The notes under the pieces: model-generated | What the model was told of the DNA's origin: nothing | Seen by the model: the letters and a program-made list of their open reading frames with translations, nothing else | Database searches by the model: none | NCBI RefSeq assembly: GCF_030812295.1 | Contig: NZ_JAUSSK010000002.1 | Coordinates: forward strand, 124,001-188,000 | Length of the DNA stretch: 64,000 nt | Direction: 5' to 3' | DNA from: Luteibacter jiangsuensis | GTDB lineage: Bacteria; Pseudomonadota; Gammaproteobacteria; Xanthomonadales; Rhodanobacteraceae | Made by a program: the position numbers and the translations under genes | In this document: in pieces, positions 1-64,000 of the stretch | Layout of the letters: each line of letters opens with the position of its first letter | Numbering within the stretch: position 1 is the stretch's first letter

Positions 1-285
1 GTCGGCGATAGCCAACATGGTCGAGGCGACCACAATCGCCTTTTCAAGCAACACTTCGCCTCGCACCGGTTGCTCCTGCATGCCGCCGCCTTGTCGTTCG
101 TGCATCCCGTGGACGGCAGGCAACTGACGCTGCAAGCCAGCCTGGACGATACCTGGCTCAAGTTGCTCGAACGCTTCGCATGGACGAAAGCCTTCACGAA
201 CTGGCGCGACACCGTATATGCATCGCGCCGCAGCATGCCAAGCGTCGTGCCGCTGCTAGAATCCGTTCCGCCATGCTCATCGTGA
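1..285 (+). CDS. truC: tRNA pseudouridine synthase TruC-like, C-terminal part only
   Basis: The frame is open from base 1, so the start lies outside the window. The visible 94 residues begin with a GDSQHGRGDHN stretch followed by RLLLHAAALSFVHP. This matches the C-terminal part of RluA-family pseudouridine synthases of the TruC branch (U65 of tRNA), where a GDxxHGxGxHN segment precedes an LLLHA-type strand and an HP motif. The catalytic aspartate and most of the fold are off the window. The stop overlaps the start of arfB by 13 bases, suggesting translational coupling. TruC is favoured over RluC/RluD because of the HGxGxHN segment, but the specificity is inferred. Confidence 0.75.
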   Translation, partial: VGDSQHGRGDHNRLFKQHFASHRLLLHAAALSFVHPVDGRQLTLQASLDDTWLKLLERFAWTKAFTNWRDTVYASRRSMPSVVPLLESVPPCSS

Positions 286-695
286 CCCCCTCCATCGCCA
301 TTCCCGACGCCGAGTTGATCGAGCGCTTCACGCGTGCCGACGGACCCGGCGGGCAGCATGTCAATCGCACCGAAAGCGCGGTGGAACTGCGCTTCGACGT
401 GGCTGGCTCGCCCTCGCTCCCCGAGGAGGTGCGCGCCCGCTTGTTGGCGCGCCGCGACCGTCGCATGACGGATGCCGGCGTCCTCGTCATCCAGGCACGG
501 CGCTTCCGCGACCAGGCACGTAACCGTGACGATGCCCGCGACCGCCTCGCGGACATCCTGCGCGAGGCCACGGTCGTGGCGAAGAAGCGCGTCGCGACGA
601 AGCCGACGCGTGCCTCCAAGGAACGGCGTCTCACCGGCAAGACCCAGCGTGGCCAGGTGAAGCGCACGCGTTCGCGCGACTGGAGCCACGAGTGA
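273..695 (+). CDS. arfB: Alternative ribosome-rescue factor ArfB (YaeJ)
   Basis: Peptidyl-tRNA hydrolase that frees ribosomes stalled on mRNAs without a stop codon. It is 140 residues, the same length as E. coli YaeJ. The catalytic GGQ is at residues 26-28 inside a DGPGGQHVNR segment typical of class I release-factor-like domains. The C-terminus is a basic tail (KKR, KPTR, KERRLTGK, KRTRSRDW) that in ArfB enters the empty mRNA channel. The ATG at 273 was chosen because it starts the family N-terminus; an in-frame upstream ATG at 180 lies inside truC. It overlaps truC upstream and the next gene by four bases (GTGA). Confidence 0.92.
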   Translation: MLIVTPSIAIPDAELIERFTRADGPGGQHVNRTESAVELRFDVAGSPSLPEEVRARLLARRDRRMTDAGVLVIQARRFRDQARNRDDARDRLADILREATVVAKKRVATKPTRASKERRLTGKTQRGQVKRTRSRDWSHE

Positions 696-1279
696 CCGGG
701 GTTCCCGAGCGATTGCCGCCCCAGGTTCCCTCATTGCCCGATTCGTGGTGGAAACGCTTCTGCCGCTGGGCGATCGGCGTGAGTGGGTGGCGCCTCGTCG
801 GCGAACTGCCCGACGTGCCCAAGGTGGTGCTCATCGGCGCACCCCATTCGTCGTATTGGGATGGGGTGTGGGGCCTGCTGATGAAGTCGGCGATCGGCCT
901 CGACCTGGGCGTGATGATCAAGCGCGAGGTGCTCAATGGCCCCTTCGGCCCCATCGTACGCCGCCTCGGCATGATCCCCATCGACCGCTCCGCGGCGACG
1001 AACGTCGTGGACCAGATGGTCGAGCGGTTCGCCACGCACGACAAGATGTGGCTTGGCATCGCACCGGAAGGCACGCGCAAGGCGGTGAAGCAGTGGAAGT
1101 CCGGCTTCCTGCGCATCGCCCGTGCCGCTGGTGTTCCCATCCAGACCGTCTTCATCGATTACCCGACGAAGACGTTCACGGTGGGCCCGCTGGTGAATGC
1201 CAGTGCGGACATCGAGGGCGATCTCGCCTCCATTCGCGCCATGTTCGCCGGGTACCGCGGCAAGCACCGCGGCGTTTAG
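692..1279 (+). CDS. PlsC-type 1-acyl-glycerol-3-phosphate acyltransferase family protein
   Basis: A 195-residue protein of the LPLAT/PlsC superfamily. The HX4D catalytic motif is HSSYWD (residues 52-57) and the EGTR acceptor motif is at 125-128. It starts on GTG overlapping the arfB stop (GTGA), so it is probably cotranscribed with arfB. Its small size and lack of a clear transmembrane anchor are like the short 'glycerol acyltransferase' proteins of proteobacteria rather than essential PlsC. The acyl acceptor cannot be read from the sequence. Confidence 0.85.
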   Translation: MTGVPERLPPQVPSLPDSWWKRFCRWAIGVSGWRLVGELPDVPKVVLIGAPHSSYWDGVWGLLMKSAIGLDLGVMIKREVLNGPFGPIVRRLGMIPIDRSAATNVVDQMVERFATHDKMWLGIAPEGTRKAVKQWKSGFLRIARAAGVPIQTVFIDYPTKTFTVGPLVNASADIEGDLASIRAMFAGYRGKHRGV

Positions 1280-1291
1280 GCAAAATGAAGA

Positions 1292-1687
1292 TCAACCAAA
1301 CCCGTACCGGTAGCTGACGTTGTAGCTGATCCTCGCCTGGCCGATGTTCTGGATCACCAACCGGTAAGAGCCGGGACCAAGCGCAGGCATACTTATCGAT
1401 GCGCCTCGCCGCACGGTATCCCATCCTGATCCGTTTGCGACCTGCAGAACCAGCGTACCGCCGTTTGTGGCCGCTGCCAGGGGACCTGTGCATGTCAGCG
1501 ACCACTGAACGACGATTCCACTTTGTCCGTTGACGAGAGTCCCGACTGAGTTCTTCTGTGGAAGATTGAAAGGGCAATGCCTTCCCGTACCCGTAGCAGC
1601 CCGCGCGTCAGCAGCCGTAGCACCCACTGCGACGAACGGAAGGAGTGTTATGGCAAACAAGGTCGTCAGTCTTCGGAACGAGGTCAT
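1292..1687 (-). CDS. Small secreted protein of unknown function
   Basis: Not recognised. From the ATG at 1687 it encodes 131 residues: a classic signal peptide (basic MTSFRR start, hydrophobic TLFAITLLPFVAVGA core, likely AxA cleavage near residue 28), then about 100 residues of predicted beta-rich sequence with two cysteines (in HCPF and LTCTG) that could form one disulfide. It ends in alternating aromatic strands. A longer frame upstream to 1774 was rejected because it would put 29 residues before the signal peptide. It is convergent with the acyltransferase gene and divergent from the next hypothetical. GC is lower than in the neighbours. Confidence 0.6.
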   Translation of the reverse strand: MTSFRRLTTLFAITLLPFVAVGATAADARAATGTGRHCPFNLPQKNSVGTLVNGQSGIVVQWSLTCTGPLAAATNGGTLVLQVANGSGWDTVRRGASISMPALGPGSYRLVIQNIGQARISYNVSYRYGFG

Positions 1688-1922
1688 CGTATAGCTCCAG
1701 ATGGGCGCCGAATGCGCATGAGACACTTTAAGCACCGATGAGCCTCTCCCTTGCTCGCCTGACATTGGTGACACCTATATCCGACACGACTTTCTGAAAA
1801 GGGAGCGACGAAGCAGTACGACGGGGCTTCTCAGGTAAAGACCACAGGTGTTCATGGAAGTGGCCGATACCACGCCCTCTGCAGCCTGGACATCCTCACG
1901 GCTTGACCGTCGAGGTAACTGC

Positions 1923-2381
1923 ATGACGACCGAACCGTTGGCACCCGCGAAGCTGCCACCAGCACCGACACTCCGGGATCTGGGTAGCGGGCCGCGAGGC
2001 AAGAAAGACGCCACGAGGACAACGGAAGGAATGTCCGGTGACCTTCGAAGCATGCTGAGAAACCTAGACCTGACGAAGGTCAGGCCCAGCCAACTGGCGC
2101 GCGTCGCGACGCGGTTGTTTGACGAAGGGAAGATTTCCGAGGACACCGCCAGTGAATTCCTGCTTGCAAGGCGGCCACGAGCAGACAAGCTTTCAGATGA
2201 CCTTCCGTTCAACCTGATAGACGCTATGCAGGAAGGTCTTAAGCGCTCCGGAGCCATTACAGGAAGATATCCTTCCGCTGAATCGGGACGTTGGTATGCG
2301 GAGGCCGGCGCCGCGGCTCGCGGCCTAACCGAGGTCATCGCCTATCTTCGTAAGCATCCACGTATCGATGTGCACGCGTGA
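1923..2381 (+). CDS. Hypothetical cytoplasmic protein
   Basis: Not recognised with certainty. The protein has 152 residues. The first 50 are Pro/Gly-rich and probably disordered; the rest looks helical. A central segment (SMLRNLDLTKVRPSQLARVATRL followed by FDEGKISEDTASEFLL, split here) resembles short proteobacterial proteins with a '...SP.QL..L...LYDAGLIS...A..L' pattern of unknown function. The ATG at 1923 follows a GAGG ribosome site (CGAGGTAACTGC). An upstream in-frame ATG at 1848 lacks one. Codon use looks less GC-biased than in core genes nearby. Confidence 0.55.
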   Translation: MTTEPLAPAKLPPAPTLRDLGSGPRGKKDATRTTEGMSGDLRSMLRNLDLTKVRPSQLARVATRLFDEGKISEDTASEFLLARRPRADKLSDDLPFNLIDAMQEGLKRSGAITGRYPSAESGRWYAEAGAAARGLTEVIAYLRKHPRIDVHA

Positions 2382-2393
2382 CCATCTGGCATC

Positions 2394-3425
2394 TCATCGT
2401 TCCGAATGCCCCGACTCGTCGTAATCGCGATGCGTCAGCAAGCCGGGACGGATCAGGTCGATGAACGCACGCGCTTCCGGGCTGAGGAACTTGCCCTTGC
2501 GCATGACGACGCCGTAGCTGCGCTGGGGAAAGAACTGGCGCAGGTTGCGCACGGCCAGGCGCTCACGGTCGGCTTCCGTGATGCAGATGCCGGTGACGAT
2601 GGATATGCCCAGCCCCATCGCCACGTACTGCTTGATCACGTCCCAGCCACCCACTTCGATCGCCACCGTGTACGGCACGTGCCGTTGCTGGAACACCATG
2701 TCGACCAGGCGAAACGTGGTCAGCCGCTGGGGTGGAAGGATCAGCCCGTACGGCGACAGGTCCTCCAGCCGGATGTCGTCGAGCGAGGCGAGCGGATGAT
2801 CCGGCGGCATGATCAGCATCGGGTCGTAGTGATAGACCGGTGCCCACGCGATGTCGTTCGGCACATCGAGCATCGAGCCGATGGCGATATCCGCTTCGTC
2901 GGCGCGCAGCAAAGCGAGCCCATCCTTGCCCGTGACGTTGGCCAGTTGCAGGTGCACCGATGGGTAGCGCTCGCGATAGGCCTTCACCAGCTCAGGGAGC
3001 AGGTATTGGATGGTGGACGAGCCCGCCGCCACGGTGAGCCTCCCTCCCTGGGAACTGCGAGTCTTCGTGTGGAACTCGCGGTCCAGATTCTCGAGCCCTT
3101 CCACGAGTGGGCGGGCCATCTCGTAGAGCGCCTCTCCGGCATCGGTAAGGGTGACGCGACGGCGGGTCCGCTCCAGGAGCGGAGCTCCCAATTCCCGCTC
3201 AAGCGCCTTCAACTGCAGGCTCACCGATGGCTGAGACAGGAACAGTGCTTCCGCTGCACGCGTGAGGGTGCCCAGGCGGGTGATGTAGACGAAGGCTCGT
3301 AGCTGCTTCAGGCGATTGCCCTTGTAGTAGAAGCGGGCAGCCGCGTCGCTTCCCGCATCGGTAGCTCGTGTCTTGCCAGAACGCTTCGTCGCCTTTTCAT
3401 GGGTGAGGTTCAGCTTCTTCGCCAC
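2394..3425 (-). CDS. LysR-family regulator divergent from aceBA
   Basis: A 343-residue LysR-type regulator. A basic N-terminal extension of about 38 residues is followed by the winged HTH (about residues 39-98, containing LTRAAEALFLSQPSVSLQLK) and an effector domain (about 125-325) of the periplasmic-binding-protein type. The Q-L-x-A-F-V start and LFLSQ helix resemble the CysB/Cbl branch. It is transcribed away from aceB across a 136-base AT-rich spacer, the usual layout of a LysR protein and its target, so control of the glyoxylate shunt is inferred. The effector is unknown. Confidence 0.9.
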   Translation of the reverse strand: MAKKLNLTHEKATKRSGKTRATDAGSDAAARFYYKGNRLKQLRAFVYITRLGTLTRAAEALFLSQPSVSLQLKALERELGAPLLERTRRRVTLTDAGEALYEMARPLVEGLENLDREFHTKTRSSQGGRLTVAAGSSTIQYLLPELVKAYRERYPSVHLQLANVTGKDGLALLRADEADIAIGSMLDVPNDIAWAPVYHYDPMLIMPPDHPLASLDDIRLEDLSPYGLILPPQRLTTFRLVDMVFQQRHVPYTVAIEVGGWDVIKQYVAMGLGISIVTGICITEADRERLAVRNLRQFFPQRSYGVVMRKGKFLSPEARAFIDLIRPGLLTHRDYDESGHSER

Positions 3426-3561
3426 CGATAACTCCAGTCTAATCAGATTGTTACTATATATATTGACAATGTTAAAGTTAGTCTTTGAAACATATGATTT
3501 GTCAAAAGCATAGCCCCGGGCCTAGCGTGGATACCAGTCCCACGTCCAGAGGCTCATTCCC
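3426..3561. promoter_or_regulatory. Divergent LysR/aceB control region
   Basis: AT-rich spacer between two GC-rich genes. TTGACAA at 3463-3469 and its inverted copy TTGTCAA at 3499-3505 are 29 bases apart. Read on opposite strands, each could also be a -35 element (TTGACA on plus, TTGACA on minus). The symmetry and several T-N11-A patterns suit a LysR-type tetramer site controlling both genes. No convincing -10 box was fixed for either direction. Binding is inferred. Confidence 0.5.
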
Positions 3562-5160
3562 ATGGCAGTCCCCAAGATCGCGATCGACCCGCAGGTCGGC
3601 ATCCGCTTCGGCGACGAGAGCGGCGCCTACAGCGACATCCTGACGCCCGCCGCCGTCGCCTTCGTGGCCGGACTCCACCGCCGCTTCGATGGCCGTCGCC
3701 TCGCCCTGCTGGCGGAACGCGTGACCCGGCAACAGCGATACGACGCGGGCGAGCTGCCTGACTTCCGCGCGGATACCGCTTCCATTCGGAAAGACGACTG
3801 GTCGGTCGCCCCCATTCCCCCTGCACTCCGCGATCGCCGCGTGGAAATCACCGGCCCGGTCGAACGCAAGATGATCATCAACGCGCTGAACTCCGGCGCC
3901 AGGGTGTTCATGGCGGACTTCGAGGATTCGAGCGCGCCCACCTGGGCCAACCAGATGGACGGTCAGCGCAACCTTCGCGATGCGGTGGATGGGAGCATCG
4001 AGTTCACCAACGCCGAAGGCAAGGTGTATCGCGTCGGCAAGGATCCCGCCGTGCTGGTGGTGCGTCCGCGCGGTTGGCACCTGCCGGAGCGTCACGCGGA
4101 AGTCGACGGCGATGTGGTCGCCGGCGCGCTGGTGGATTTCGGCCTGTTCGCGTTCCATAACGCGAATACGCTGCACGAGCGGGACCGCGGTCCCTACTTC
4201 TACCTGCCGAAGCTGCAGGGCATGGAAGAAGCCGCGCTATGGAATGACGTGATGACACACGCCGAAAGTGAGCTTGGCCTTCCGTATGGAACGATGAAGG
4301 CCACGGTACTCATCGAGACGTTGCCTGCCGTGTTCCAGATGGACGAGATCCTGCATGCGTTGCGCGATCGCGTCGTCGGCCTCAACTGCGGTCGGTGGGA
4401 CTACATCTTTTCCTACCTCAAGACGTTCCGTAACCACGCCGACCGCCTGCTCCCCGAGCGTGGGCAGGTCGTGATGACCGTGCCCTTCCTCAAGGCGTAT
4501 TCGGAGTTGCTGATCCGCACCTGTCACCGCCGTGGCGCCTTCGCGATGGGCGGCATGGCCGCGCAGATACCGATCCGTGGCGACGACATGGCGAACGAGG
4601 CGGCGATGGCCAAGGTGCGCGCGGACAAGCTGCGCGAAGTCACCGCCGGCCACGACGGCACATGGGTCGCGCACCCCGCCCTGGTTCCCATCGCGCAGTC
4701 GATTTTCGATGAGCACATGCCGACGCCGAACCAGTTGCATGTGCTGCGAGAGGATGTCGAGGTGACCCGCGACGCGTTGATCGCACCCGCCATCGGCACG
4801 ATCACGCGGCAAGGTTTCGACAACAACGTCGAGGTCTGCCTGCGCTACACCGCCGCCTGGCTGGAGGGTCTTGGCTGCGTGCCGATCCATAACCTGATGG
4901 AAGACGCGGCCACCGCCGAGATAGCCCGCGCGCAGCTGTGGCAATGGCTGCATCACGGCCCGCTGGAATTCAGCGACCACGCAAGCATCGACATGGCCCT
5001 GTTCGACCACGCCCTGGCAACGCATTGCCATCGCCTGCGCGAAAGCACGCAGCCCGGCGCCGGGCGCGCCGAAGAAGCCGCCGCGCTGATCGCCGAGCTC
5101 ACCCATGCCGACGAACTACGCGATTTCCTCACCCTGCCCGCCTACGAACACCTGGCCTGA
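3562..5160 (+). CDS. aceB: Malate synthase A
   Basis: Condenses glyoxylate with acetyl-CoA to malate, the second step of the glyoxylate shunt. It has 532 residues, against 533 in E. coli AceB. Family blocks visible: [13 protein letters not shown], the [17 protein letters not shown] signature, [10 protein letters not shown], and [17 protein letters not shown], which carries the catalytic aspartate. An AGAGG ribosome site precedes the ATG. aceA follows after 25 bases, so the pair is an operon. The divergent LysR gene is its probable regulator. Confidence 0.97.
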
Positions 5161-5185
5161 AGCCTTCTTTCCACGGAGCCCTACG

Positions 5186-6475
5186 ATGAAGACGCATACC
5201 GCCGAACAGATCACGCTCGATTGGAAGAACAACGAACGCTGGAGCAACGTCGAGCGCCCCTACACCGCCGAGGACGTGATCCGCCTGCGCGGCACGGTCC
5301 AGGTCGAGTACACGCTTGCCCGGCGCGGCGCGGAGCGCCTGTGGCGCTCCATCAACGACAAACCCTACGTCAACGCGCTCGGTGCGCTGACGGGCAACCA
5401 GGCGATGCAGCAGGTGAAGGCTGGATTGCAGGCCATCTACCTGTCCGGCTGGCAGGTGGCCGCCGACGCGAACACGGCGGGCACGATGTATCCCGACCAA
5501 TCACTCTATCCGGTCGACTCCGTGCCCAATGTCGTGCGCAAGATCAACAAGACCTTGTTGCGCGCCGACCAGATCCACCATGCCGAGGGCAAGGACAACA
5601 TCGACTGGCTCGTGCCGATCGTCGCGGATGCGGAAGCGGGCTTCGGCGGTGTGTTGAACGCGTACGAGTTGATGGCCCACATGATCGAGGCCGGCGCCGC
5701 CGGCGTGCATTTCGAGGACCAGCTCGCCAGCGCGAAGAAGTGCGGCCACATGGGCGGCAAGGTGCTGGTGCCGACGCAGGAAGCCGTGCAGAAACTCGTC
5801 GCCGCCCGCCTGGCTGCCGACGTGGCCGGTGTGCCCACGCTGATCGTCGCGCGCACCGATGCGATGGGCGCAGGCCTGGTCACTTCGGACGTCGACGATT
5901 ACGACAAGCCCTTCCTCACCGGCAAGCGCACGGTCGAAGGCTTCCATGAGAGCCGGCAGGGCATCGAGCAGGCGATCAGCCGCGGGCTTGCCTATGCACC
6001 GTACGCGGACCTGATCTGGTGCGAGACCGCCACGCCGGACATGGACCAGGCGCGCCGCTTCGCCGATGCCATCCATGCGAAGTTCCCGGGCAAGAAGCTC
6101 GCCTACAACTGTTCGCCGAGCTTCAACTGGAAGAAGAACCTGGACGAGAAGACCATCGCCACTTTCCAGAATCAGCTGGGCGAGATGGGCTACGCCTTCC
6201 AGTTCATCACCCTTGCCGGTTTCCATGCGCTCAACTATTCGATGTTCCAGCTGGCACGCGGCTACCGCGATCGCCAGATGGCCGCCTACGTCGAATTGCA
6301 GGAAGCGGAGTTCGCGGCGGAGAAGGACGGCTACACGGCCGCCAAGCACCAGCGCGAGGTCGGCACGGGTTACTTCGACACGGTGAACCAGGTGATCTCG
6401 GGCTCCCTGAGTTCGCTCTCGGCACTCAGTGGCTCCACCGAGGAAGAACAGTTCCACCCCGCCTCAGCGGCCTGA
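5186..6475 (+). CDS. aceA: Isocitrate lyase
   Basis: Splits isocitrate to succinate and glyoxylate, opening the glyoxylate shunt used for growth on acetate or fatty acids. It has 429 residues. The active-site [10 protein letters not shown] motif carries catalytic C186, and the [10 protein letters not shown] and YNCSPSFNW blocks are intact. The ATG at 5186 follows a CGGAG ribosome site. An in-frame extension to 5105 would overlap aceB and lacks homology. It is the last gene of the aceBA operon; no plus-strand U-tract terminator was seen behind it. Confidence 0.97.
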
Positions 6476-6485
6476 CAGCAACGCC

Positions 6486-6524
6486 AAAAGTAAAAATCGG
6501 CCAGCGCCAAGGAGGCGGGCCGAT
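6486..6524 (-). terminator. Rho-independent terminator of the candidate small RNA
   Basis: Stem ATCGGCC/GGCCGAT (6496-6502 with 6518-6524) continues, after a 2-base bulge, as CGCC/GGCG around a 5-base loop. On the minus strand it is followed directly by UUUUU-AC-UUUU. The opposite strand has no U-run, so it acts on minus transcripts only: the candidate RNA and any read-through from the amidase gene. Confidence 0.75.
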
Positions 6525-6641
6525 CCGGGCAACGAGGGGAATGCCGCGAGAAGAAAGGCCGGGTCCCGGTGTTGGAGCGGGGGGAGGGAGGGGTATCCAA
6601 CACCGGGACGGGGCGGGCAGCCCATTAAGAGAACCGCCTGG
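6486..6641 (-). ncRNA. Candidate small RNA with three C-rich hairpin loops
   Basis: Predicted minus-strand transcript of about 155 nt. Its start is inferred about 7 nt after the -10 box at 6648-6653. Hairpin 1: perfect 14-bp stem (6563-6576 with 6596-6609) and a 19-nt loop that on the RNA strand reads UACCCCUCCCUCCCCCCGC. Hairpin 2: GGCA/UGCC (6528-6531 with 6542-6545) with loop UUCCCCUCGU. Hairpin 3: the terminator stem, whose loop region contains CCUCCUU, the core anti-Shine-Dalgarno sequence. No ORF of coding character fits. The arrangement is like Xanthomonas sX13, a C-rich-loop regulator; homology is not shown, only similar design. Confidence 0.55.
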
Positions 6642-6647
6642 TACAGA

Positions 6648-6676
6648 ATTCTCCGCCCGACCCCACCATTTGTCAA
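6648..6676 (-). promoter_or_regulatory. Sigma70-like promoter for the candidate small RNA
   Basis: On the minus strand, a perfect TTGACA (6671-6676), a 17-base spacer, then GAGAAT (6648-6653, four of six matches to TATAAT). It lies just behind the amidase stop codon and points into the hairpin-rich intergenic stretch. Confidence 0.55.
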
Positions 6677-6706
6677 CCCGTCAGTACATGAAATAAGTAT
6701 TAACTC

Positions 6707-8272
6707 CTACGAGGGAGTCTTGGCCTTCGGTTTGCAGTGCATGACGGCGGTAGTTCGGGCAGAAATGCCATCCGCGTCGATGAAACGCACATTCCATTTC
6801 ATGGTGAAGGGCTCTTTCGCCAGGCAGCTGTGCGACATCGTCAGAGGTGCGGTCGGGTCTTTGAAATAACCAGCAATGGGCCAGCACATGACCCCGGAAG
6901 GACATTCCGCAACAACGGATTCCAACCTCACCGGGAAACTGGGGAACCCAGCGAACGTGATTGATGCCGCGGCGGTCGAGTCGGACATCACTGTCACATC
7001 CGAGTAAGTTGCGTCGAAGGGCGCGCACCCGTTGCCTTGTCTAAACAGCCGGTAAGCCTTCTCAAGTCCTCGCATCGTAAGAGTTTGAAAGGTCTCATTC
7101 TGGATAGCGTCGGCATCGTCCTTATTCGTATGAAAGCCAAGCTTCGCGATGATACTAGGCATCGTAGCCAGCCGGTTCTCACCGTGATCCTTTGGATTTG
7201 CTTGCCGTGCAACTGGAAAAGTCGAGTAGAAATCATTAGAGCTCAGACTTTCTTTCATGTAGCACAACGCAAGGTCTGCTAGGCGCTTGCTTTCGGGACT
7301 CTTCATGTGATGAAAAACTCGAACACCACGAATTTCCGGGCGAGCATCCGCGTTGGTGTGCAAATGTATGGCCGCATCGACACCGAGATGATTGGCGAAA
7401 AGTGGGCGGCTCCTAATGTCTTGGTCTCGCTCCTCCATACCAAGTGCACTTTTTCCCGGGCTGTTCCATATGGAAGGAACCTCTGGAAGCATCGCCTGAA
7501 TATGATAACGCGCCGCCATGTAGTACCAGGGCATCTTGCTGTCTGCATGCCGAGTCGCGTCTGAAGACCTTGCCCGGATCACCTCTGCATCACTTCGCTC
7601 TTGAAGGAATTTCGCCAAGCGCCGCGCGAAGGAAGGTGTCCAAAAATCCTCGACAACGCGATTTACGGGATCTCGTTGGGCCCTCCAATCTTTGTAGCGT
7701 GAGTTGTAGTAAATTCCGTGTCCGGCTGAGACCAATACTCGTCCGTTCCCGAGGTCTCGTTTAGGCAGATGTTTAGCCTCTTGCGGCTGCTTAGGTACTA
7801 TTTTATCTTCCGGCCCCCGTTCTTCCGGAAAATAGAAGAATATGTCTTTGCCCTCGAACCACACATCCACCCTGTAAATTGGCGTGCGCTGCTCCGTATA
7901 CGAGATCAATAAGTCACCGATGTCGCTGACCCGTTCTTCGAACGTTATCGTGTAATCGGTAGGCAGATAGGCCTTTCCTAGTTCGACATTCAGCACATCA
8001 CCCGTATCGCTGTACCAGACATGCGGTACGACGATCGGTTGTTGCCCTGGCAACCGTTCCTCTGCGGCAACGTGACCTTGCACGATAGCGGTGAGGATCG
8101 GCTCCAGTTCGAAGCGTTCCTCCGGTGGCGCGGCGGCGGGAGCGGAGGCGGTTGCAGCCACTGGCACATGTTCCAGTGCGCCTTCCGCGTGAGCAGCCAT
8201 TGACCCCATCGTAAGAGCCATAGTCATTGCCCATGCGATTCGGCCTACAGTCCATCGCGACGACATATCCAT
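6707..8272 (-). CDS. AmiC-like N-acetylmuramoyl-L-alanine amidase with altered catalytic site
   Basis: 521 residues from the ATG at 8272, which has a strong AGGAGG six bases upstream. It has a signal peptide (about residues 1-29, ending MAAHA), a roughly 150-residue region of unknown role, an Amidase_3 domain from about 177 to 405, then a C-terminal module of about 90 residues containing four cysteines. Probable zinc ligands are H185 (SAGHG), E208 and H305 (HLHTNAD). In the LGF-x-TN block the residue that is normally the catalytic glutamate is K377 (IIAKLGFHTN, codon AAG). The enzyme may be inactive or changed, perhaps a binding or regulatory protein. The gene is clearly AT-richer than its neighbours, suggesting transfer. 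Confidence 0.8.
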   Translation of the reverse strand: MDMSSRWTVGRIAWAMTMALTMGSMAAHAEGALEHVPVAATASAPAAAPPEERFELEPILTAIVQGHVAAEERLPGQQPIVVPHVWYSDTGDVLNVELGKAYLPTDYTITFEERVSDIGDLLISYTEQRTPIYRVDVWFEGKDIFFYFPEERGPEDKIVPKQPQEAKHLPKRDLGNGRVLVSAGHGIYYNSRYKDWRAQRDPVNRVVEDFWTPSFARRLAKFLQERSDAEVIRARSSDATRHADSKMPWYYMAARYHIQAMLPEVPSIWNSPGKSALGMEERDQDIRSRPLFANHLGVDAAIHLHTNADARPEIRGVRVFHHMKSPESKRLADLALCYMKESLSSNDFYSTFPVARQANPKDHGENRLATMPSIIAKLGFHTNKDDADAIQNETFQTLTMRGLEKAYRLFRQGNGCAPFDATYSDVTVMSDSTAAASITFAGFPSFPVRLESVVAECPSGVMCWPIAGYFKDPTAPLTMSHSCLAKEPFTMKWNVRFIDADGISARTTAVMHCKPKAKTPS

Positions 8273-8374
8273 CGAAGTCCTCCTGGGAACGAGACGCAGA
8301 ACGCCGTACGCCGGCATTCACTGCCCGATCACTCTCGTCTCTTCGATGAAGGTCCCATAGCGGATCTCGCCCAC

Positions 8375-8399
8375 GATGCCCGGTAAAGGATCGGGCATT
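8375..8399. repeat. Hairpin between comM and the amidase gene
   Basis: ATGCCCG (8376-8382) and CGGGCAT (8392-8398) form a 7-bp stem with a 9-base loop just past the comM stop. No U-run follows on either strand, so it is at best a weak or Rho-assisted terminator. Confidence 0.35.
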
Positions 8400-8454
8400 C
8401 AAACGTAAGCCGTCCCCGTGACGCATGCACGCGCGTCACCGACTGACGAACGTC

Positions 8455-9954
<1,500 letters not shown>

Positions 9955-10054
9955 GACGACGGATATCGTAACCGGTAACGAATCGCATGGGAGCGCGACC
10001 GCTCATGATCCTGACGGGATCCGGTTCGCATACGCACTCCCTTGCGTTCGCTGG

Positions 10055-10108
10055 GAAAATAACCGCCCCCGACCGCTCTCGGGGTGAGGGTGACGGATCG
10101 GGGGCGGT
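10055..10108 (-). terminator. Rho-independent terminator behind ubiK
   Basis: An 11-bp GC-rich stem (10062-10072 with 10098-10108) encloses a 25-base loop. On the minus strand the stem is followed by UUAUUUUCCC. It lies 20 bases past the ubiK stop codon. Confidence 0.65.
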
Positions 10109-10127
10109 CCCGGGACCTGTGGCCGTC

Positions 10128-10379
10128 CTATTGGCCGTGCTGCGTGCTTGCCTCGAGCTCGGCAAGCCGTTGTTCCAAGGCTTCCAGCCTTTCACGCGTA
10201 CGAGCCAGAACCTGGCTCTGAACGTCGAATTCTTCGCGGGTTACGAGATCGAGGCGGCGAAGTCCCTGCGCCAGAATGTCTTTGAAGTTGGCCTGCATGT
10301 CCTCACGCGCTTGCGCCAACCCTGGCGGAACCAACGATGCCAACCGCTGTGCGAGTTGATCGATACCCTGCACATCCAT
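10128..10379 (-). CDS. ubiK: Ubiquinone biosynthesis accessory factor UbiK
   Basis: An 83-residue protein of the BMFP/YqiC family, which helps assemble the soluble ubiquinone-biosynthesis complex with UbiJ. The first half is amphipathic (IDQLAQRLASLVPPGL); the second half is a coiled coil (ALEQRLAELEAS), the usual two-part pattern. The ATG at 10379 follows GAGG; a GTG three codons upstream is less likely. It is divergent from glnB. Confidence 0.85.
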   Translation of the reverse strand: MDVQGIDQLAQRLASLVPPGLAQAREDMQANFKDILAQGLRRLDLVTREEFDVQSQVLARTRERLEALEQRLAELEASTQHGQ

Positions 10380-10422
10380 CTTGCGCACCTCGATGTCGTG
10401 GATGAATTCTAAGTGATGGAAT

Positions 10423-10472
10423 TGTAGGCGCTATAGGCGTACGCCTACAGGTCGTGTAGGGTTTTTCCTACA
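10423..10472. promoter_or_regulatory. Nested dyads upstream of glnB
   Basis: Three overlapping symmetric elements sit in the ubiK-glnB spacer: TGTAGGCG/CGCCTACA (10423-10430 with 10442-10449), inside it a 14-bp palindrome TAGGCGTACGCCTA (10434-10447), and then TGTAGG-N6-CCTACA (10455-10472). The recurring TGTAGG core suggests a repressor or activator site; the hairpin with a T-rich loop could equally be an RNA element. The function is not known. Confidence 0.45.
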
Positions 10473-10555
10473 AGCCACCGTATGGAGACGATCCGGAACC
10501 CGGATGGCACAATGGCCTTTCGCGCGCCGGCGGCCGGCCGCGCCCCGAGGAGTGA

Positions 10556-10897
<342 letters not shown>

Positions 10898-10919
10898 CCG
10901 AGGGCGCCCGCAGGCGGCG

Positions 10920-11450
10920 TCAGGCCGCTTGCCACTGCCGCTTGTAGCGACGGTGATGGATCAGCACACCGGCGTAATAGGCCAGGTAGTAACCCACGGT
11001 CAGGCCCACCACCAGCATCGTCAGCGGGCTGTTTCCGGGGGACGGCCCCTGTACGGCCGCGCCGGTTCCGCTGGCGAACGCGGGGGCGAGAACCAGGAAA
11101 CGCCAGGCCAGCCGCCCGAGCAGCAGGGCCGATAACGCGCCGCCGACCCAGGGGTTGGGTATGTAGAAGTCGGTACCGTCGGTGCCCTGCTCGAAGCGGG
11201 TCAGGCGCAGACCCACCAGGAGCGCCAGGCAGGTGCCGATCGCCACCCCACCCAATGCGCCCTCGGCGAGCCGGATATCCTGCAGGCCGGAAAGCATCAT
11301 CAGGCCCACGATGACGGCGAACATGACGACCCGGACGGTCATCCGCCTCGTGCGGATCGGCTGCCTGCCGAAGCTGCCACGGACGCGGCGGTAGACGGCG
11401 AAGGCCATCAGGGGGGCGACGATCAAGGGGATGGCGGACGGAGCCAGCAT
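10920..11450 (-). CDS. CcdC/DUF1453-like inner-membrane protein
   Basis: 176 residues with five probable membrane spans: near residues 4-20, 41-58, 64-81, 100-120 and 140-160. The N-terminal span followed by a basic RRVRGSFGRQ loop resembles CcdC/DUF1453 integral membrane proteins, whose role is not established. It is convergent with glnB, 22 bases apart. Confidence 0.6.
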   Translation of the reverse strand: MLAPSAIPLIVAPLMAFAVYRRVRGSFGRQPIRTRRMTVRVVMFAVIVGLMMLSGLQDIRLAEGALGGVAIGTCLALLVGLRLTRFEQGTDGTDFYIPNPWVGGALSALLLGRLAWRFLVLAPAFASGTGAAVQGPSPGNSPLTMLVVGLTVGYYLAYYAGVLIHHRRYKRQWQAA

Positions 11451-11527
11451 GGCGTGGGCCTCGGTTGGTCGGTGTGAGGCTAGGTTATCGGGCCGCCGTC
11501 ACGGTTCGAGGGGCGGTTGTGACCCAT

Positions 11528-11551
11528 CGAGGGTGACGGATGTCACCCTCG
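11528..11551 (-). terminator. Hairpin behind gpmA
   Basis: Perfect 10-bp stem CGAGGGTGAC/GTCACCCTCG with a 4-base loop, 25 bases beyond the gpmA stop. No U-run follows, so termination strength is uncertain. Confidence 0.45.
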
Positions 11552-11575
11552 TCCGTCACTGGCCCGGTCGACGCC

Positions 11576-12310
11576 TTACCTGGCCTTGCCCTGGTTCGCC
11601 ACGGCGGCCATCTTGGCCTCGATCTCCGCCTGGTCGCCCAGGTAGTAGTGATTCACGGGCTTGAGGTCGGCGTCGAATTCGTAGACCAGCGGAATCCCGT
11701 TGGGAATGTTCAGTTCGGCGATGTCGTCGTCGGATATTCCGTCGAAGTATTTCACCAGCGCGCGCATGGAGTTGCCGTGCGCCGCCATCAGCACGTTGTT
11801 GCCCGCCCGGATCGCCGGCGCCAGCACCTCGTCCCAATAAGGCAGCACGCGGGCCACCGTGTCCTTCAGACATTCCGTCAACGGCACATCGATGCCCTCG
11901 TAGCGGCCGTCGTCGGCGAAGGACTTCGCGCCCGGCTCCAGCGGCGGCGGCGGGGTGTCATAGCTGCGGCGCCAGATGTGCACCTGCTCGTTGCCGTACT
12001 TGGCGGCGGTCTCGGCCTTGTTGAGGCCGGTCAGGGCGCCGTAATGGCGTTCGTTGAGCCGCCAGTCGGTGACCACCGGGATCCACATCAGGTCCATCTC
12101 GTCCTGCACGTGCCAGAGCGTGCGCACGGCGCGCTTGAGGTAGGAGGTGTGGGCCAGGTCGAAGGTGAATCCGGCTTCCTTGAGCAGGCGCCCGGCCTCG
12201 CGGGCCTCGGCGACGCCTTGTTCGCTGAGGTCGACGTCGGCCCAGCCGCTGAAGCGGTTCTCGAGGTTCCAGGCCGATTGGCCGTGGCGGATCATGACGA
12301 GCTTATACAT
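11576..12310 (-). CDS. gpmA: 2,3-bisphosphoglycerate-dependent phosphoglycerate mutase
   Basis: Interconverts 3- and 2-phosphoglycerate in glycolysis and gluconeogenesis. 244 residues. The phosphohistidine motif [10 protein letters not shown] has H9; the second motif is [13 protein letters not shown]; the LTEGLKDT-type region reads LTECLKDT. The ATG at 12310 begins the family N-terminus ([10 protein letters not shown]). Monocistronic, divergent from the VNG-repeat gene. Confidence 0.95.
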
Positions 12311-12468
12311 GGCATCCAACGTGGGAAAGGAAAAATCCGATGGTGGAACCTGCACGGGGACCCGTCAACTTCACGGCGTGCCCTCCTTGCCCCGTGCCGT
12401 CAGTCACGCTAAACCTTCCCCGGTTCAGGTGCATCCTAGGGGTCCAGTCCACCCGTGGAGTACCACAC

Positions 12469-13119
12469 ATGCGCCGCACCCTGCTTTCACTGCTCATCGC
12501 ACTTTCCGTTTCCGGCGCGGCCCTGGCCGACGACGACATCAGCAAGGTCAACGGCAGCGCCACGGTCGAGGCAGGCCAGCACGCCGGGGACGTCCATTCG
12601 GTCAACGGCTCGGTCCGCATCGGCGACCGCGCGATCGTACAGAAGGCCAGCACCGTCAATGGCGCCGTCGAACTCGGCGAGTCCGCCACGGCCACCGTCC
12701 TGAAGACGGTCAACGGCGCCGTCACGCTGCATGAGCAGGCCAAGGTCACCGATGAAGTGGAGACCGTGAATGGCAAGGTGCGGCTCGATCGCGGTGCCGA
12801 CATCAAGGGCCACCTGTCGAACGTCAACGGCGAGATCTCGCTGGACCAGGCGCACGTGGGTGGCGGCATCGAGACGGTCAACGCCGATGTCACGATAGGC
12901 GAAGGCTCCAAGGTCGAAGGCGGCCTCCTCGTGAAGAAGCCTTCGATGAGCTGGTTCAACAACAACGACCGCAAGCCGAAGATCGTGATCGGCCCGCATG
13001 CCGTCGTGCAGGGTTCGCTCACCTTCGAACGCGAGGTCGACCTCTACGTCAGCGATTCCGCGACGGTCGGCAAGATCGAAGGCGCCACGGCGAAGAAGTT
13101 CTCGGGCAGCGCGCCGTAA
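12469..13119 (+). CDS. Secreted VNG-repeat protein, probable beta-helix
   Basis: Not a recognised enzyme. 216 residues: a signal peptide (MRRTLLSLLIALSVSGAALA), then at least seven tandem units of about 18-20 residues, each opening with VNG or VNA followed by a short strand (for example VNGSVRIGD, VNGAVELGE, VNGKVRLDR). That periodicity suits a right-handed beta-helix or adhesin-like solenoid, similar in style to bactofilins and DUF4097-like proteins. The last 60 residues break the repeat and carry a WFNNND loop. Localisation is periplasmic or outer surface by inference. Confidence 0.65.
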   Translation: MRRTLLSLLIALSVSGAALADDDISKVNGSATVEAGQHAGDVHSVNGSVRIGDRAIVQKASTVNGAVELGESATATVLKTVNGAVTLHEQAKVTDEVETVNGKVRLDRGADIKGHLSNVNGEISLDQAHVGGGIETVNADVTIGEGSKVEGGLLVKKPSMSWFNNNDRKPKIVIGPHAVVQGSLTFEREVDLYVSDSATVGKIEGATAKKFSGSAP

Positions 13120-13122
13120 TCG

Positions 13123-14040
<918 letters not shown>

Positions 14041-14121
14041 TTACGAGTGGGGAATGTAGCGGAGCTTAGCAAGACGCGGCGACGCGCCAGCTGCGGCACG
14101 CCGCCGCGTGGAGCCGACGCA

Positions 14122-14832
14122 TCAGGCGATGCGTCCAGCCATCCGCCGGTTACCGGTCAAGGCGGCCCAGCGCATGCCGGTATCGATCCACATGAGGTAG
14201 CCCGCCTCCATCAGGATCCTCGCGACATAGCGCCGGGTCAGCGGCAAGCGTTCTTCCGCCGCGAGGGGGGCGGCATCGAAGCCCAGGCGGCGGGCGAGAT
14301 ACAGGCAACGGGCGAGGTGATAGCGGCTCGTGACCAGCCAGACCCGCGGCAGAGGACTATCGTCGCTCTCTCGCAACAACACCCGCGCGTGGCGCAGGTT
14401 CTCCAGGGAATCGATGGAGACCTGTTCCAGCAGCATCGGCACGGTCGGCGGCCACCCCTCGGCCAACAACCAGCGTTCGCCGGCGTCCGCCTCGCTCATC
14501 GTTCCACCGCTGAAACCGCCAAGCAGGAGCACGCGTTCAGCCTGCCCGTCCAACGCGTGTTGCCGCACCCGGGCGAGGCGTTCGATGAAATCGGTTTCCA
14601 CGCGGTCGTCGACGAGGCGGCGGCCGAAGACGAGCATGGTCCTGCGCTCCGCCACCCGTGCGGGGCTGCGGCCAGCCAGCCAGCAGACGCGCGCCAGGTG
14701 CGCGGCGTACAGCAGGCCGAGGCTGCCCACGAAAGCGACCGCGGTCACCAGCGCCGCGATGAGGATGTCGCGGTCGCTCAGGTACCGCCAGACACCGCGG
14801 CGCAGGATTTTGGGTGCTTGGATACCGGACAT
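14122..14832 (-). CDS. YdcF-like DUF218 membrane protein
   Basis: 236 residues. One membrane segment at about 27-46, then a DUF218 domain with the LLLGGFSGG loop, the SIDSLENLRHARVLL helix and the VTSRYHLARCLYLARRLG block, which matches the STxYHxxRA pattern of the YdcF/ElyC/SanA group. E. coli ElyC and SanA affect envelope polysaccharides and barrier function; the reaction is unknown. It lies divergent from the aryl polyene ketosynthase gene, 114 bases apart. Confidence 0.75.
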   Translation of the reverse strand: MSGIQAPKILRRGVWRYLSDRDILIAALVTAVAFVGSLGLLYAAHLARVCWLAGRSPARVAERRTMLVFGRRLVDDRVETDFIERLARVRQHALDGQAERVLLLGGFSGGTMSEADAGERWLLAEGWPPTVPMLLEQVSIDSLENLRHARVLLRESDDSPLPRVWLVTSRYHLARCLYLARRLGFDAAPLAAEERLPLTRRYVARILMEAGYLMWIDTGMRWAALTGNRRMAGRIA

Positions 14833-14946
14833 GGGGACGATCCCGGAGAGATGCGCAGTCTGCGTATTCCGGGCGCAGCGTGCAATCGCCTGAACGCCTG
14901 TCCACGTTCACGCGACGCTATCGATCAAAAAGGATAGGCTCGCCGC

Positions 14947-16149
14947 ATGCCCCATCCCATGCCTCCGCTCGCCATCCGCGCGTACACCGCCACCTCCGCC
15001 CTCGGCTGCGGCCTCCGGGCCCACGCCGATGCCCTCGCCGCCTCACGCGGCGGCCTGTCGCCCAACAACTTCAGTGTCGCCCCGCTCGACTGCTGGATAG
15101 GCCGCGTTGCCGGCGTGGAGGAAGAGCCGCTTCCCGCCGGACTGTCCGACTGGGATTGCCGCAACAACCGGCTGGCCTGGCTGGCCCTCCGCCAGGACGG
15201 TTTCACCGACGCCGTGCACGCCACGCGCGAGCGCTACGGTAGCGGCCGCGTCGCGGTTTTGCTGGGCACCTCCACCGCAAGCATCGGTGCCACCGAGGAA
15301 GGCTACCGGCGTCTCGACCATGGACGCATGCCCGCCGACCTGCACCGCCCGGTGCTGCATACGCCCCATTCGCTTGCCGGCTTCGTCGCCGCCGCGTTCG
15401 AGCTGGAGGGACCGTGCCTCACCGTCGCCACCGCCTGCTCGTCGAGCGCGAAGGTATTCGCCAACGCGGAACGGATGATCCGGTTGGGCCTCGTCGATGC
15501 CGCCATCGTCGGCGGTACGGACAGCCTATGCGATAGCGTGCTGTTCGGCTTCAACTCGCTCGAACTGGTATCGCCCGATCCCTGTCGGCCGTTCGATGCG
15601 CGACGCAACGGCATCTCGATCGGCGAAGCCGCCGGTTTCGCCATCCTGGAACGGGTGACGGAACCGAACGATGCGCCGCTTTTGATCGGCTATGGCGAAG
15701 CCAGCGACGCACATCACATGTCCACGCCGCATCCGGAAGGTCTCGGCGCCGAACTGGCGCTGCGCGACGCGTTGGCGCGCGCAGGCATCGCGCCGGGCGA
15801 TGTCGACTACATCAACCTGCACGGCACCGCGAGCCAGAAGAACGACGAAGTCGAGGCCGCGCTCATCGCGCGCACATTCCCCACCCACACGCGGGCCAGT
15901 TCCACCAAGGGCTTCACCGGCCACACGCTGGGCGCCGCCGGCATCCTCGAGACGGTGCTTACCTTGCTCGCCATGCGCGACGGACGTGTCCCGGGCAACC
16001 TCGGTGCGAACGAGCCGGACCCGCTATGCGGACCGCAGATGGCGTGGCAACCCGAGACGAGGGACATACGCATCGCACTGAGCAATTCCTTCGGTTTCGG
16101 CGGCAACAACGCCTGCCTCGCCTTCGCCCATGCAGGGCACGCCGCATGA
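14947..16149 (+). CDS. Beta-ketoacyl-ACP synthase of the aryl polyene cluster
   Basis: Condensing enzyme of the FabF/KAS II fold, 400 residues. The full triad is present: C164 in ATACSSS, H292 in LHGTASQKND and H326 in KGFTGHTLGAAG. Together with the next gene it forms the ketosynthase/chain-length-factor pair typical of aryl polyene and type II PKS systems, extending a hydroxybenzoyl starter held on ACP. ATGA overlap with the downstream gene. An AAGGATAG ribosome-like site lies upstream; an alternative ATG is at 14959. Confidence 0.9.
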   Translation: MPHPMPPLAIRAYTATSALGCGLRAHADALAASRGGLSPNNFSVAPLDCWIGRVAGVEEEPLPAGLSDWDCRNNRLAWLALRQDGFTDAVHATRERYGSGRVAVLLGTSTASIGATEEGYRRLDHGRMPADLHRPVLHTPHSLAGFVAAAFELEGPCLTVATACSSSAKVFANAERMIRLGLVDAAIVGGTDSLCDSVLFGFNSLELVSPDPCRPFDARRNGISIGEAAGFAILERVTEPNDAPLLIGYGEASDAHHMSTPHPEGLGAELALRDALARAGIAPGDVDYINLHGTASQKNDEVEAALIARTFPTHTRASSTKGFTGHTLGAAGILETVLTLLAMRDGRVPGNLGANEPDPLCGPQMAWQPETRDIRIALSNSFGFGGNNACLAFAHAGHAA

Positions 16150-16946
16150 GCGCCGCGCTATCGGTCTGGGTGAAGGGCTTCGGCCTCTGGGCGCCGGGCG
16201 CCGCGGACTGGCACGCGTTCCGCGACATCGTCACCGGTGGCGCGACCCCTACCGCCACCGAGCGGCCGATGGCTGACGCCCTGCCACCCAACGAGCGTCG
16301 CCGTGCACCGGAAAGCGTGTTGCTGGCCGTGGCCGTGGCCGGGCAGGCGGTACACATGAGCGGCCTCGATGCGGCAACCCTGCCCTGCGTATTCGCTTCC
16401 GCCCACGGCGACCAGGTCATCACCGATTACATGTGTGACACGCTGGCCCGTGCGCCCACGGAACTTTCGCCCACACGGTTCCACAATTCCGTGCACAACG
16501 CGCCTGCTGGTTACTGGACCATCGCCACGCACTGCCACGCCAGCTCCAGCGCGATATCGGGTGGCGAAGACGTCTTCGGCGCCGGCTTGCTGGAGGCGGC
16601 CACGCTGGCCGTGGCCGACGACCGGGACGTGTTGCTGGCCAGCTACGATATCGCGGGCACCGGTCCCCTCGGCGACATGACCAGTACCACCGGGCCGTTC
16701 GCGGCGGCACTCGTGCTGTCGCCACGGGCGGACGGTGCCGCGATACGGCTCGACATCACGCCCGAGCCTGGCAACAGCGGTAGCGAGGCCATGGGCGACC
16801 CATGGCTGGATGGCGTCGCGGCGAGCAATCCATCGGCACGCTCCATACCCCTCATGCGCGCCCTCGCGCTGGCCCGGCCCACCGCCTTGCGTTTGCCGGC
16901 CGCACATGGGCTCGATCTCCATATCGACGTGGAGGTTGCCGCGTGA
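16146..16946 (+). CDS. Beta-ketoacyl synthase chain-length factor
   Basis: 266 residues of the ketosynthase-like fold without the nucleophile: where the partner has ACSSS this protein has HASSS (residues 131-135), with alanine in place of the catalytic cysteine. This is the mark of a chain-length factor that dimerises with the active ketosynthase. It overlaps the ketosynthase stop (ATGA) and the glycosyltransferase start (GTGA), so the three are translationally linked. It is shorter than a full KAS, as in aryl polyene ApeC-type proteins. Confidence 0.82.
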   Translation: MSAALSVWVKGFGLWAPGAADWHAFRDIVTGGATPTATERPMADALPPNERRRAPESVLLAVAVAGQAVHMSGLDAATLPCVFASAHGDQVITDYMCDTLARAPTELSPTRFHNSVHNAPAGYWTIATHCHASSSAISGGEDVFGAGLLEAATLAVADDRDVLLASYDIAGTGPLGDMTSTTGPFAAALVLSPRADGAAIRLDITPEPGNSGSEAMGDPWLDGVAASNPSARSIPLMRALALARPTALRLPAAHGLDLHIDVEVAA

Positions 16947-17713
16947 GCCCCGCCGAACCGCGCTACTGCATCCTGATTCCGTGCCTCAACGAGGAGCGCG
17001 CCATCGGCAAGGTCGTCGGCGACGCGCTCGAGCTGGGGCTTCCCGTGATCGTCGTCGACGACGGCTCGGACGACCGCACGCCCGAGATCGTCGGCGCGAT
17101 GCCAGTGACCCTGCTCCGCCACGAGACGCGGCGCGGCAAGGGCGAGGCCCTGCGTACCGGTTTTCGTGAAGCCCTTCGCCATGGCTACGATGCCGTGGTC
17201 ACCATGGATGGCGACGGCCAGCATCACGCCTCCGACATCCCCGCCATGCTCGCCGCGAGCCGACGCTATCCCGGAAGCATCGTTATCGGAGCGCGCCTGC
17301 TGCAACGCGAACAACAGCCGCCGGGGCGGCGTCGTGCCAATGCCGTGGCGGACTGGGGCATTTCCTGGGCCTGCGGACGAGCGATCGCGGATACACAGAG
17401 CGGGCAGCGACTGTATCCGAAGGCGACGCTGGACCTCGTCGACCTGCCGGCGGAACACTTCGTCTTCGAGGCCGCCGTCCTTATTACCGCCTGCCGTGAA
17501 CGCGGCATCGGCGTGGTCTCGGTGCCTATCGCTTCACGCTACCAGGGTGAATTCCGGCTGAGCCACTTCAGCCCGGTGCGCGACGTGAGCCGGATCACGC
17601 TCTATACGATCGGCCGGATCATCCACTACGGAAACGCCGTCGCCAGCTATCGCCGCTCGCGTGCGAAGCCGACGATCATCCAGGAACGAGAAGCAGGACA
17701 CACGGCATACTGA
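16943..17713 (+). CDS. Family 2 glycosyltransferase of the aryl polyene cluster
   Basis: 256 residues, GT-A fold: IPCLNEERAIGKVV opening, VVDDGSDDRTP nucleotide site, MDGDGQH metal-binding DxD, and the SGQRLYP block. It resembles DPM1/DPG-synthase-like GT2 proteins. A GTG start overlapping the upstream stop (GTGA) fixes the N-terminus. There is no C-terminal membrane pair. In related clusters such an enzyme is thought to attach a sugar or glycerol-phosphate moiety to the polyene; donor and acceptor are unknown. Confidence 0.85.
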   Translation: MSPAEPRYCILIPCLNEERAIGKVVGDALELGLPVIVVDDGSDDRTPEIVGAMPVTLLRHETRRGKGEALRTGFREALRHGYDAVVTMDGDGQHHASDIPAMLAASRRYPGSIVIGARLLQREQQPPGRRRANAVADWGISWACGRAIADTQSGQRLYPKATLDLVDLPAEHFVFEAAVLITACRERGIGVVSVPIASRYQGEFRLSHFSPVRDVSRITLYTIGRIIHYGNAVASYRRSRAKPTIIQEREAGHTAY

Positions 17714-17742
17714 TTCGGGCACCCACGCACGAGGTCGAAACG

Positions 17743-19338
17743 ATGGATCGCAAGCCACACGACGCCGTCATCCTTGGAGGGGGCCTTGCAGGGCTCACCC
17801 TGGCCCTGCAATTGAAGGGCGCCTATCCCGACATGGACATCGTCGTGCTCGAGCGGCAGGCTCGTCCGCTACCCGAGGCGGCACACAAGGTGGGCGAATC
17901 CACCGTCGAGATCGCCGCGCACTACTTCGCGCACACGCTGGGACTGCGCGCGCATCTCGACGATGCGCATATCCGCAAGTTCGGCTTCCGCTTCTTCTTT
18001 TCCGAAGGGCGGGACGATCTAGCCGACGTGACCGAGCTGGGCGTGAGCGCCGTGCTGCCGACGCCCAGTTACCAGATCGACCGCGGCATCCTGGAGAACT
18101 TCCTTGGGGATGAGGTTTGCCGCCGTGGCATCGACTTCCGCGAAGGGGTCACGGTAAGGGGCTTCGACATCGGCGCTGGCACCCTGCCGCATACCGTTCG
18201 TTTCGAGACGGCCACCGGCAGCGGTGACTTGCAGGCGCGCTGGTTGCTCGATGCGTCGGGCCGGGCCGGGCTGATGCGCCGTAAACTCGATCTCACCCGC
18301 GACAATGGCCATCACGCCAACGCCGTGTGGTTCCGCATCGACGACAGGCTCGAGATCGACGCCTGGTGCGATGACGCCGCATGGAAGGGACGCTGTGAGC
18401 CGCCGGAACGCTGGCGCTCGACGAATCACTTGTGCGGACCCGGCTACTGGGTGTGGCTGATTCCCTTGTCGTCGGGCGCCCATTCGGTCGGCATCGTGGC
18501 AGACGCGTCGATGCATCCACTGGAAACGATGAAGACCTTCGACCTCGCCCTGGCGTGGCTCCAGGCGCACCAGCCCATCGTCGCCCGGCACGTGGCCAGC
18601 CGGCGCGACAAGCTGCTCGACTTCGCCTTCTTCCGGCATTTTTCCTACGGGTGCGCGAGGATGTTCTCGCCCGATCGCTGGGGCCTGACGGGCGAGGCCG
18701 GGGCTTTCCTCGATCCGTTCTACTCACCGGGCAGCGATTTCATCGCGATAGCCAATACGTACATCACGCTGCTCGTCGGCCTGGACCGCGATGGGGAAAT
18801 GCTCAATGCGCACGCGCGCCACTACGAGCGGCTGTTCTTCTCGTTCTACGAAGGCACGCTGCGGATGTACCGGGGGCAGTACAACCTGTTCGGCGATCCG
18901 GAAGTGCTACCGATCAAGGTCATCTGGGACTACGCCTATTACTGGGGCGTGCTTTGCCAGATCGTATTCCAGGAACGTCTGGGCGACGCGGAGTTCATCA
19001 CCCGCATGGGGCCCGAGCTGATGGCATCGGCGGACCTCAACACCGAGATGCAGACGTTCTTCCAGCGCTGGCACGCCGTGTCGGAAGGCCGCAACCGCAA
19101 GGTCATGATGGACCAGCGCGACCTTACCTGGTTCGCCACGATGAACGCGACGTTGCACGACACCCTCGACGACGAAGCCCTCGCCTACCGCTTGCGCGAG
19201 AACGTTCGCATGATGCGCTCCCTGGCGGCGAGCATCGTCGAACGGGCCGCGGTGGATCACCCGTCGCTCAGGGAAGGCAACGAACACCTGCTCGCGGGGC
19301 AAGAGACGCCCATGGAGCTCTTCGCCCGCGTCGCCTGA
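17743..19338 (+). CDS. Flavin-dependent halogenase-like oxidoreductase
   Basis: 531 residues. FAD-binding GGGLAG near residues 12-17, a KVGESTVE segment, and the halogenase hallmark WxWxIP as WVWLIP at 236-241. A lysine in HIRKFGFRFFF sits where halogenases carry the active-site lysine. Later blocks are GEAGAFLDPFYSPGSDFIA and a helical C-terminus. In xanthomonadins the aryl end is brominated, and this protein is the obvious candidate for that step. It is the last gene of the plus-strand operon, 29 bases after the glycosyltransferase. Some family members are only monooxygenases, so halogenation is inferred. Confidence 0.85.
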   Translation: MDRKPHDAVILGGGLAGLTLALQLKGAYPDMDIVVLERQARPLPEAAHKVGESTVEIAAHYFAHTLGLRAHLDDAHIRKFGFRFFFSEGRDDLADVTELGVSAVLPTPSYQIDRGILENFLGDEVCRRGIDFREGVTVRGFDIGAGTLPHTVRFETATGSGDLQARWLLDASGRAGLMRRKLDLTRDNGHHANAVWFRIDDRLEIDAWCDDAAWKGRCEPPERWRSTNHLCGPGYWVWLIPLSSGAHSVGIVADASMHPLETMKTFDLALAWLQAHQPIVARHVASRRDKLLDFAFFRHFSYGCARMFSPDRWGLTGEAGAFLDPFYSPGSDFIAIANTYITLLVGLDRDGEMLNAHARHYERLFFSFYEGTLRMYRGQYNLFGDPEVLPIKVIWDYAYYWGVLCQIVFQERLGDAEFITRMGPELMASADLNTEMQTFFQRWHAVSEGRNRKVMMDQRDLTWFATMNATLHDTLDDEALAYRLRENVRMMRSLAASIVERAAVDHPSLREGNEHLLAGQETPMELFARVA

Positions 19339-19389
19339 GGCACTGTCCACTGTCGCGATCCGTGAGACCGCCGCCCCGCAGACTCTGCT

Positions 19390-19457
19390 GGTCGGCCCGG
19401 AGGGTAGCGGTCAGGCTCCTCATCAGTCCCCTTTCAAGCAGCCCCTCCGGGCCGACC
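19390..19457. repeat. 15-bp inverted repeat between convergent cluster genes
   Basis: GGTCGGCCCGGAGGG (19390-19404) is perfectly repeated in inverse at 19443-19457, with 38 bases between. It fills the space between the halogenase stop and the dehydratase stop, so it may act as a two-way terminator or be a REP-type element. There is no U-run. Confidence 0.5.
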
Positions 19458-19458
19458 G

Positions 19459-19893
19459 TCATCCCGCTGGATGAATGACCGCGGCGCGGCCAGAGGCGAT
19501 CTCGTGCCCCTCGTGTTCGATGCGGAAGATGTACTGCGCGCCTCCCTCGTCGGCCATCAGGCATTGGGCATGCACGTCGATCACGCCCGCCAGCATGTCG
19601 ACGCGCCGCACCGCCAGCTTCACCCCACGCAAACTCACCAGCATCCCCGGCCTGGCTTCCGTCGCGCCTTGTTCGCGGGCCAGCAGCGCGCCATGAACGG
19701 CCATCGCCTGTGCGCCGTATTCGGCCAGGTGGACGGCATGCAGCCCGTCCCCGCCACGTAACGGATGCGACATCGACACGTGGCTCGTGCTGATCGCGTG
19801 GATCGACGATGCATCCCACGCCAGCACGCCGTCGAGCAGGCACATGTCGCCCGCATGAGGTACCAGGTCAATGAAGTCGGTCTTGGCGAGCAT
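19459..19893 (-). CDS. ApeP-like hotdog-fold dehydratase
   Basis: 144 residues resembling ApeP-type 3-hydroxyacyl-ACP dehydratases of aryl polyene clusters: FIDLVPHAGDMCLLDGVLAW at the N-terminus (HxGDMxLLD), a conserved HLAEYGAQAMAVHGAL helix and two more predicted hotdog strands. It would remove water in each elongation cycle together with the small ApeI-like protein. Its start overlaps the end of the MMPL gene by 26 bases. Confidence 0.78.
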   Translation of the reverse strand: MLAKTDFIDLVPHAGDMCLLDGVLAWDASSIHAISTSHVSMSHPLRGGDGLHAVHLAEYGAQAMAVHGALLAREQGATEARPGMLVSLRGVKLAVRRVDMLAGVIDVHAQCLMADEGGAQYIFRIEHEGHEIASGRAAVIHPAG

Positions 19894-22192
19894 GTGGTGC
19901 CATCAGGATGGAGAGACAAAAATGGAAGGCGACGCCGAGCGACACCGTGAGGCCGATGGCGCGCAACACGGGGATCGACGACCACGCGAGCATGCCGAAC
20001 ACGAGCAACGCGGAGATCACGCACACCACGGTTGCATGCAGGGTGCGGCGCTGCTCGGCGGGATCGCCCGTGTCGCGTTCGAAGAACAGCGCGTAGTGCA
20101 GGCCAAGGCCGGCGGCGAGGATCAGGGCGACGAGATGGAACAGCGATATCGGGATGCCCGCCATGCGTTCCACGGCCAGCACCAGGAAGGTCGCCAGCGT
20201 CATGGGCGCCAGCACGTGCCACGCACGGCGCACGCTGCGCAGGGCCAGCGTGATGGTCACGAGCAACAGCAGCGTCGCCGCGAGCAGCGCGTGCAGGATC
20301 CGCGTGCGGTATTCCGCCACCAGCGATTCGGACGCGTCCTTGAGATCGAGCAGGCGCGCGTCCGCGCCCGCCGACACCACGGTCGCGGCAATAGCCGCCG
20401 CGTCGTGCACGCCGCTCAGCGCGGACAGACCTACCCAATGGTCGCCGCGCGGCACCAGCATCGCCGCGAGCCGCTGTCCGAGGGGTGCGCGGGCGAACAT
20501 GTCCGGCGTGAGCAAGGGCGCGCTACGCGCCGCCTGCACGTCGTCAACGAACGGCGCGAAGAGATCCTTGCGGAACGGCATGCCATCGAGCGCGCCATCC
20601 AGCGCCGCGTCGAGCGTCGCCCGGTCCGGCAACTTCGCCTGGCGCGCACGCTGCGTCGCCAGGTCGGGCAAGTAGATCGATGGCAATTCGAATCCATCGA
20701 GCGTCTTCGCCGCCACCTGTTCACGCAATCGCGCCTCGAGCTTCGCCGACGCCGCGAGCACGCCATCGGCCGTCGGGGCCTGCACGACCAGCAGGTAGCG
20801 CACATCGGGCGCGCCCAGTTCGCCGCGCAGGCGCGCGTCGGTCATCAGCAGGTCGCGCGGCAGGGGTGTCAGCGCCGAAAGGTCGTTCTGCCAGAACGGG
20901 CCAGGGGCGAACGCAAGCATCGCCACCGCGGCGGCCGCCACGGGAATCGGCAGCCATCGCGGGCGCGGCAAGCCGTCGAGCCATCCACGGAAGCGCGCCA
21001 GCCCCGGCGTATCGGCCACGTCACGTGCGCGCTCGGGCAAGAGGTAGGGCAGCGCATAACGGGTGGTGAACCCGGCGGCGAGCAGGCCCGTGATGGTGAA
21101 CACGGCGAGTTGTTTCAGGCCGCCGACGCCGGAAGCGTAGAACGCGAGGTATGCGATGCACGCAGACGCGATCGCGGTCAGCAGGAGGGGCCACAGGCCT
21201 TTCACGCTCGCCACGGCCGACTCGCCCGCGCGGCGGTGGCTGAGCAGGCGGATGGGGTATTCCTGCGCCACGCCGAGCAGGGTGAAACCGAAAGCCAGCG
21301 TAATCCCGTGCACCTCGGCGAAGCACAAGGTCATCACGGCGATGCCGGCGAGCGCGCCCGTCGCCACGGGCAACGCGCCGAGTAGGAGGCTGCTCACGCT
21401 GCGGTAGGCGGCGAGCATCAACACGATGAAGCCGATGGTGGAAATGCGGCCGATCCAGTCGGCCTGGTCGCGCGTCTGCGCATTGACCACCACCGTGAAG
21501 TACCCCGGGCCACTGATCGTCAGATGCGAACCGGCGCTGCCCGGCAGTGCCGCGAAGGCAGCACGCAGGCGTCCGATCGCCTCGTCCTGGGCGCCGGGAT
21601 CGAAGCCCGCACCGCGCGTCTGCGCCAGCAACAGCGCCTCGTCGCGGGAGGAAAACCAGACGCCTTCGCGTACCTCGGGCGAGCGTGTCGGGGTCCAGCG
21701 CTCGGCGAGCTTGAGGGTTTCCAGGGTGGGATCGCGTGGCAACAAGCCCTTGAGCAGCGTGGCCGCGGGCGAACTCAGGTCCTCCAGGCGCTGTTGCAGC
21801 TGGTCGGCGAGATAGTTCTCGTCCAGCACCTGCGTGTCGAGTGTCGGAGACAGCAGGAACCGGTAAGGCATCAGGCGGGTGTCGAGCATGCCGAGATCGA
21901 AGTCGCCGTTGACCACCTGCGTGAAGGCGGGATCCTTGCGCAGGGTGGCGGCGAGGCCCCGGCTCAACGTGGCCTTGGTGACATCGTCGCCGCCATCGAT
22001 CGCAACGAGAAGCAGGCGCGAGCCGGGACCTTCACCAACCTGGTCCATGAGCAGCTTCTGGTCCGGCGTCGTCGGCGCCGGCATGAAGCTGCGCAGGTCC
22101 GTGCCCACCTTCAGTTGCGTGGCGACGACCGCGCCCAGGGCCGCGAGCGCGGCGAGCCAGGCGATGAGGATGCCAAGGCGCGCGCCCCTCAC
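19868..22192 (-). CDS. MMPL/RND-type exporter of the aryl polyene cluster
   Basis: 774 residues with the duplicated RND layout: first span near the N-terminus (LGILIAWLAALAALGAVVA), a periplasmic loop, a five-to-six-span block with the GxxxEYPIRLLSHR segment, then the same order again in the second half ending with DRLH. Members of this family carry lipids or pigments across the inner membrane; here the cargo is probably the esterified polyene. The start is GTG at 22192, overlapping the upstream stop (GTGA). A longer frame to 22312 would run through the LolA-like gene. Confidence 0.86.
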   Translation of the reverse strand: MRGARLGILIAWLAALAALGAVVATQLKVGTDLRSFMPAPTTPDQKLLMDQVGEGPGSRLLLVAIDGGDDVTKATLSRGLAATLRKDPAFTQVVNGDFDLGMLDTRLMPYRFLLSPTLDTQVLDENYLADQLQQRLEDLSSPAATLLKGLLPRDPTLETLKLAERWTPTRSPEVREGVWFSSRDEALLLAQTRGAGFDPGAQDEAIGRLRAAFAALPGSAGSHLTISGPGYFTVVVNAQTRDQADWIGRISTIGFIVLMLAAYRSVSSLLLGALPVATGALAGIAVMTLCFAEVHGITLAFGFTLLGVAQEYPIRLLSHRRAGESAVASVKGLWPLLLTAIASACIAYLAFYASGVGGLKQLAVFTITGLLAAGFTTRYALPYLLPERARDVADTPGLARFRGWLDGLPRPRWLPIPVAAAAVAMLAFAPGPFWQNDLSALTPLPRDLLMTDARLRGELGAPDVRYLLVVQAPTADGVLAASAKLEARLREQVAAKTLDGFELPSIYLPDLATQRARQAKLPDRATLDAALDGALDGMPFRKDLFAPFVDDVQAARSAPLLTPDMFARAPLGQRLAAMLVPRGDHWVGLSALSGVHDAAAIAATVVSAGADARLLDLKDASESLVAEYRTRILHALLAATLLLLVTITLALRSVRRAWHVLAPMTLATFLVLAVERMAGIPISLFHLVALILAAGLGLHYALFFERDTGDPAEQRRTLHATVVCVISALLVFGMLAWSSIPVLRAIGLTVSLGVAFHFCLSILMAPHARQDRLH

Positions 22193-22833
22193 ATCGCGCC
22201 GCCGCACTGCGCGATGAGTCCTTCGCGGGTCGGTTCGGCAGGCATCGCCGTGGCCAGCTCGCCGAGCAGGTCGATCGAGGTATCGCCATCGCTCTCGTCC
22301 ATGCGCATGCAACGCGGCACGTTGCCGCTGCCGTACACATGGATGCTGGCGATCTGCTTCGCGATCCGAGGATCGCGCGGCGTGAGCGTCAATTGCCAGC
22401 GGTCGGCATCGCGGCCCAAGGCGATCTCGAAGGACTCGCCCAGCCGCGAGGGATCGCCAGCGAGCAACGCGACGAAGCTGTCGAGCAATACCTTCAGCTG
22501 CGGCGCGCGGTTCAGCGAGAAGCTTCGCGGCTTCTTGCCCTCGCGTTCCTGCGTGACCTCGCCGTCGGCGATCGTGGAAGTCTCCCTCATCGGCGTGTCG
22601 ACGCGACGCTCCAGGCGATCGCCGCCGAGCCAGGCCAGTTCGCCCGATACCACCAGGGGTTTGTCGAGCACACGCATGAATCGCGCCTCGGCGAAAGAGG
22701 TGCGTGCGGGTGCGGGCCGGTGGAGGCTCGCGACCAGCGCCTTCGCGGCGTCCGTATCAGGCGTCGGAGTGGCGAGGCATGTGAGCGGTAGCAGCAGGCT
22801 CGTCAGCAGGGCCAGTTTCTTGCCAGAAGTCAT
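22189..22833 (-). CDS. LolA-like periplasmic carrier protein
   Basis: 214 residues: a signal peptide (MTSGKKLALLTSLLLPLTCLA) then a LolA-like fold with the characteristic order of beta-strands and basic loops (LAWLGGDRLERRVDTPMRE). In aryl polyene clusters such proteins are proposed to carry the product from the MMPL exporter through the periplasm. It begins 77 bases before the stop of the upstream acyltransferase; no later in-frame ATG would keep the signal peptide, so the overlap is real. It ends overlapping the MMPL start. Confidence 0.78.
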   Translation of the reverse strand: MTSGKKLALLTSLLLPLTCLATPTPDTDAAKALVASLHRPAPARTSFAEARFMRVLDKPLVVSGELAWLGGDRLERRVDTPMRETSTIADGEVTQEREGKKPRSFSLNRAPQLKVLLDSFVALLAGDPSRLGESFEIALGRDADRWQLTLTPRDPRIAKQIASIHVYGSGNVPRCMRMDESDGDTSIDLLGELATAMPAEPTREGLIAQCGGAM

Positions 22834-23704
22834 AGAAATTGAACCAGTTGAAGGGATACAGGCGTGCATAGTGCTCCACGCGCGCCGCGTAGCGGGCCAC
22901 GACACGTTCCAGGGCGGCCACGCGTTGAGCCCGCGGAATGTCGATACCGTCCGAGAATGCCTCGAAGATCAGGCGATATTGATTGCCACCGACATAGATA
23001 CCCATGCACAGGACCACGGGAATTTTCAGCGCGGATGCGAGCAGCCATGGTCCGGCGGGGAACGGCGCAGGCGTGCCCAGGAAGGGAACGCGACAGGTGG
23101 ACTCGCCCTGGTGGCCACGGTCGGCGAGCAGGGCGACCATGCCACCCTGCGCGGCGCCCTCGGCCATCGCCAATGCGACTGACGCGCCACCGCGAGAGGC
23201 GTCGATCACCGCCGCACCCACGTCCGGCGCGAGCGCCTCCAGCACGGTGGTGAGCGCCGGGGTCTTCTGCTTGTCGAGCACCACGCGCAGCGGCACGTCC
23301 GGCCGGCGGGCGCCCAACGCGCGCAGGGCTTCGAAGCTGCCTTGGTGCGAACCGATCAGCAACACGCCGCGGCCGCCGTCGATGCAACGGTCCAGTTCGG
23401 CCAGGCCTTCCACGTCGACGGCGAAATCGCGTTCGCCGCGGGCGAGGAAGAACATGCGATCCAGCAGGGTCGCGGCGAACATGTGGATATGGCGGAAGAC
23501 GTCGTAGCCGGTGATGGGACGTCCCAGCACGCGCGACAGGTACGCGCGCGAGGCGGCGCGTTCATCGGCACGGCGCAGGAAGAAGTACAGGGCGATCGGA
23601 TAGAGCAGCATGCGGGCCACCCGCCGGCCGAGCTTCAGCGCGATCGTGCGAATCAGCCAGATGGCGAACAAGCCGCCACCTTCGCGTTGCTTCCAGTGGC
23701 TCAT
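22757..23704 (-). CDS. LpxL/HtrB-like acyltransferase of the aryl polyene cluster
   Basis: 315 residues. The membrane-anchored LpxL-type fold is shown by an N-terminal hydrophobic stretch (ALKLGRRVARMLLYPIALYF) and the catalytic HX4E motif HQGSFE, with later LLADRGHQGES and FLGTPAPFPAGPW blocks (DxGxxG-like and GxPAxFPxGP). It probably esterifies the polyene to a lipid-like acceptor. It starts at the ATG overlapping the ApeI-like stop (ATGA), so translation is coupled. Confidence 0.82.
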   Translation of the reverse strand: MSHWKQREGGGLFAIWLIRTIALKLGRRVARMLLYPIALYFFLRRADERAASRAYLSRVLGRPITGYDVFRHIHMFAATLLDRMFFLARGERDFAVDVEGLAELDRCIDGGRGVLLIGSHQGSFEALRALGARRPDVPLRVVLDKQKTPALTTVLEALAPDVGAAVIDASRGGASVALAMAEGAAQGGMVALLADRGHQGESTCRVPFLGTPAPFPAGPWLLASALKIPVVLCMGIYVGGNQYRLIFEAFSDGIDIPRAQRVAALERVVARYAARVEHYARLYPFNWFNFYDFWQETGPADEPAATAHMPRHSDA

Positions 23705-24015
23705 GCCATGCCCTCGAACGTGCCTCGCGCCAGGATCTCCGCCGCCCGGCGGATCGTGAAACGGAAACGGGCGGCGTCGACCGCGACGAGTTCGATCTCG
23801 GCATCCTCGCCGGGCAGGAGCGGCGCAAGGAACTTGGCGTCGATCACCTGGCGCACGGCAAGTCCGCGCCATTCACGCAACGCGGTGGCCACGGCCTCGA
23901 GCAGCAGCACGCCGGCGACGATCGGCCGGCCCGGGAAGTGGCCGGCGAAGCTGGGGTGTGCCGCGTCGAAACGCAGCGGGCGCACACAGGGTGCGATGTC
24001 GGTCGGATCGGTCAT
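23701..24015 (-). CDS. ApeI-like small hotdog dehydratase
   Basis: 104 residues of the FabZ-like hotdog fold: HPSFAGHFPGRPIVAGVLLLEAVA includes the HFPGxPxxPG-like helix start (split here: HFPGRPIVAG), with the helix histidine as likely catalytic residue. It is shorter than FabZ and fits ApeI-type dehydratases. The ATG at 24015 is chosen over the longer frame, which has no homology. Operon with the ACP upstream and the acyltransferase downstream. Confidence 0.78.
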   Translation of the reverse strand: MTDPTDIAPCVRPLRFDAAHPSFAGHFPGRPIVAGVLLLEAVATALREWRGLAVRQVIDAKFLAPLLPGEDAEIELVAVDAARFRFTIRRAAEILARGTFEGMA

Positions 24016-24121
24016 CGGTATCTCCGGAGCACGATCGGGGCCATACCGGCGATAGCGGCTCTCGCTCGGCCGTCCAGGGCGAAGCAAAGCACGCCCCGGG
24101 CAAGTGCGACCTGAACGGCTG

Positions 24122-24394
24122 TCAGGCCGCGGCGCGGTGCTGCTCGATATGGTCGGACAGCGTGCGCAGGCTCGTGAAGATCGTCCGGTTGTCCGGATTG
24201 TCGGATTTCAGCTGGAATCCATAGCGCTTGGAGACTGCCAGGGCGATTTCCAGGGCGTCGATGGAGTCCAGGCCCAGCTCGCCGCCGAACAAGGGCGCCT
24301 CGGGATCGATGTCGGCGGGCTGCACCGATTCGAGGTTGAGGCTGGTGACGATGAGTTCGGCGAGTTCGTGCTGTGCTGCGGTCTGCGTTGCCAT
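24122..24394 (-). CDS. Acyl carrier protein of the aryl polyene cluster
   Basis: 90 residues with the phosphopantetheine attachment motif LGLDSIDALE, serine 44. It is the first gene of the minus-strand operon ACP - dehydratase - acyltransferase - LolA-like - MMPL - dehydratase. Divergent from xanB2 over 199 bases. Most aryl polyene clusters encode two ACPs; only this one is seen here. Confidence 0.9.
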   Translation of the reverse strand: MATQTAAQHELAELIVTSLNLESVQPADIDPEAPLFGGELGLDSIDALEIALAVSKRYGFQLKSDNPDNRTIFTSLRTLSDHIEQHRAAA

Positions 24395-24593
24395 TGGTGT
24401 TTCCAGGTCCTGGATGTTCCTGCCTCCCCCCGGATGGCAGCGGCCGCGAAGTTTAACACAGGGGTCTTTGGCGCCGCTGAGGACGGTATTCAGACTGATG
24501 AATCCGATGCGCGTTCACGCTCTCCGCCGGCGCCGGGGCGATATCATGCTCCGAACGCGCAGGACGGAAGACCCGATGCTCCCAGGAAGTGAA

Positions 24594-25562
24594 ATGCGTG
24601 AGCGGAATCCGCTCTCGGCCCGTCCCTCGCCACGGGTGGGTTACCGGCCCCCGGCGGGGGCCCTGTCGCCCTCCACGCTGGCCGCCTTCGGCTTCGGCGC
24701 CGCGGCCCCGGTCCACGACGACCCGCGCTGGCTGCGCGTGGCGCTGGAACCCCTGGGCGACGCCCCGGCCGAGGTATGGGAGGTGGACGGCGAGGTGAGC
24801 CGAGGCCGCCAGGGCGACCTGCGCTGGTCGCGTGGGGGTGGCTGGCTGTTTGCCGCGGTGGAGTGCCGCGAGGACGAACACGGCGGCCCCGAAGGCGCGG
24901 CACGGTATGCCTATGGTTTGCTGTCGCGCTTCGTGGCGACGGCCGATGAACGGCACGTCCAGCGCATATGGAATTACCTCGGGGCGATCAACGCTGGCAA
25001 CGGCGACGACGAACGCTACAAACACTTTTGCACCGGGAGGATCGGCGGCATGGGCGAGATCTTCGCCCATGGCTACCCTGCCGCCACGGCGATCGGGCAT
25101 CACGCCGACGCAGCGCTGTTGCAGGTCTACCTACTCGCGACGGACCGGCCGGGCACCCGCGTGGAAAATCCCCGTCAGGTGAGCGCATGGCGTTATCCGC
25201 GCCAGTACGGCCGTACGCCGCCGAGCTTCGCGCGGGCCACGCTACTGCCGGCGAACGACGTGCTGGCCATCTCGGGCACGGCCGCGGTGGTCGGCCACGC
25301 CTCGGCGCATGCCGGCGACATCGACGCGCAACTCGCGGAGACGCTGCGCAACCTGGAGACGCTGCTGGACACCAGTGGCATGCCGCACGGATTCGGGCCA
25401 TCGGCGCCGCTGAAGGTGTATGTGCGACGCCCCGAGGACGAGGAGACCGTGCGCATCTTCGCCGCGAAACACCTGCCGGGTGCCCCGCTGTTGCTCGTGC
25501 ACGGCGACGTCTGCCGTGCGGAGTTGCTGGTGGAAATCGACGGCTGGCGCTATCGCGGCTGA
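24594..25562 (+). CDS. xanB2: XanB2-like chorismatase (3-/4-hydroxybenzoate synthase)
   Basis: About 322 residues. It resembles the FkbO/Hyg5/XanB2 chorismatase family, which hydrolyses chorismate. XanB2 in Xanthomonas makes 3-hydroxybenzoate for xanthomonadin and 4-hydroxybenzoate for ubiquinone. Supporting blocks are VQRIWNYLGAINAGNGDDERY, FCTGRIGGMGE and the C-terminal LLLVHGDVCRAELLVEIDG. The start is taken at 24594, preceded by AGGAAGTGAA; in-frame ATGs at 24576 and 24546 remain possible. Its place beside the pigment genes supports starter supply. Confidence 0.86.
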   Translation: MRERNPLSARPSPRVGYRPPAGALSPSTLAAFGFGAAAPVHDDPRWLRVALEPLGDAPAEVWEVDGEVSRGRQGDLRWSRGGGWLFAAVECREDEHGGPEGAARYAYGLLSRFVATADERHVQRIWNYLGAINAGNGDDERYKHFCTGRIGGMGEIFAHGYPAATAIGHHADAALLQVYLLATDRPGTRVENPRQVSAWRYPRQYGRTPPSFARATLLPANDVLAISGTAAVVGHASAHAGDIDAQLAETLRNLETLLDTSGMPHGFGPSAPLKVYVRRPEDEETVRIFAAKHLPGAPLLLVHGDVCRAELLVEIDGWRYRG

Positions 25563-25563
25563 T

Positions 25564-25646
25564 ATCGCCGACAGGGTCGGCTCCCACCAAGCCCGGCTTC
25601 TCGGAAGGTCCGGAATGCTCTGGTGGGAGCCGACCCTGTCGGCGAT
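25564..25646. repeat. 26-bp REP-like inverted repeat
   Basis: Two perfect inverted arms of 26 bases (25564-25589 and 25621-25646) separated by 31 bases, between the xanB2 and glmU stop codons. The arm carries GTGGGAGCC, the style of head seen in REP/BIME elements of pseudomonads and xanthomonads. A single related hairpin sits at 52494-52520. It could also terminate both convergent transcripts. Confidence 0.7.
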
Positions 25647-25649
25647 GCC

Positions 25650-27029
25650 CTAGGCCTTCTTCGTCGGGCGGTGCCAGCCATCGATCGTGCTCTGGCGTGC
25701 ACGCGACAAGGTCAGCGCGTCCGGCGGAGTGTCCTTGGTGATGACCGAACCCGCGCCGATGGTCGATCCCGCGTGCAACGTCACGGGCGCCACCAGGGCG
25801 CTGTTCGAGCCGACGAAGACATTGTCCTCGATCGTGGTGCGGCTCTTGTTCACGCCATCGTAGTTGCAGGTGATGGTACCGGCGCCGATATTCACCTTGC
25901 TGCCGATGACGGTATCGCCGAGATAACTCAGGTGGTTCGCCTTGGAACCCTCGGCGATCCGCGCGTTCTTCGTCTCGACGAAGTTCCCGATGTGCACGCC
26001 CGCGGCGAGATCGGTCCCGGGGCGCAGGCGCGCGAAGGGACCGATCGTGCACGGCCCGTGCGTTACCACGCCATCGAGGTCGCAATGGGCGAGGACGACG
26101 GTGCCGGCGGCGAGCTTCGCATTGCGTACGCGCGTGAATGGCCCGATGCGCACGTCGTCGCCCAGCTCCACGTCGCCTTCGAAGACGACGTTGACATCCA
26201 CTTCGACGTCGCGGCCGACGCTTACCTTGCCGCGCACGTCCAGGCGTGATGGGTCCACCAGGCGCACTCCCTCCAGGGCCAGCGCGCGTGCGCTCCGCTC
26301 GCGGTAGAGGGCTTCCAGGCCGGCCAACTGCCAGGGATCGTTGGCACCCGAAGCCTCGACCGCGTCGCAGTCCACGCACGCGGCAGGCGCGTTTTCCGCC
26401 GCGGCCATTTCGAAGATGTCGGTAAGGTAGTACTCGCCCTGCGCGTTGCCATTGCCAAGGCGCTGCGTCCATGCGAGCAGGCGCGCCGCATCGGCGGCAA
26501 CGATGCCCGTATTCACCAGGTCGATGGCGCGCTGCGCCGCGCTCGCATCCTTTTCCTCGACGATGTGACGCACCTTGCCGGCGGCATCGAGCACCACGCG
26601 CCCATAGCCCCGTGGATCGGCGAGACGGGTCGCCAGCATGGCCAGGCCGTCGTCGGCGGCCACGAGCGCAGCCAGTGTTTCGGCGCGAATGAGCGGTACG
26701 TCGCCATAGAGGACGAGTACGCGGCCCTCGAGCTTGCCTGCCGCCTGCATGGCTTCCAGCGCGGTGCGCACGGCGTGGCCCGTTCCCAGGCGTTCGCGCT
26801 GTTCGATCCACGCCAGCGACGTATCGGCCGCGAAGGCATCGCGCACGTGCTGCCCGTGATGGCCGTACACCACGTGTATGCCCGCGGGGTCCAACGTACG
26901 GGCGGCGTCGAGCACGTGAGCCAGCAGGGGTCGCCCTGCGAGCGGCATCAGCACCTTGGCGGTCGCGGACTTCATCCGCTTGCCCTCGCCCGCGGCGAGG
27001 ATCAGGACATGGAGTGGCTTGACGGTCAT
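25650..27029 (-). CDS. glmU: Bifunctional UDP-GlcNAc pyrophosphorylase / GlcN-1-P acetyltransferase
   Basis: Makes UDP-N-acetylglucosamine for peptidoglycan and LPS. 459 residues: an N-terminal uridyltransferase domain opening [13 protein letters not shown] with LYGDVPLI, and a C-terminal left-handed beta-helix (from about 255) with hexapeptide repeats, including [13 protein letters not shown] and [14 protein letters not shown]. The ATG at 27029 is preferred over the GTG two codons upstream. It is next to the atp operon, a common neighbour in this group. Confidence 0.96.
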
Positions 27030-27096
27030 GGGCACGCTTGCCTGCCGGTAAGGGAGGGCCGCACTTTCGCGCGTTTACGGCGCCCTGCCAAGTCGG

Positions 27097-28173
27097 CTAG
27101 TCGTCTTTCGGCCGCTCGGTCAGGTGCTCGAGGTTCGGCTTGTACGCCTCGATGAAGGCATTCCGCAGGATGCCGAGGATCGCCTCGGCGGCGGAAACGT
27201 TCTTGTCGTCGATGGTGCCGGAGATGGGAACACGGGTTGCGAACTGGTCCCTGGACTGGTTCTTGAAGATCGTGGTGACGCCTTCGGCCACCGCTTCATA
27301 GGCGAGCTTGAGCGGGTTCTTCTTGTCCTGCTCGACATCCTGCTTCCAGCTGAATATCCGCAGGTCGTGGAACAAGGGCTTGGCGTAACCGCTCAGCCGA
27401 CGGCCCCTGGCCTGCAACTCCATGAAGAAGTCACCCTCGCCACCCGCGAAATCGAGTCCGGAGTACGCACGGGCAAGGTCGTTGGCCTTCACCAGCTTGA
27501 TATCGCGGATGCTCAACTCGTAGCGGAAATCGCCTAGCCGCTCCAGCGGATCGAACTCCGCCCGGGTCTCCAGCGGAGCATCTCCCAGCACCTTCGCCGT
27601 GGCATGCAGGTGCGCCACGCGCGATCCGCCCTCGCGTTGCACGTTGGTGAGGTTCGTCGCCGTACCGTTGACGTCGGTCATCTTCAGGTCCACTTTCGGA
27701 CTCGAAACGAAGTTGCGGAAGGTGATCGTGCCATTGAACACGTTCACCTCATCCAGCTGTGTCGGCACCAGGGCACGCAGCTGCGCCCGCCAGTCCACGC
27801 CCTTGCCCGTCTGGGTATCGCCCTCGCCACGACCGTCGACGAAGTTCACCACGGGTTCGTGGAAATCGATCTTTCCGCGAATACGGCCTTTGGCGATGGC
27901 CTCCCAACTGAGTGAGATATCCGCACGCGCCGTATCGAACAGCGGTACCGGCACCTTGCCATCCACCTTGGTGACCGTCAGCCTGTCGATGGAGTAGGCG
28001 CCACGCCACAGATGGATGTCGATGTCGGAGATATGCCCCGAGTACGCGCCCATGCGGGACAGGCGGCCGTTGAGATAGCCGAGCACCACGTACGGCAAGG
28101 CGAGCCGCGCCACGATGAGCAGGACGGCGACTACACCGATGATCCAGAAGCTGCGACGGTAGTGGATGCGCAT
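27097..28173 (-). CDS. AsmA/DUF748-like envelope protein
   Basis: 358 residues. One N-terminal membrane anchor (about 9-28), then a long beta-rich region with the NGRLSRMGAYSGHISDIDIHLWRGAY motif (split: NGRLSRMGAY, DIDIHLWRG). It resembles DUF748/AsmA-like proteins, which are thought to form bridges for lipid movement between membranes. The role is inferred from fold alone. It lies between atpC and glmU on the same strand, but the atp terminator separates it from the atp genes. Confidence 0.7.
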   Translation of the reverse strand: MRIHYRRSFWIIGVVAVLLIVARLALPYVVLGYLNGRLSRMGAYSGHISDIDIHLWRGAYSIDRLTVTKVDGKVPVPLFDTARADISLSWEAIAKGRIRGKIDFHEPVVNFVDGRGEGDTQTGKGVDWRAQLRALVPTQLDEVNVFNGTITFRNFVSSPKVDLKMTDVNGTATNLTNVQREGGSRVAHLHATAKVLGDAPLETRAEFDPLERLGDFRYELSIRDIKLVKANDLARAYSGLDFAGGEGDFFMELQARGRRLSGYAKPLFHDLRIFSWKQDVEQDKKNPLKLAYEAVAEGVTTIFKNQSRDQFATRVPISGTIDDKNVSAAEAILGILRNAFIEAYKPNLEHLTERPKDD

Positions 28174-28298
28174 GATGCGGTTGTGGTGACGTGGCGGTCG
28201 AGTGTTGCGCCGCCGTAGTCATTTTCGGATGAAGACCGTCGGGCCTGGTGGATGACCGCGGGCTCTGGCCGGCTCGCACCAAATCGACTTCCACTACC

Positions 28299-28332
28299 CA
28301 AAAAAAAGCCCCTCCGGGGAGGGGCTTCTTTT
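28299..28332 (-). terminator. Rho-independent terminator of the atp operon
   Basis: Stem AAGCCCCT/AGGGGCTT (28306-28313 with 28320-28327), loop of six bases. On the minus strand the stem runs into a tract of eight T residues, so it ends the atp transcript. The plus-strand side also shows CTTTT and may work weakly. Confidence 0.85.
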
Positions 28333-28349
28333 CGATCGGTGTTTGCCGG

Positions 28350-28775
28350 TCAGTGCTTGAGCGTCTTGCGCATGCGTTCGAGCGCCTGGAGCTGGGCCAG
28401 GGCCTCTGCAAGCTTGGCCTGGGCTTCGGCGACGTCCATTTGCGGACCGCGATTGGCCAGTGCGGCCTCCGCCTCTTCCTTTGCCTTCAGGGCGGCCGCC
28501 TCGTCGAGATCGGCCGCGCGGGCCGCCGTGTCGGCGAGGATGGTCACGACCTGTGGCTGCACCTCGAGGATGCCGCCGGAGACGTAGAACTGCTGGCGTT
28601 CGCCGTTGGCGGCCACCACGTCCACGTGCCCGGGCTTCAGGCGGGTGATCAGCGGGGCGTGACGCGGCGCGATGCCCAGCTCGCCAAGCTCACCGGTGGC
28701 GACCACGAGCGTGGCTTCGCCGGAGTAGATCTCGGCTTCGGCGCTGACGATGTCGACGCGGATGGTATGGGTCAT
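28350..28775 (-). CDS. atpC: F1 ATP synthase epsilon subunit
   Basis: Central-stalk subunit that transmits rotation and can inhibit ATP hydrolysis. 141 residues: an N-terminal beta-sandwich ([29 protein letters not shown] with the PRHAPL turn; shown in parts) and a C-terminal helical hairpin rich in Ala and Glu. Last gene of the atp operon, followed by a U-tract terminator. Confidence 0.96.
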
Positions 28776-28814
28776 GGGCTGGTCTTCCGTTGGTCGAGGA
28801 TGGGAAAAGAGGGC

Positions 28815-31207
<2,393 letters not shown>

Positions 31208-31281
31208 GGCTTACTCGTCTTTGAAAGGTGTCGCCAGCTCGCGGGGCCGGCCTTTCAGCCTGCGCCCCGCGCGTTTCGCTC

Positions 31282-32832
<1,551 letters not shown>

Positions 32833-32889
32833 GGTCGGTTCCTTGGGTCGCGCCGCTCTCACGGCACCCGGTGGTATGAGAAGCTCGTA

Positions 32890-33423
32890 TCAGTGCGTCA
32901 GCACGCTGGCCAGCCGTTGCAGGCGGCCGCGCGCCGAACCGTCGATGACCTGCTCGCCCGTGTCGATGACGACACCGCCGAGCAACGCCGGATCGACGTG
33001 CGTATCCAGTTCGATCTCGCGCTTGAAGCGACGCTTCAGCGAGGCGCGCAGCTGTTCGGCCTGCGCCGTGTCGAGATCCAGTGCGCTCGTGACCTTGACC
33101 TTCAGGGTCGACTCCGACTCGTGCTTGTAGTCGTCGTAAAGCGCGGCGATTTCCGGCAACAGCACCATGCGGCCGTTCTCCGCCAGTTCCGTGAGGAACC
33201 GGGCGAACGGCGCATCGGCGCCCATGCCGGGAGGCAGGTGCAGCGCGACCCGTTGGGTCGGCAGCACGCGAGGATCGTTACCGAGACCGGCGATACGCGG
33301 ATCCACCGCGACGGCGGCCGCGAAGTTCAGCGCCGCCAGCCAGTCGGCGAGCGAACCCGACGCATGCGCCACTTCGAAAGCGGCGCGTGCATAGGGACGG
33401 GCGAGGGTGAGCGCCTGGGCCAT
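32890..33423 (-). CDS. atpH: F1 ATP synthase delta subunit
   Basis: Peripheral-stalk cap linking F1 to the b-subunits, 177 residues. Opens with TLARPYARAAFEVA (family start) and ends with GGVVIDTGEQVIDGSARGRLQRL. Two bases from atpF. Confidence 0.95.
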   Translation of the reverse strand: MAQALTLARPYARAAFEVAHASGSLADWLAALNFAAAVAVDPRIAGLGNDPRVLPTQRVALHLPPGMGADAPFARFLTELAENGRMVLLPEIAALYDDYKHESESTLKVKVTSALDLDTAQAEQLRASLKRRFKREIELDTHVDPALLGGVVIDTGEQVIDGSARGRLQRLASVLTH

Positions 33424-33425
33424 GG

Positions 33426-33896
33426 TCAGATCTCGGCAGCGAGCTGGTCGAGCAGGGCCTTATGGGCCGCCGGGTCGATTTCGCGCTGGACGATCTTCTC
33501 GGCGCCGCGGACGGCGAGGGCACCGACCTGCTCGCGCAACTGCTCACGCGCACGCTGGGCCATCGACGCGATCTCGTCCTGGGCCTGGGCCTTCAGACGG
33601 TTGATCTCGTTGGTGGCTTCGGCACGGGCCTTCTCGAGGATCTGGTTGCCCTGCTGCTGGGCCTTGTCGATGATCTCGGTGGCTTGCAGGCGGGCCTGCT
33701 TGATCTCGACGGCGACCTTGGCGTCGGCGTCCTTGAGCTCGGCGCGCGCGCGCTCGGCGGCGGCCAGACCCTCGGCCACCTTTTTCTGGCGCTCTTCGAT
33801 GGCACCGTTGAGCTGGGGCCAGATGAACTTGGTGGTGAACCAGACCAGGATCGCAAAAGAGATCATCTGGCCCAGGAAGGTCATGTTGATTTCCAT
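33426..33896 (-). CDS. atpF: F0 ATP synthase b subunit
   Basis: Peripheral stalk, 156 residues, the same length as E. coli b. N-terminal membrane span ([21 protein letters not shown]) followed by a long Ala/Glu/Arg-rich coiled-coil helix. Confidence 0.95.
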
Positions 33897-33978
33897 GATC
33901 TCTCCGAAGACTCCGAACGCTTGGGTACTGACGATCGCCGTGACCCCAGGGGGTCACGGCGACAAGACGAACGGCTGC

Positions 33979-34350
<372 letters not shown>

Positions 34351-34367
34351 GACGTCGGTGCGGTGAG

Positions 34368-35210
<843 letters not shown>

Positions 35211-35576
35211 TCAACCCTTGAATCTGAATGCAAATACGTTGACCGCGTAGCCGGCCACCAGTCCCACCAACGCGGGCAAGGGTGGCAGCTTCCACTGAAC
35301 CAGGATGAGCGCCAGTCCACCTATGAGGACGATCCAGCGAAGGATCATTCCCACGAGGAACCTCATGAACGTCGCCCCCGCTCCACCCAGCGCGCTGAAC
35401 GCTCGCGCGGCAAGCAGCGCGGTAGCGATGGCGACGACCAGGGCACCCCCGAAGGCGGCCAGCGCGGCTGGACGCCCCTGCAGGGAAAAAGCGAGTCCCG
35501 CTATGACGGCCACCACCAGCTGCGCGATGACGATGCGCATGGCGAGGTGACGACCGGCTGCAAGACTGTTGAGCAA
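35211..35576 (-). CDS. atpI: ATP synthase accessory protein AtpI
   Basis: 121 residues, four membrane spans; helps c-ring assembly in several bacteria. The TTG start at 35576 has GGGAG seven bases upstream and gives the family-like N-terminus LNSLAAGRHLA. An ATG twelve codons inside is the alternative. First gene of the atp operon; atpB starts three bases after its stop. Confidence 0.82.
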   Translation of the reverse strand: MLNSLAAGRHLAMRIVIAQLVVAVIAGLAFSLQGRPAALAAFGGALVVAIATALLAARAFSALGGAGATFMRFLVGMILRWIVLIGGLALILVQWKLPPLPALVGLVAGYAVNVFAFRFKG

Positions 35577-35964
35577 CGCGAGGCTCCCGTGGTTTCGCTC
35601 TAAGGCGGCACCAGATGGTTCAACGGGCCACGGTTTAATCTGGAAAAGTATACCAGTGCCGTAAACGACGGGACAAGCGACGAAAGGCCATAACCACCCG
35701 CCGGCGCGACCATCCGTCGCGTCGTTGGCGAGGAGACGCGGTCGGTCAGGCCCGGGCGGGGCGGCCTGCCAATGCGCCGGGCGACGTAGTCATCCATGCA
35801 GCCGACGCGATATCCCCGACGCATCGGGCAAGTTCGGCGTAACCGTTTACATGGGACATCGCGGCAACCGTCGGGGAACGGGGAGTGCCGGAGTGTAGAC
35901 CCGCCCCCGACAGCGCGGCAACCGCGAATTGTTGCGTCGACAGGTTTCGCCTCGAAGGCCTTGC
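35577..35964. other. Intergenic stretch between atpI and queD
   Basis: 388 bases without a supported gene. The part near atpI holds the candidate atp promoter. The rest is GC-rich and has only short dyads (for example CGCGG/CCGCG at 35914-35926), with no riboswitch, tRNA or repeat that I recognise. The minus-strand frame that runs through it out of queD has no protein-like features. Confidence 0.6.
35647..35676 (-). promoter_or_regulatory. Candidate sigma70 promoter of the atp operon
   Basis: On the minus strand, TTGTCC (35671-35676), an 18-base spacer and TATACT (35647-35652, five of six matches). It would start the transcript about 65 bases before the atpI TTG codon. Confidence 0.5.
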
Positions 35965-36318
35965 TCAGACGGAGTATTCGGCGCCGGAGGTACAGGTTTC
36001 GTGCACCACGACCTTCGCCAGCCCCGGCACGTCCGCCCGCAGGCGTTCGAAGATCCAGCGCGCCAGGTTTTCGCTGGTCGGATTTTCGAGACCCTCGATG
36101 TCGTTGAGGTAGTGATGGTCGAGGCGATCGTAGAGTGGCTGGAAACGCGCCTTGAGGTCGCCGAAGTCCATCACCCATCCCAGCACCGGATCTGTCGGGC
36201 CCTCGACGTGCAGTTCGATGCGGAATGAATGGCCGTGCAGGCGCGAGCACTTGTGCCCTTGGGGCACATTCGGCAAGCGGTGGGCCGCTTCGATGTTGAA
36301 CGTCTTGAATATGCGCAT
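35965..36318 (-). CDS. queD: 6-carboxy-5,6,7,8-tetrahydropterin synthase
   Basis: Queuosine/preQ0 pathway enzyme, 117 residues of the PTPS fold. Zinc histidines in AAHRLP and LHGHSF, cysteine in KCSRLHGH, and the catalytic DHHYLND and [10 protein letters not shown] blocks. No other queuosine gene and no preQ1-riboswitch-like element is adjacent. Confidence 0.93.
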
Positions 36319-36455
36319 GGGGACGGCGTCTTTCGCGGGTGACCCCGCATTGTAGCGGAGGGCGGGCCAGCACCCCGGTGGGGGTGGTATTCACGACGGA
36401 TGTCGCAGTTCGGCATATCCGCGTCCACGATTCATGGACTTTTCATCGTGAAACG

Positions 36456-36475
36456 GTTGCAGTGGTAACTACAAC
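36456..36475. promoter_or_regulatory. Candidate operator upstream of the LuxR-type gene
   Basis: GTTGCAGT-GGTA-ACTACAAC: two 8-base arms, inverted with one mismatch, around a 4-base centre. It is 20 bases long with dyad symmetry, the size of a LuxR/FixJ-type site, and 54 bases before the regulator start codon. Confidence 0.4.
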
Positions 36476-36529
36476 GGGCGAAGCGAGGGGGCTTCGCCGG
36501 CTTCCCACGCGTACATTCAGGAGGCATCG

Positions 36530-37147
36530 ATGTGCCTTGCTAGTGATTCGCTCGACGGCTCGCACACCTGCGGGCTGGCCGAGGAAGTATTCGCCGCCTT
36601 GCCCTGGCCCTGCGTCGTCTGGCGCCACGAGGGCGGTCGCGCCGTGATGGTCAATGCGGCCTTCCAGCGCGAATTCGGCATGACCGCGAGGGGACGGGCC
36701 GGACCGGCATGGCTGGAGGAGCACCTTCATCGCACCGAACACGCGGACGAGTTCATCTTTCGCGACCGGCATGCGCCTCCCCGCCGCTATCGACTCACCC
36801 GGCAATTGCTCGACGTGCCGCCCGCGGCCTTTCACGCGATCTTCCTGATGCCCCTTCCGGACGATGAACCCGGTAGTGAGGAGCCGGCGGCGAACGTCTT
36901 CGCCAGCCTCCGTCCCGACGTCTCGCTGACCCGCCGCGAGTCCCAGGTCCTGGACGGGATCATGGGCGGCAAGCTCAACAAGGTCATCGCCAGCGAGTTG
37001 AACATCAGCCCGAAGACCGTCGAACTACACCGGGCGAACCTGATGGCCAAGCTGCGCGTTCACAACGTGGTCGAGTTGGCACGGGCCGTCCTGGACACGC
37101 CACCGCGCAGCGAGGAGCTTCCGCTGGTGGAACGCGAGACATCCTGA
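36530..37147 (+). CDS. PAS-like / LuxR-type HTH transcription regulator
   Basis: 205 residues. The N-terminal part (about 15-110) looks like a PAS sensor (PCVVWRHEGGRAVMVNAAFQ). The C-terminal FixJ/LuxR HTH (about 138-190) carries LTRRESQVLDGI and the KVIASELNISPKTVELH helix-turn-helix. There is no receiver aspartate domain, so it is a one-component regulator. An AGGAGG site precedes the ATG. The target genes are unknown. Confidence 0.85.
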   Translation: MCLASDSLDGSHTCGLAEEVFAALPWPCVVWRHEGGRAVMVNAAFQREFGMTARGRAGPAWLEEHLHRTEHADEFIFRDRHAPPRRYRLTRQLLDVPPAAFHAIFLMPLPDDEPGSEEPAANVFASLRPDVSLTRRESQVLDGIMGGKLNKVIASELNISPKTVELHRANLMAKLRVHNVVELARAVLDTPPRSEELPLVERETS

Positions 37148-37161
37148 TCCGACCGCCGGGG

Positions 37162-37196
37162 AAAGAAAAAGGCCGCGCCCATGGACGCGGCCTTTT
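37162..37196. terminator. Two-way terminator between the LuxR-type gene and tRNA-Met
   Basis: Stem AAAAGGCCGCG/CGCGGCCTTTT (37167-37177 with 37186-37196), loop of eight bases. Plus-strand transcripts end in UUUU, minus-strand tRNA transcripts in UUUUUCUUUC. Confidence 0.85.
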
Positions 37197-37200
37197 GCAT

Positions 37201-37277
37201 TGGTGGCTAGAGGCGGGCTCGAACCGCCGACCTCAGCATTATGAGTGCCGCGCTCTGACCAGCTGAGCTACCTAGCC
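37201..37277 (-). tRNA. tRNA-Met (CAT), elongator type
   Basis: 77 bases including an encoded CCA. 5' arm GGCTAGG pairs with the 3' arm before discriminator A-CCA. The D-arm is AGCTCAGCTGGTCAGAGC, the anticodon loop CTCATAA shows CAT, and the T-arm is GGCGGTTCGAGCCCGCC. A first pair of G1-C72 and the body sequence match elongator tRNA-Met more than initiator; a lysidine-modified tRNA-Ile(CAT) is less likely but not excluded. Confidence 0.93.
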
Positions 37278-37319
37278 ATGGAACCTGGTCGTTCACGGGC
37301 GGACCCGCGAAGGCCGGGC

Positions 37320-37348
37320 AGTTTAATCGGCGCGAGCCTCCCGTTCAA
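37320..37348 (-). promoter_or_regulatory. Promoter of tRNA-Met
   Basis: On the minus strand, TTGAAC (37343-37348), a 17-base spacer and TAAACT (37320-37325), followed by a GC-rich discriminator, as is usual for stringently controlled tRNA genes. Confidence 0.6.
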
Positions 37349-37447
37349 GTAGCGCCTTGCCCCTGCTTCTCGCGCTGTGGTTGAATCGGGCGCATCGAGC
37401 GCATCCGGCCTGCCGCCGGAAGCGCCGAACTGGTTCGCGGAGGGCGG

Positions 37448-37990
37448 ATGATCGACGCTGATGGCTATCGACCGAACGTGGGGATCGTGCTCCTGAACGG
37501 AGACGGTCGCCTGTTCTGGGCGCGCCGCGTCAATCGTGACGGCTGGCAGTTCCCCCAAGGCGGCATGCGTAGCGACGAGACGCCGCTGGAAGCCATGTAC
37601 CGCGAGCTGGAAGAGGAAACCGGGCTGCTCGCTCAGCACGTGGAAGTGCTGGCGGAAACCCGCGGCTGGCTGCGCTACCGGCTGCCGAGCCGCTTCGTGC
37701 GCCATCACCAGCGGCCCACGTGTATCGGCCAGAAGCAGGTGTGGTTCCTGCTCCGCCTGAAGTGCGGCGAAGAAGCGTTCCGCCTGGATGCCTGCGAGAA
37801 ACCCGAGTTCGACCTGTGGCGCTGGGTCGACTTCTGGTATCCGGCAAACCACGTGGTGAATTTCAAGCGACAGGTCTATGAACGGGCGTTGCGCCAGTTC
37901 GCCCCCACCGTGGAGACCGTGTGCTCCGTGACCGTGGGCACCTGCCCCCAGCAAGCCGAAGCGGAGCGGCTGGCCCGCGGCGGAGAATGA
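37448..37990 (+). CDS. rppH: RNA pyrophosphohydrolase
   Basis: Nudix enzyme that removes pyrophosphate from mRNA 5' ends and starts decay. 180 residues. The family start [11 protein letters not shown] is followed by [20 protein letters not shown] and ELEEETGL, the Nudix box. The [17 protein letters not shown] block closes the fold. Confidence 0.95.
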
Positions 37991-38042
37991 ACGGCAGCCA
38001 GCCCCGAGCGGTTTCTTCACATTTGCGTAGTTGACAATCGTT

Positions 38043-38062
38043 CGCATTCGCGTTCGAATGCG
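38043..38062. promoter_or_regulatory. Palindrome over the bfd start region
   Basis: CGCATTCG-CGTT-CGAATGCG, an exact 8-base inverted repeat ending four bases before the bfd ATG. Just upstream, TTGACAATCGTTCGCATTCG has some likeness to Fur-box spacing. Iron control of bfd would fit; the operator is a proposal. Confidence 0.4.
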
Positions 38063-38066
38063 CGCC

Positions 38067-38270
38067 ATGTACATCTGCATGTGCAACGCCGTCACCGACC
38101 ACGCCATTCGCCGCGCCGCGGCCGAGGGGGTGGAGTCCTTTGCCGAACTCCAGGCCCGTACGGGTTGCTCGGACTGTTGCGGGGCCTGCGAGTCGGAAGC
38201 TCGCCAGTGCCTGCGCGAGGCCGTCGCGGAAACGCGTTCCGCGTTGACTTTCCTGCCCTCTCCGGCCTGA
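38067..38270 (+). CDS. bfd: Bacterioferritin-associated ferredoxin
   Basis: 67-residue [2Fe-2S] protein that reduces bacterioferritin to release stored iron. The cluster cysteines are C4 and C6 (MYICMCN), with C38 and C41 in CCGAC; C34 and C37 are extra cysteines. The ATG at 38067 gives the family N-terminus; the longer frame to 38031 does not. It lies 106 bases upstream of bfr on the same strand. Confidence 0.9.
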
Positions 38271-38376
38271 CCCGTCGCGCGTCCAGTCGCGGACGCAAAC
38301 CAGCTTCATTCTCGTTACGTCACGTCCGCACGGGGCAACGTATAGTCGTGCCCTGCATATTCAGGGAGATCCCTCA

Positions 38377-38856
38377 ATGAAGGGCGACGCGAAGGTCATC
38401 GAATACCTCAACAAGGTCCTCTACAACGAGCTGGCCGCGATCAACCAGTACTTCCTGCATTACAGGATGTTCAAGGACTGGGGCTACAACGAACTGGCCA
38501 AGCACGAGTACGAGGAATCGATCGAGGAGATGAAGCACGCGGACAAGCTGATCGAGCGGATCCTCTTCCTCGACGGCCTGCCGAACCTCCAGCACCTGGG
38601 CAAGCTACGCATCGGCGAGAACGTGGTCGAGGCACTGCAAGGCGATCTCGATCTGGAAATGCTCGCCACGAAGGACTTGCGCGAGGCGATCGCCTACTGC
38701 GAAGGCATCCACGATTTCGTCAGTCGCGATCTCTTCAAGTTCATCCTGGGCCAGGAGGAGGAGCACATCGACTGGCTGGAAACCCAGTTCAGCCTGATCT
38801 CCGACATCGGCCCCGAGCGGTACATGCTCAGCAAGGTCGGGTCGCTCCACGACTGA
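38377..38856 (+). CDS. bfr: Bacterioferritin
   Basis: Iron-storage 24-mer subunit, 159 residues. All ferroxidase ligands are present: E18, E51, H54, E94, E127 and H130; M52 is the heme ligand. Bfr and Bfd in tandem form the iron store and its release partner. Confidence 0.96.
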
Positions 38857-38859
38857 AAC

Positions 38860-38883
38860 GAAGGCCGCCGCGAGGCGGCCTTC
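38860..38883 (+). terminator. Hairpin behind bfr
   Basis: 10-bp stem GAAGGCCGCC/GGCGGCCTTC with loop GCGA, four bases past the stop codon. Only a short T-rich tail follows (TCCGTT). Confidence 0.6.
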
Positions 38884-38969
38884 TCCGTTATGGGGAGCGG
38901 TTCCTTGACCATGGGGGAAGACGGGGGATATACCATCGGCGTCTTCACGTCTTCTCCACGGAATCGTCC

Positions 38970-39713
38970 ATGGCTTCACGCCCACCGCCGCGTTTCGTCG
39001 TGCGCTCGCTCGACGACGCGGCCAGCGAGCGCCGAAAGCGTCTCGTCCTGACCGGTGCCTGGGCGCTCAGCCTGGTCCTGGTGGCCATGGGTGCGTGGTT
39101 CCTCGCGGCGCGGGGGCCGGCCGTGGTTTCCGACCGCGGCGGCATTCGCCGGATGGCCGCCGACAACGAGGATCTCCGCCAGCAAGTGGCCAACCTGCAA
39201 CGCTCCGCGCAGGTGACGGACATCGCAGCGAAAGAACTCAAGCGCAATCTGGCCGAGCGCGACGAAGAGATCAGTGGCCTGCGCACCGACCTCGCCTTTT
39301 ATTCGCGGCTGGTCGGCGGCGGGGGCCAGCGCGACGGACTGAAGATACAGGGTGTCCGCACCATGCCGGTGAAAGGTACGAAGAACGCCTGGAACCTGAT
39401 GGTCACGCTTACCCAGAATGCCCGCCGGGGGGAACTGGTGAAAGGCTCGCTGAAACTAGCCGTCGAGGGCATTCAGGACGACAAGGTCACGACCCTCGAT
39501 GGCGCGGCGCTGGGCCAGGGTGCGCAGACGACGGGACTCCCCTTCTCCTTCAAGTATTTCCAGCAGATCCAGGGCAGCTTCACCTTGCCGGCGGGCTTTA
39601 AACCCACCCGCCTGCGGCTGGTCGCCGACATCACCGGCGACCAGCCCGTCACCGGCACGGTGGCGTGGACCGATGCCCTGCGCAACGACGAGGCCAACGA
39701 TGTTCGGCAATAA
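38970..39713 (+). CDS. DUF6776-like membrane-anchored protein
   Basis: 247 residues of unknown function: a cytoplasmic basic N-terminus, one membrane helix (about 25-46), a coiled-coil (about 60-105, DNEDLRQQVANLQRS), then a beta-rich domain with a SFTLPAGFKPTRLRLVAD strand. It resembles a conserved gammaproteobacterial family (DUF6776) found next to bactofilin genes. It overlaps the bactofilin start by 14 bases, so the two probably act together in the envelope. Confidence 0.7.
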   Translation: MASRPPPRFVVRSLDDAASERRKRLVLTGAWALSLVLVAMGAWFLAARGPAVVSDRGGIRRMAADNEDLRQQVANLQRSAQVTDIAAKELKRNLAERDEEISGLRTDLAFYSRLVGGGGQRDGLKIQGVRTMPVKGTKNAWNLMVTLTQNARRGELVKGSLKLAVEGIQDDKVTTLDGAALGQGAQTTGLPFSFKYFQQIQGSFTLPAGFKPTRLRLVADITGDQPVTGTVAWTDALRNDEANDVRQ

Positions 39714-40134
39714 CCGGAAGAACCAGGCTCCCGCGGTGGGCGCGGCCGCCACAAGCCTTATCGCCCGCGGCGTCACCCTTCGGGGCGACGTACTGTTCAG
39801 TGGTGCGTTGCACCTGGACGGAACGGTTGAAGGCTCGATTCATGCCGATCCTTCCGGGGATGGCGTGCTCACGATCAGTGAGACGGGCCGCGTCATCGGG
39901 CATATCGAGGTACCCCAGGCCGTGATCAATGGCGGCGTCACCGGCGACATCGACGCCGCGGAGCGCCTGGAACTGGCTCCCCTGGCCCGGGTGGAGGGCG
40001 ACGTGCGCTACCAGGTACTGGAGATGGCGGCCGGCGCGCAGGTCAACGGCAAGATGGTGCACCGGGCCCCGCAGACGGTTCGCCAGTTGGCCCAGGCGGC
40101 GATCGAGGCCGCCCCGGTCCTCAGCGAGGCTTGA
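39700..40134 (+). CDS. Bactofilin
   Basis: 144 residues, polymer-forming cytoskeletal protein. A short disordered N-terminus, then a DUF583 beta-helix core with periodic glycines and hydrophobics ([21 protein letters not shown], shown in part: [33 protein letters not shown]). Such filaments organise cell-wall synthesis or shape. Overlaps the upstream membrane-protein gene. Confidence 0.88.
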
Positions 40135-40156
40135 CCTGACACGGAACGGCGCCATT

Positions 40157-40549
40157 ATGAGCGGCATGAATAACCCATTTCCCATGGCTCCGAGTTCGGC
40201 ACCGGACTATCGGTCCGGGGGCACGCCGCTCGTCTTCACCGAAGCCGCCGCCCGCAAGGTGCACGAGCTGATCGAAGAAGAAGGCAACCCCGGCCTCAAG
40301 CTGCGCGTGTACATCAGCGGCGGCGGCTGTTCGGGCTTCCAGTATGGTTTCACGTTCGACGAGGAACAGGCCGAGGACGACCTGGCCGTGTCCCGCGAAG
40401 GCGTGACACTGGTGGTCGATCCGCTCTCGCTGCAATACCTCACCGGCGCGGAAATCGACTACGCCGAATCGTTCAGTGGTTCGCAATTCGTCATTCGCAA
40501 TCCCAACGCGAAGACCACCTGCGGTTGCGGTTCCTCGTTCAGCGCATGA
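40157..40549 (+). CDS. erpA: Iron-sulfur cluster insertion protein ErpA
   Basis: A-type carrier, 130 residues. Three conserved cysteines: GGGCSGFQY and the C-terminal [11 protein letters not shown]-terminal tail of about 20 residues before the [13 protein letters not shown] start. Start ATG at 40157; a second ATG is three codons later. Confidence 0.93.
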
Positions 40550-40562
40550 CCGGTCGGTGGGC

Positions 40563-41549
40563 GTGAGCGTCGAGCAGGAACGGGACAAGGCGGTCGCCAG
40601 CCGCGCCCGCGAGAATGTCTTCGCCGGCATCGACATGGACCGCATGGCCGAGCGGCGTGACGACCGCCTGTGGGTCGAGGAAACGGAGCGCTCGCCGGAT
40701 ACGCGCTTCCTCGTACTCGACAGCGAAGGCCTGGCCTTCGTCCAGGCAGAGGCGGATATGCCGCATTGGATGACACCGGCGATGCGCTCCGAGCGCTTCG
40801 GCGACCTGCCATCCACCCTGCTCGGCCTGGCGAACGACAGCGCCTGGTTCACGCTCGTCGTCGACGAAGCTCACGCCGAACTGTTTGCTTCCCTGACCGG
40901 CGCGCGTCGCATGTCCTTGCGCGAGGCGGGGTTGACCCTCCCTGCTTTCGAAGCCGGTCTTTTCGCTTACGCGAAGGGCATCACCCATTGGCAGCGACAA
41001 ACCCGGTTCTGTAGCCAATGCGGCTCGCCGACCCTGGTCGTGGCTTCGGGCCATCGCGTGCAATGCACGAACCCCGACGGCCCGCACATGCATTTCCCAC
41101 GTACCGACGCCGCGATCATCGTCATCGTGGAAGACGGGGACGCCTGCCTGCTCGGCCGCCAGCGCGGCTGGCCGCCCGGCCGTTATTCCACGCTGGCCGG
41201 CTTCATTGAACCGGGCGAATCGCTGGAAGACGCGGTGAAACGGGAGGTGCGCGAGGAATCCGGCGTGGAAGTGCTGCACGCCACCTATCACTCGTCGCAA
41301 CCGTGGCCGCTGCCTGCTTCGCTGATGGTGGGTTTCACCGCGACCGCGAGAGCACGCGAGATCCGCCTGCGCGACGATGAACTCGAGGATGCCCGCTGGT
41401 TCACCGTCGACGATATCGTCCAGGGCATGACCTCGGGCTCGCTCGGCGTTCCGCCGCCGCTCTCGGTGTCGTACCGTCTGATCGAACACTGGCTGGGCCT
41501 GCGCGGCGTGCACCTGGATGAACTGGTAGCCTACGCGCCTCGCCGCTGA
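40563..41549 (+). CDS. nudC: NAD(+) diphosphatase / RNA deNADding enzyme NudC
   Basis: 328 residues. N-terminal domain starting NVFAGIDMDRMAERRDD, a zinc ribbon, then a Nudix domain with GFIEPGESLEDAVKREVREE and the SQPWPLPASLM motif (SQPWPFPxS) specific to NudC. Ribbon cysteines: FCSQC and a third in VQCTN; the expected fourth cysteine is absent and His residues follow (PHMHF). The start is the GTG at 40563, supported by the family N-terminus. Confidence 0.9.
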   Translation: MSVEQERDKAVASRARENVFAGIDMDRMAERRDDRLWVEETERSPDTRFLVLDSEGLAFVQAEADMPHWMTPAMRSERFGDLPSTLLGLANDSAWFTLVVDEAHAELFASLTGARRMSLREAGLTLPAFEAGLFAYAKGITHWQRQTRFCSQCGSPTLVVASGHRVQCTNPDGPHMHFPRTDAAIIVIVEDGDACLLGRQRGWPPGRYSTLAGFIEPGESLEDAVKREVREESGVEVLHATYHSSQPWPLPASLMVGFTATARAREIRLRDDELEDARWFTVDDIVQGMTSGSLGVPPPLSVSYRLIEHWLGLRGVHLDELVAYAPRR

Positions 41550-41601
41550 CGGCGATGCTTCGCCTACAATCGGGGCAACGACTCGCGGATTCCCCGACAC
41601 C

Positions 41602-42468
41602 ATGGCTCTACGTCTCCTCGCCGTCCTCATCGCCCTCGTCGTCGCCTGGAGCGTCCCGCAGCTGGCCCGCTGGCGCGACGATCGCTGGTTCCGCCATTGG
41701 GTGAACCGGCTGGGCGACACGTCCGGACCGGGACGCGTCGCCGTGGTGCTGCTGGTACCTGTCGTCGCATGCGCCATTCTCGCGGGCATCCTGCGCTCCT
41801 TGCCCTTCTTCGACCTGGGCTGGCTCGCATTCGCGGTGATCGTGCTCGTCTACGCCCTCGGCCCCCGTGAGATCGAGGCCGACATCGATGCGATCCTGCG
41901 CGCGCCGGATGCCCTGCGCCGCGACGAAGCCATCGCCGCCCTGCGCCACGACGACGCGCCGCTGACATGGTTCGCCCCCGTCATGGTCGAAGCCGCGTTC
42001 TATGGTGCGCTGCGCCGGCGTTTCGGCGTGTTGTTCTGGTTCTTCCTGCTCGGCCCCACCGGCGCTCTCGGTTATCGCCTTGCACAGATTCTCGGCCGCG
42101 AGGCGGCTCTCGCCCTGGATGACGCCACACGCAACGTCGCGCGCCGTGTCGCCGACGCGCTCGATTGGATCCCGGCCCACCTGATGGTCTTCGCCATGGC
42201 ACTGGTGTCGGATTTCGACGCCGTGATGGGCGCCTGGAAGCAGTGGCACCACACCTCCGGCAGCCCACGCTCCCGTCTCGAACCCGATTTCCTCGGTGCC
42301 GTCGCGCGCGCCGGCGTCGATGCGGACGTGGAAGCGGGTGATGGCTACGTGCAGGACGTGAGCGATCCGATCGCGGAACTGGAGGACGCCCGGCGCGTCA
42401 TCCGTCGCGTATTGATCGTCTGGCTGGCCGTGGTCGCGGTGATCGTCCTGGCCGCCTGGTTCGCCTGA
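41602..42468 (+). CDS. ampE: AmpE-like membrane protein
   Basis: 288 residues, about four membrane spans, ending in VLIVWLAVVAVIVLAAWFA. Matches AmpE/CobD-like proteins: WRDDRWFRHWVNRL near the start and the ATRNVARRVADALDWIPAHLM block. In enterobacteria ampE is with ampD and affects AmpC induction; here ampD is absent and only a class D beta-lactamase occurs 3.4 kb away. Confidence 0.75.
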   Translation: MALRLLAVLIALVVAWSVPQLARWRDDRWFRHWVNRLGDTSGPGRVAVVLLVPVVACAILAGILRSLPFFDLGWLAFAVIVLVYALGPREIEADIDAILRAPDALRRDEAIAALRHDDAPLTWFAPVMVEAAFYGALRRRFGVLFWFFLLGPTGALGYRLAQILGREAALALDDATRNVARRVADALDWIPAHLMVFAMALVSDFDAVMGAWKQWHHTSGSPRSRLEPDFLGAVARAGVDADVEAGDGYVQDVSDPIAELEDARRVIRRVLIVWLAVVAVIVLAAWFA

Positions 42469-42481
42469 CGCCGGCGATTCG

Positions 42482-44356
42482 TCAGGCCTTGTCGCCGCGC
42501 AGCTCGGTGACACGCGCTTCCAGCACGGCCGCATTGGCATCGGCCGCGGGTAGCGGCGTACCGCCCACCAGTTCGATCCTCGACCAGAAGCGGCGAGGGA
42601 TGCGTGCCCGGCGCAGCGCGCTATCGCGGCGACTGAAGATGCTGCCCCACATGCCACGCAACGCCAGCGGCACCACCGGCACCGGCCGGCGCGCGAGGAT
42701 GCGATCGACGCCCGGGCGGAAGTTCTGGATCGTGCCGTCGCGAGTGATGCCTCCCTCGGGAAAGATGCAGACCACTTCGCCATTCGCCAAGGCCTCGTCC
42801 ACCCGCTCGAACGCGCGTTCCATCAAGGCAGGATCTTCGCTGCGCCCGGCGATGGGAATCGCCTTCGCCGTGCGGAAGACGAAATGGAGGACGGGCAGGT
42901 TGTATATCTTGTAATACATGACGAAGCGCATCGGCCGGCGCACGTTCGCCATGAGGATCAGTGGATCCATGAAGCTCACATGGTTGCACACGACCAGCGC
43001 CGCACCTTCATCGGGCACATTCTTCAGGCCATCCACGCGAACCCGATAGAGCGTACGCACCAGCACCCAGGTGATGAAGCGCATCATGAACTCGGGCACG
43101 AGGGTGAAGATGTAGACCGCCACCGCGACGTTCACGATGCCCGTGATCAGGAAGATGGTGGGAACGTCCAGCCCGAGGGCAGTCATGCCGATGCCGAAGC
43201 CGGACGCCACACAGATCAGCAAGGCGTTGACGATATTGTTGCCCGCGATGACGCGCGACAAACGATGGCGGGGTGCGCGGCTCTGCACGAAGGCGAACAA
43301 CGGCACCACGTAGAACCCGGCGAAAGCGCCGATCATCGTCAGGTCGAGCATCACCCGCCATGCGCCCGGCGTACCGGCGAAGGCGAGCCAGCCCAGGCCG
43401 GCACCCGGCGCGACCAGCGGCCGCGCGAAGAACAGGTCCACCGCGAACACGGTAAGGCCGAATGCACCCATCGGCACGAGGCCGATCTCCACACGCCTGG
43501 CCGAAAGCCTCTCGCACAACAGCGAACCGATACCCGTGCCCAGCGAGAACAAGGTCAACACGAGCGTATTCACCGAACCGTCGCCGCCGAGCGTGTGCCG
43601 CGTGTAGTTCGGCAACTGCGCGATCATCACCGTGCCGAAGAACCAGAACCACGAGATACCCAATACGGCATTGAACACCGCACGGTCTTCGTGGGTGATC
43701 TTCAGCACATGCCAGGTTTCGCTGAACGGATTCCAGTTGAAGCGCAGGTCGGGGGCGGTCGCCGGTGCGGTCGGGATGGAGCGGCTTACGATATAACCCG
43801 CGCATGCGATGGCTATCGTGGTGAGCGACGCGGCGAGCGTGCCGTAGCCGGCGATCAGCATCAGCGAATTGCCGAGGATCATGCCCGTCAGCATCGCCAG
43901 CTGGGTGCCGGTCTCCACCAGGGCGTTGCCGCCGACGAGTTCGCTGCGCTCCAGCGCCTGCGGCAGGATCGAGTACTTGATCGGCCCGAACACGGTGGAA
44001 TGCATGCCCATCAGGAACAGCACGACAAGCAGCAACGACACATGGTGGGTGAAGAACCCGATCGCCGCGATTCCCATGGCGGCGATCTCGAACAGCTTCA
44101 CGAAGCGGATGATGCGGGTCTTCTCGAACTTCTCGGCGAGTTGTCCCGCCGTCGCTGAAAACAGGAAGTACGGCAGGATGAACAGCGCGGGCGCAAGGTT
44201 CGTGTAGAGCGATACCTGGGCATCCGGCAAGGCCATCTGGAACGCCACCAGCATGACCATCGCATTGCGGAACGCGTTGTCATTGAAGGCGCCGAGTGCC
44301 TGGGTCCAGAAGAACGGCGCGAAACGGCGCTTGGCGAGTAGGGAGAACTGCGACAT
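42482..44356 (-). CDS. MFS transporter fused to PlsC acyltransferase (LplT-Aas-like)
   Basis: 624 residues. The first about 420 form an MFS domain of about 11-12 spans (opening RRFAPFFWTQALGAFNDNAFR, as in LplT); the rest is a PlsC domain with HX4D NHVSFMD and FPEGGITRDG. The LplT-Aas system takes up lysophospholipid and re-acylates it; this fusion lacks the C-terminal acyl-ACP synthetase of the longer trifunctional relatives. Confidence 0.85.
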   Translation of the reverse strand: MSQFSLLAKRRFAPFFWTQALGAFNDNAFRNAMVMLVAFQMALPDAQVSLYTNLAPALFILPYFLFSATAGQLAEKFEKTRIIRFVKLFEIAAMGIAAIGFFTHHVSLLLVVLFLMGMHSTVFGPIKYSILPQALERSELVGGNALVETGTQLAMLTGMILGNSLMLIAGYGTLAASLTTIAIACAGYIVSRSIPTAPATAPDLRFNWNPFSETWHVLKITHEDRAVFNAVLGISWFWFFGTVMIAQLPNYTRHTLGGDGSVNTLVLTLFSLGTGIGSLLCERLSARRVEIGLVPMGAFGLTVFAVDLFFARPLVAPGAGLGWLAFAGTPGAWRVMLDLTMIGAFAGFYVVPLFAFVQSRAPRHRLSRVIAGNNIVNALLICVASGFGIGMTALGLDVPTIFLITGIVNVAVAVYIFTLVPEFMMRFITWVLVRTLYRVRVDGLKNVPDEGAALVVCNHVSFMDPLILMANVRRPMRFVMYYKIYNLPVLHFVFRTAKAIPIAGRSEDPALMERAFERVDEALANGEVVCIFPEGGITRDGTIQNFRPGVDRILARRPVPVVPLALRGMWGSIFSRRDSALRRARIPRRFWSRIELVGGTPLPAADANAAVLEARVTELRGDKA

Positions 44357-44416
44357 GCCGTGGTCCCTGCGGAAAGATGGACGCCAGTGTAGCCGAGCGT
44401 TACGGCGGCCTTCGAT

Positions 44417-45700
44417 TCAACCGCGCGCCAATGCGCGATGGGCAATGTCATGGCGACAGAAGGCGCCGCGAAAATGGATCGAGCCCAACGCGGCGTAAGC
44501 GCGCTCGCGCGCCTGGCCCAGGTCGTCGCCCAGGGCGCACACGGTCAGCACCCGGCCTCCCGCGGTGACCGGCATGCCGTCCGCACCTTCCGCCGTCCCC
44601 GCGTGGAACACCTTCACGTCCGCACCGAAATCGGCGGCGGCACCTTCGATGACGTCGCCTGCCCGGACCTTGCCGGGGTAGCCTTCCGCGGCTAGCACCA
44701 CGCCGAGCGAAGGACGACGGTCCCACGTCGCCGTGGCCCGGGCGATCTCTCCGTCGAGCGCCGCCTCGACCAGGTCGACCAGGTCCGAGGTAAGCCGCAA
44801 CATGATCGGCTGGGTTTCCGGATCACCGAAGCGGACGTTGTATTCGATGACCTTCGGCGCGCCCGCCTTGTCGATCATCAGCCCTGCGTACAAGAACCCG
44901 GTGAAAGGCACGCCGTCCGTCGCCATGCCGGCGAGCGTTGGCCCGATGATCTCGCGCATCACGCGCGCGGATACCTCGTCGGTGACGACGGGTGCGGGGG
45001 AGTAGGCACCCATGCCGCCGGTGTTAGGACCCTTGTCGCCGTCGTCGCGGCGCTTGTGGTCCTGGCTCGTGGCCATCGGCAACGCGTGCTTGCCGTCCGC
45101 GATCACGATGAAACTGGCTTCTTCCCCGTCGAGGAATTCTTCGATCACCACACGTGACGAGGCATCGCCAAAGGCTTGCTGGCCAAGCATGTCGTGCAGC
45201 GCGGCCTCGGCTTCGTCGAGGGTCATCGCCACCACCACGCCCTTGCCCGCCGCGAGGCCGTCGGCCTTGACGACGATCGGCGCACCCTTCTCGCGCACAT
45301 GCGCCAGCGCGGGAGCCAGTTCGGTGAACACGGCATAGTGCGCGGTGGGAATGGCGTGGCGAGCCAGGAAATCCTTCGCGAACGCCTTGCTGCCCTCGAG
45401 TTGCGCCGCGGCCGCGCTGGGTCCAAAACAGCGCAGCCCTTCGCGGGCGAAGCGATCGACCACGCCGGCGACCAGCGGAACTTCCGGACCGACCACGGTC
45501 AAGCCGACCGCTTCGCGCTTCGCCAACGCCACGAGGCCCTCGATATCGGTCACCGCCACGGCTTCGTTACGCATGCCCGGCTCACGCGCCGTGCCCGCGT
45601 TGCCGGGAGCCACGATCACTTCGTCCACGCGCGCGGATTGGCCAAGCTTCCAGGCCAGCGCGTGCTCGCGCCCGCCGCCGCCGATGACGAGGACTTTCAT
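44417..45700 (-). CDS. purD: Phosphoribosylamine-glycine ligase
   Basis: Second step of purine synthesis, ATP-grasp enzyme of 427 residues. The start MKVLVIGGGGREHALAWKL is the family signature, with the GPEVPLVAG, VKADGLAAGKGV and MGAYSPAP blocks. purH is not adjacent here. Confidence 0.96.
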   Translation of the reverse strand: MKVLVIGGGGREHALAWKLGQSARVDEVIVAPGNAGTAREPGMRNEAVAVTDIEGLVALAKREAVGLTVVGPEVPLVAGVVDRFAREGLRCFGPSAAAAQLEGSKAFAKDFLARHAIPTAHYAVFTELAPALAHVREKGAPIVVKADGLAAGKGVVVAMTLDEAEAALHDMLGQQAFGDASSRVVIEEFLDGEEASFIVIADGKHALPMATSQDHKRRDDGDKGPNTGGMGAYSPAPVVTDEVSARVMREIIGPTLAGMATDGVPFTGFLYAGLMIDKAGAPKVIEYNVRFGDPETQPIMLRLTSDLVDLVEAALDGEIARATATWDRRPSLGVVLAAEGYPGKVRAGDVIEGAAADFGADVKVFHAGTAEGADGMPVTAGGRVLTVCALGDDLGQARERAYAALGSIHFRGAFCRHDIAHRALARG

Positions 45701-45835
45701 GGGGTATCTCCAGACGTTGAACCCTCTATTCTACCCGGCGTCCTCGGGCACTGCCCGCGAAACGCCACACCAGGGCCCCGCGCCTTGCCCCTGGCGGATG
45801 GAAGCTCGACGCCCCAGTCCAAGGAGATCGCCCGC

Positions 45836-46681
45836 ATGGTTCGCCTGCCCTACCTGCTCACCGCACTGTTCGCCCTCGTGCTAGCCACCTCGTCCCACGC
45901 CGCCGGATGGCAGGAACATCCGGAGTGGGGCAAAGTCTTCGCCGATGCCCACGTGCATGGAACCCTCCTGGTGTACGAGGAGGGCTCGGGAACGACGCAC
46001 GTTTTCGACGCGGCACGCGCTCGCAAGCCCTACATCCCAGCCTCCACGTTCAAGATATTCAACGCGATGGTGGCCATCGATACCGGCGCGGTCGCCGACG
46101 AGTTCGACCCGATCGCCTGGGATGGCAAGGTCCGCAGCATGGGCGGCAAGCCGATGGTCGAATGGAATCGCGCCAACAGCCTCGCCAGTGGCATGCGCTA
46201 TTCCACGGTATGGCTGTACCAGGAAGTGGCGCGCCGGGCAGGGCAGCAACGGATGCAGTCGTGGGTCGACAAGGCGGGGTACGGCAACCGCGATATCGGT
46301 GGAGGTATCGACAGGTTCTGGCTGGACGGCGCATTGCGTATCTCCGCCGAGCAACAGGTCGCTTTCCTGCGGCGGCTGGCCGATGGCACGCTGCCCTTCT
46401 CGGCACGCGCGCAGGAGATCGCGCGACGCATCACGATCTACGAAGCCGGCACGGACTATGTGCTGCATGCCAAGACGGGCTGGGCAACGCACGGGGCCCA
46501 GAACAACGCCGATCCGGCCAAGGCGGACGATATCGGCTGGTATGTCGGCTGGGTCGAGCACGGCGGCAAGCGCTGGTTCTTCGCGCTGAACATCGATATC
46601 GCCAAGCCCGAGGACGGCGGCAACCGGGTGGCGATCGCGCGCCAGATACTGGAGACGATGGGCGCGTTCGGCTCCCGCTGA
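45836..46681 (+). CDS. Class D (OXA-type) beta-lactamase
   Basis: 281 residues with a signal peptide (about 1-23). All class D motifs: S70-T-F-K73, S123-T-V, Y149-G-N and K213-T-G. The tryptophan in GWQEHPEWGK and the YGNRDIGGG segment also fit the family. An AAGGAG site lies ten bases before the ATG at 45836; the longer upstream frame is a shadow of purD. Hydrolysis of penicillins is likely; the spectrum cannot be read from sequence. Confidence 0.92.
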   Translation: MVRLPYLLTALFALVLATSSHAAGWQEHPEWGKVFADAHVHGTLLVYEEGSGTTHVFDAARARKPYIPASTFKIFNAMVAIDTGAVADEFDPIAWDGKVRSMGGKPMVEWNRANSLASGMRYSTVWLYQEVARRAGQQRMQSWVDKAGYGNRDIGGGIDRFWLDGALRISAEQQVAFLRRLADGTLPFSARAQEIARRITIYEAGTDYVLHAKTGWATHGAQNNADPAKADDIGWYVGWVEHGGKRWFFALNIDIAKPEDGGNRVAIARQILETMGAFGSR

Positions 46682-46688
46682 CCGCGCT

Positions 46689-48053
46689 TCAGCGCGCGAA
46701 CAGGATCGCCAGCAATGGGCCGCGCGGCAGCTTTCCGGTTTCGTTGCGCGGCAGCGCATCGACCAGGCGCAAGGGACGCGGCAGGAAGACCGGGTCCATG
46801 GCGTTACGCAAGGCCGTCATCACCGCCTGCTCGGTCATTGCCGGCGCGACGACGAGACCGGCGATGCGGCGCACGCCCGACGAGTCGGCCTCGTCAAGCT
46901 GGAAGAGCACGCCATCGCGCACGCCGTCGATGGCAAGGAGGCGCCGGTTCAAGTCGCCCAGCGAGGCGCGCTTGCCGGCGATCTCCAGCAGGTCGCTGTT
47001 ACGGCCGCGCAAGCGGAAAAGGCGGCCCTCGCCGTGCAAGGTAACGATGTCCGCCAGCGCGATCGCTTCCGCCAGTTGCGGGGCATCGACCAGCGTGCCA
47101 TCGGGCTGCGGATGCAACGTGACACCCGGATAGAGTGTCCACTCCTCGTCCGTCGACGTACGGCGGCTGGCGAAGACACAGGTCTCCGTGGAGCCGAACA
47201 CTTCATACAACGGCGCGTCGAAGCGATCCTCCGCCGTCGTCGCCAGTTCGACCGGCATGGGTGCCGTCGCCGAAACGAACGCCGCCAGCGGCGGCAGGGC
47301 CACGCCCGATTCCACCAGAGCGCGTAGGTGTACGGGCGTGGTCACGAGGACGCGCGGCTCAGGCATCGTCGCCAGCGCCGCCGCCACATCGGCCGGGAAG
47401 AACGGCCGCCCGGCGTGCACGCTCACCTCGGAAAGCAGGGGCATGAGCACCGACATCTCCATGCCGTACATGTGCTGCGGCGGCACGGTGGCGACGAGAT
47501 CGAACGCCTTGCCGATACTCTTCCCGAGCATGCTCGCGTTCCCGGCATTGCTGGCCACGAAGCTGCCCCACGTCTTCGCGTTGGGCTTGGGCTTGCCGGT
47601 GGAACCGGAGGTGTAGCCGATGGCGACCACCGCGTCGGCGGCGATCATCGGTACCTCCACTTCCTCGGGCATGCCGTCATCGAGCGCCGGCATGCGTACG
47701 TATCCGGCCGGGGCGGGCGACAGGTCGAGTTCGCCGATCGCATACGAGCCGGGGTGCCCGGCCATCACTTCGTCGACCGCATGCGGCGCGCGCGATGGCG
47801 GAAGAAGATTGGTCTGGCCGCGCACGACCAGCGCCGCGAAGGCGACCAGGAAGGCATAGCGGTCTTCACACAGGTTCACCGCACCGCCGGCGTCCGGCAG
47901 GAGCGAGGCCACCTGGCGTACGTGGCCGAGGAACACCGCGGCGCTGACGGGCAGTCCGGCGCGCCACGCGACCGGCCGTGACAACGAGCCCACCAGCAAG
48001 GGCAGCCGTGGGCCGGGAGCCCGTCCGGCAATCTCAAATACGTTCGACGACAA
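46689..48053 (-). CDS. AMP-dependent acyl/aryl ligase, aryl polyene type
   Basis: 454 residues. AMP-binding P-loop IGYTSGSTGKPKP, the YEVFGSTETCVFASR block, the hinge DLLEIAGKRASLG and a C-terminal catalytic lysine in RNETGKLPRG. It resembles the ligases of aryl polyene/xanthomonadin clusters that activate 3- or 4-hydroxybenzoate for ACP loading, but sits 21 kb from the main cluster. The start is TTG at 48053 with AGGGGGAG upstream. Confidence 0.78.
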   Translation of the reverse strand: MSSNVFEIAGRAPGPRLPLLVGSLSRPVAWRAGLPVSAAVFLGHVRQVASLLPDAGGAVNLCEDRYAFLVAFAALVVRGQTNLLPPSRAPHAVDEVMAGHPGSYAIGELDLSPAPAGYVRMPALDDGMPEEVEVPMIAADAVVAIGYTSGSTGKPKPNAKTWGSFVASNAGNASMLGKSIGKAFDLVATVPPQHMYGMEMSVLMPLLSEVSVHAGRPFFPADVAAALATMPEPRVLVTTPVHLRALVESGVALPPLAAFVSATAPMPVELATTAEDRFDAPLYEVFGSTETCVFASRRTSTDEEWTLYPGVTLHPQPDGTLVDAPQLAEAIALADIVTLHGEGRLFRLRGRNSDLLEIAGKRASLGDLNRRLLAIDGVRDGVLFQLDEADSSGVRRIAGLVVAPAMTEQAVMTALRNAMDPVFLPRPLRLVDALPRNETGKLPRGPLLAILFAR

Positions 48054-48068
48054 CGGCTTCTCCCCCTA

Positions 48069-48638
48069 TCAGGCGCGGATGATAGCGCCGCTCAGGGCGT
48101 CACGGATGACCGTCGGGCGGTCGAGGCCGCCGAGTTCAGCGTCCAGCACGCCGTCGAGCCGGGCACCAAAGTAACGCTCCAATGTTGGCAGGTCACGTGC
48201 CGGCGGCTCGCCGTGGGGGTTCGCGCTGGTCGACACCACGGCGCCGCCGAAGGCCTTGCACAGAGCGGCAGCGGGCGCGTGGGCCGTGATCCGTAGTGCG
48301 ATGCCGGCATGGGTGCCGGCGACCCACTCGGGGACGTGGGCGCTGCGGGGGAATATCCACGTGTTCGGGCCGGGCCAGGAGGCAAGCACCTGTTCCAGCA
48401 CCTTCGCGGAAATCTTCGTCAGGTCGATATACGGCGCCACCTGCAGGAAATCGGCGGCGATGAGAAGCACGCCTTGCGAGTAGGGCCGGCCCTTCAGCGC
48501 GAAAAGTCGTTCGAAGGCGGTGCGGTCGTGAGGATCGCAACCGAGGCCGAAGACGGCCTCGGTGGGATAAGCGAGCACGCCGCCTTCGCGCAGGAGCGAG
48601 GCGGCCTGTTCGATGTCGGTCAGCGTGAAACGACGCAT
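48069..48638 (-). CDS. tsaC: L-threonylcarbamoyladenylate synthase
   Basis: First enzyme of the t6A tRNA modification, 189 residues of the YrdC/Sua5 fold. N-terminal [18 protein letters not shown], later SQGVLLIAA and [17 protein letters not shown]. Starts one base after the topA stop, so it is cotranscribed with topA. Confidence 0.93.
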
Positions 48639-48639
48639 G

Positions 48640-51180
48640 TCAGTCGGCGATGGGCGCGGTCGCCTTGTTCGTTGTCTTTTTCACGACGGCTTTCTTCGTG
48701 GCGGCCTTGGTCGCCGTCTTCTTTGTGGCTGCCTTCTTCGCCGTCGTCTTCTTGCTCGCGGTTTTCTTCGTGGGCGACTTCTTCGCGGCCGTCTTTTTCA
48801 CGGCTGTCGCGTCCTTGGTGGCCGCTTTCTTCGTGGCGGCTTTCTTGGTGGCAGTCTTCTTCGCCGCGGTCTTCTTGGCCGCGCGACCGCCACGGGGCTT
48901 CTTCACCGGGGCAGCGGCCAGCCATTCCGCGCATTCCGTCTCGGTGAGCGTTTTCGGATCGCGATCCTTGGGAATGCGCGCGTTTTTCTCGCCGTCGGTG
49001 ATGTAAGGGCCGTAGCGGCCGTTGAGCACCTGCACGCCGTTGCCGAAGTCGAGGATCGTCCGGTTCGCGATGGCTTCCAGCTTCTCCTGCACCAGCTGCA
49101 GCGCGCGCGGCAACTCGATGACGTACGGGTCGTCCTCGGGCTTGAGCGAAGCATACGTATCGCCCTGCTTCACGAACGGACCGAAGCGGCCGATGCCGAC
49201 GGTGACGTCCTCGCCGGCTTCGGACTTGCCCAGGGTGCGCGGCAACTTGAACAGCTCCATCGCCTCTTCAAGCGTGATGGTGTGCATGCTCTGCCCGGGC
49301 CGCAGGCTGGCGTAGGTGGGCTTGGCTTCGTCGTCCTTGCTGCCGATCTGGGCGTAGGCGCCATAGCGCCCCAGGCGCACCGACACCGGCTTGCCCGTTT
49401 TCGGATCGTTGCCAAGCTCGCGGGCGCCCGTGGCCTCGTTACGGTCGACCGACTCCGTCTTGTCGTCCACCAGGGTCTTGAACGGCAGCCAGAAGCGTTC
49501 GAGCAAGGGCACCCAGGCCTCCTCGCCACGGCTCACGGCATCCAGCTCGTCTTCGAGGCGGGCGGTGAAATCGTAATCGACATACTGGGCGAAGTGCCCC
49601 GAGAGGAACTGGCTGACCGCGCGGCCCACGTCGGTGGGCTTGAAGCGCCGGCTTTCGAGCAGGACGTATTCGCGGCTGAGCAGCACCTGGATGATGCTGG
49701 CGTAGGTCGAGGGGCGACCGATGCCGTACTCCTCCAGCGTCTTGACCAGGCTGGCCTCGGAAAAGCGGGGCGGCGGCTCGGTGAAATGCTGGTCGGCCAC
49801 GATCTGCGAGACAGGCACCACGTCGCCCTGCTTGAGGCGGGGCAGGCGGCGCTGCTCGTCTTCGTCGTCGTTCTTCTGGTCGCGGCCCTCCTCGTACACG
49901 GCGAGGAAGCCGGGATCGATCACGGTGGTGCCACTGGCGCGGAAAGCCGAATCACCGACAGGAAATTCCACGGAAACCGTGTTCAGCGTGGCATGAACCA
50001 TCTGGCAGGCGACCGTGCGCTTCCAGATCAATTCGTAGAGCTTGCGCTGGTCGTCGTTGAGGAACGAGGCGACGCTGCGGGGCGTGCGCATGGCCGAGGT
50101 CGGGCGCACGGCTTCATGCGCTTCCTGGGCGTTCTTCGACTTGGACTTGTAGACCTGGACGGCGTCTGGCAACGCTCCCTTGCCGTATTCGCGCCCAATC
50201 AGGTCGCGCAATTCGGCCACGGCGTCTTCCGAGAGCGCCACCGAGTCGGTACGCATGTACGTGATGAGACCGACATTGCCCTCGCTGCCCAAGCCCACGC
50301 CCTCGTAGAGGCCCTGGGCGATACGCATGGTGCGGCTGGTGGAGAAGCCCAGCTTGCGCGCGGCCTCCTGTTGCAAGGTGGACGTGGTGAAGGGCGGCGC
50401 CGGACGGCGCTTGCGCTCCTTGCTGGTGACCTCGCCAACGGTGAAGCGGCCCGCGGCGGCTTTCTCCAGCGCGGCGCGCGCCGCCATGGCATCGGCCTCG
50501 TTGGTGAGGTCGAACTGCTCGAATTTCTTCCCGTCCAGGCGGACCAGGCGGGCGTCGAACGCGCCGTCCGGATGGGTCAGGTTGGCCTGGATGGTCCAGT
50601 ACTCACGCGCCTTGAAGGCTTCGATCTCGAGTTCACGCTCGACGATCATGCGCAGTGCCGGCGATTGCACGCGACCGGCGGACAGGCCGCGTTGCACCTT
50701 GCGCCAGAGCACGGGCGAGAGGTTGAAGCCGACGAGGTAATCCAACGCCCGGCGGGCCTGCTGGGCATCGACCAGGTCGTGCGAAAGCTTGCGCGGGTTG
50801 GCCACGGCCTCCTTGATGGCCTTCGGCGTGATCTCACTGAACACCACGCGCTGGACGTCCTTGCCCTCCAGCAGGCCGCGCTCGCGGAGGATTTCGCTGA
50901 TATGCCAGGAGATGGCCTCGCCTTCGCGATCCAAGTCGGTCGCGAGATAGATGCTGGTGGCCGCCCGTGCCGCCTTGGCGATGGCGTCGACATGCTTCTC
51001 GTTGCGGTCGATCACCTCGTAGGCCATGGCGAAGCCGTGTTCGGGGTCGACGGCGCCCTCCTTCGGCCGAAGGTCGCGGACGTGGCCATACGACGCCAGC
51101 ACCTGGAAGTCGGCTCCCAGGTACTTGTTGATCGTCTTGGCCTTGGCCGGCGATTCGACGATGAGAAGGTTCTTTGCCAT
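48640..51180 (-). CDS. topA: DNA topoisomerase I with lysine-rich tail
   Basis: Relaxes negative supercoils. 846 residues. Toprim domain ([21 protein letters not shown]); catalytic tyrosine in [10 protein letters not shown]; three C-terminal glycine repeats ([36 protein letters not shown]) in place of the cysteine zinc fingers of E. coli TopA. The last about 85 residues are a histone-H1-like tail of Lys, Ala and Thr (KKTAAKK-type repeats), expected to bind DNA. Confidence 0.96.
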
Positions 51181-51279
51181 GCGTTACCGATTCCGAGGAT
51201 CGCGGGGGCGAGTTGACCCCAGCGTATGTATATATTTAGTTGGAAACATATCGCCGTGACGGCTGTCAAGCGTCGGCGA

Positions 51280-52419
51280 TCAGACCATGCGCTGGTAGCG
51301 GTTGCCCGACAGCGCCGCGATTTCGCCTTCGAGTTCCAGTATCAGCAGCATCGACGACAGCGCTCCGGGAGCGATGCCCGTCGCGTCCACCAAGGCGTCG
51401 AGGGAGGCGGGATCGTACCCCATGACGTCGAGCAGGCGGCGATATTCCTCATCCTGACGCCAATCGAACGGGCCGGTCTTGCGCCGGCCGACCCCGGTCG
51501 GCCCCTCCCCCCGTTCCAGCCGGGCGCGTAATTCCGCGCCCAGTTCGAGGGCCGCGGGTGCCAGCGTGGCCAGGACTTCATCGGGCTTCTGGACCAGGCG
51601 GGCGCCCTCCCCGATGAGGGCATGACAGCCCTCGGCCAAGGGGTTGTGGATCGATCCGGGCAGCGCGAAGACATCCCGCCCCTGTTCGCCGGCCTGCCGG
51701 GCGGTGATGAGCGAACCCGAGCGGCGCCCCGCTTCGATCACCACCACTCCCAGGCTCAAGCCGGCGATGATGCGGTTGCGCTGGGGGAAGTGATGCACCA
51801 ACGCGGCCGTCCCCGGCGGATATTCACTCACGATCGCGCCATGGGCGGCGATGCGCCGGGCCAGGGCATGGTGTTTTCGGGGGTAGACCCTGTCCGGTCC
51901 GGTGCCGATCACCGCCACGGTGGGCTGGCCCGCGTCCAATGCGGCTTCATGCGCCGCGCCATCGACCCCGTCGGCCATGCCGCTGGTGACCAGCAGCCCG
52001 CCAGCCGAGAGTTCGGCGGCGAAGCGCCGCGCATTCGCCAGACCGGGGGCCTGGGCCCGCCGGGCGCCGACGATCGCTACCTGCGGGCGCAGGAGCAGCG
52101 ACGCGTCGCCCTTGACGAAAAGAGCGGCCGGTGGATCGGGAATGGCCTCGAGCTGCGGCGGGAAATCCTCCTCCGTGCACCGAAGCAGGCGCTGGTCGTC
52201 GCCGGCGAGCCAGGCGAGGTCATGGGCGAGCACCGCTTCGTCCGGCTGCTCGATCCAGGCCCGGCCCTCGCCGTCGAGGGCCTCGGCGTGACGCGTCAGC
52301 CAGCGGAGCAGGGAGGCCGCATCGCCGCGGGCGACGAGGCCCTCACGAATGCGCCGGGCCCCCAGGCCGGGGGTGCGCAGCAGGATCAACCAGTCGCGGA
52401 GGTCGTCGGAGTCGGTCAT
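51280..52419 (-). CDS. dprA: DNA-processing protein DprA (Smf)
   Basis: Loads RecA on incoming single-stranded DNA in natural transformation. 379 residues: an N-terminal SAM-like region, the Rossmann core with VAIVGARRAQAPGL and VIGTGPDRVYPRKH, VVIEAGRRSGSLITARQAGEQG, and a C-terminal winged-helix (about 310-379). It sits between LysM and topA genes, a conserved block in many gammaproteobacteria. Confidence 0.94.
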   Translation of the reverse strand: MTDSDDLRDWLILLRTPGLGARRIREGLVARGDAASLLRWLTRHAEALDGEGRAWIEQPDEAVLAHDLAWLAGDDQRLLRCTEEDFPPQLEAIPDPPAALFVKGDASLLLRPQVAIVGARRAQAPGLANARRFAAELSAGGLLVTSGMADGVDGAAHEAALDAGQPTVAVIGTGPDRVYPRKHHALARRIAAHGAIVSEYPPGTAALVHHFPQRNRIIAGLSLGVVVIEAGRRSGSLITARQAGEQGRDVFALPGSIHNPLAEGCHALIGEGARLVQKPDEVLATLAPAALELGAELRARLERGEGPTGVGRRKTGPFDWRQDEEYRRLLDVMGYDPASLDALVDATGIAPGALSSMLLILELEGEIAALSGNRYQRMV

Positions 52420-52448
52420 CCGCGCAGTTTAGAGGGCACGCATGAAGT

Positions 52449-52520
52449 GCCTGTCGGAACAGGCCACCAATTCAGGTGAGGCGTGGGCGCAGCGGTGGGA
52501 GCCGGTTCGCGGCCCCCACC
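52449..52520. repeat. Hairpins, one REP-like, between dprA and the LysM gene
   Basis: GCCTGT/ACAGGC around CGGA (52449-52464) and GGTGGG/CCCACC (52494-52499 with 52515-52520). The second has a GGTGGGAGCC head shared with the 26-bp arms at 25564-25646, suggesting a single copy of the same repeat family. Confidence 0.5.
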
Positions 52521-52528
52521 TTTCTGCG

Positions 52529-53683
52529 TCATTCCGGCAGGACGAGGCGGTCGCCCTTCCTCAGCGGACGCAGCGCGTCCATCACCAGCGCGTAGCTGAC
52601 GTGGTCGAAGGTGCGGAACACCATGATGTGGCCACCGAATTCGTCGGGCAATTGCACCTTGCGCGAGGTGTCGCGGCGGTTGTAGTTACCGCTGACCTCG
52701 TCGGGGATCTTCTCGCCCTGGCTCATCACCGTGAAGGTCGTGCCATTGTCGATGCCATCCGCGGATCCCGCCGAGATGGATATGACCTGGCGGCTGCCCA
52801 CGCCGCTCAGGGCGTCGGTGAAACCGATCACACGAGGATCGGCCGGCATCGATTTCGGCGCGTGCGGATAGAAATACGGATCGTATGGCTTGTCCTCGAC
52901 CGGCATCAGGCGGTCGCCCTTGCGCACCTCGAGGGTGGAGTCGACGAGAACCAGGCTGGAGACGTCGCCATTGGTCGCGATGACCTCGGCCGTGCCGATC
53001 ACCGATACCTCGACCCCGCGATCGTCGCCCTTGCCCGTATGCGTGTCGTGGCGCGAATCCTCGCGCCACGGGCTCGGTGCCATGGAGACGTCGCTGTCGA
53101 GTTCGTCGGCCACGAACGAGCCGTGCGAGGGGTTGCCAATCATGTCGACGTTACCGTCCGAACCGCCATGGTCGCGGAAACGGTTGGTCGGGCGGACGAT
53201 GGCCCAGCGCTGGCCGGGCTGGGCGGCATCGAGGTCGCGGGCGTAGATCTTGTTGCCCGGCGTCGCGCGCAGGTGGTTCTCTTCGAAGCCGACCAGGTAC
53301 GGCGAACGCTCGACTTCATCGGCGTCCATCACCCGCAGCTCCTTCAGGAACATGCGCAACTCGCTGAGCGGAATCGCCGGGATGGCGTCGCCATCGGTGC
53401 GCACGCGCGGCTGCAGGCCGATGCGCGGGCCGCCTCCGGTCATCGACAGGTTGAGCACGTCGCCCGGATAGATAAGGTGCGGATTGCGCACCTGCGGATT
53501 CGCCTGCCAGATTTCAGGCCATAGCCAGGGCTTGCTGAGGAAGCGGGCGGAGATGTCCCAAAGGGTGTCGCCCCGGCGCACCGTGTAGGTGTCGGGGTGA
53601 TCGGGACGAATCTGGGCCGCCGCCGCATAGACGGCCACAGTAAAAAACATGCCGCCAAGCAGCATGGCGAACTTCTTGATCAT
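52529..53683 (-). CDS. LysM peptidoglycan-binding protein
   Basis: 384 residues with a signal peptide (about 1-22) and one LysM domain (about 33-82; TVRRGDTLWDISARFLSKPWL, split: YTVRRGDTLWDI, NPHLIYPGDVLNL). The remaining about 290 residues form an unassigned beta-rich domain with repeated GDRLMPVE-type turns. Probably periplasmic and bound to cell wall. Part of the conserved LysM-dprA-topA-tsaC order. Confidence 0.85.
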   Translation of the reverse strand: MIKKFAMLLGGMFFTVAVYAAAAQIRPDHPDTYTVRRGDTLWDISARFLSKPWLWPEIWQANPQVRNPHLIYPGDVLNLSMTGGGPRIGLQPRVRTDGDAIPAIPLSELRMFLKELRVMDADEVERSPYLVGFEENHLRATPGNKIYARDLDAAQPGQRWAIVRPTNRFRDHGGSDGNVDMIGNPSHGSFVADELDSDVSMAPSPWREDSRHDTHTGKGDDRGVEVSVIGTAEVIATNGDVSSLVLVDSTLEVRKGDRLMPVEDKPYDPYFYPHAPKSMPADPRVIGFTDALSGVGSRQVISISAGSADGIDNGTTFTVMSQGEKIPDEVSGNYNRRDTSRKVQLPDEFGGHIMVFRTFDHVSYALVMDALRPLRKGDRLVLPE

Positions 53684-53886
53684 GGCGGGTTTTCCCCCTT
53701 CCCCGGTGCTGTCGCGAGTGTAACTGAATCGTTAACGGGCACAATACGTAAGCCTGCTCGCCCGGTCCCCGGCGCGGGCGTAGAATACCGGGCCATCCTA
53801 CAGACGCCGTTGCTTGGATTTCGCCGATTTGCCCGCAAATCCGGGCACAGGCGCCGCAGCGGCCCGTGAACGTTCAAGGTGACACC

Positions 53887-54390
53887 GTGTCCACCCTCGC
53901 CATCCTGGAATTCCCCGACCCGCGCCTGCGCACCGTCGCCGCCCCGGTCACCGTCTTCGACGCCGAGCTCAAGCAATTCGTCGCCGACATGTACGAAACC
54001 ATGTACGCCGCCAATGGCGTCGGCCTCGCCGCCACCCAGGTCAACGTGCACAAGCGCGTGCTCGTCGCCGACATGAGCGACGACCGCAACGCGCCCCTGG
54101 CGCTGATCAACCCCGAGATCCTGGAAAAGGACGGCCAGCAGGTCTACCAGGAGGGCTGTCTGTCGTTCCCGGGCATCTACGCGGACGTGACCCGCGCCCT
54201 GCGCGTGAAGGTCCGCGCCCAGGATGTCGACGGCAAGGAGATCCTGATCGAGGTGGAAGGCCCCCTGGCCGTGTGCATCCAGCACGAGATGGACCACCTC
54301 GCCGGCAAGGTCTTCGTCGACTACCTGTCGCCGCTGAAACGCGGAATGCTGCTCAAGCGGATGGAAAAACAGCGCAAGGCAAGCGCCTGA
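53887..54390 (+). CDS. def: Peptide deformylase
   Basis: Removes the formyl group from new proteins; metal enzyme of 167 residues. Motif 1 GVGLAATQ (44-51), motif 2 EGCLSFP (C91 ligand), motif 3 HEMDH (133-137). The GTG at 53887 follows AAGG; a GTG seven codons upstream is less likely. First gene of def-fmt-rsmB. Confidence 0.96.
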
Positions 54391-54392
54391 CC

Positions 54393-55337
54393 GTGGCCGG
54401 CCGTTCCCTGCGGGTGGTGTTCGCCGGAACGCCCGAGTTCGCCGTGCCCTGCCTCGAGGCCTGCCGCGCCTCGGGCGCGGACGTCGTCGCCGTCTACACC
54501 CAGCCCGACCGGCCCGCCGGCCGCGGCCGCAAGTTGGCCGCCAGCCCGGTGAAGGATGCCGCGCTCGCCGCCGGCATTCCGGTCGAGCAGCCTGAATCGT
54601 TCAAGGCCGAAGCCGACCGCGAGCGGCTTGCGGCATACGCTCCCGACCTCATGGTCGTCGTCGCGTATGGCCTGATCCTGCCGCGCAAGGTATTGGCCAT
54701 TCCACGGCTGGGCTGCTGGAACGTCCACGCTTCGCTGCTGCCGCGCTGGCGCGGCGCCGCGCCGATCCAGCGCGCCATCCTCGCCGGCGACAGCGAGTCG
54801 GGTGTCGACCTCATGCAGATGGAGGCAGGCCTCGACACCGGCCCCGTACTGGTCGAGCGGCGCACGCCGATCGGCGTGGACGACACCGGCGGCAGCCTGC
54901 ACGACCGGCTTTCCGCCCTGGGAGCGGACGCACTCTCCGAAGGCCTGCGCAGGACGCTCGCTGGCGAAACCCTGACCCCTCGGGCCCAGCCCGAGGAAGG
55001 CGTGGTCTACGCGCACAAGCTCGACAAGGCCGAAGCCCGCCTCGATTTTTCCCTGCCGGCAACCGAACTGGAGCGGAAGGTTCGCGCCTTCGATCCCTGG
55101 CCAGTCGCCGAAGCGGATGTCGCGGGTGAGCGCCTGCGCGTCTGGTCCGCCCGCGCCATCGAGGGGGTTCCCGGCGTGCCCGCCGGAGAGGTGATCGCGG
55201 CTTCCCGGGCAGGCATCGACGTGGCTTGCGCGGAAGGCACCCTGCGACTCACCGCCGTGCAACGGGCGGGCGGGCGCCGGATCGGCGCGGCGGATTACCT
55301 CAACGCCCGGCCGGAGCTGAAGCGGGCCGCCTCGTGA
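54393..55337 (+). CDS. fmt: Methionyl-tRNA formyltransferase
   Basis: Formylates initiator Met-tRNA. 314 residues: [17 protein letters not shown] start, [17 protein letters not shown] catalytic signature (HxSLLP...P), and a C-terminal OB-like domain. GTG start two bases after the def stop. Confidence 0.96.
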
Positions 55338-56653
55338 CCCGCGCCATCTCGGTACGCGCCCTGGCGGCCGAAGCCCTGGCCGACATCGCCCTTTCCGGGC
55401 ACTCGCTGCGCGAGGTCGCCGACCGCGCCCTGCCCCGACTGCCGGATTCACGCGACCGCGCCCTGCTCACCGCGCTGCTCAACGAGGGAGCCCGCTGGTG
55501 GCCTCGCTTCGACGCGGCGCTCGATCGCCTGCTCGACAAGCCGATCCGGCGCAGCGAACCCGTCGTGCATGCACTGCTGGTCGCCGGGCTGGTGCAACTT
55601 GAAATTCTGGAGTTGCCTGGCTACGCCGCCGTGGCCGCCACGGTCGAGGCGGTTCGCGAATTGCGCCGGCCAAGACTCGCCGGACTGGTCAACGCGGTGC
55701 TTCGCCGGTGGCAGCGTGAACGCGAAACCTTGCTGGCCGAACTCGATGCCGTGCCAGCCACGCGCCATGCGCACCCCGCGTGGCTGGCGCAAGCGATCGC
55801 AAGCGACTGGCCGGCGCAGGTCGACGGCGTCCTCGCCGCCGCGAACATGGAACCACCGCTGATGTTGCGCGCGAACCGCCGCCGCGTGGCACGCGCCGAA
55901 GTGGCGGAAGCCTTGCGTGCCGTCGGCCAGGAGGTCGATCTCCATCCCTGGCTGGACGACGGACTGATCCTGCCGCACAGCACCGACATCACCCGCCTGC
56001 CCGGTTTCGCCCAGGGCCATTTCGCCGTGCAGGACGGCGCCGCACAGGTTCCCGCCGACCTGCTCGGCCTCGCCGACGGCCAACGCGTACTCGACGCGTG
56101 CGCTGCGCCAGGCGGCAAGGCCTGCCATGTGCTGGAGCGGGCGACGGTGTCGTTGGTCGCGGTGGAATCCGAGGCACACCGTGTGCCACGTATCCGGCAG
56201 AACCTGGAGCGGCTGGGCCTCGAGGCCGAGGTCATCGTCGGCGACGCGGGCGACACCACGAGCTGGTGGGACGGACGTCTCTTCGACCGCGTGATGATCG
56301 ATGCGCCGTGCTCGGCCACGGGCGTGATCCGCCGCCGGCCCGACGTACGCCTGCATCGGCGGGCGGGCGACATCGACGCATTGGTTCCGCAGCAGGAACG
56401 CATCCTCGCTGCTTGCTGGAACGTCCTGGCGCCCGGCGGGCGCCTGCTCTACGTCACGTGCTCGCTCTTGCGGCGGGAGAACGAAGGCGTGGTCGCGGCC
56501 TTCCTGGCCGGCCGCGACGATGCCGTCGCCGTGCCATTCACCTTGCCCGTGGGGCAAGCCGCCACCGTGGGCTGGCAGATACTGCCGGGCGACGGTGACC
56601 TCGACGGCATGTACTACGCCCTGTTGGAAAAGTCCGCCATCAACGCCGCATAG
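55334..56653 (+). CDS. rsmB: 16S rRNA m5C967 methyltransferase
   Basis: 439 residues: an N-terminal NusB-like RNA-binding domain (about 1-140) and a SAM methyltransferase domain. SAM motif [10 protein letters not shown]; catalytic cysteines in [15 protein letters not shown] and [15 protein letters not shown] overlaps the fmt stop (GTGA). Its last 40 bases overlap the convergent glycosyltransferase gene. Confidence 0.94.
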
Positions 56654-57750
56654 ACGGCTTCCGTGGCATCCACGAAGCGATCCATCCCGAACTCGGCCTG
56701 CGCATGGGCGCGTGCGGCGGCGCCCATCGCGGGAAGCGATGCGCGCGCGGCCAGCAAGGCACGCAAGGCGTCGGCGATGGCCGCCCGGTCGCGTGCCCGC
56801 ACGACCCAGCCGTCTTCGCCCTGGCGGATGTTCTCGGGAAGACCCGCGTAGTCGCTGACCAGTACCGGCTTGCCCATCGCCATCATTTCACGGCAGGCGA
56901 ACGAGATCGTCTCGACGTCCCAGGACAAGACGAAGCCCGCATCCAGCGCGGCCACCATCGGGCGCACATCGGCCAACCGGCCCGTGAAATGGACCTGCGG
57001 CGCGACACCCAGCGCCTCGATCCGGGCGAGGTCCTCCGCGCCGGGCATCCCGCCGGCGAGAACCACCCGCAGGCGCGCGCGCTCGTCCGGCGCCAGCGAG
57101 GCCATCGCTTCGACCAGATCCATCCAGCCCTTGTAGCGCGCGGTACCGGCATTGCTGCCGATCAACAGGGGGCCGGTCCCGGTGTCCGGCGCCAGCCACG
57201 CCGCACGCTGCTCCGGTTCCGGTTCGCGCGGCGTGAACCGGTCGATGTCCACGCCATTGAAGACCGTGGCCACGCGGCAACGCTTGTAAGGAGAGGCCAG
57301 CAACTGGCGCCGCACGAAGTCGCACACGGCGATGACCTGGTCGGTGCCGAAGCGCGAGCGCCAGGCATGTCCGGGGCCGGTCATGGGTTTCGAGTTGTGC
57401 TTGGTCAGGACGATGGGGGGACGAGGCCGCATGCCACGCGCGGCCGACATGACCAGCCGATGGTCCGCCGAGCCATTCACATGGACGAGGTCGAACCGCT
57501 CGCTCCGCAGGTAATCGGCAAGCTGCCGCCGCGCACGACGACGTGCCGGAAGACGGCCGAGTCCGTTCGGGAACGGCTGGTCGAGTACGCGCACACCGGC
57601 GATCGCGCGCGCTTCGCGGTTGAGGCGGCTGCCGGGCGGCGCGGCGACATGCACCTCATGGCGGCCCGCAAGCCCTTGCGCCAGGCCGATGATGTAAGTG
57701 GTGTGACCGCCGCCGTCGCCGTCGTGGAAGTTCGTGAAAAGGAGCTTCAT
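56614..57750 (-). CDS. Family 4 glycosyltransferase
   Basis: 378 residues, GT-B fold. N-terminal FTNFHDGDGGGHTTYIIGLA, central VFNGVDIDRFTP and LLIGSNAGTARYKGW, and the C-terminal EX7E-type region SFACREMMAMGKPVLVSDYAG (split: CREMMAMGKPVL). A typical GT4 of LPS core or O-chain synthesis. Starts from ATG 57750, divergent from the O-antigen ligase gene. Donor and acceptor unknown. Confidence 0.85.
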   Translation of the reverse strand: MKLLFTNFHDGDGGGHTTYIIGLAQGLAGRHEVHVAAPPGSRLNREARAIAGVRVLDQPFPNGLGRLPARRRARRQLADYLRSERFDLVHVNGSADHRLVMSAARGMRPRPPIVLTKHNSKPMTGPGHAWRSRFGTDQVIAVCDFVRRQLLASPYKRCRVATVFNGVDIDRFTPREPEPEQRAAWLAPDTGTGPLLIGSNAGTARYKGWMDLVEAMASLAPDERARLRVVLAGGMPGAEDLARIEALGVAPQVHFTGRLADVRPMVAALDAGFVLSWDVETISFACREMMAMGKPVLVSDYAGLPENIRQGEDGWVVRARDRAAIADALRALLAARASLPAMGAAARAHAQAEFGMDRFVDATEAVYAALMADFSNRA

Positions 57751-57894
57751 CGCCCTGGGTCGGTCCTTGCCGAAGCTGAATTCTGGCCGGCCCGCGAGGA
57801 TCGTCTCGGAGCGGCATCGGCCATCCGGTAAAGTACCATCTGGGTCGCCATGCGGCGTAGCCGCCATGCCGTCCCGATCCAAGCCAGGTGTCGA

Positions 57895-59151
57895 GTGCTC
57901 GAAAAAACCAACCCGTGGCGCATATGGATCGTCTCGCTGCTGATCGCGATGATGCCGCTGTCGTTCGCGCTTCCGATCAAGGCGAAGGCCATTCCCGCCG
58001 CCATCCTGTTCCTCCTCGGCGCCTGGATGCTCATCCGCGATCCCGAGGCACGCGCAGCCGTCCGTCGTGCACGCTGGGTGCTGGGCCCGGCGGCACTGGC
58101 CTTCGCGTTCTGGCTGGTGAATGTCGCCATCCACGGCATCGACTGGCGTGAGTTCGACGTCACCTCGCATATCCTGGCCTTCCTGGTCATCGCCGTCAGC
58201 TTCGCCAGTCCGCTGCGGCCGATCGTGCTGCGCATCGGCTTCGGCGTTTCCGCCGGCGTGCTAGGGATCGTCTGCCTGGAGCAGCACTACATCGAGGGCA
58301 TCGACCGCGTCTACGGGATCAACAACGGGCTGTGGGGTGCCATCGAATTCGGCATGTTCATGCTCGTGCTGGCGCTGATCGCCGTGGTGCAGGCCCTGCG
58401 CAGCGAACTCGGCCGGGGCGAGCGCGTGCTGCATATCGTCTGCGCCGCCCTGGGCATCTACGGCGCCCTGCTGACGCAGAGCCGCGGGCCACTCCTCGCC
58501 TTCCTGCCGGTGTTCGCCATCGTGGTGCTGATCCAGTCCCGACGGACCGGCCGCTGGCGCGACGGCCTTGTATTCCTCGTGGTCGGCATCGCCGCCGCCG
58601 CGGGCGCGGCGGCGACCATGCACGGCGAGGTGCTGACCCGCTTCGCCGCGGTGACGGAGGAAATGTCCACGTATAGCGAGCAGGATGCCAGCGGCGCCGT
58701 TCGCGAACGCCTGGAGATGTGGCGCACCGCGACCATGGCGCTGGACGACCACCCGCTGGCGGGCGTGGGGCTGAACCAGTTCGGCGACTATGCGCGGGCG
58801 CGCATCGCCGAGGGCAAGGTCAACGCCACCGTGGAACGCTACGACCACCCGCACAGCGAATATCTCGAATGGGCGGTGACCGGTGGCCTGCCGGGACTGG
58901 CCGTGCTCGTCCTGCTGTTCGGCGCCGCCCTGGTGTTCTTCCTGCGATACGCGCTGCATCCGGACAACGCCATCGCCATGCCGGCCATCGCGGGCCTCAG
59001 CACCGTGTGCATGTACACCCTCTGCGCGCTGACGGACAACGTGTTCTACCGCCCGATGCCGCATTCGCTCTATTTCTTCCTCACGCTGGGCCTCGCCGTC
59101 TACATAGGCCGCCTGCTGAATGCGGTCGAACGACCGGCCGCGGTGCGCTGA
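57895..59151 (+). CDS. O-antigen ligase family membrane protein
   Basis: About 418 residues with ten to twelve membrane spans and one large periplasmic loop near DQDASGAVRERLEMWRTATMAL and the HPLAGVGLNQFGDY block, the WaaL/Wzy_C hallmark. It probably joins O-chain to lipid A-core. The GTG at 57895 is favoured by an AGG before it; an in-frame ATG at 57850 is the alternative. Confidence 0.8.
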   Translation: MLEKTNPWRIWIVSLLIAMMPLSFALPIKAKAIPAAILFLLGAWMLIRDPEARAAVRRARWVLGPAALAFAFWLVNVAIHGIDWREFDVTSHILAFLVIAVSFASPLRPIVLRIGFGVSAGVLGIVCLEQHYIEGIDRVYGINNGLWGAIEFGMFMLVLALIAVVQALRSELGRGERVLHIVCAALGIYGALLTQSRGPLLAFLPVFAIVVLIQSRRTGRWRDGLVFLVVGIAAAAGAAATMHGEVLTRFAAVTEEMSTYSEQDASGAVRERLEMWRTATMALDDHPLAGVGLNQFGDYARARIAEGKVNATVERYDHPHSEYLEWAVTGGLPGLAVLVLLFGAALVFFLRYALHPDNAIAMPAIAGLSTVCMYTLCALTDNVFYRPMPHSLYFFLTLGLAVYIGRLLNAVERPAAVR

Positions 59152-59154
59152 CGC

Positions 59155-60153
59155 GTGGCTTCCATCCATCTGATCGCCTGGAACAACGGCCGTGGCCTCA
59201 GCCACGACATCCGCTTGCTGGAGGATGCGCTGCTCGCGCTGGGGCACGAGGTGTCGATCACCTCGGTGCCGCGCCGTAGCCGCGGCCTGCCCTGGCGCGC
59301 CTGGTGGCAGCGGCTGCGTATGCATGCGCGCTGGCTGGCCCGCCGGGGCCCGCGCCGCTACGACCTGGGTATCACGCTCGAACACGTGCATGCGGCGTAT
59401 CTGCCGCTCGCCCGGCGCAACGCGCTCGTGCCGAATCCGGAATGGCTTTCGCGCCGCGACCGGCGCCAGCTGTATCGCTTCGACGCGATCCTGTGCAAGA
59501 CCACCATCGCGCGCGACACCTTCGCCGCGCAGGGCCTACCGGTGCACGTCATCGGGTTCCAGAGCATCGATTGCCGCCGTGGAGGCATCGAACGGAGCCG
59601 CGACTTCCTCCACCTCGCCGGCGCCAGCCGGATGAAAGGGACGGAACGGCTGCTGGATGTCTGGCGCCGCCACCCGGAGTGGCCCACGTTGCATGTGCTG
59701 CAATCGCCTTCCACCGCGCGCGGTGAGCAAGTCGACACGGCCGCGAACCTGGATCACCGCGTCACCTATGTCGATGACATCGAGGACATCCGGCGACTGC
59801 AGAACGCGCACGCCTTCCACCTGTGCCTCTCGGAAGCCGAAGGCTGGGGTCACTACATCGTCGAGGCGATGAGTTGTGGCGCCGTCGTCCTCGCCACGGA
59901 CGCGCCGCCGATGAACGAGCTCGTGGGCGAAGACCGGGGCCTGCTCGTCACGGCGCACGAAAACGGCACGCTCAACGCGTCCGCGCTGTGGCGATTCGAC
60001 GAGGCCGCCCTGGCGGCATGCGTCGAGCGTGCCGCCGGCATGTCCAACCAGGAGCTGCACCGCCTCGGGGAAAACGCGCGGCGCTGGTACGAAAACAACC
60101 AGAACGGGTTCGCCGGAAGGTTGCGTGGCGCGCTCGCCCACCTGCTCGGGTAG
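59155..60153 (+). CDS. Glycosyltransferase of the GT-B fold
   Basis: 332 residues, GTG start three bases after the ligase stop. GT4-like features are an N-terminal WNNGRGLSHDIRLLE, the central FLHLAGASRMKGTERLL and the C-terminal LSEAEGWGHYIVEAMSCGAVV (EGWG...E). Operon with the O-antigen ligase. Sugar specificity unknown. Confidence 0.8.
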   Translation: MASIHLIAWNNGRGLSHDIRLLEDALLALGHEVSITSVPRRSRGLPWRAWWQRLRMHARWLARRGPRRYDLGITLEHVHAAYLPLARRNALVPNPEWLSRRDRRQLYRFDAILCKTTIARDTFAAQGLPVHVIGFQSIDCRRGGIERSRDFLHLAGASRMKGTERLLDVWRRHPEWPTLHVLQSPSTARGEQVDTAANLDHRVTYVDDIEDIRRLQNAHAFHLCLSEAEGWGHYIVEAMSCGAVVLATDAPPMNELVGEDRGLLVTAHENGTLNASALWRFDEAALAACVERAAGMSNQELHRLGENARRWYENNQNGFAGRLRGALAHLLG

Positions 60154-60254
60154 CCGGCGCCCGGCGCTGTCCACGCCGCACAGACGGAGGGAGCGGTAGG
60201 ACTAAAGTCAGCCATTTCCGTCATGGTGCGTTTAGAATTCATGATCCCTTAACG

Positions 60255-62210
60255 GTGACGACGCCCTTGTCCAACAGCGCCTATACCCGATCGGAACATC
60301 TCCGTGCCCTCTGGCCGTGGCTACCGCTATGGGCCGCGATGGCGTTGCTCGCCATCTTCGCGCACGGCCCGATGCCGATGTTCTCCACGCGAACGCTCGC
60401 CGTCGCCTGGGAGATGTGGGCGCACGGCCATTGGCTGGTGCCACACATCAACGGCGACCCGTACAGCGAAAAGGCGCCCCTGCTGTTCTGGATGATCCAC
60501 GCCGGCTGGGCCGTATTCGGCGTCGGCGACGTGTGGCCACGCATCCTCGAGGTGATCTTCGGCGGCGTGCAGCTGGTGCTCGCATCCGTCCTAGCGGGGC
60601 GCCTGTTCCCCACCCGGCCGTGGGTGGCCAAGGCCACGCCGTGGTTGTTGATGGCGCTGGCGTACGCGTTCCTGTTCGGCCTGCAGATCATGTACGAGGT
60701 GCTCCTCGTGGTCTGGGTGCTCGCCGCGCTCCTCTGTCTCACGCCTACCGCCACACGGGCGCAACCGCGATGGTGGTTGTTCGGCCTGATGATCGGTGCC
60801 GGTCTCCTCACCAAGGGACCGGTGATGGTGGTGCACGTGCTGTTCCCGTTCCTGCTCGGGCCGCTATGGAACGATTGGGCCCGACAGAACAAGGCCCGCT
60901 GGTACGGCTTCGGCGTCCTCGGCCTCCTGCTCGGCTTCGCGATCCTGCTCGCATGGGCGATTCCCGCCGGTGAATCCGGGGGCGAGGCCTATCGCCAGCG
61001 CCTGTTCTTCACCCAGACCGCGGGGCGCGTCGTCGACGCGAAGGCGCAGGACCTGCAGAACCATGCCCGGCCGGCCTGGTACTACTTCCTTTTCCTGCCG
61101 GTGCTCCTGTTCCCGCTCAGCGGCTGGTTGCGCGGCATCGTCGCCGTACCCACCGCGCTGTTCCGCCGGCCCTGGCGTGCGGGCACCGCCGCCGCCCTGG
61201 TCTGCGCGGGTGTGTCCCTGTTACTCCTGCTGGCCTCGGCCGCCGGCGGGCACTTCCCCGGCTGGGTCGAGAAGACCCTGGCGGTGCTCGTGTTGCTGCC
61301 GCTGTTCGTCGCGCTTGCACGGCAACCGCTCGAACCGGGCCTGCGCTTCCTCGTGGCCTGGCTGCTGCCCACCCTGCTCACTTTCTCGCTGATCACCGGC
61401 AAGCAGCTCTATTACGTGCTGCCCGAGCTGGCGGGCGCCACCATGCTGGTCGCCGCGTCGGTCGCCGACCTGCGCGAACGCCACAAGGGATTGGCTTCGC
61501 ACTATGCCTTGGGCACGTGGCCGCTTTCGCTGGGCGCCTTCCTGCTCGCCATCGTGTTGTTCGCCATGCCGTCGGTGGTGCCGTCGCGTTTCCCGGACAA
61601 CATCTGGCTCGTGGGCATGGCGCCGTATGCGCGCTTCTTCGGCGTGATCTTCATCGTGCTGGGCGCACTGCTGCTGCTTCGCGGCCGGGGCGAGATGCGC
61701 CGGCTGGCCTTCGCCGGCCTCATCGGCACGGTGGCGCTCAACGCGCTCTTCACCCTGGGCCTGTGGTACCGCTACGACCTCACCCCCGCCTCGCTTTTCC
61801 TCGGCCAGGCGGATGCCGCCGGACGGCCGATCGGCAACCTCGGTGTCTCGTACAACGGCCAGTACCACTTCGCCGGCCGGCTGATGCATCCGATCGCGCG
61901 GTTGAAGGTCGCGCCGGGCATGCCCGCGCAGGTGGACGAGGACGACGACGACGTGGTGCACGACGGCGATACCCTGGACGACTTCGCCCGCCGCCATCCG
62001 GATGGCCTGGTGATCTCCTACGCCAAGCATCCGCCCGCGAATGCCTTCCGTTATGCGCGCCTGATCCAGCCTTCGCGCACGGGATGGCTGATGATCTGGG
62101 ACGCGCCGACGCTCAACGCCTTGCAGAACGGGCGGCTTCCGGCCGAGCCGCGGCAACCGACCCTGCTCTATCCGCAGGATTACTGGCGCACGCGGACGGC
62201 ACTCCGGTGA
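60255..62210 (+). CDS. ArnT-like membrane glycosyltransferase
   Basis: About 651 residues with at least ten membrane spans. The first periplasmic loop has WAHGHWLVPHINGDPYSEKAPLLFW (split: DPYSEKAPLLFW), the PMT/ArnT signature where the sugar-phosphate lipid docks. Such enzymes add a sugar (for example L-Ara4N) to lipid A or to glycans. No arn genes for L-Ara4N are present, so the donor is open. GTG start at 60255. Confidence 0.82.
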   Translation: MTTPLSNSAYTRSEHLRALWPWLPLWAAMALLAIFAHGPMPMFSTRTLAVAWEMWAHGHWLVPHINGDPYSEKAPLLFWMIHAGWAVFGVGDVWPRILEVIFGGVQLVLASVLAGRLFPTRPWVAKATPWLLMALAYAFLFGLQIMYEVLLVVWVLAALLCLTPTATRAQPRWWLFGLMIGAGLLTKGPVMVVHVLFPFLLGPLWNDWARQNKARWYGFGVLGLLLGFAILLAWAIPAGESGGEAYRQRLFFTQTAGRVVDAKAQDLQNHARPAWYYFLFLPVLLFPLSGWLRGIVAVPTALFRRPWRAGTAAALVCAGVSLLLLLASAAGGHFPGWVEKTLAVLVLLPLFVALARQPLEPGLRFLVAWLLPTLLTFSLITGKQLYYVLPELAGATMLVAASVADLRERHKGLASHYALGTWPLSLGAFLLAIVLFAMPSVVPSRFPDNIWLVGMAPYARFFGVIFIVLGALLLLRGRGEMRRLAFAGLIGTVALNALFTLGLWYRYDLTPASLFLGQADAAGRPIGNLGVSYNGQYHFAGRLMHPIARLKVAPGMPAQVDEDDDDVVHDGDTLDDFARRHPDGLVISYAKHPPANAFRYARLIQPSRTGWLMIWDAPTLNALQNGRLPAEPRQPTLLYPQDYWRTRTALR

Positions 62211-62530
62211 CCGATCCCCTCGTCGAACGGCTGCGCGCCCAGATCGGCGGCGTCCGCGACGGGGCCTTGTTGCGTTTTTCGATCGGTAACGCACTGCTGG
62301 GCGACGGCCGGTACGTCGACGCCGCGCAGTCGTTCCGCGAGGCGCTGGCATTCGATCCAGCCTATTCCGCGGCCTGGAAGCTACTGGGCAAGGCCTTGTT
62401 GGCGGTGGACGACGAAGAAGGCGCCGCCGCCGCGTGGAGCACCGGCATCGACACCGCCACCCGGCGCGGGGACATCCAGGCGGCGAAGGAAATGACCGTC
62501 TTCCTCAACCGGCTTTCGCGGCCGCGTTGA
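62207..62530 (+). CDS. Tetratricopeptide-like small protein
   Basis: 107 residues, at least two TPR-type helix pairs (ALLRFSIGNALLGDGRYVDAAQSFREALAFDPAYSAAW, in parts: LGDGRYVDAAQSFREAL, FDPAYSAAWKLLGKAL). GTG overlaps the ArnT-like stop (GTGA), so coupled translation. Probably a partner-binding protein in glycan assembly. Confidence 0.75.
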   Translation: MTDPLVERLRAQIGGVRDGALLRFSIGNALLGDGRYVDAAQSFREALAFDPAYSAAWKLLGKALLAVDDEEGAAAAWSTGIDTATRRGDIQAAKEMTVFLNRLSRPR

Positions 62531-63410
62531 GCTTGTAGGGGTCGGGGCGGTCGTGCGCGGTATAGCGCTTGTAGTGCCACTGGTACTGCGGGAAGGCACG
62601 CTCCACGCAACGTTCCACGCCCCGGTTCAGCGCCGTGCAGGCGATCTTCAGGTCCGTGCTGTCGATGCCTTCCGGTGCGGGCAACACGTGGATGCGGAAA
62701 CCCTCGCCATCGGGCAGGCGCTCGGCGAAGCTGAATAGCACCGTCGCTCCCGTGCGTGCCGCGAGCCGCGGCAGCAACACCATGGTGAGCGCATCGACGC
62801 CGAAGAACGGCGCGAACTCGCCCTCCCCTTCGCGCGGCTTCTGGTCCGGCAGGATGCCGACGGTGCCACCGGCGCCCAGGCGCTTGAACAAGGTACGCAC
62901 CCCGGCGCCTTCCGCCCTCACCTGCTCGGGCGCGAGCTTGCCGCGCACCTTGCGCAGCAGCGCCTCGATCGCCTTGATGCGTGGCGGGCGATAGAGGATG
63001 GCCATCGGCGTCTTGCTGCATAGCCAGTAGTTCAGCAGCTCCCAGCACCCGAGGTGTGGAGCGGCCACGATGACACCCTTGCCCGACGCGAGCGCCTCGG
63101 CGAACAACTCGCCACCGACCACTTCGCGAACCATGCCCAGCGATTTCTCGGCGCCGCCGCCCCAGATCGCCGCCACCTCGGTCACCGACTTGCCCGATTC
63201 CTCCATGGTCCGGCGCAGCAGGTCGGCACGTTCCGCCTCGGACAACTCCGGGCGGGTCAGGCGCAGGTTCACCGCGCTGTAGCGGGCGCTGCGCGAATGG
63301 GCGCGTAGCGAGCGCCGGCCGATCCAGGCACCCATGGCATGGACCGTACGCAGCGGGAACAGGCTCACCAGCCTGAGCAGGAGATAAAGGAGATAGATGT
63401 CCGGGCGCAT
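62505..63410 (-). CDS. LpxL/LpxM-like lipid A acyltransferase family
   Basis: 301 residues. N-terminal anchor ([21 protein letters not shown]) and the HX4E motif HLGCWE, then [11 protein letters not shown] and FFGVDALTM blocks (DQxPxxG...FFG). A second LpxL-type gene in this window beside the pigment-cluster one. It overlaps the TPR gene end by 26 bases. It likely adds a secondary acyl chain to lipid A. Confidence 0.86.
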
Positions 63411-63486
63411 TCCGCGAAGTGTAACCCGCCTGCAAACGGCCTCGTTCGCCATTAAGCTTGGCGCCCATCCGCCGCTAAGCCTATCC

Positions 63487-63927
63487 ATGATTGCAGTGAT
63501 CCAGCGGGTCGAGTCCGCACGCGTCGAGGTCGACGGGGAAACGGTGGGCGCCATCGGTGCCGGCCTGCTCGCGCTCGTGGCCGTGGAACCGGGCGATGGC
63601 GAAGCCCAGTGCGTGCGGATGCTGGAGCGCCTGCGCGGCTACCGGGTGTTCTCCGACGCCCAGGGCAAGATGAACCTGTGCCTCGCCGAAACGGGGGGCG
63701 GCCTGCTTCTGGTCAGCCAGTTCACCCTTGCCGCCGACACCCGCAAGGGCATGCGCCCCAGCTTCACCACGGCGGCACCTCCCGAAGAAGGCCGGCGCTG
63801 GTTCGACCGCCTGGTCGCCCTGGCAAGCATCGCCCAGCCGGGGGTGGAAACCGGTCGCTTCGGTGCCCATATGAAGGTTCATCTGATCAACGATGGCCCG
63901 GTCACCTTCCGTCTGGAGGTGCGCTGA
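63487..63927 (+). CDS. dtd: D-aminoacyl-tRNA deacylase
   Basis: Frees tRNA from D-amino acids. 146 residues, as in E. coli Dtd (145). [18 protein letters not shown] start, the [17 protein letters not shown] active-site strand (conserved SQFTL) and the C-terminal [18 protein letters not shown] with the NDGPVT motif. The ATG at 63487 was chosen over a long upstream frame that overlaps the acyltransferase start. Confidence 0.95.
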
Positions 63928-64000
63928 GGCGTCCTATCCGAGGGGCCGAGCCCCCCCATCCTTCCTCACCGCCACGTGAACGCTCCGGCCCTCGAAGGCC

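Follow-up and report, generated by a model that had tools for sequence, protein, structure and literature searches.

The window, by which we mean the whole 64-kb stretch of Luteibacter jiangsuensis DNA analysed here, carries a predicted RNA gene on its minus strand, convergent with the isocitrate lyase gene aceA, and the U-tract at the end of this RNA stops about 10 nt before the aceA stop codon. The promoter and an upstream element precede the RNA, followed further upstream by an amidase gene and a gene of the comM/yifB type. The features of the locus are as follows:

5105-6475, plus strand: aceA, isocitrate lyase (Pfam ICL PF00463, E 4.6e-106), convergent with the RNA
6486-6641, minus strand: RNA gene, a predicted transcript whose 5' end is inferred from the position of the -10 box and whose 3' end is inferred from the U-tract
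6486-6525, minus strand: intrinsic terminator, a hairpin and then UUUUUACUUUU, with a stem kept in Luteibacter
6526-6548, minus strand: weak hairpin with loop UUCCCCUCGU, from folding; not conserved as a hairpin
6554-6560, minus strand: GGCCUUU after hairpin II, closing the conserved core in alignments, with some drift (GGCCUC, GGCACC)
6563-6609, minus strand: hairpin II, a perfect 14-bp stem (6609-6596 / 6576-6563) with compensatory changes in relatives
6577-6595, minus strand: C-rich loop UACCCCUCCCUCCCCCCGC of hairpin II, 19 nt of C and U, the presumed pairing region
6616-6638, minus strand: hairpin I, 8 bp with the A/U-rich loop UCUUAAU, from folding, with weaker support than hairpin II
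6648-6676, minus strand: sigma70-type promoter TTGACA-17-GAGAAT (-35 at 6676-6671, -10 at 6653-6648)
6681-6703, minus strand: upstream conserved element TTAATACTTATTTCATGTACTGA, an A/T-rich patch plus the TGTACTGA box, immediately 5' of the -35 box
6707-8317, minus strand: Amidase_3 gene (PF01520, E 9.1e-15), between comM and the RNA
8455-9954, minus strand: comM/yifB-like gene (PF01078 + PF13541), the usual upstream neighbour in relatives

The signal of a structured RNA on the minus strand exceeds chance, the folding z value being -5.76 over the full 160 nt and -5.63 over the core of 88 nt, neither of which was equalled in 200 shuffles. An earlier note on this DNA had described a stand-alone minus-strand RNA gene with its own promoter, two hairpins, a terminator and three C-rich loops, and much of that layout is borne out: the TTGACA-17-GAGAAT promoter and the perfect 14-bp hairpin with its 19-nt C/U loop are both present, and the gene itself is supported by the promoter, the conserved C-rich loop and the compensatory changes in the stem. 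Other parts of the description fared less well. The second hairpin, with loop UUCCCCUCGU, is present but weak and is not a conserved hairpin across relatives, and the terminator stem is kept, but the CCUCCUU noted with it is not retained in the loops of other Luteibacter. Only one C-rich loop is conserved, the remaining loops not being kept in relatives.

The distribution of the RNA was followed with BLASTN and with a covariance model. BLASTN of the 160 nt (E <= 0.1) matches 37 of 61 relatives, often over a short length, and 22 of the 23 Luteibacter genomes, with one dominant copy per matched genome. The covariance model, built from 24 sequences and then run on 233 genomes of the family Rhodanobacteraceae, finds a place in 80 of them, and in 74 at a score of at least 34 bits, the six weak matches (25.8-29.4 bits; G072, G148, G107, G093, G142, G131) being excluded from the latter number. 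At this score the RNA is present in 16 of the 26 genera of the family (16 and not 18, since two genera known by weak matches alone were dropped), among them Luteibacter, Dyella, Frateuria, Rhodanobacter, Oleiagrimonas, Fulvimonas and Mizugakiibacter, and in all 23 Luteibacter genomes, each of which has a single place; in the genome of the window this is C2:130554-130645, beside aceA. The contig of one member (G032:C3 end) breaks in a long G run directly behind the RNA, which is probably an assembly artefact. Wider searches gave matches in 42 of 299 and 71 of 398 genomes of the order and in 2 of 274 genomes of the class, and seven matches outside the family, found as two, four and one in three such searches (G391, G297; G436, G425, G407, G384; G767), were rejected because none pairs a promoter with a C-rich hairpin loop. 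Searches that covered more than 40 genomes scored no more than 10-18 first-look candidates in each, so that absence elsewhere, above all outside the family, is a tentative result.

The alignments indicate that hairpin II and its C-rich loop are under strong conservation. The larger alignment, made with MAFFT independently of the 24-sequence alignment, contains 72 members (70 of them distinct) and omits two that are counted among the 74, namely G023 (34.8 bits) and G195, which is cut by a contig end. In it, of the 839 cells that make up the 12-bp core of hairpin II, 99.8% are paired. Double changes occur in nine of the 12 core pairs and in 78 cells, where shuffles give 17.4 (0 of 500 shuffles reaching the observed level), and sliding the partner strand by 1-3 columns leaves at most four; further pair types do not beat the shuffles (442 of 500 with 72 rows, 93 of 500 with 24 rows). 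The covariance model used to collect the rows contains this helix, and the count is biased accordingly. In the 24-sequence alignment, 98.5% of the cells of two helices are paired and 27 cells show a double change, shuffles giving 6.1. Hairpin I is paired there in 96.1% of cells, with a double change in only one of seven pairs; it is not recovered by RNAalifold from the 72-row alignment, and the first 38 nt, which contain it, have a mean z of -1.8, with z below -2 in 35 of 72 members. The C-rich loop measures 14-23 nt in relatives, is on average 70% and at least 60% C, and in every one of the 72 members has four or more C in a row. Its length differences are not multiples of three, which rules out a coding stretch, and its C/U make-up is kept while order and length drift, as is expected of a pairing tract. 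The earlier note had named the loss of stems and loops in related genomes as the observation that would speak against the prediction; when this was checked, hairpin II and its loop were found to be kept, and the prediction was not refuted.

A match to the promoter is by itself unremarkable, one being found against 1.3 expected in 3.5 kb. Its recurrence is more telling: a search expression, composed after the alignments had been viewed, finds a -35/-10 pair with spacers that are not conserved in all but two of the 72 relatives (70 of 72). Outside Luteibacter the promoter reads close to GTATTGACTT-N-TAWTATC. The upstream element, which reads TGWACTGA with an A/T patch, is preserved too: Luteibacter retains TTAATACTTATTTCATGTACTGA, and in other genera AATTTTTGWACTGACGGG occupies that place. 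With up to three mismatches allowed, the upstream box plus the -35 box occurs at two places in the genome of the window, and exactly at the RNA gene only. At the 3' end, 20 of 23 Luteibacter have a terminator 47-61 nt beyond the core, against one of 49 other members, a canonical terminator being absent within about 60 nt of the core in the remaining 48. The terminator stem is paired in 95.5% of cells in the 20 aligned Luteibacter and shows 15 double-changed cells against 5.1 in shuffles, although the number of double-changed pairs is reached in 50 of 500 shuffles.

For the gene neighbourhood of the 72 members, flanks of 0.07-2.5 kb were compared with five query proteins. The nearest recognised gene upstream is comM in 51, Amidase_3 in three and none in 18, and the nearest downstream is a Na+/H+ antiporter gene in 55, aceA in 14, a TonB receptor gene in one and none in two. 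The antiporter gene (PF00999), where it follows, lies on the strand of the RNA and 73-417 nt downstream, and in 24 of 49 non-Luteibacter loci a promoter-like TGGACG-N-TCCGATA stands directly before it. Both the RNA and aceA occur in 60 genomes, 56 of which carry the two on a single contig. The RNA lies downstream of and convergent with aceA in 53 of these 56 (three weak family matches account for the other three); the distance ranges from 29 bp to 11 kb, being within 300 bp in ten genomes and 1.9-11 kb in 43. These counts make comM-RNA-antiporter-aceA, with aceA convergent, the commonest arrangement and the likely ancestral order. The species of the window departs from it in two ways: the antiporter gene is missing at this place, and an amidase gene stands inserted 5' of the RNA.

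Searches of databases and of the literature brought up no description of this RNA. At the gathering score, Rfam 15 finds nothing at the RNA locus, its only match in the 64-kb window being a tRNA (37204-37277, minus strand); at E <= 10, the interval 6400-6760 gives six matches, the best with E 1.8 and none near its cut-off. Nor does any family match one of seven loci, four of which are members from other genera. The literature searches, mostly of papers available without subscription, found no paper on such an RNA, and a term search of PMC8632094 and PMC2864571 gave zero occurrences. Our verdict is that the RNA gene is real and conserved, of a known kind, and so far unlisted in Rfam 15 and in the literature searched.

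Several families of bacterial RNAs carry runs of C in hairpin loops. The 6C RNA of Actinobacteria and the RNAs of the alpha-r7/cuckoo type are C-rich-loop RNAs which we presume to be comparable to the RNA described here. Further examples are the UCCC-loop RNAs of Staphylococcus and HPnc5490 of Helicobacter (PMC3771888). All of these share with the present RNA C runs in hairpin loops, the presumed partners of which are G-rich sites on mRNAs, while they differ from it in bacterial host, loop length, loop number and gene neighbourhood. Nearer at hand is sX13 of Xanthomonas, which, according to the same paper, is 115 nt long and always located downstream of polA, with C runs in three loops (4C, 4C and 5C); mutants of its loops and targets show that these loops act on G-rich mRNA motifs (PMC3771888), and sX13 represses such targets independently of Hfq. 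The RNA beside aceA resembles sX13 in being compact, highly structured, intergenic and free-standing, in its C-rich loop, and in belonging to the same bacterial order; it differs in adjoining comM/aceA and in having one conserved C/U loop, which is longer. The kinship with sX13 that the earlier note had suggested is not upheld, for a separate sX13-like RNA sits behind polA of the same genome. This second RNA begins about 177 bp past the polA stop codon; it forms three hairpins, the loops of which read ACCUCCC, UCUUCCCC and CUCCCC, and ends in a U8 tract (z -5.11). We note it as a candidate counterpart of sX13 in Rhodanobacteraceae, at about 725-875 of the stretch C4:424000-426500, with the reservation that 'sX13-like' refers to place and shape. 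Of 61 relatives, 34 match the polA-linked stretch, some of them over a short length, namely 23 of 23 Luteibacter and 11 other family members, whereas 24 genomes of other families gave no match; the linkage to polA itself was read in the genome of the window only.

The reading we favour, with a confidence somewhat above even, is that of a free-standing, trans-acting sRNA gene of Rhodanobacteraceae, the C/U loop of which pairs with G-rich mRNA sites. What the comparison shows directly are its parts, that is, a sigma70-type promoter of its own with an upstream element, a covarying hairpin, a C/U loop, a terminator in Luteibacter and a place beside comM/aceA. The RNA would be transcribed, probably strongly, and the rigid stem of hairpin II would present the C/U loop, which could pair in trans with G-rich stretches at or near the translation starts of several mRNAs and so lower their translation, in the manner of the Xanthomonas RNA sX13. 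A more tentative extension, which we consider doubtful, is that this is a core-genome RNA of the family, the long C/U loop of which mimics the anti-Shine-Dalgarno tail of the ribosome and acts broadly on G-rich starts, by its composition and not through a single exact seed. With the sX13-type RNA working in parallel, the cell would then have two C-rich regulators that are independent of each other and either divide their targets or overlap in them. Overall, the case is strong for the gene, and its mechanism is a proposal.

Within the window, the predicted pairing of the loop does not single out targets, a result that bears on the broad reach over GGAGG-type ribosome sites which the earlier note had envisaged. 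It averages -10.0 kcal/mol at 46 gene starts (rough calls), -9.2 inside genes and -7.9 at 100 nt upstream; it is not enriched at these starts against stretches inside genes (Wilcoxon p 0.15), and pairing of -12 kcal/mol or lower occurs at 12 of 46 starts against 14 of 46 control stretches. The starts of aceA and aceB, at -5.5 and -5.6 kcal/mol, do not look like targets of the loop, and the link to the glyoxylate genes which had been proposed from the position of the RNA is not sustained, given this poor pairing and a distance to aceA of up to 11 kb in relatives. Across the 23 Luteibacter genomes, GGGAGGGG stands 3-9 nt before ATG at 298 places against 155 for a reversed control and is more frequent than the control in 19 of 23, a twofold excess which may merely reflect Shine-Dalgarno sequences. 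The genome of the window has 14 such places, only four of which open frames of at least 60 aa, and no gene recurs among the matches listed. A 12-nt complement of the loop at C2:972350 leads into a frame of just 27 codons.

The main rival to a free-standing gene holds that the conserved structure belongs to the 5' end of the antiporter mRNA, as a leader that controls the Na+/H+ antiporter gene in cis, and that those Luteibacter species that have no antiporter keep it as a relic or as a released leader. As in leader RNAs and other 5' UTR elements, a gene on the same strand is often next; the antiporter gene is the first recognised one downstream in most members and a canonical terminator is missing in nearly all loci outside Luteibacter, which suits a leader and counts against an sRNA. 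The loop also pairs better with antiporter starts than with sites 75 nt inside the gene (-8.5 against -3.7 kcal/mol, means of 36 genomes), yet the former value is no better than that of the average gene start in the window. A leader should always precede the same gene with no terminator between them, whereas the antiporter follows in 55 of 72 members and a terminator separates it from the RNA in ten of the 12 Luteibacter that have it. Moreover, the RNA is retained with its structure intact where aceA is directly next, which counts for a free-standing gene, and the promoter-like sequence before the antiporter points the same way, although it was spotted by eye first and is not independent. The leader thus fits Luteibacter poorly, and we consider it unlikely. 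Less probable still is that the loop serves as a decoy for a pyrimidine-binding protein and not as an antisense tract. Rho and cold-shock proteins are candidate binders of pyrimidine-rich RNA, a long C/U tract that keeps its composition while its order drifts would suit proteins that read composition, and no mRNA target emerged among the 46 genes of the window; known RNAs with such loops, however, act by pairing (PMC3771888).

An antisense action on the convergent neighbour aceA, towards which the RNA points in 53 of 56 genomes, is very improbable, since the structure is kept in the 43 genomes in which aceA lies kilobases away, the U-tract in the window ends before the aceA stop codon is reached, and the loop pairs poorly with the aceA start. 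It is, in our estimate, somewhat less credible still that the element is no RNA at all and acts as an inverted repeat in DNA or as a bidirectional terminator for aceA and comM; a long perfect inverted repeat between convergent genes, and the existence of similar though unrelated palindromes in Streptomyces, lend this some colour, but the promoter is kept on one strand in nearly all members, the C/U loop is strand-specific, and the plus-strand side has no U-run. Least probable of all is a local copy of sX13, for which the shared bacterial order, the C-rich loop and the compact hairpins could be cited. The RNA of the window lies beside aceA on C2, while polA lies on C4 of the same genome; it conserves one C-rich loop where sX13 has three; and the covariance model of the aceA-side RNA does not pick the polA-linked RNA, the stretch of which is matched in every Luteibacter genome. 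The free-standing sRNA gene, terminated before the antiporter in most Luteibacter and kept also where no antiporter is adjacent, remains the reading that we prefer.

If expressed, the locus would add to Luteibacter, Dyella, Frateuria and their relatives a regulatory RNA gene not described before, in which promoter and loop both appear to be under strong selection and which coexists with the sX13-like RNA. It would then allow testing whether two C-rich-loop RNAs in one cell have common targets, and how a C/U loop of low specificity selects among G-rich mRNAs. The covariance model of the RNA can be used for annotation.

A genome-wide pattern scan across genomes returned 65 stretches, and those from Streptomyces, Saccharopolyspora and some others were rejected as palindromes that have no promoter. 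In one genus of the family (G093, G035, G080, G107, G120), a C-rich hairpin related to this one, GCCTGCCCCGGTACCGG...CCGGTACCGGGCCAGGCACCT, occurs elsewhere than at comM/aceA and lacks the promoter. Among the Streptomyces matches of the scan, 15 of 17 share a palindrome, CCGGTACCGGTCCCTCCCC...GGGGACCGGTACCGG, in varied contexts, which is unrelated to the RNA and is perhaps a terminator.
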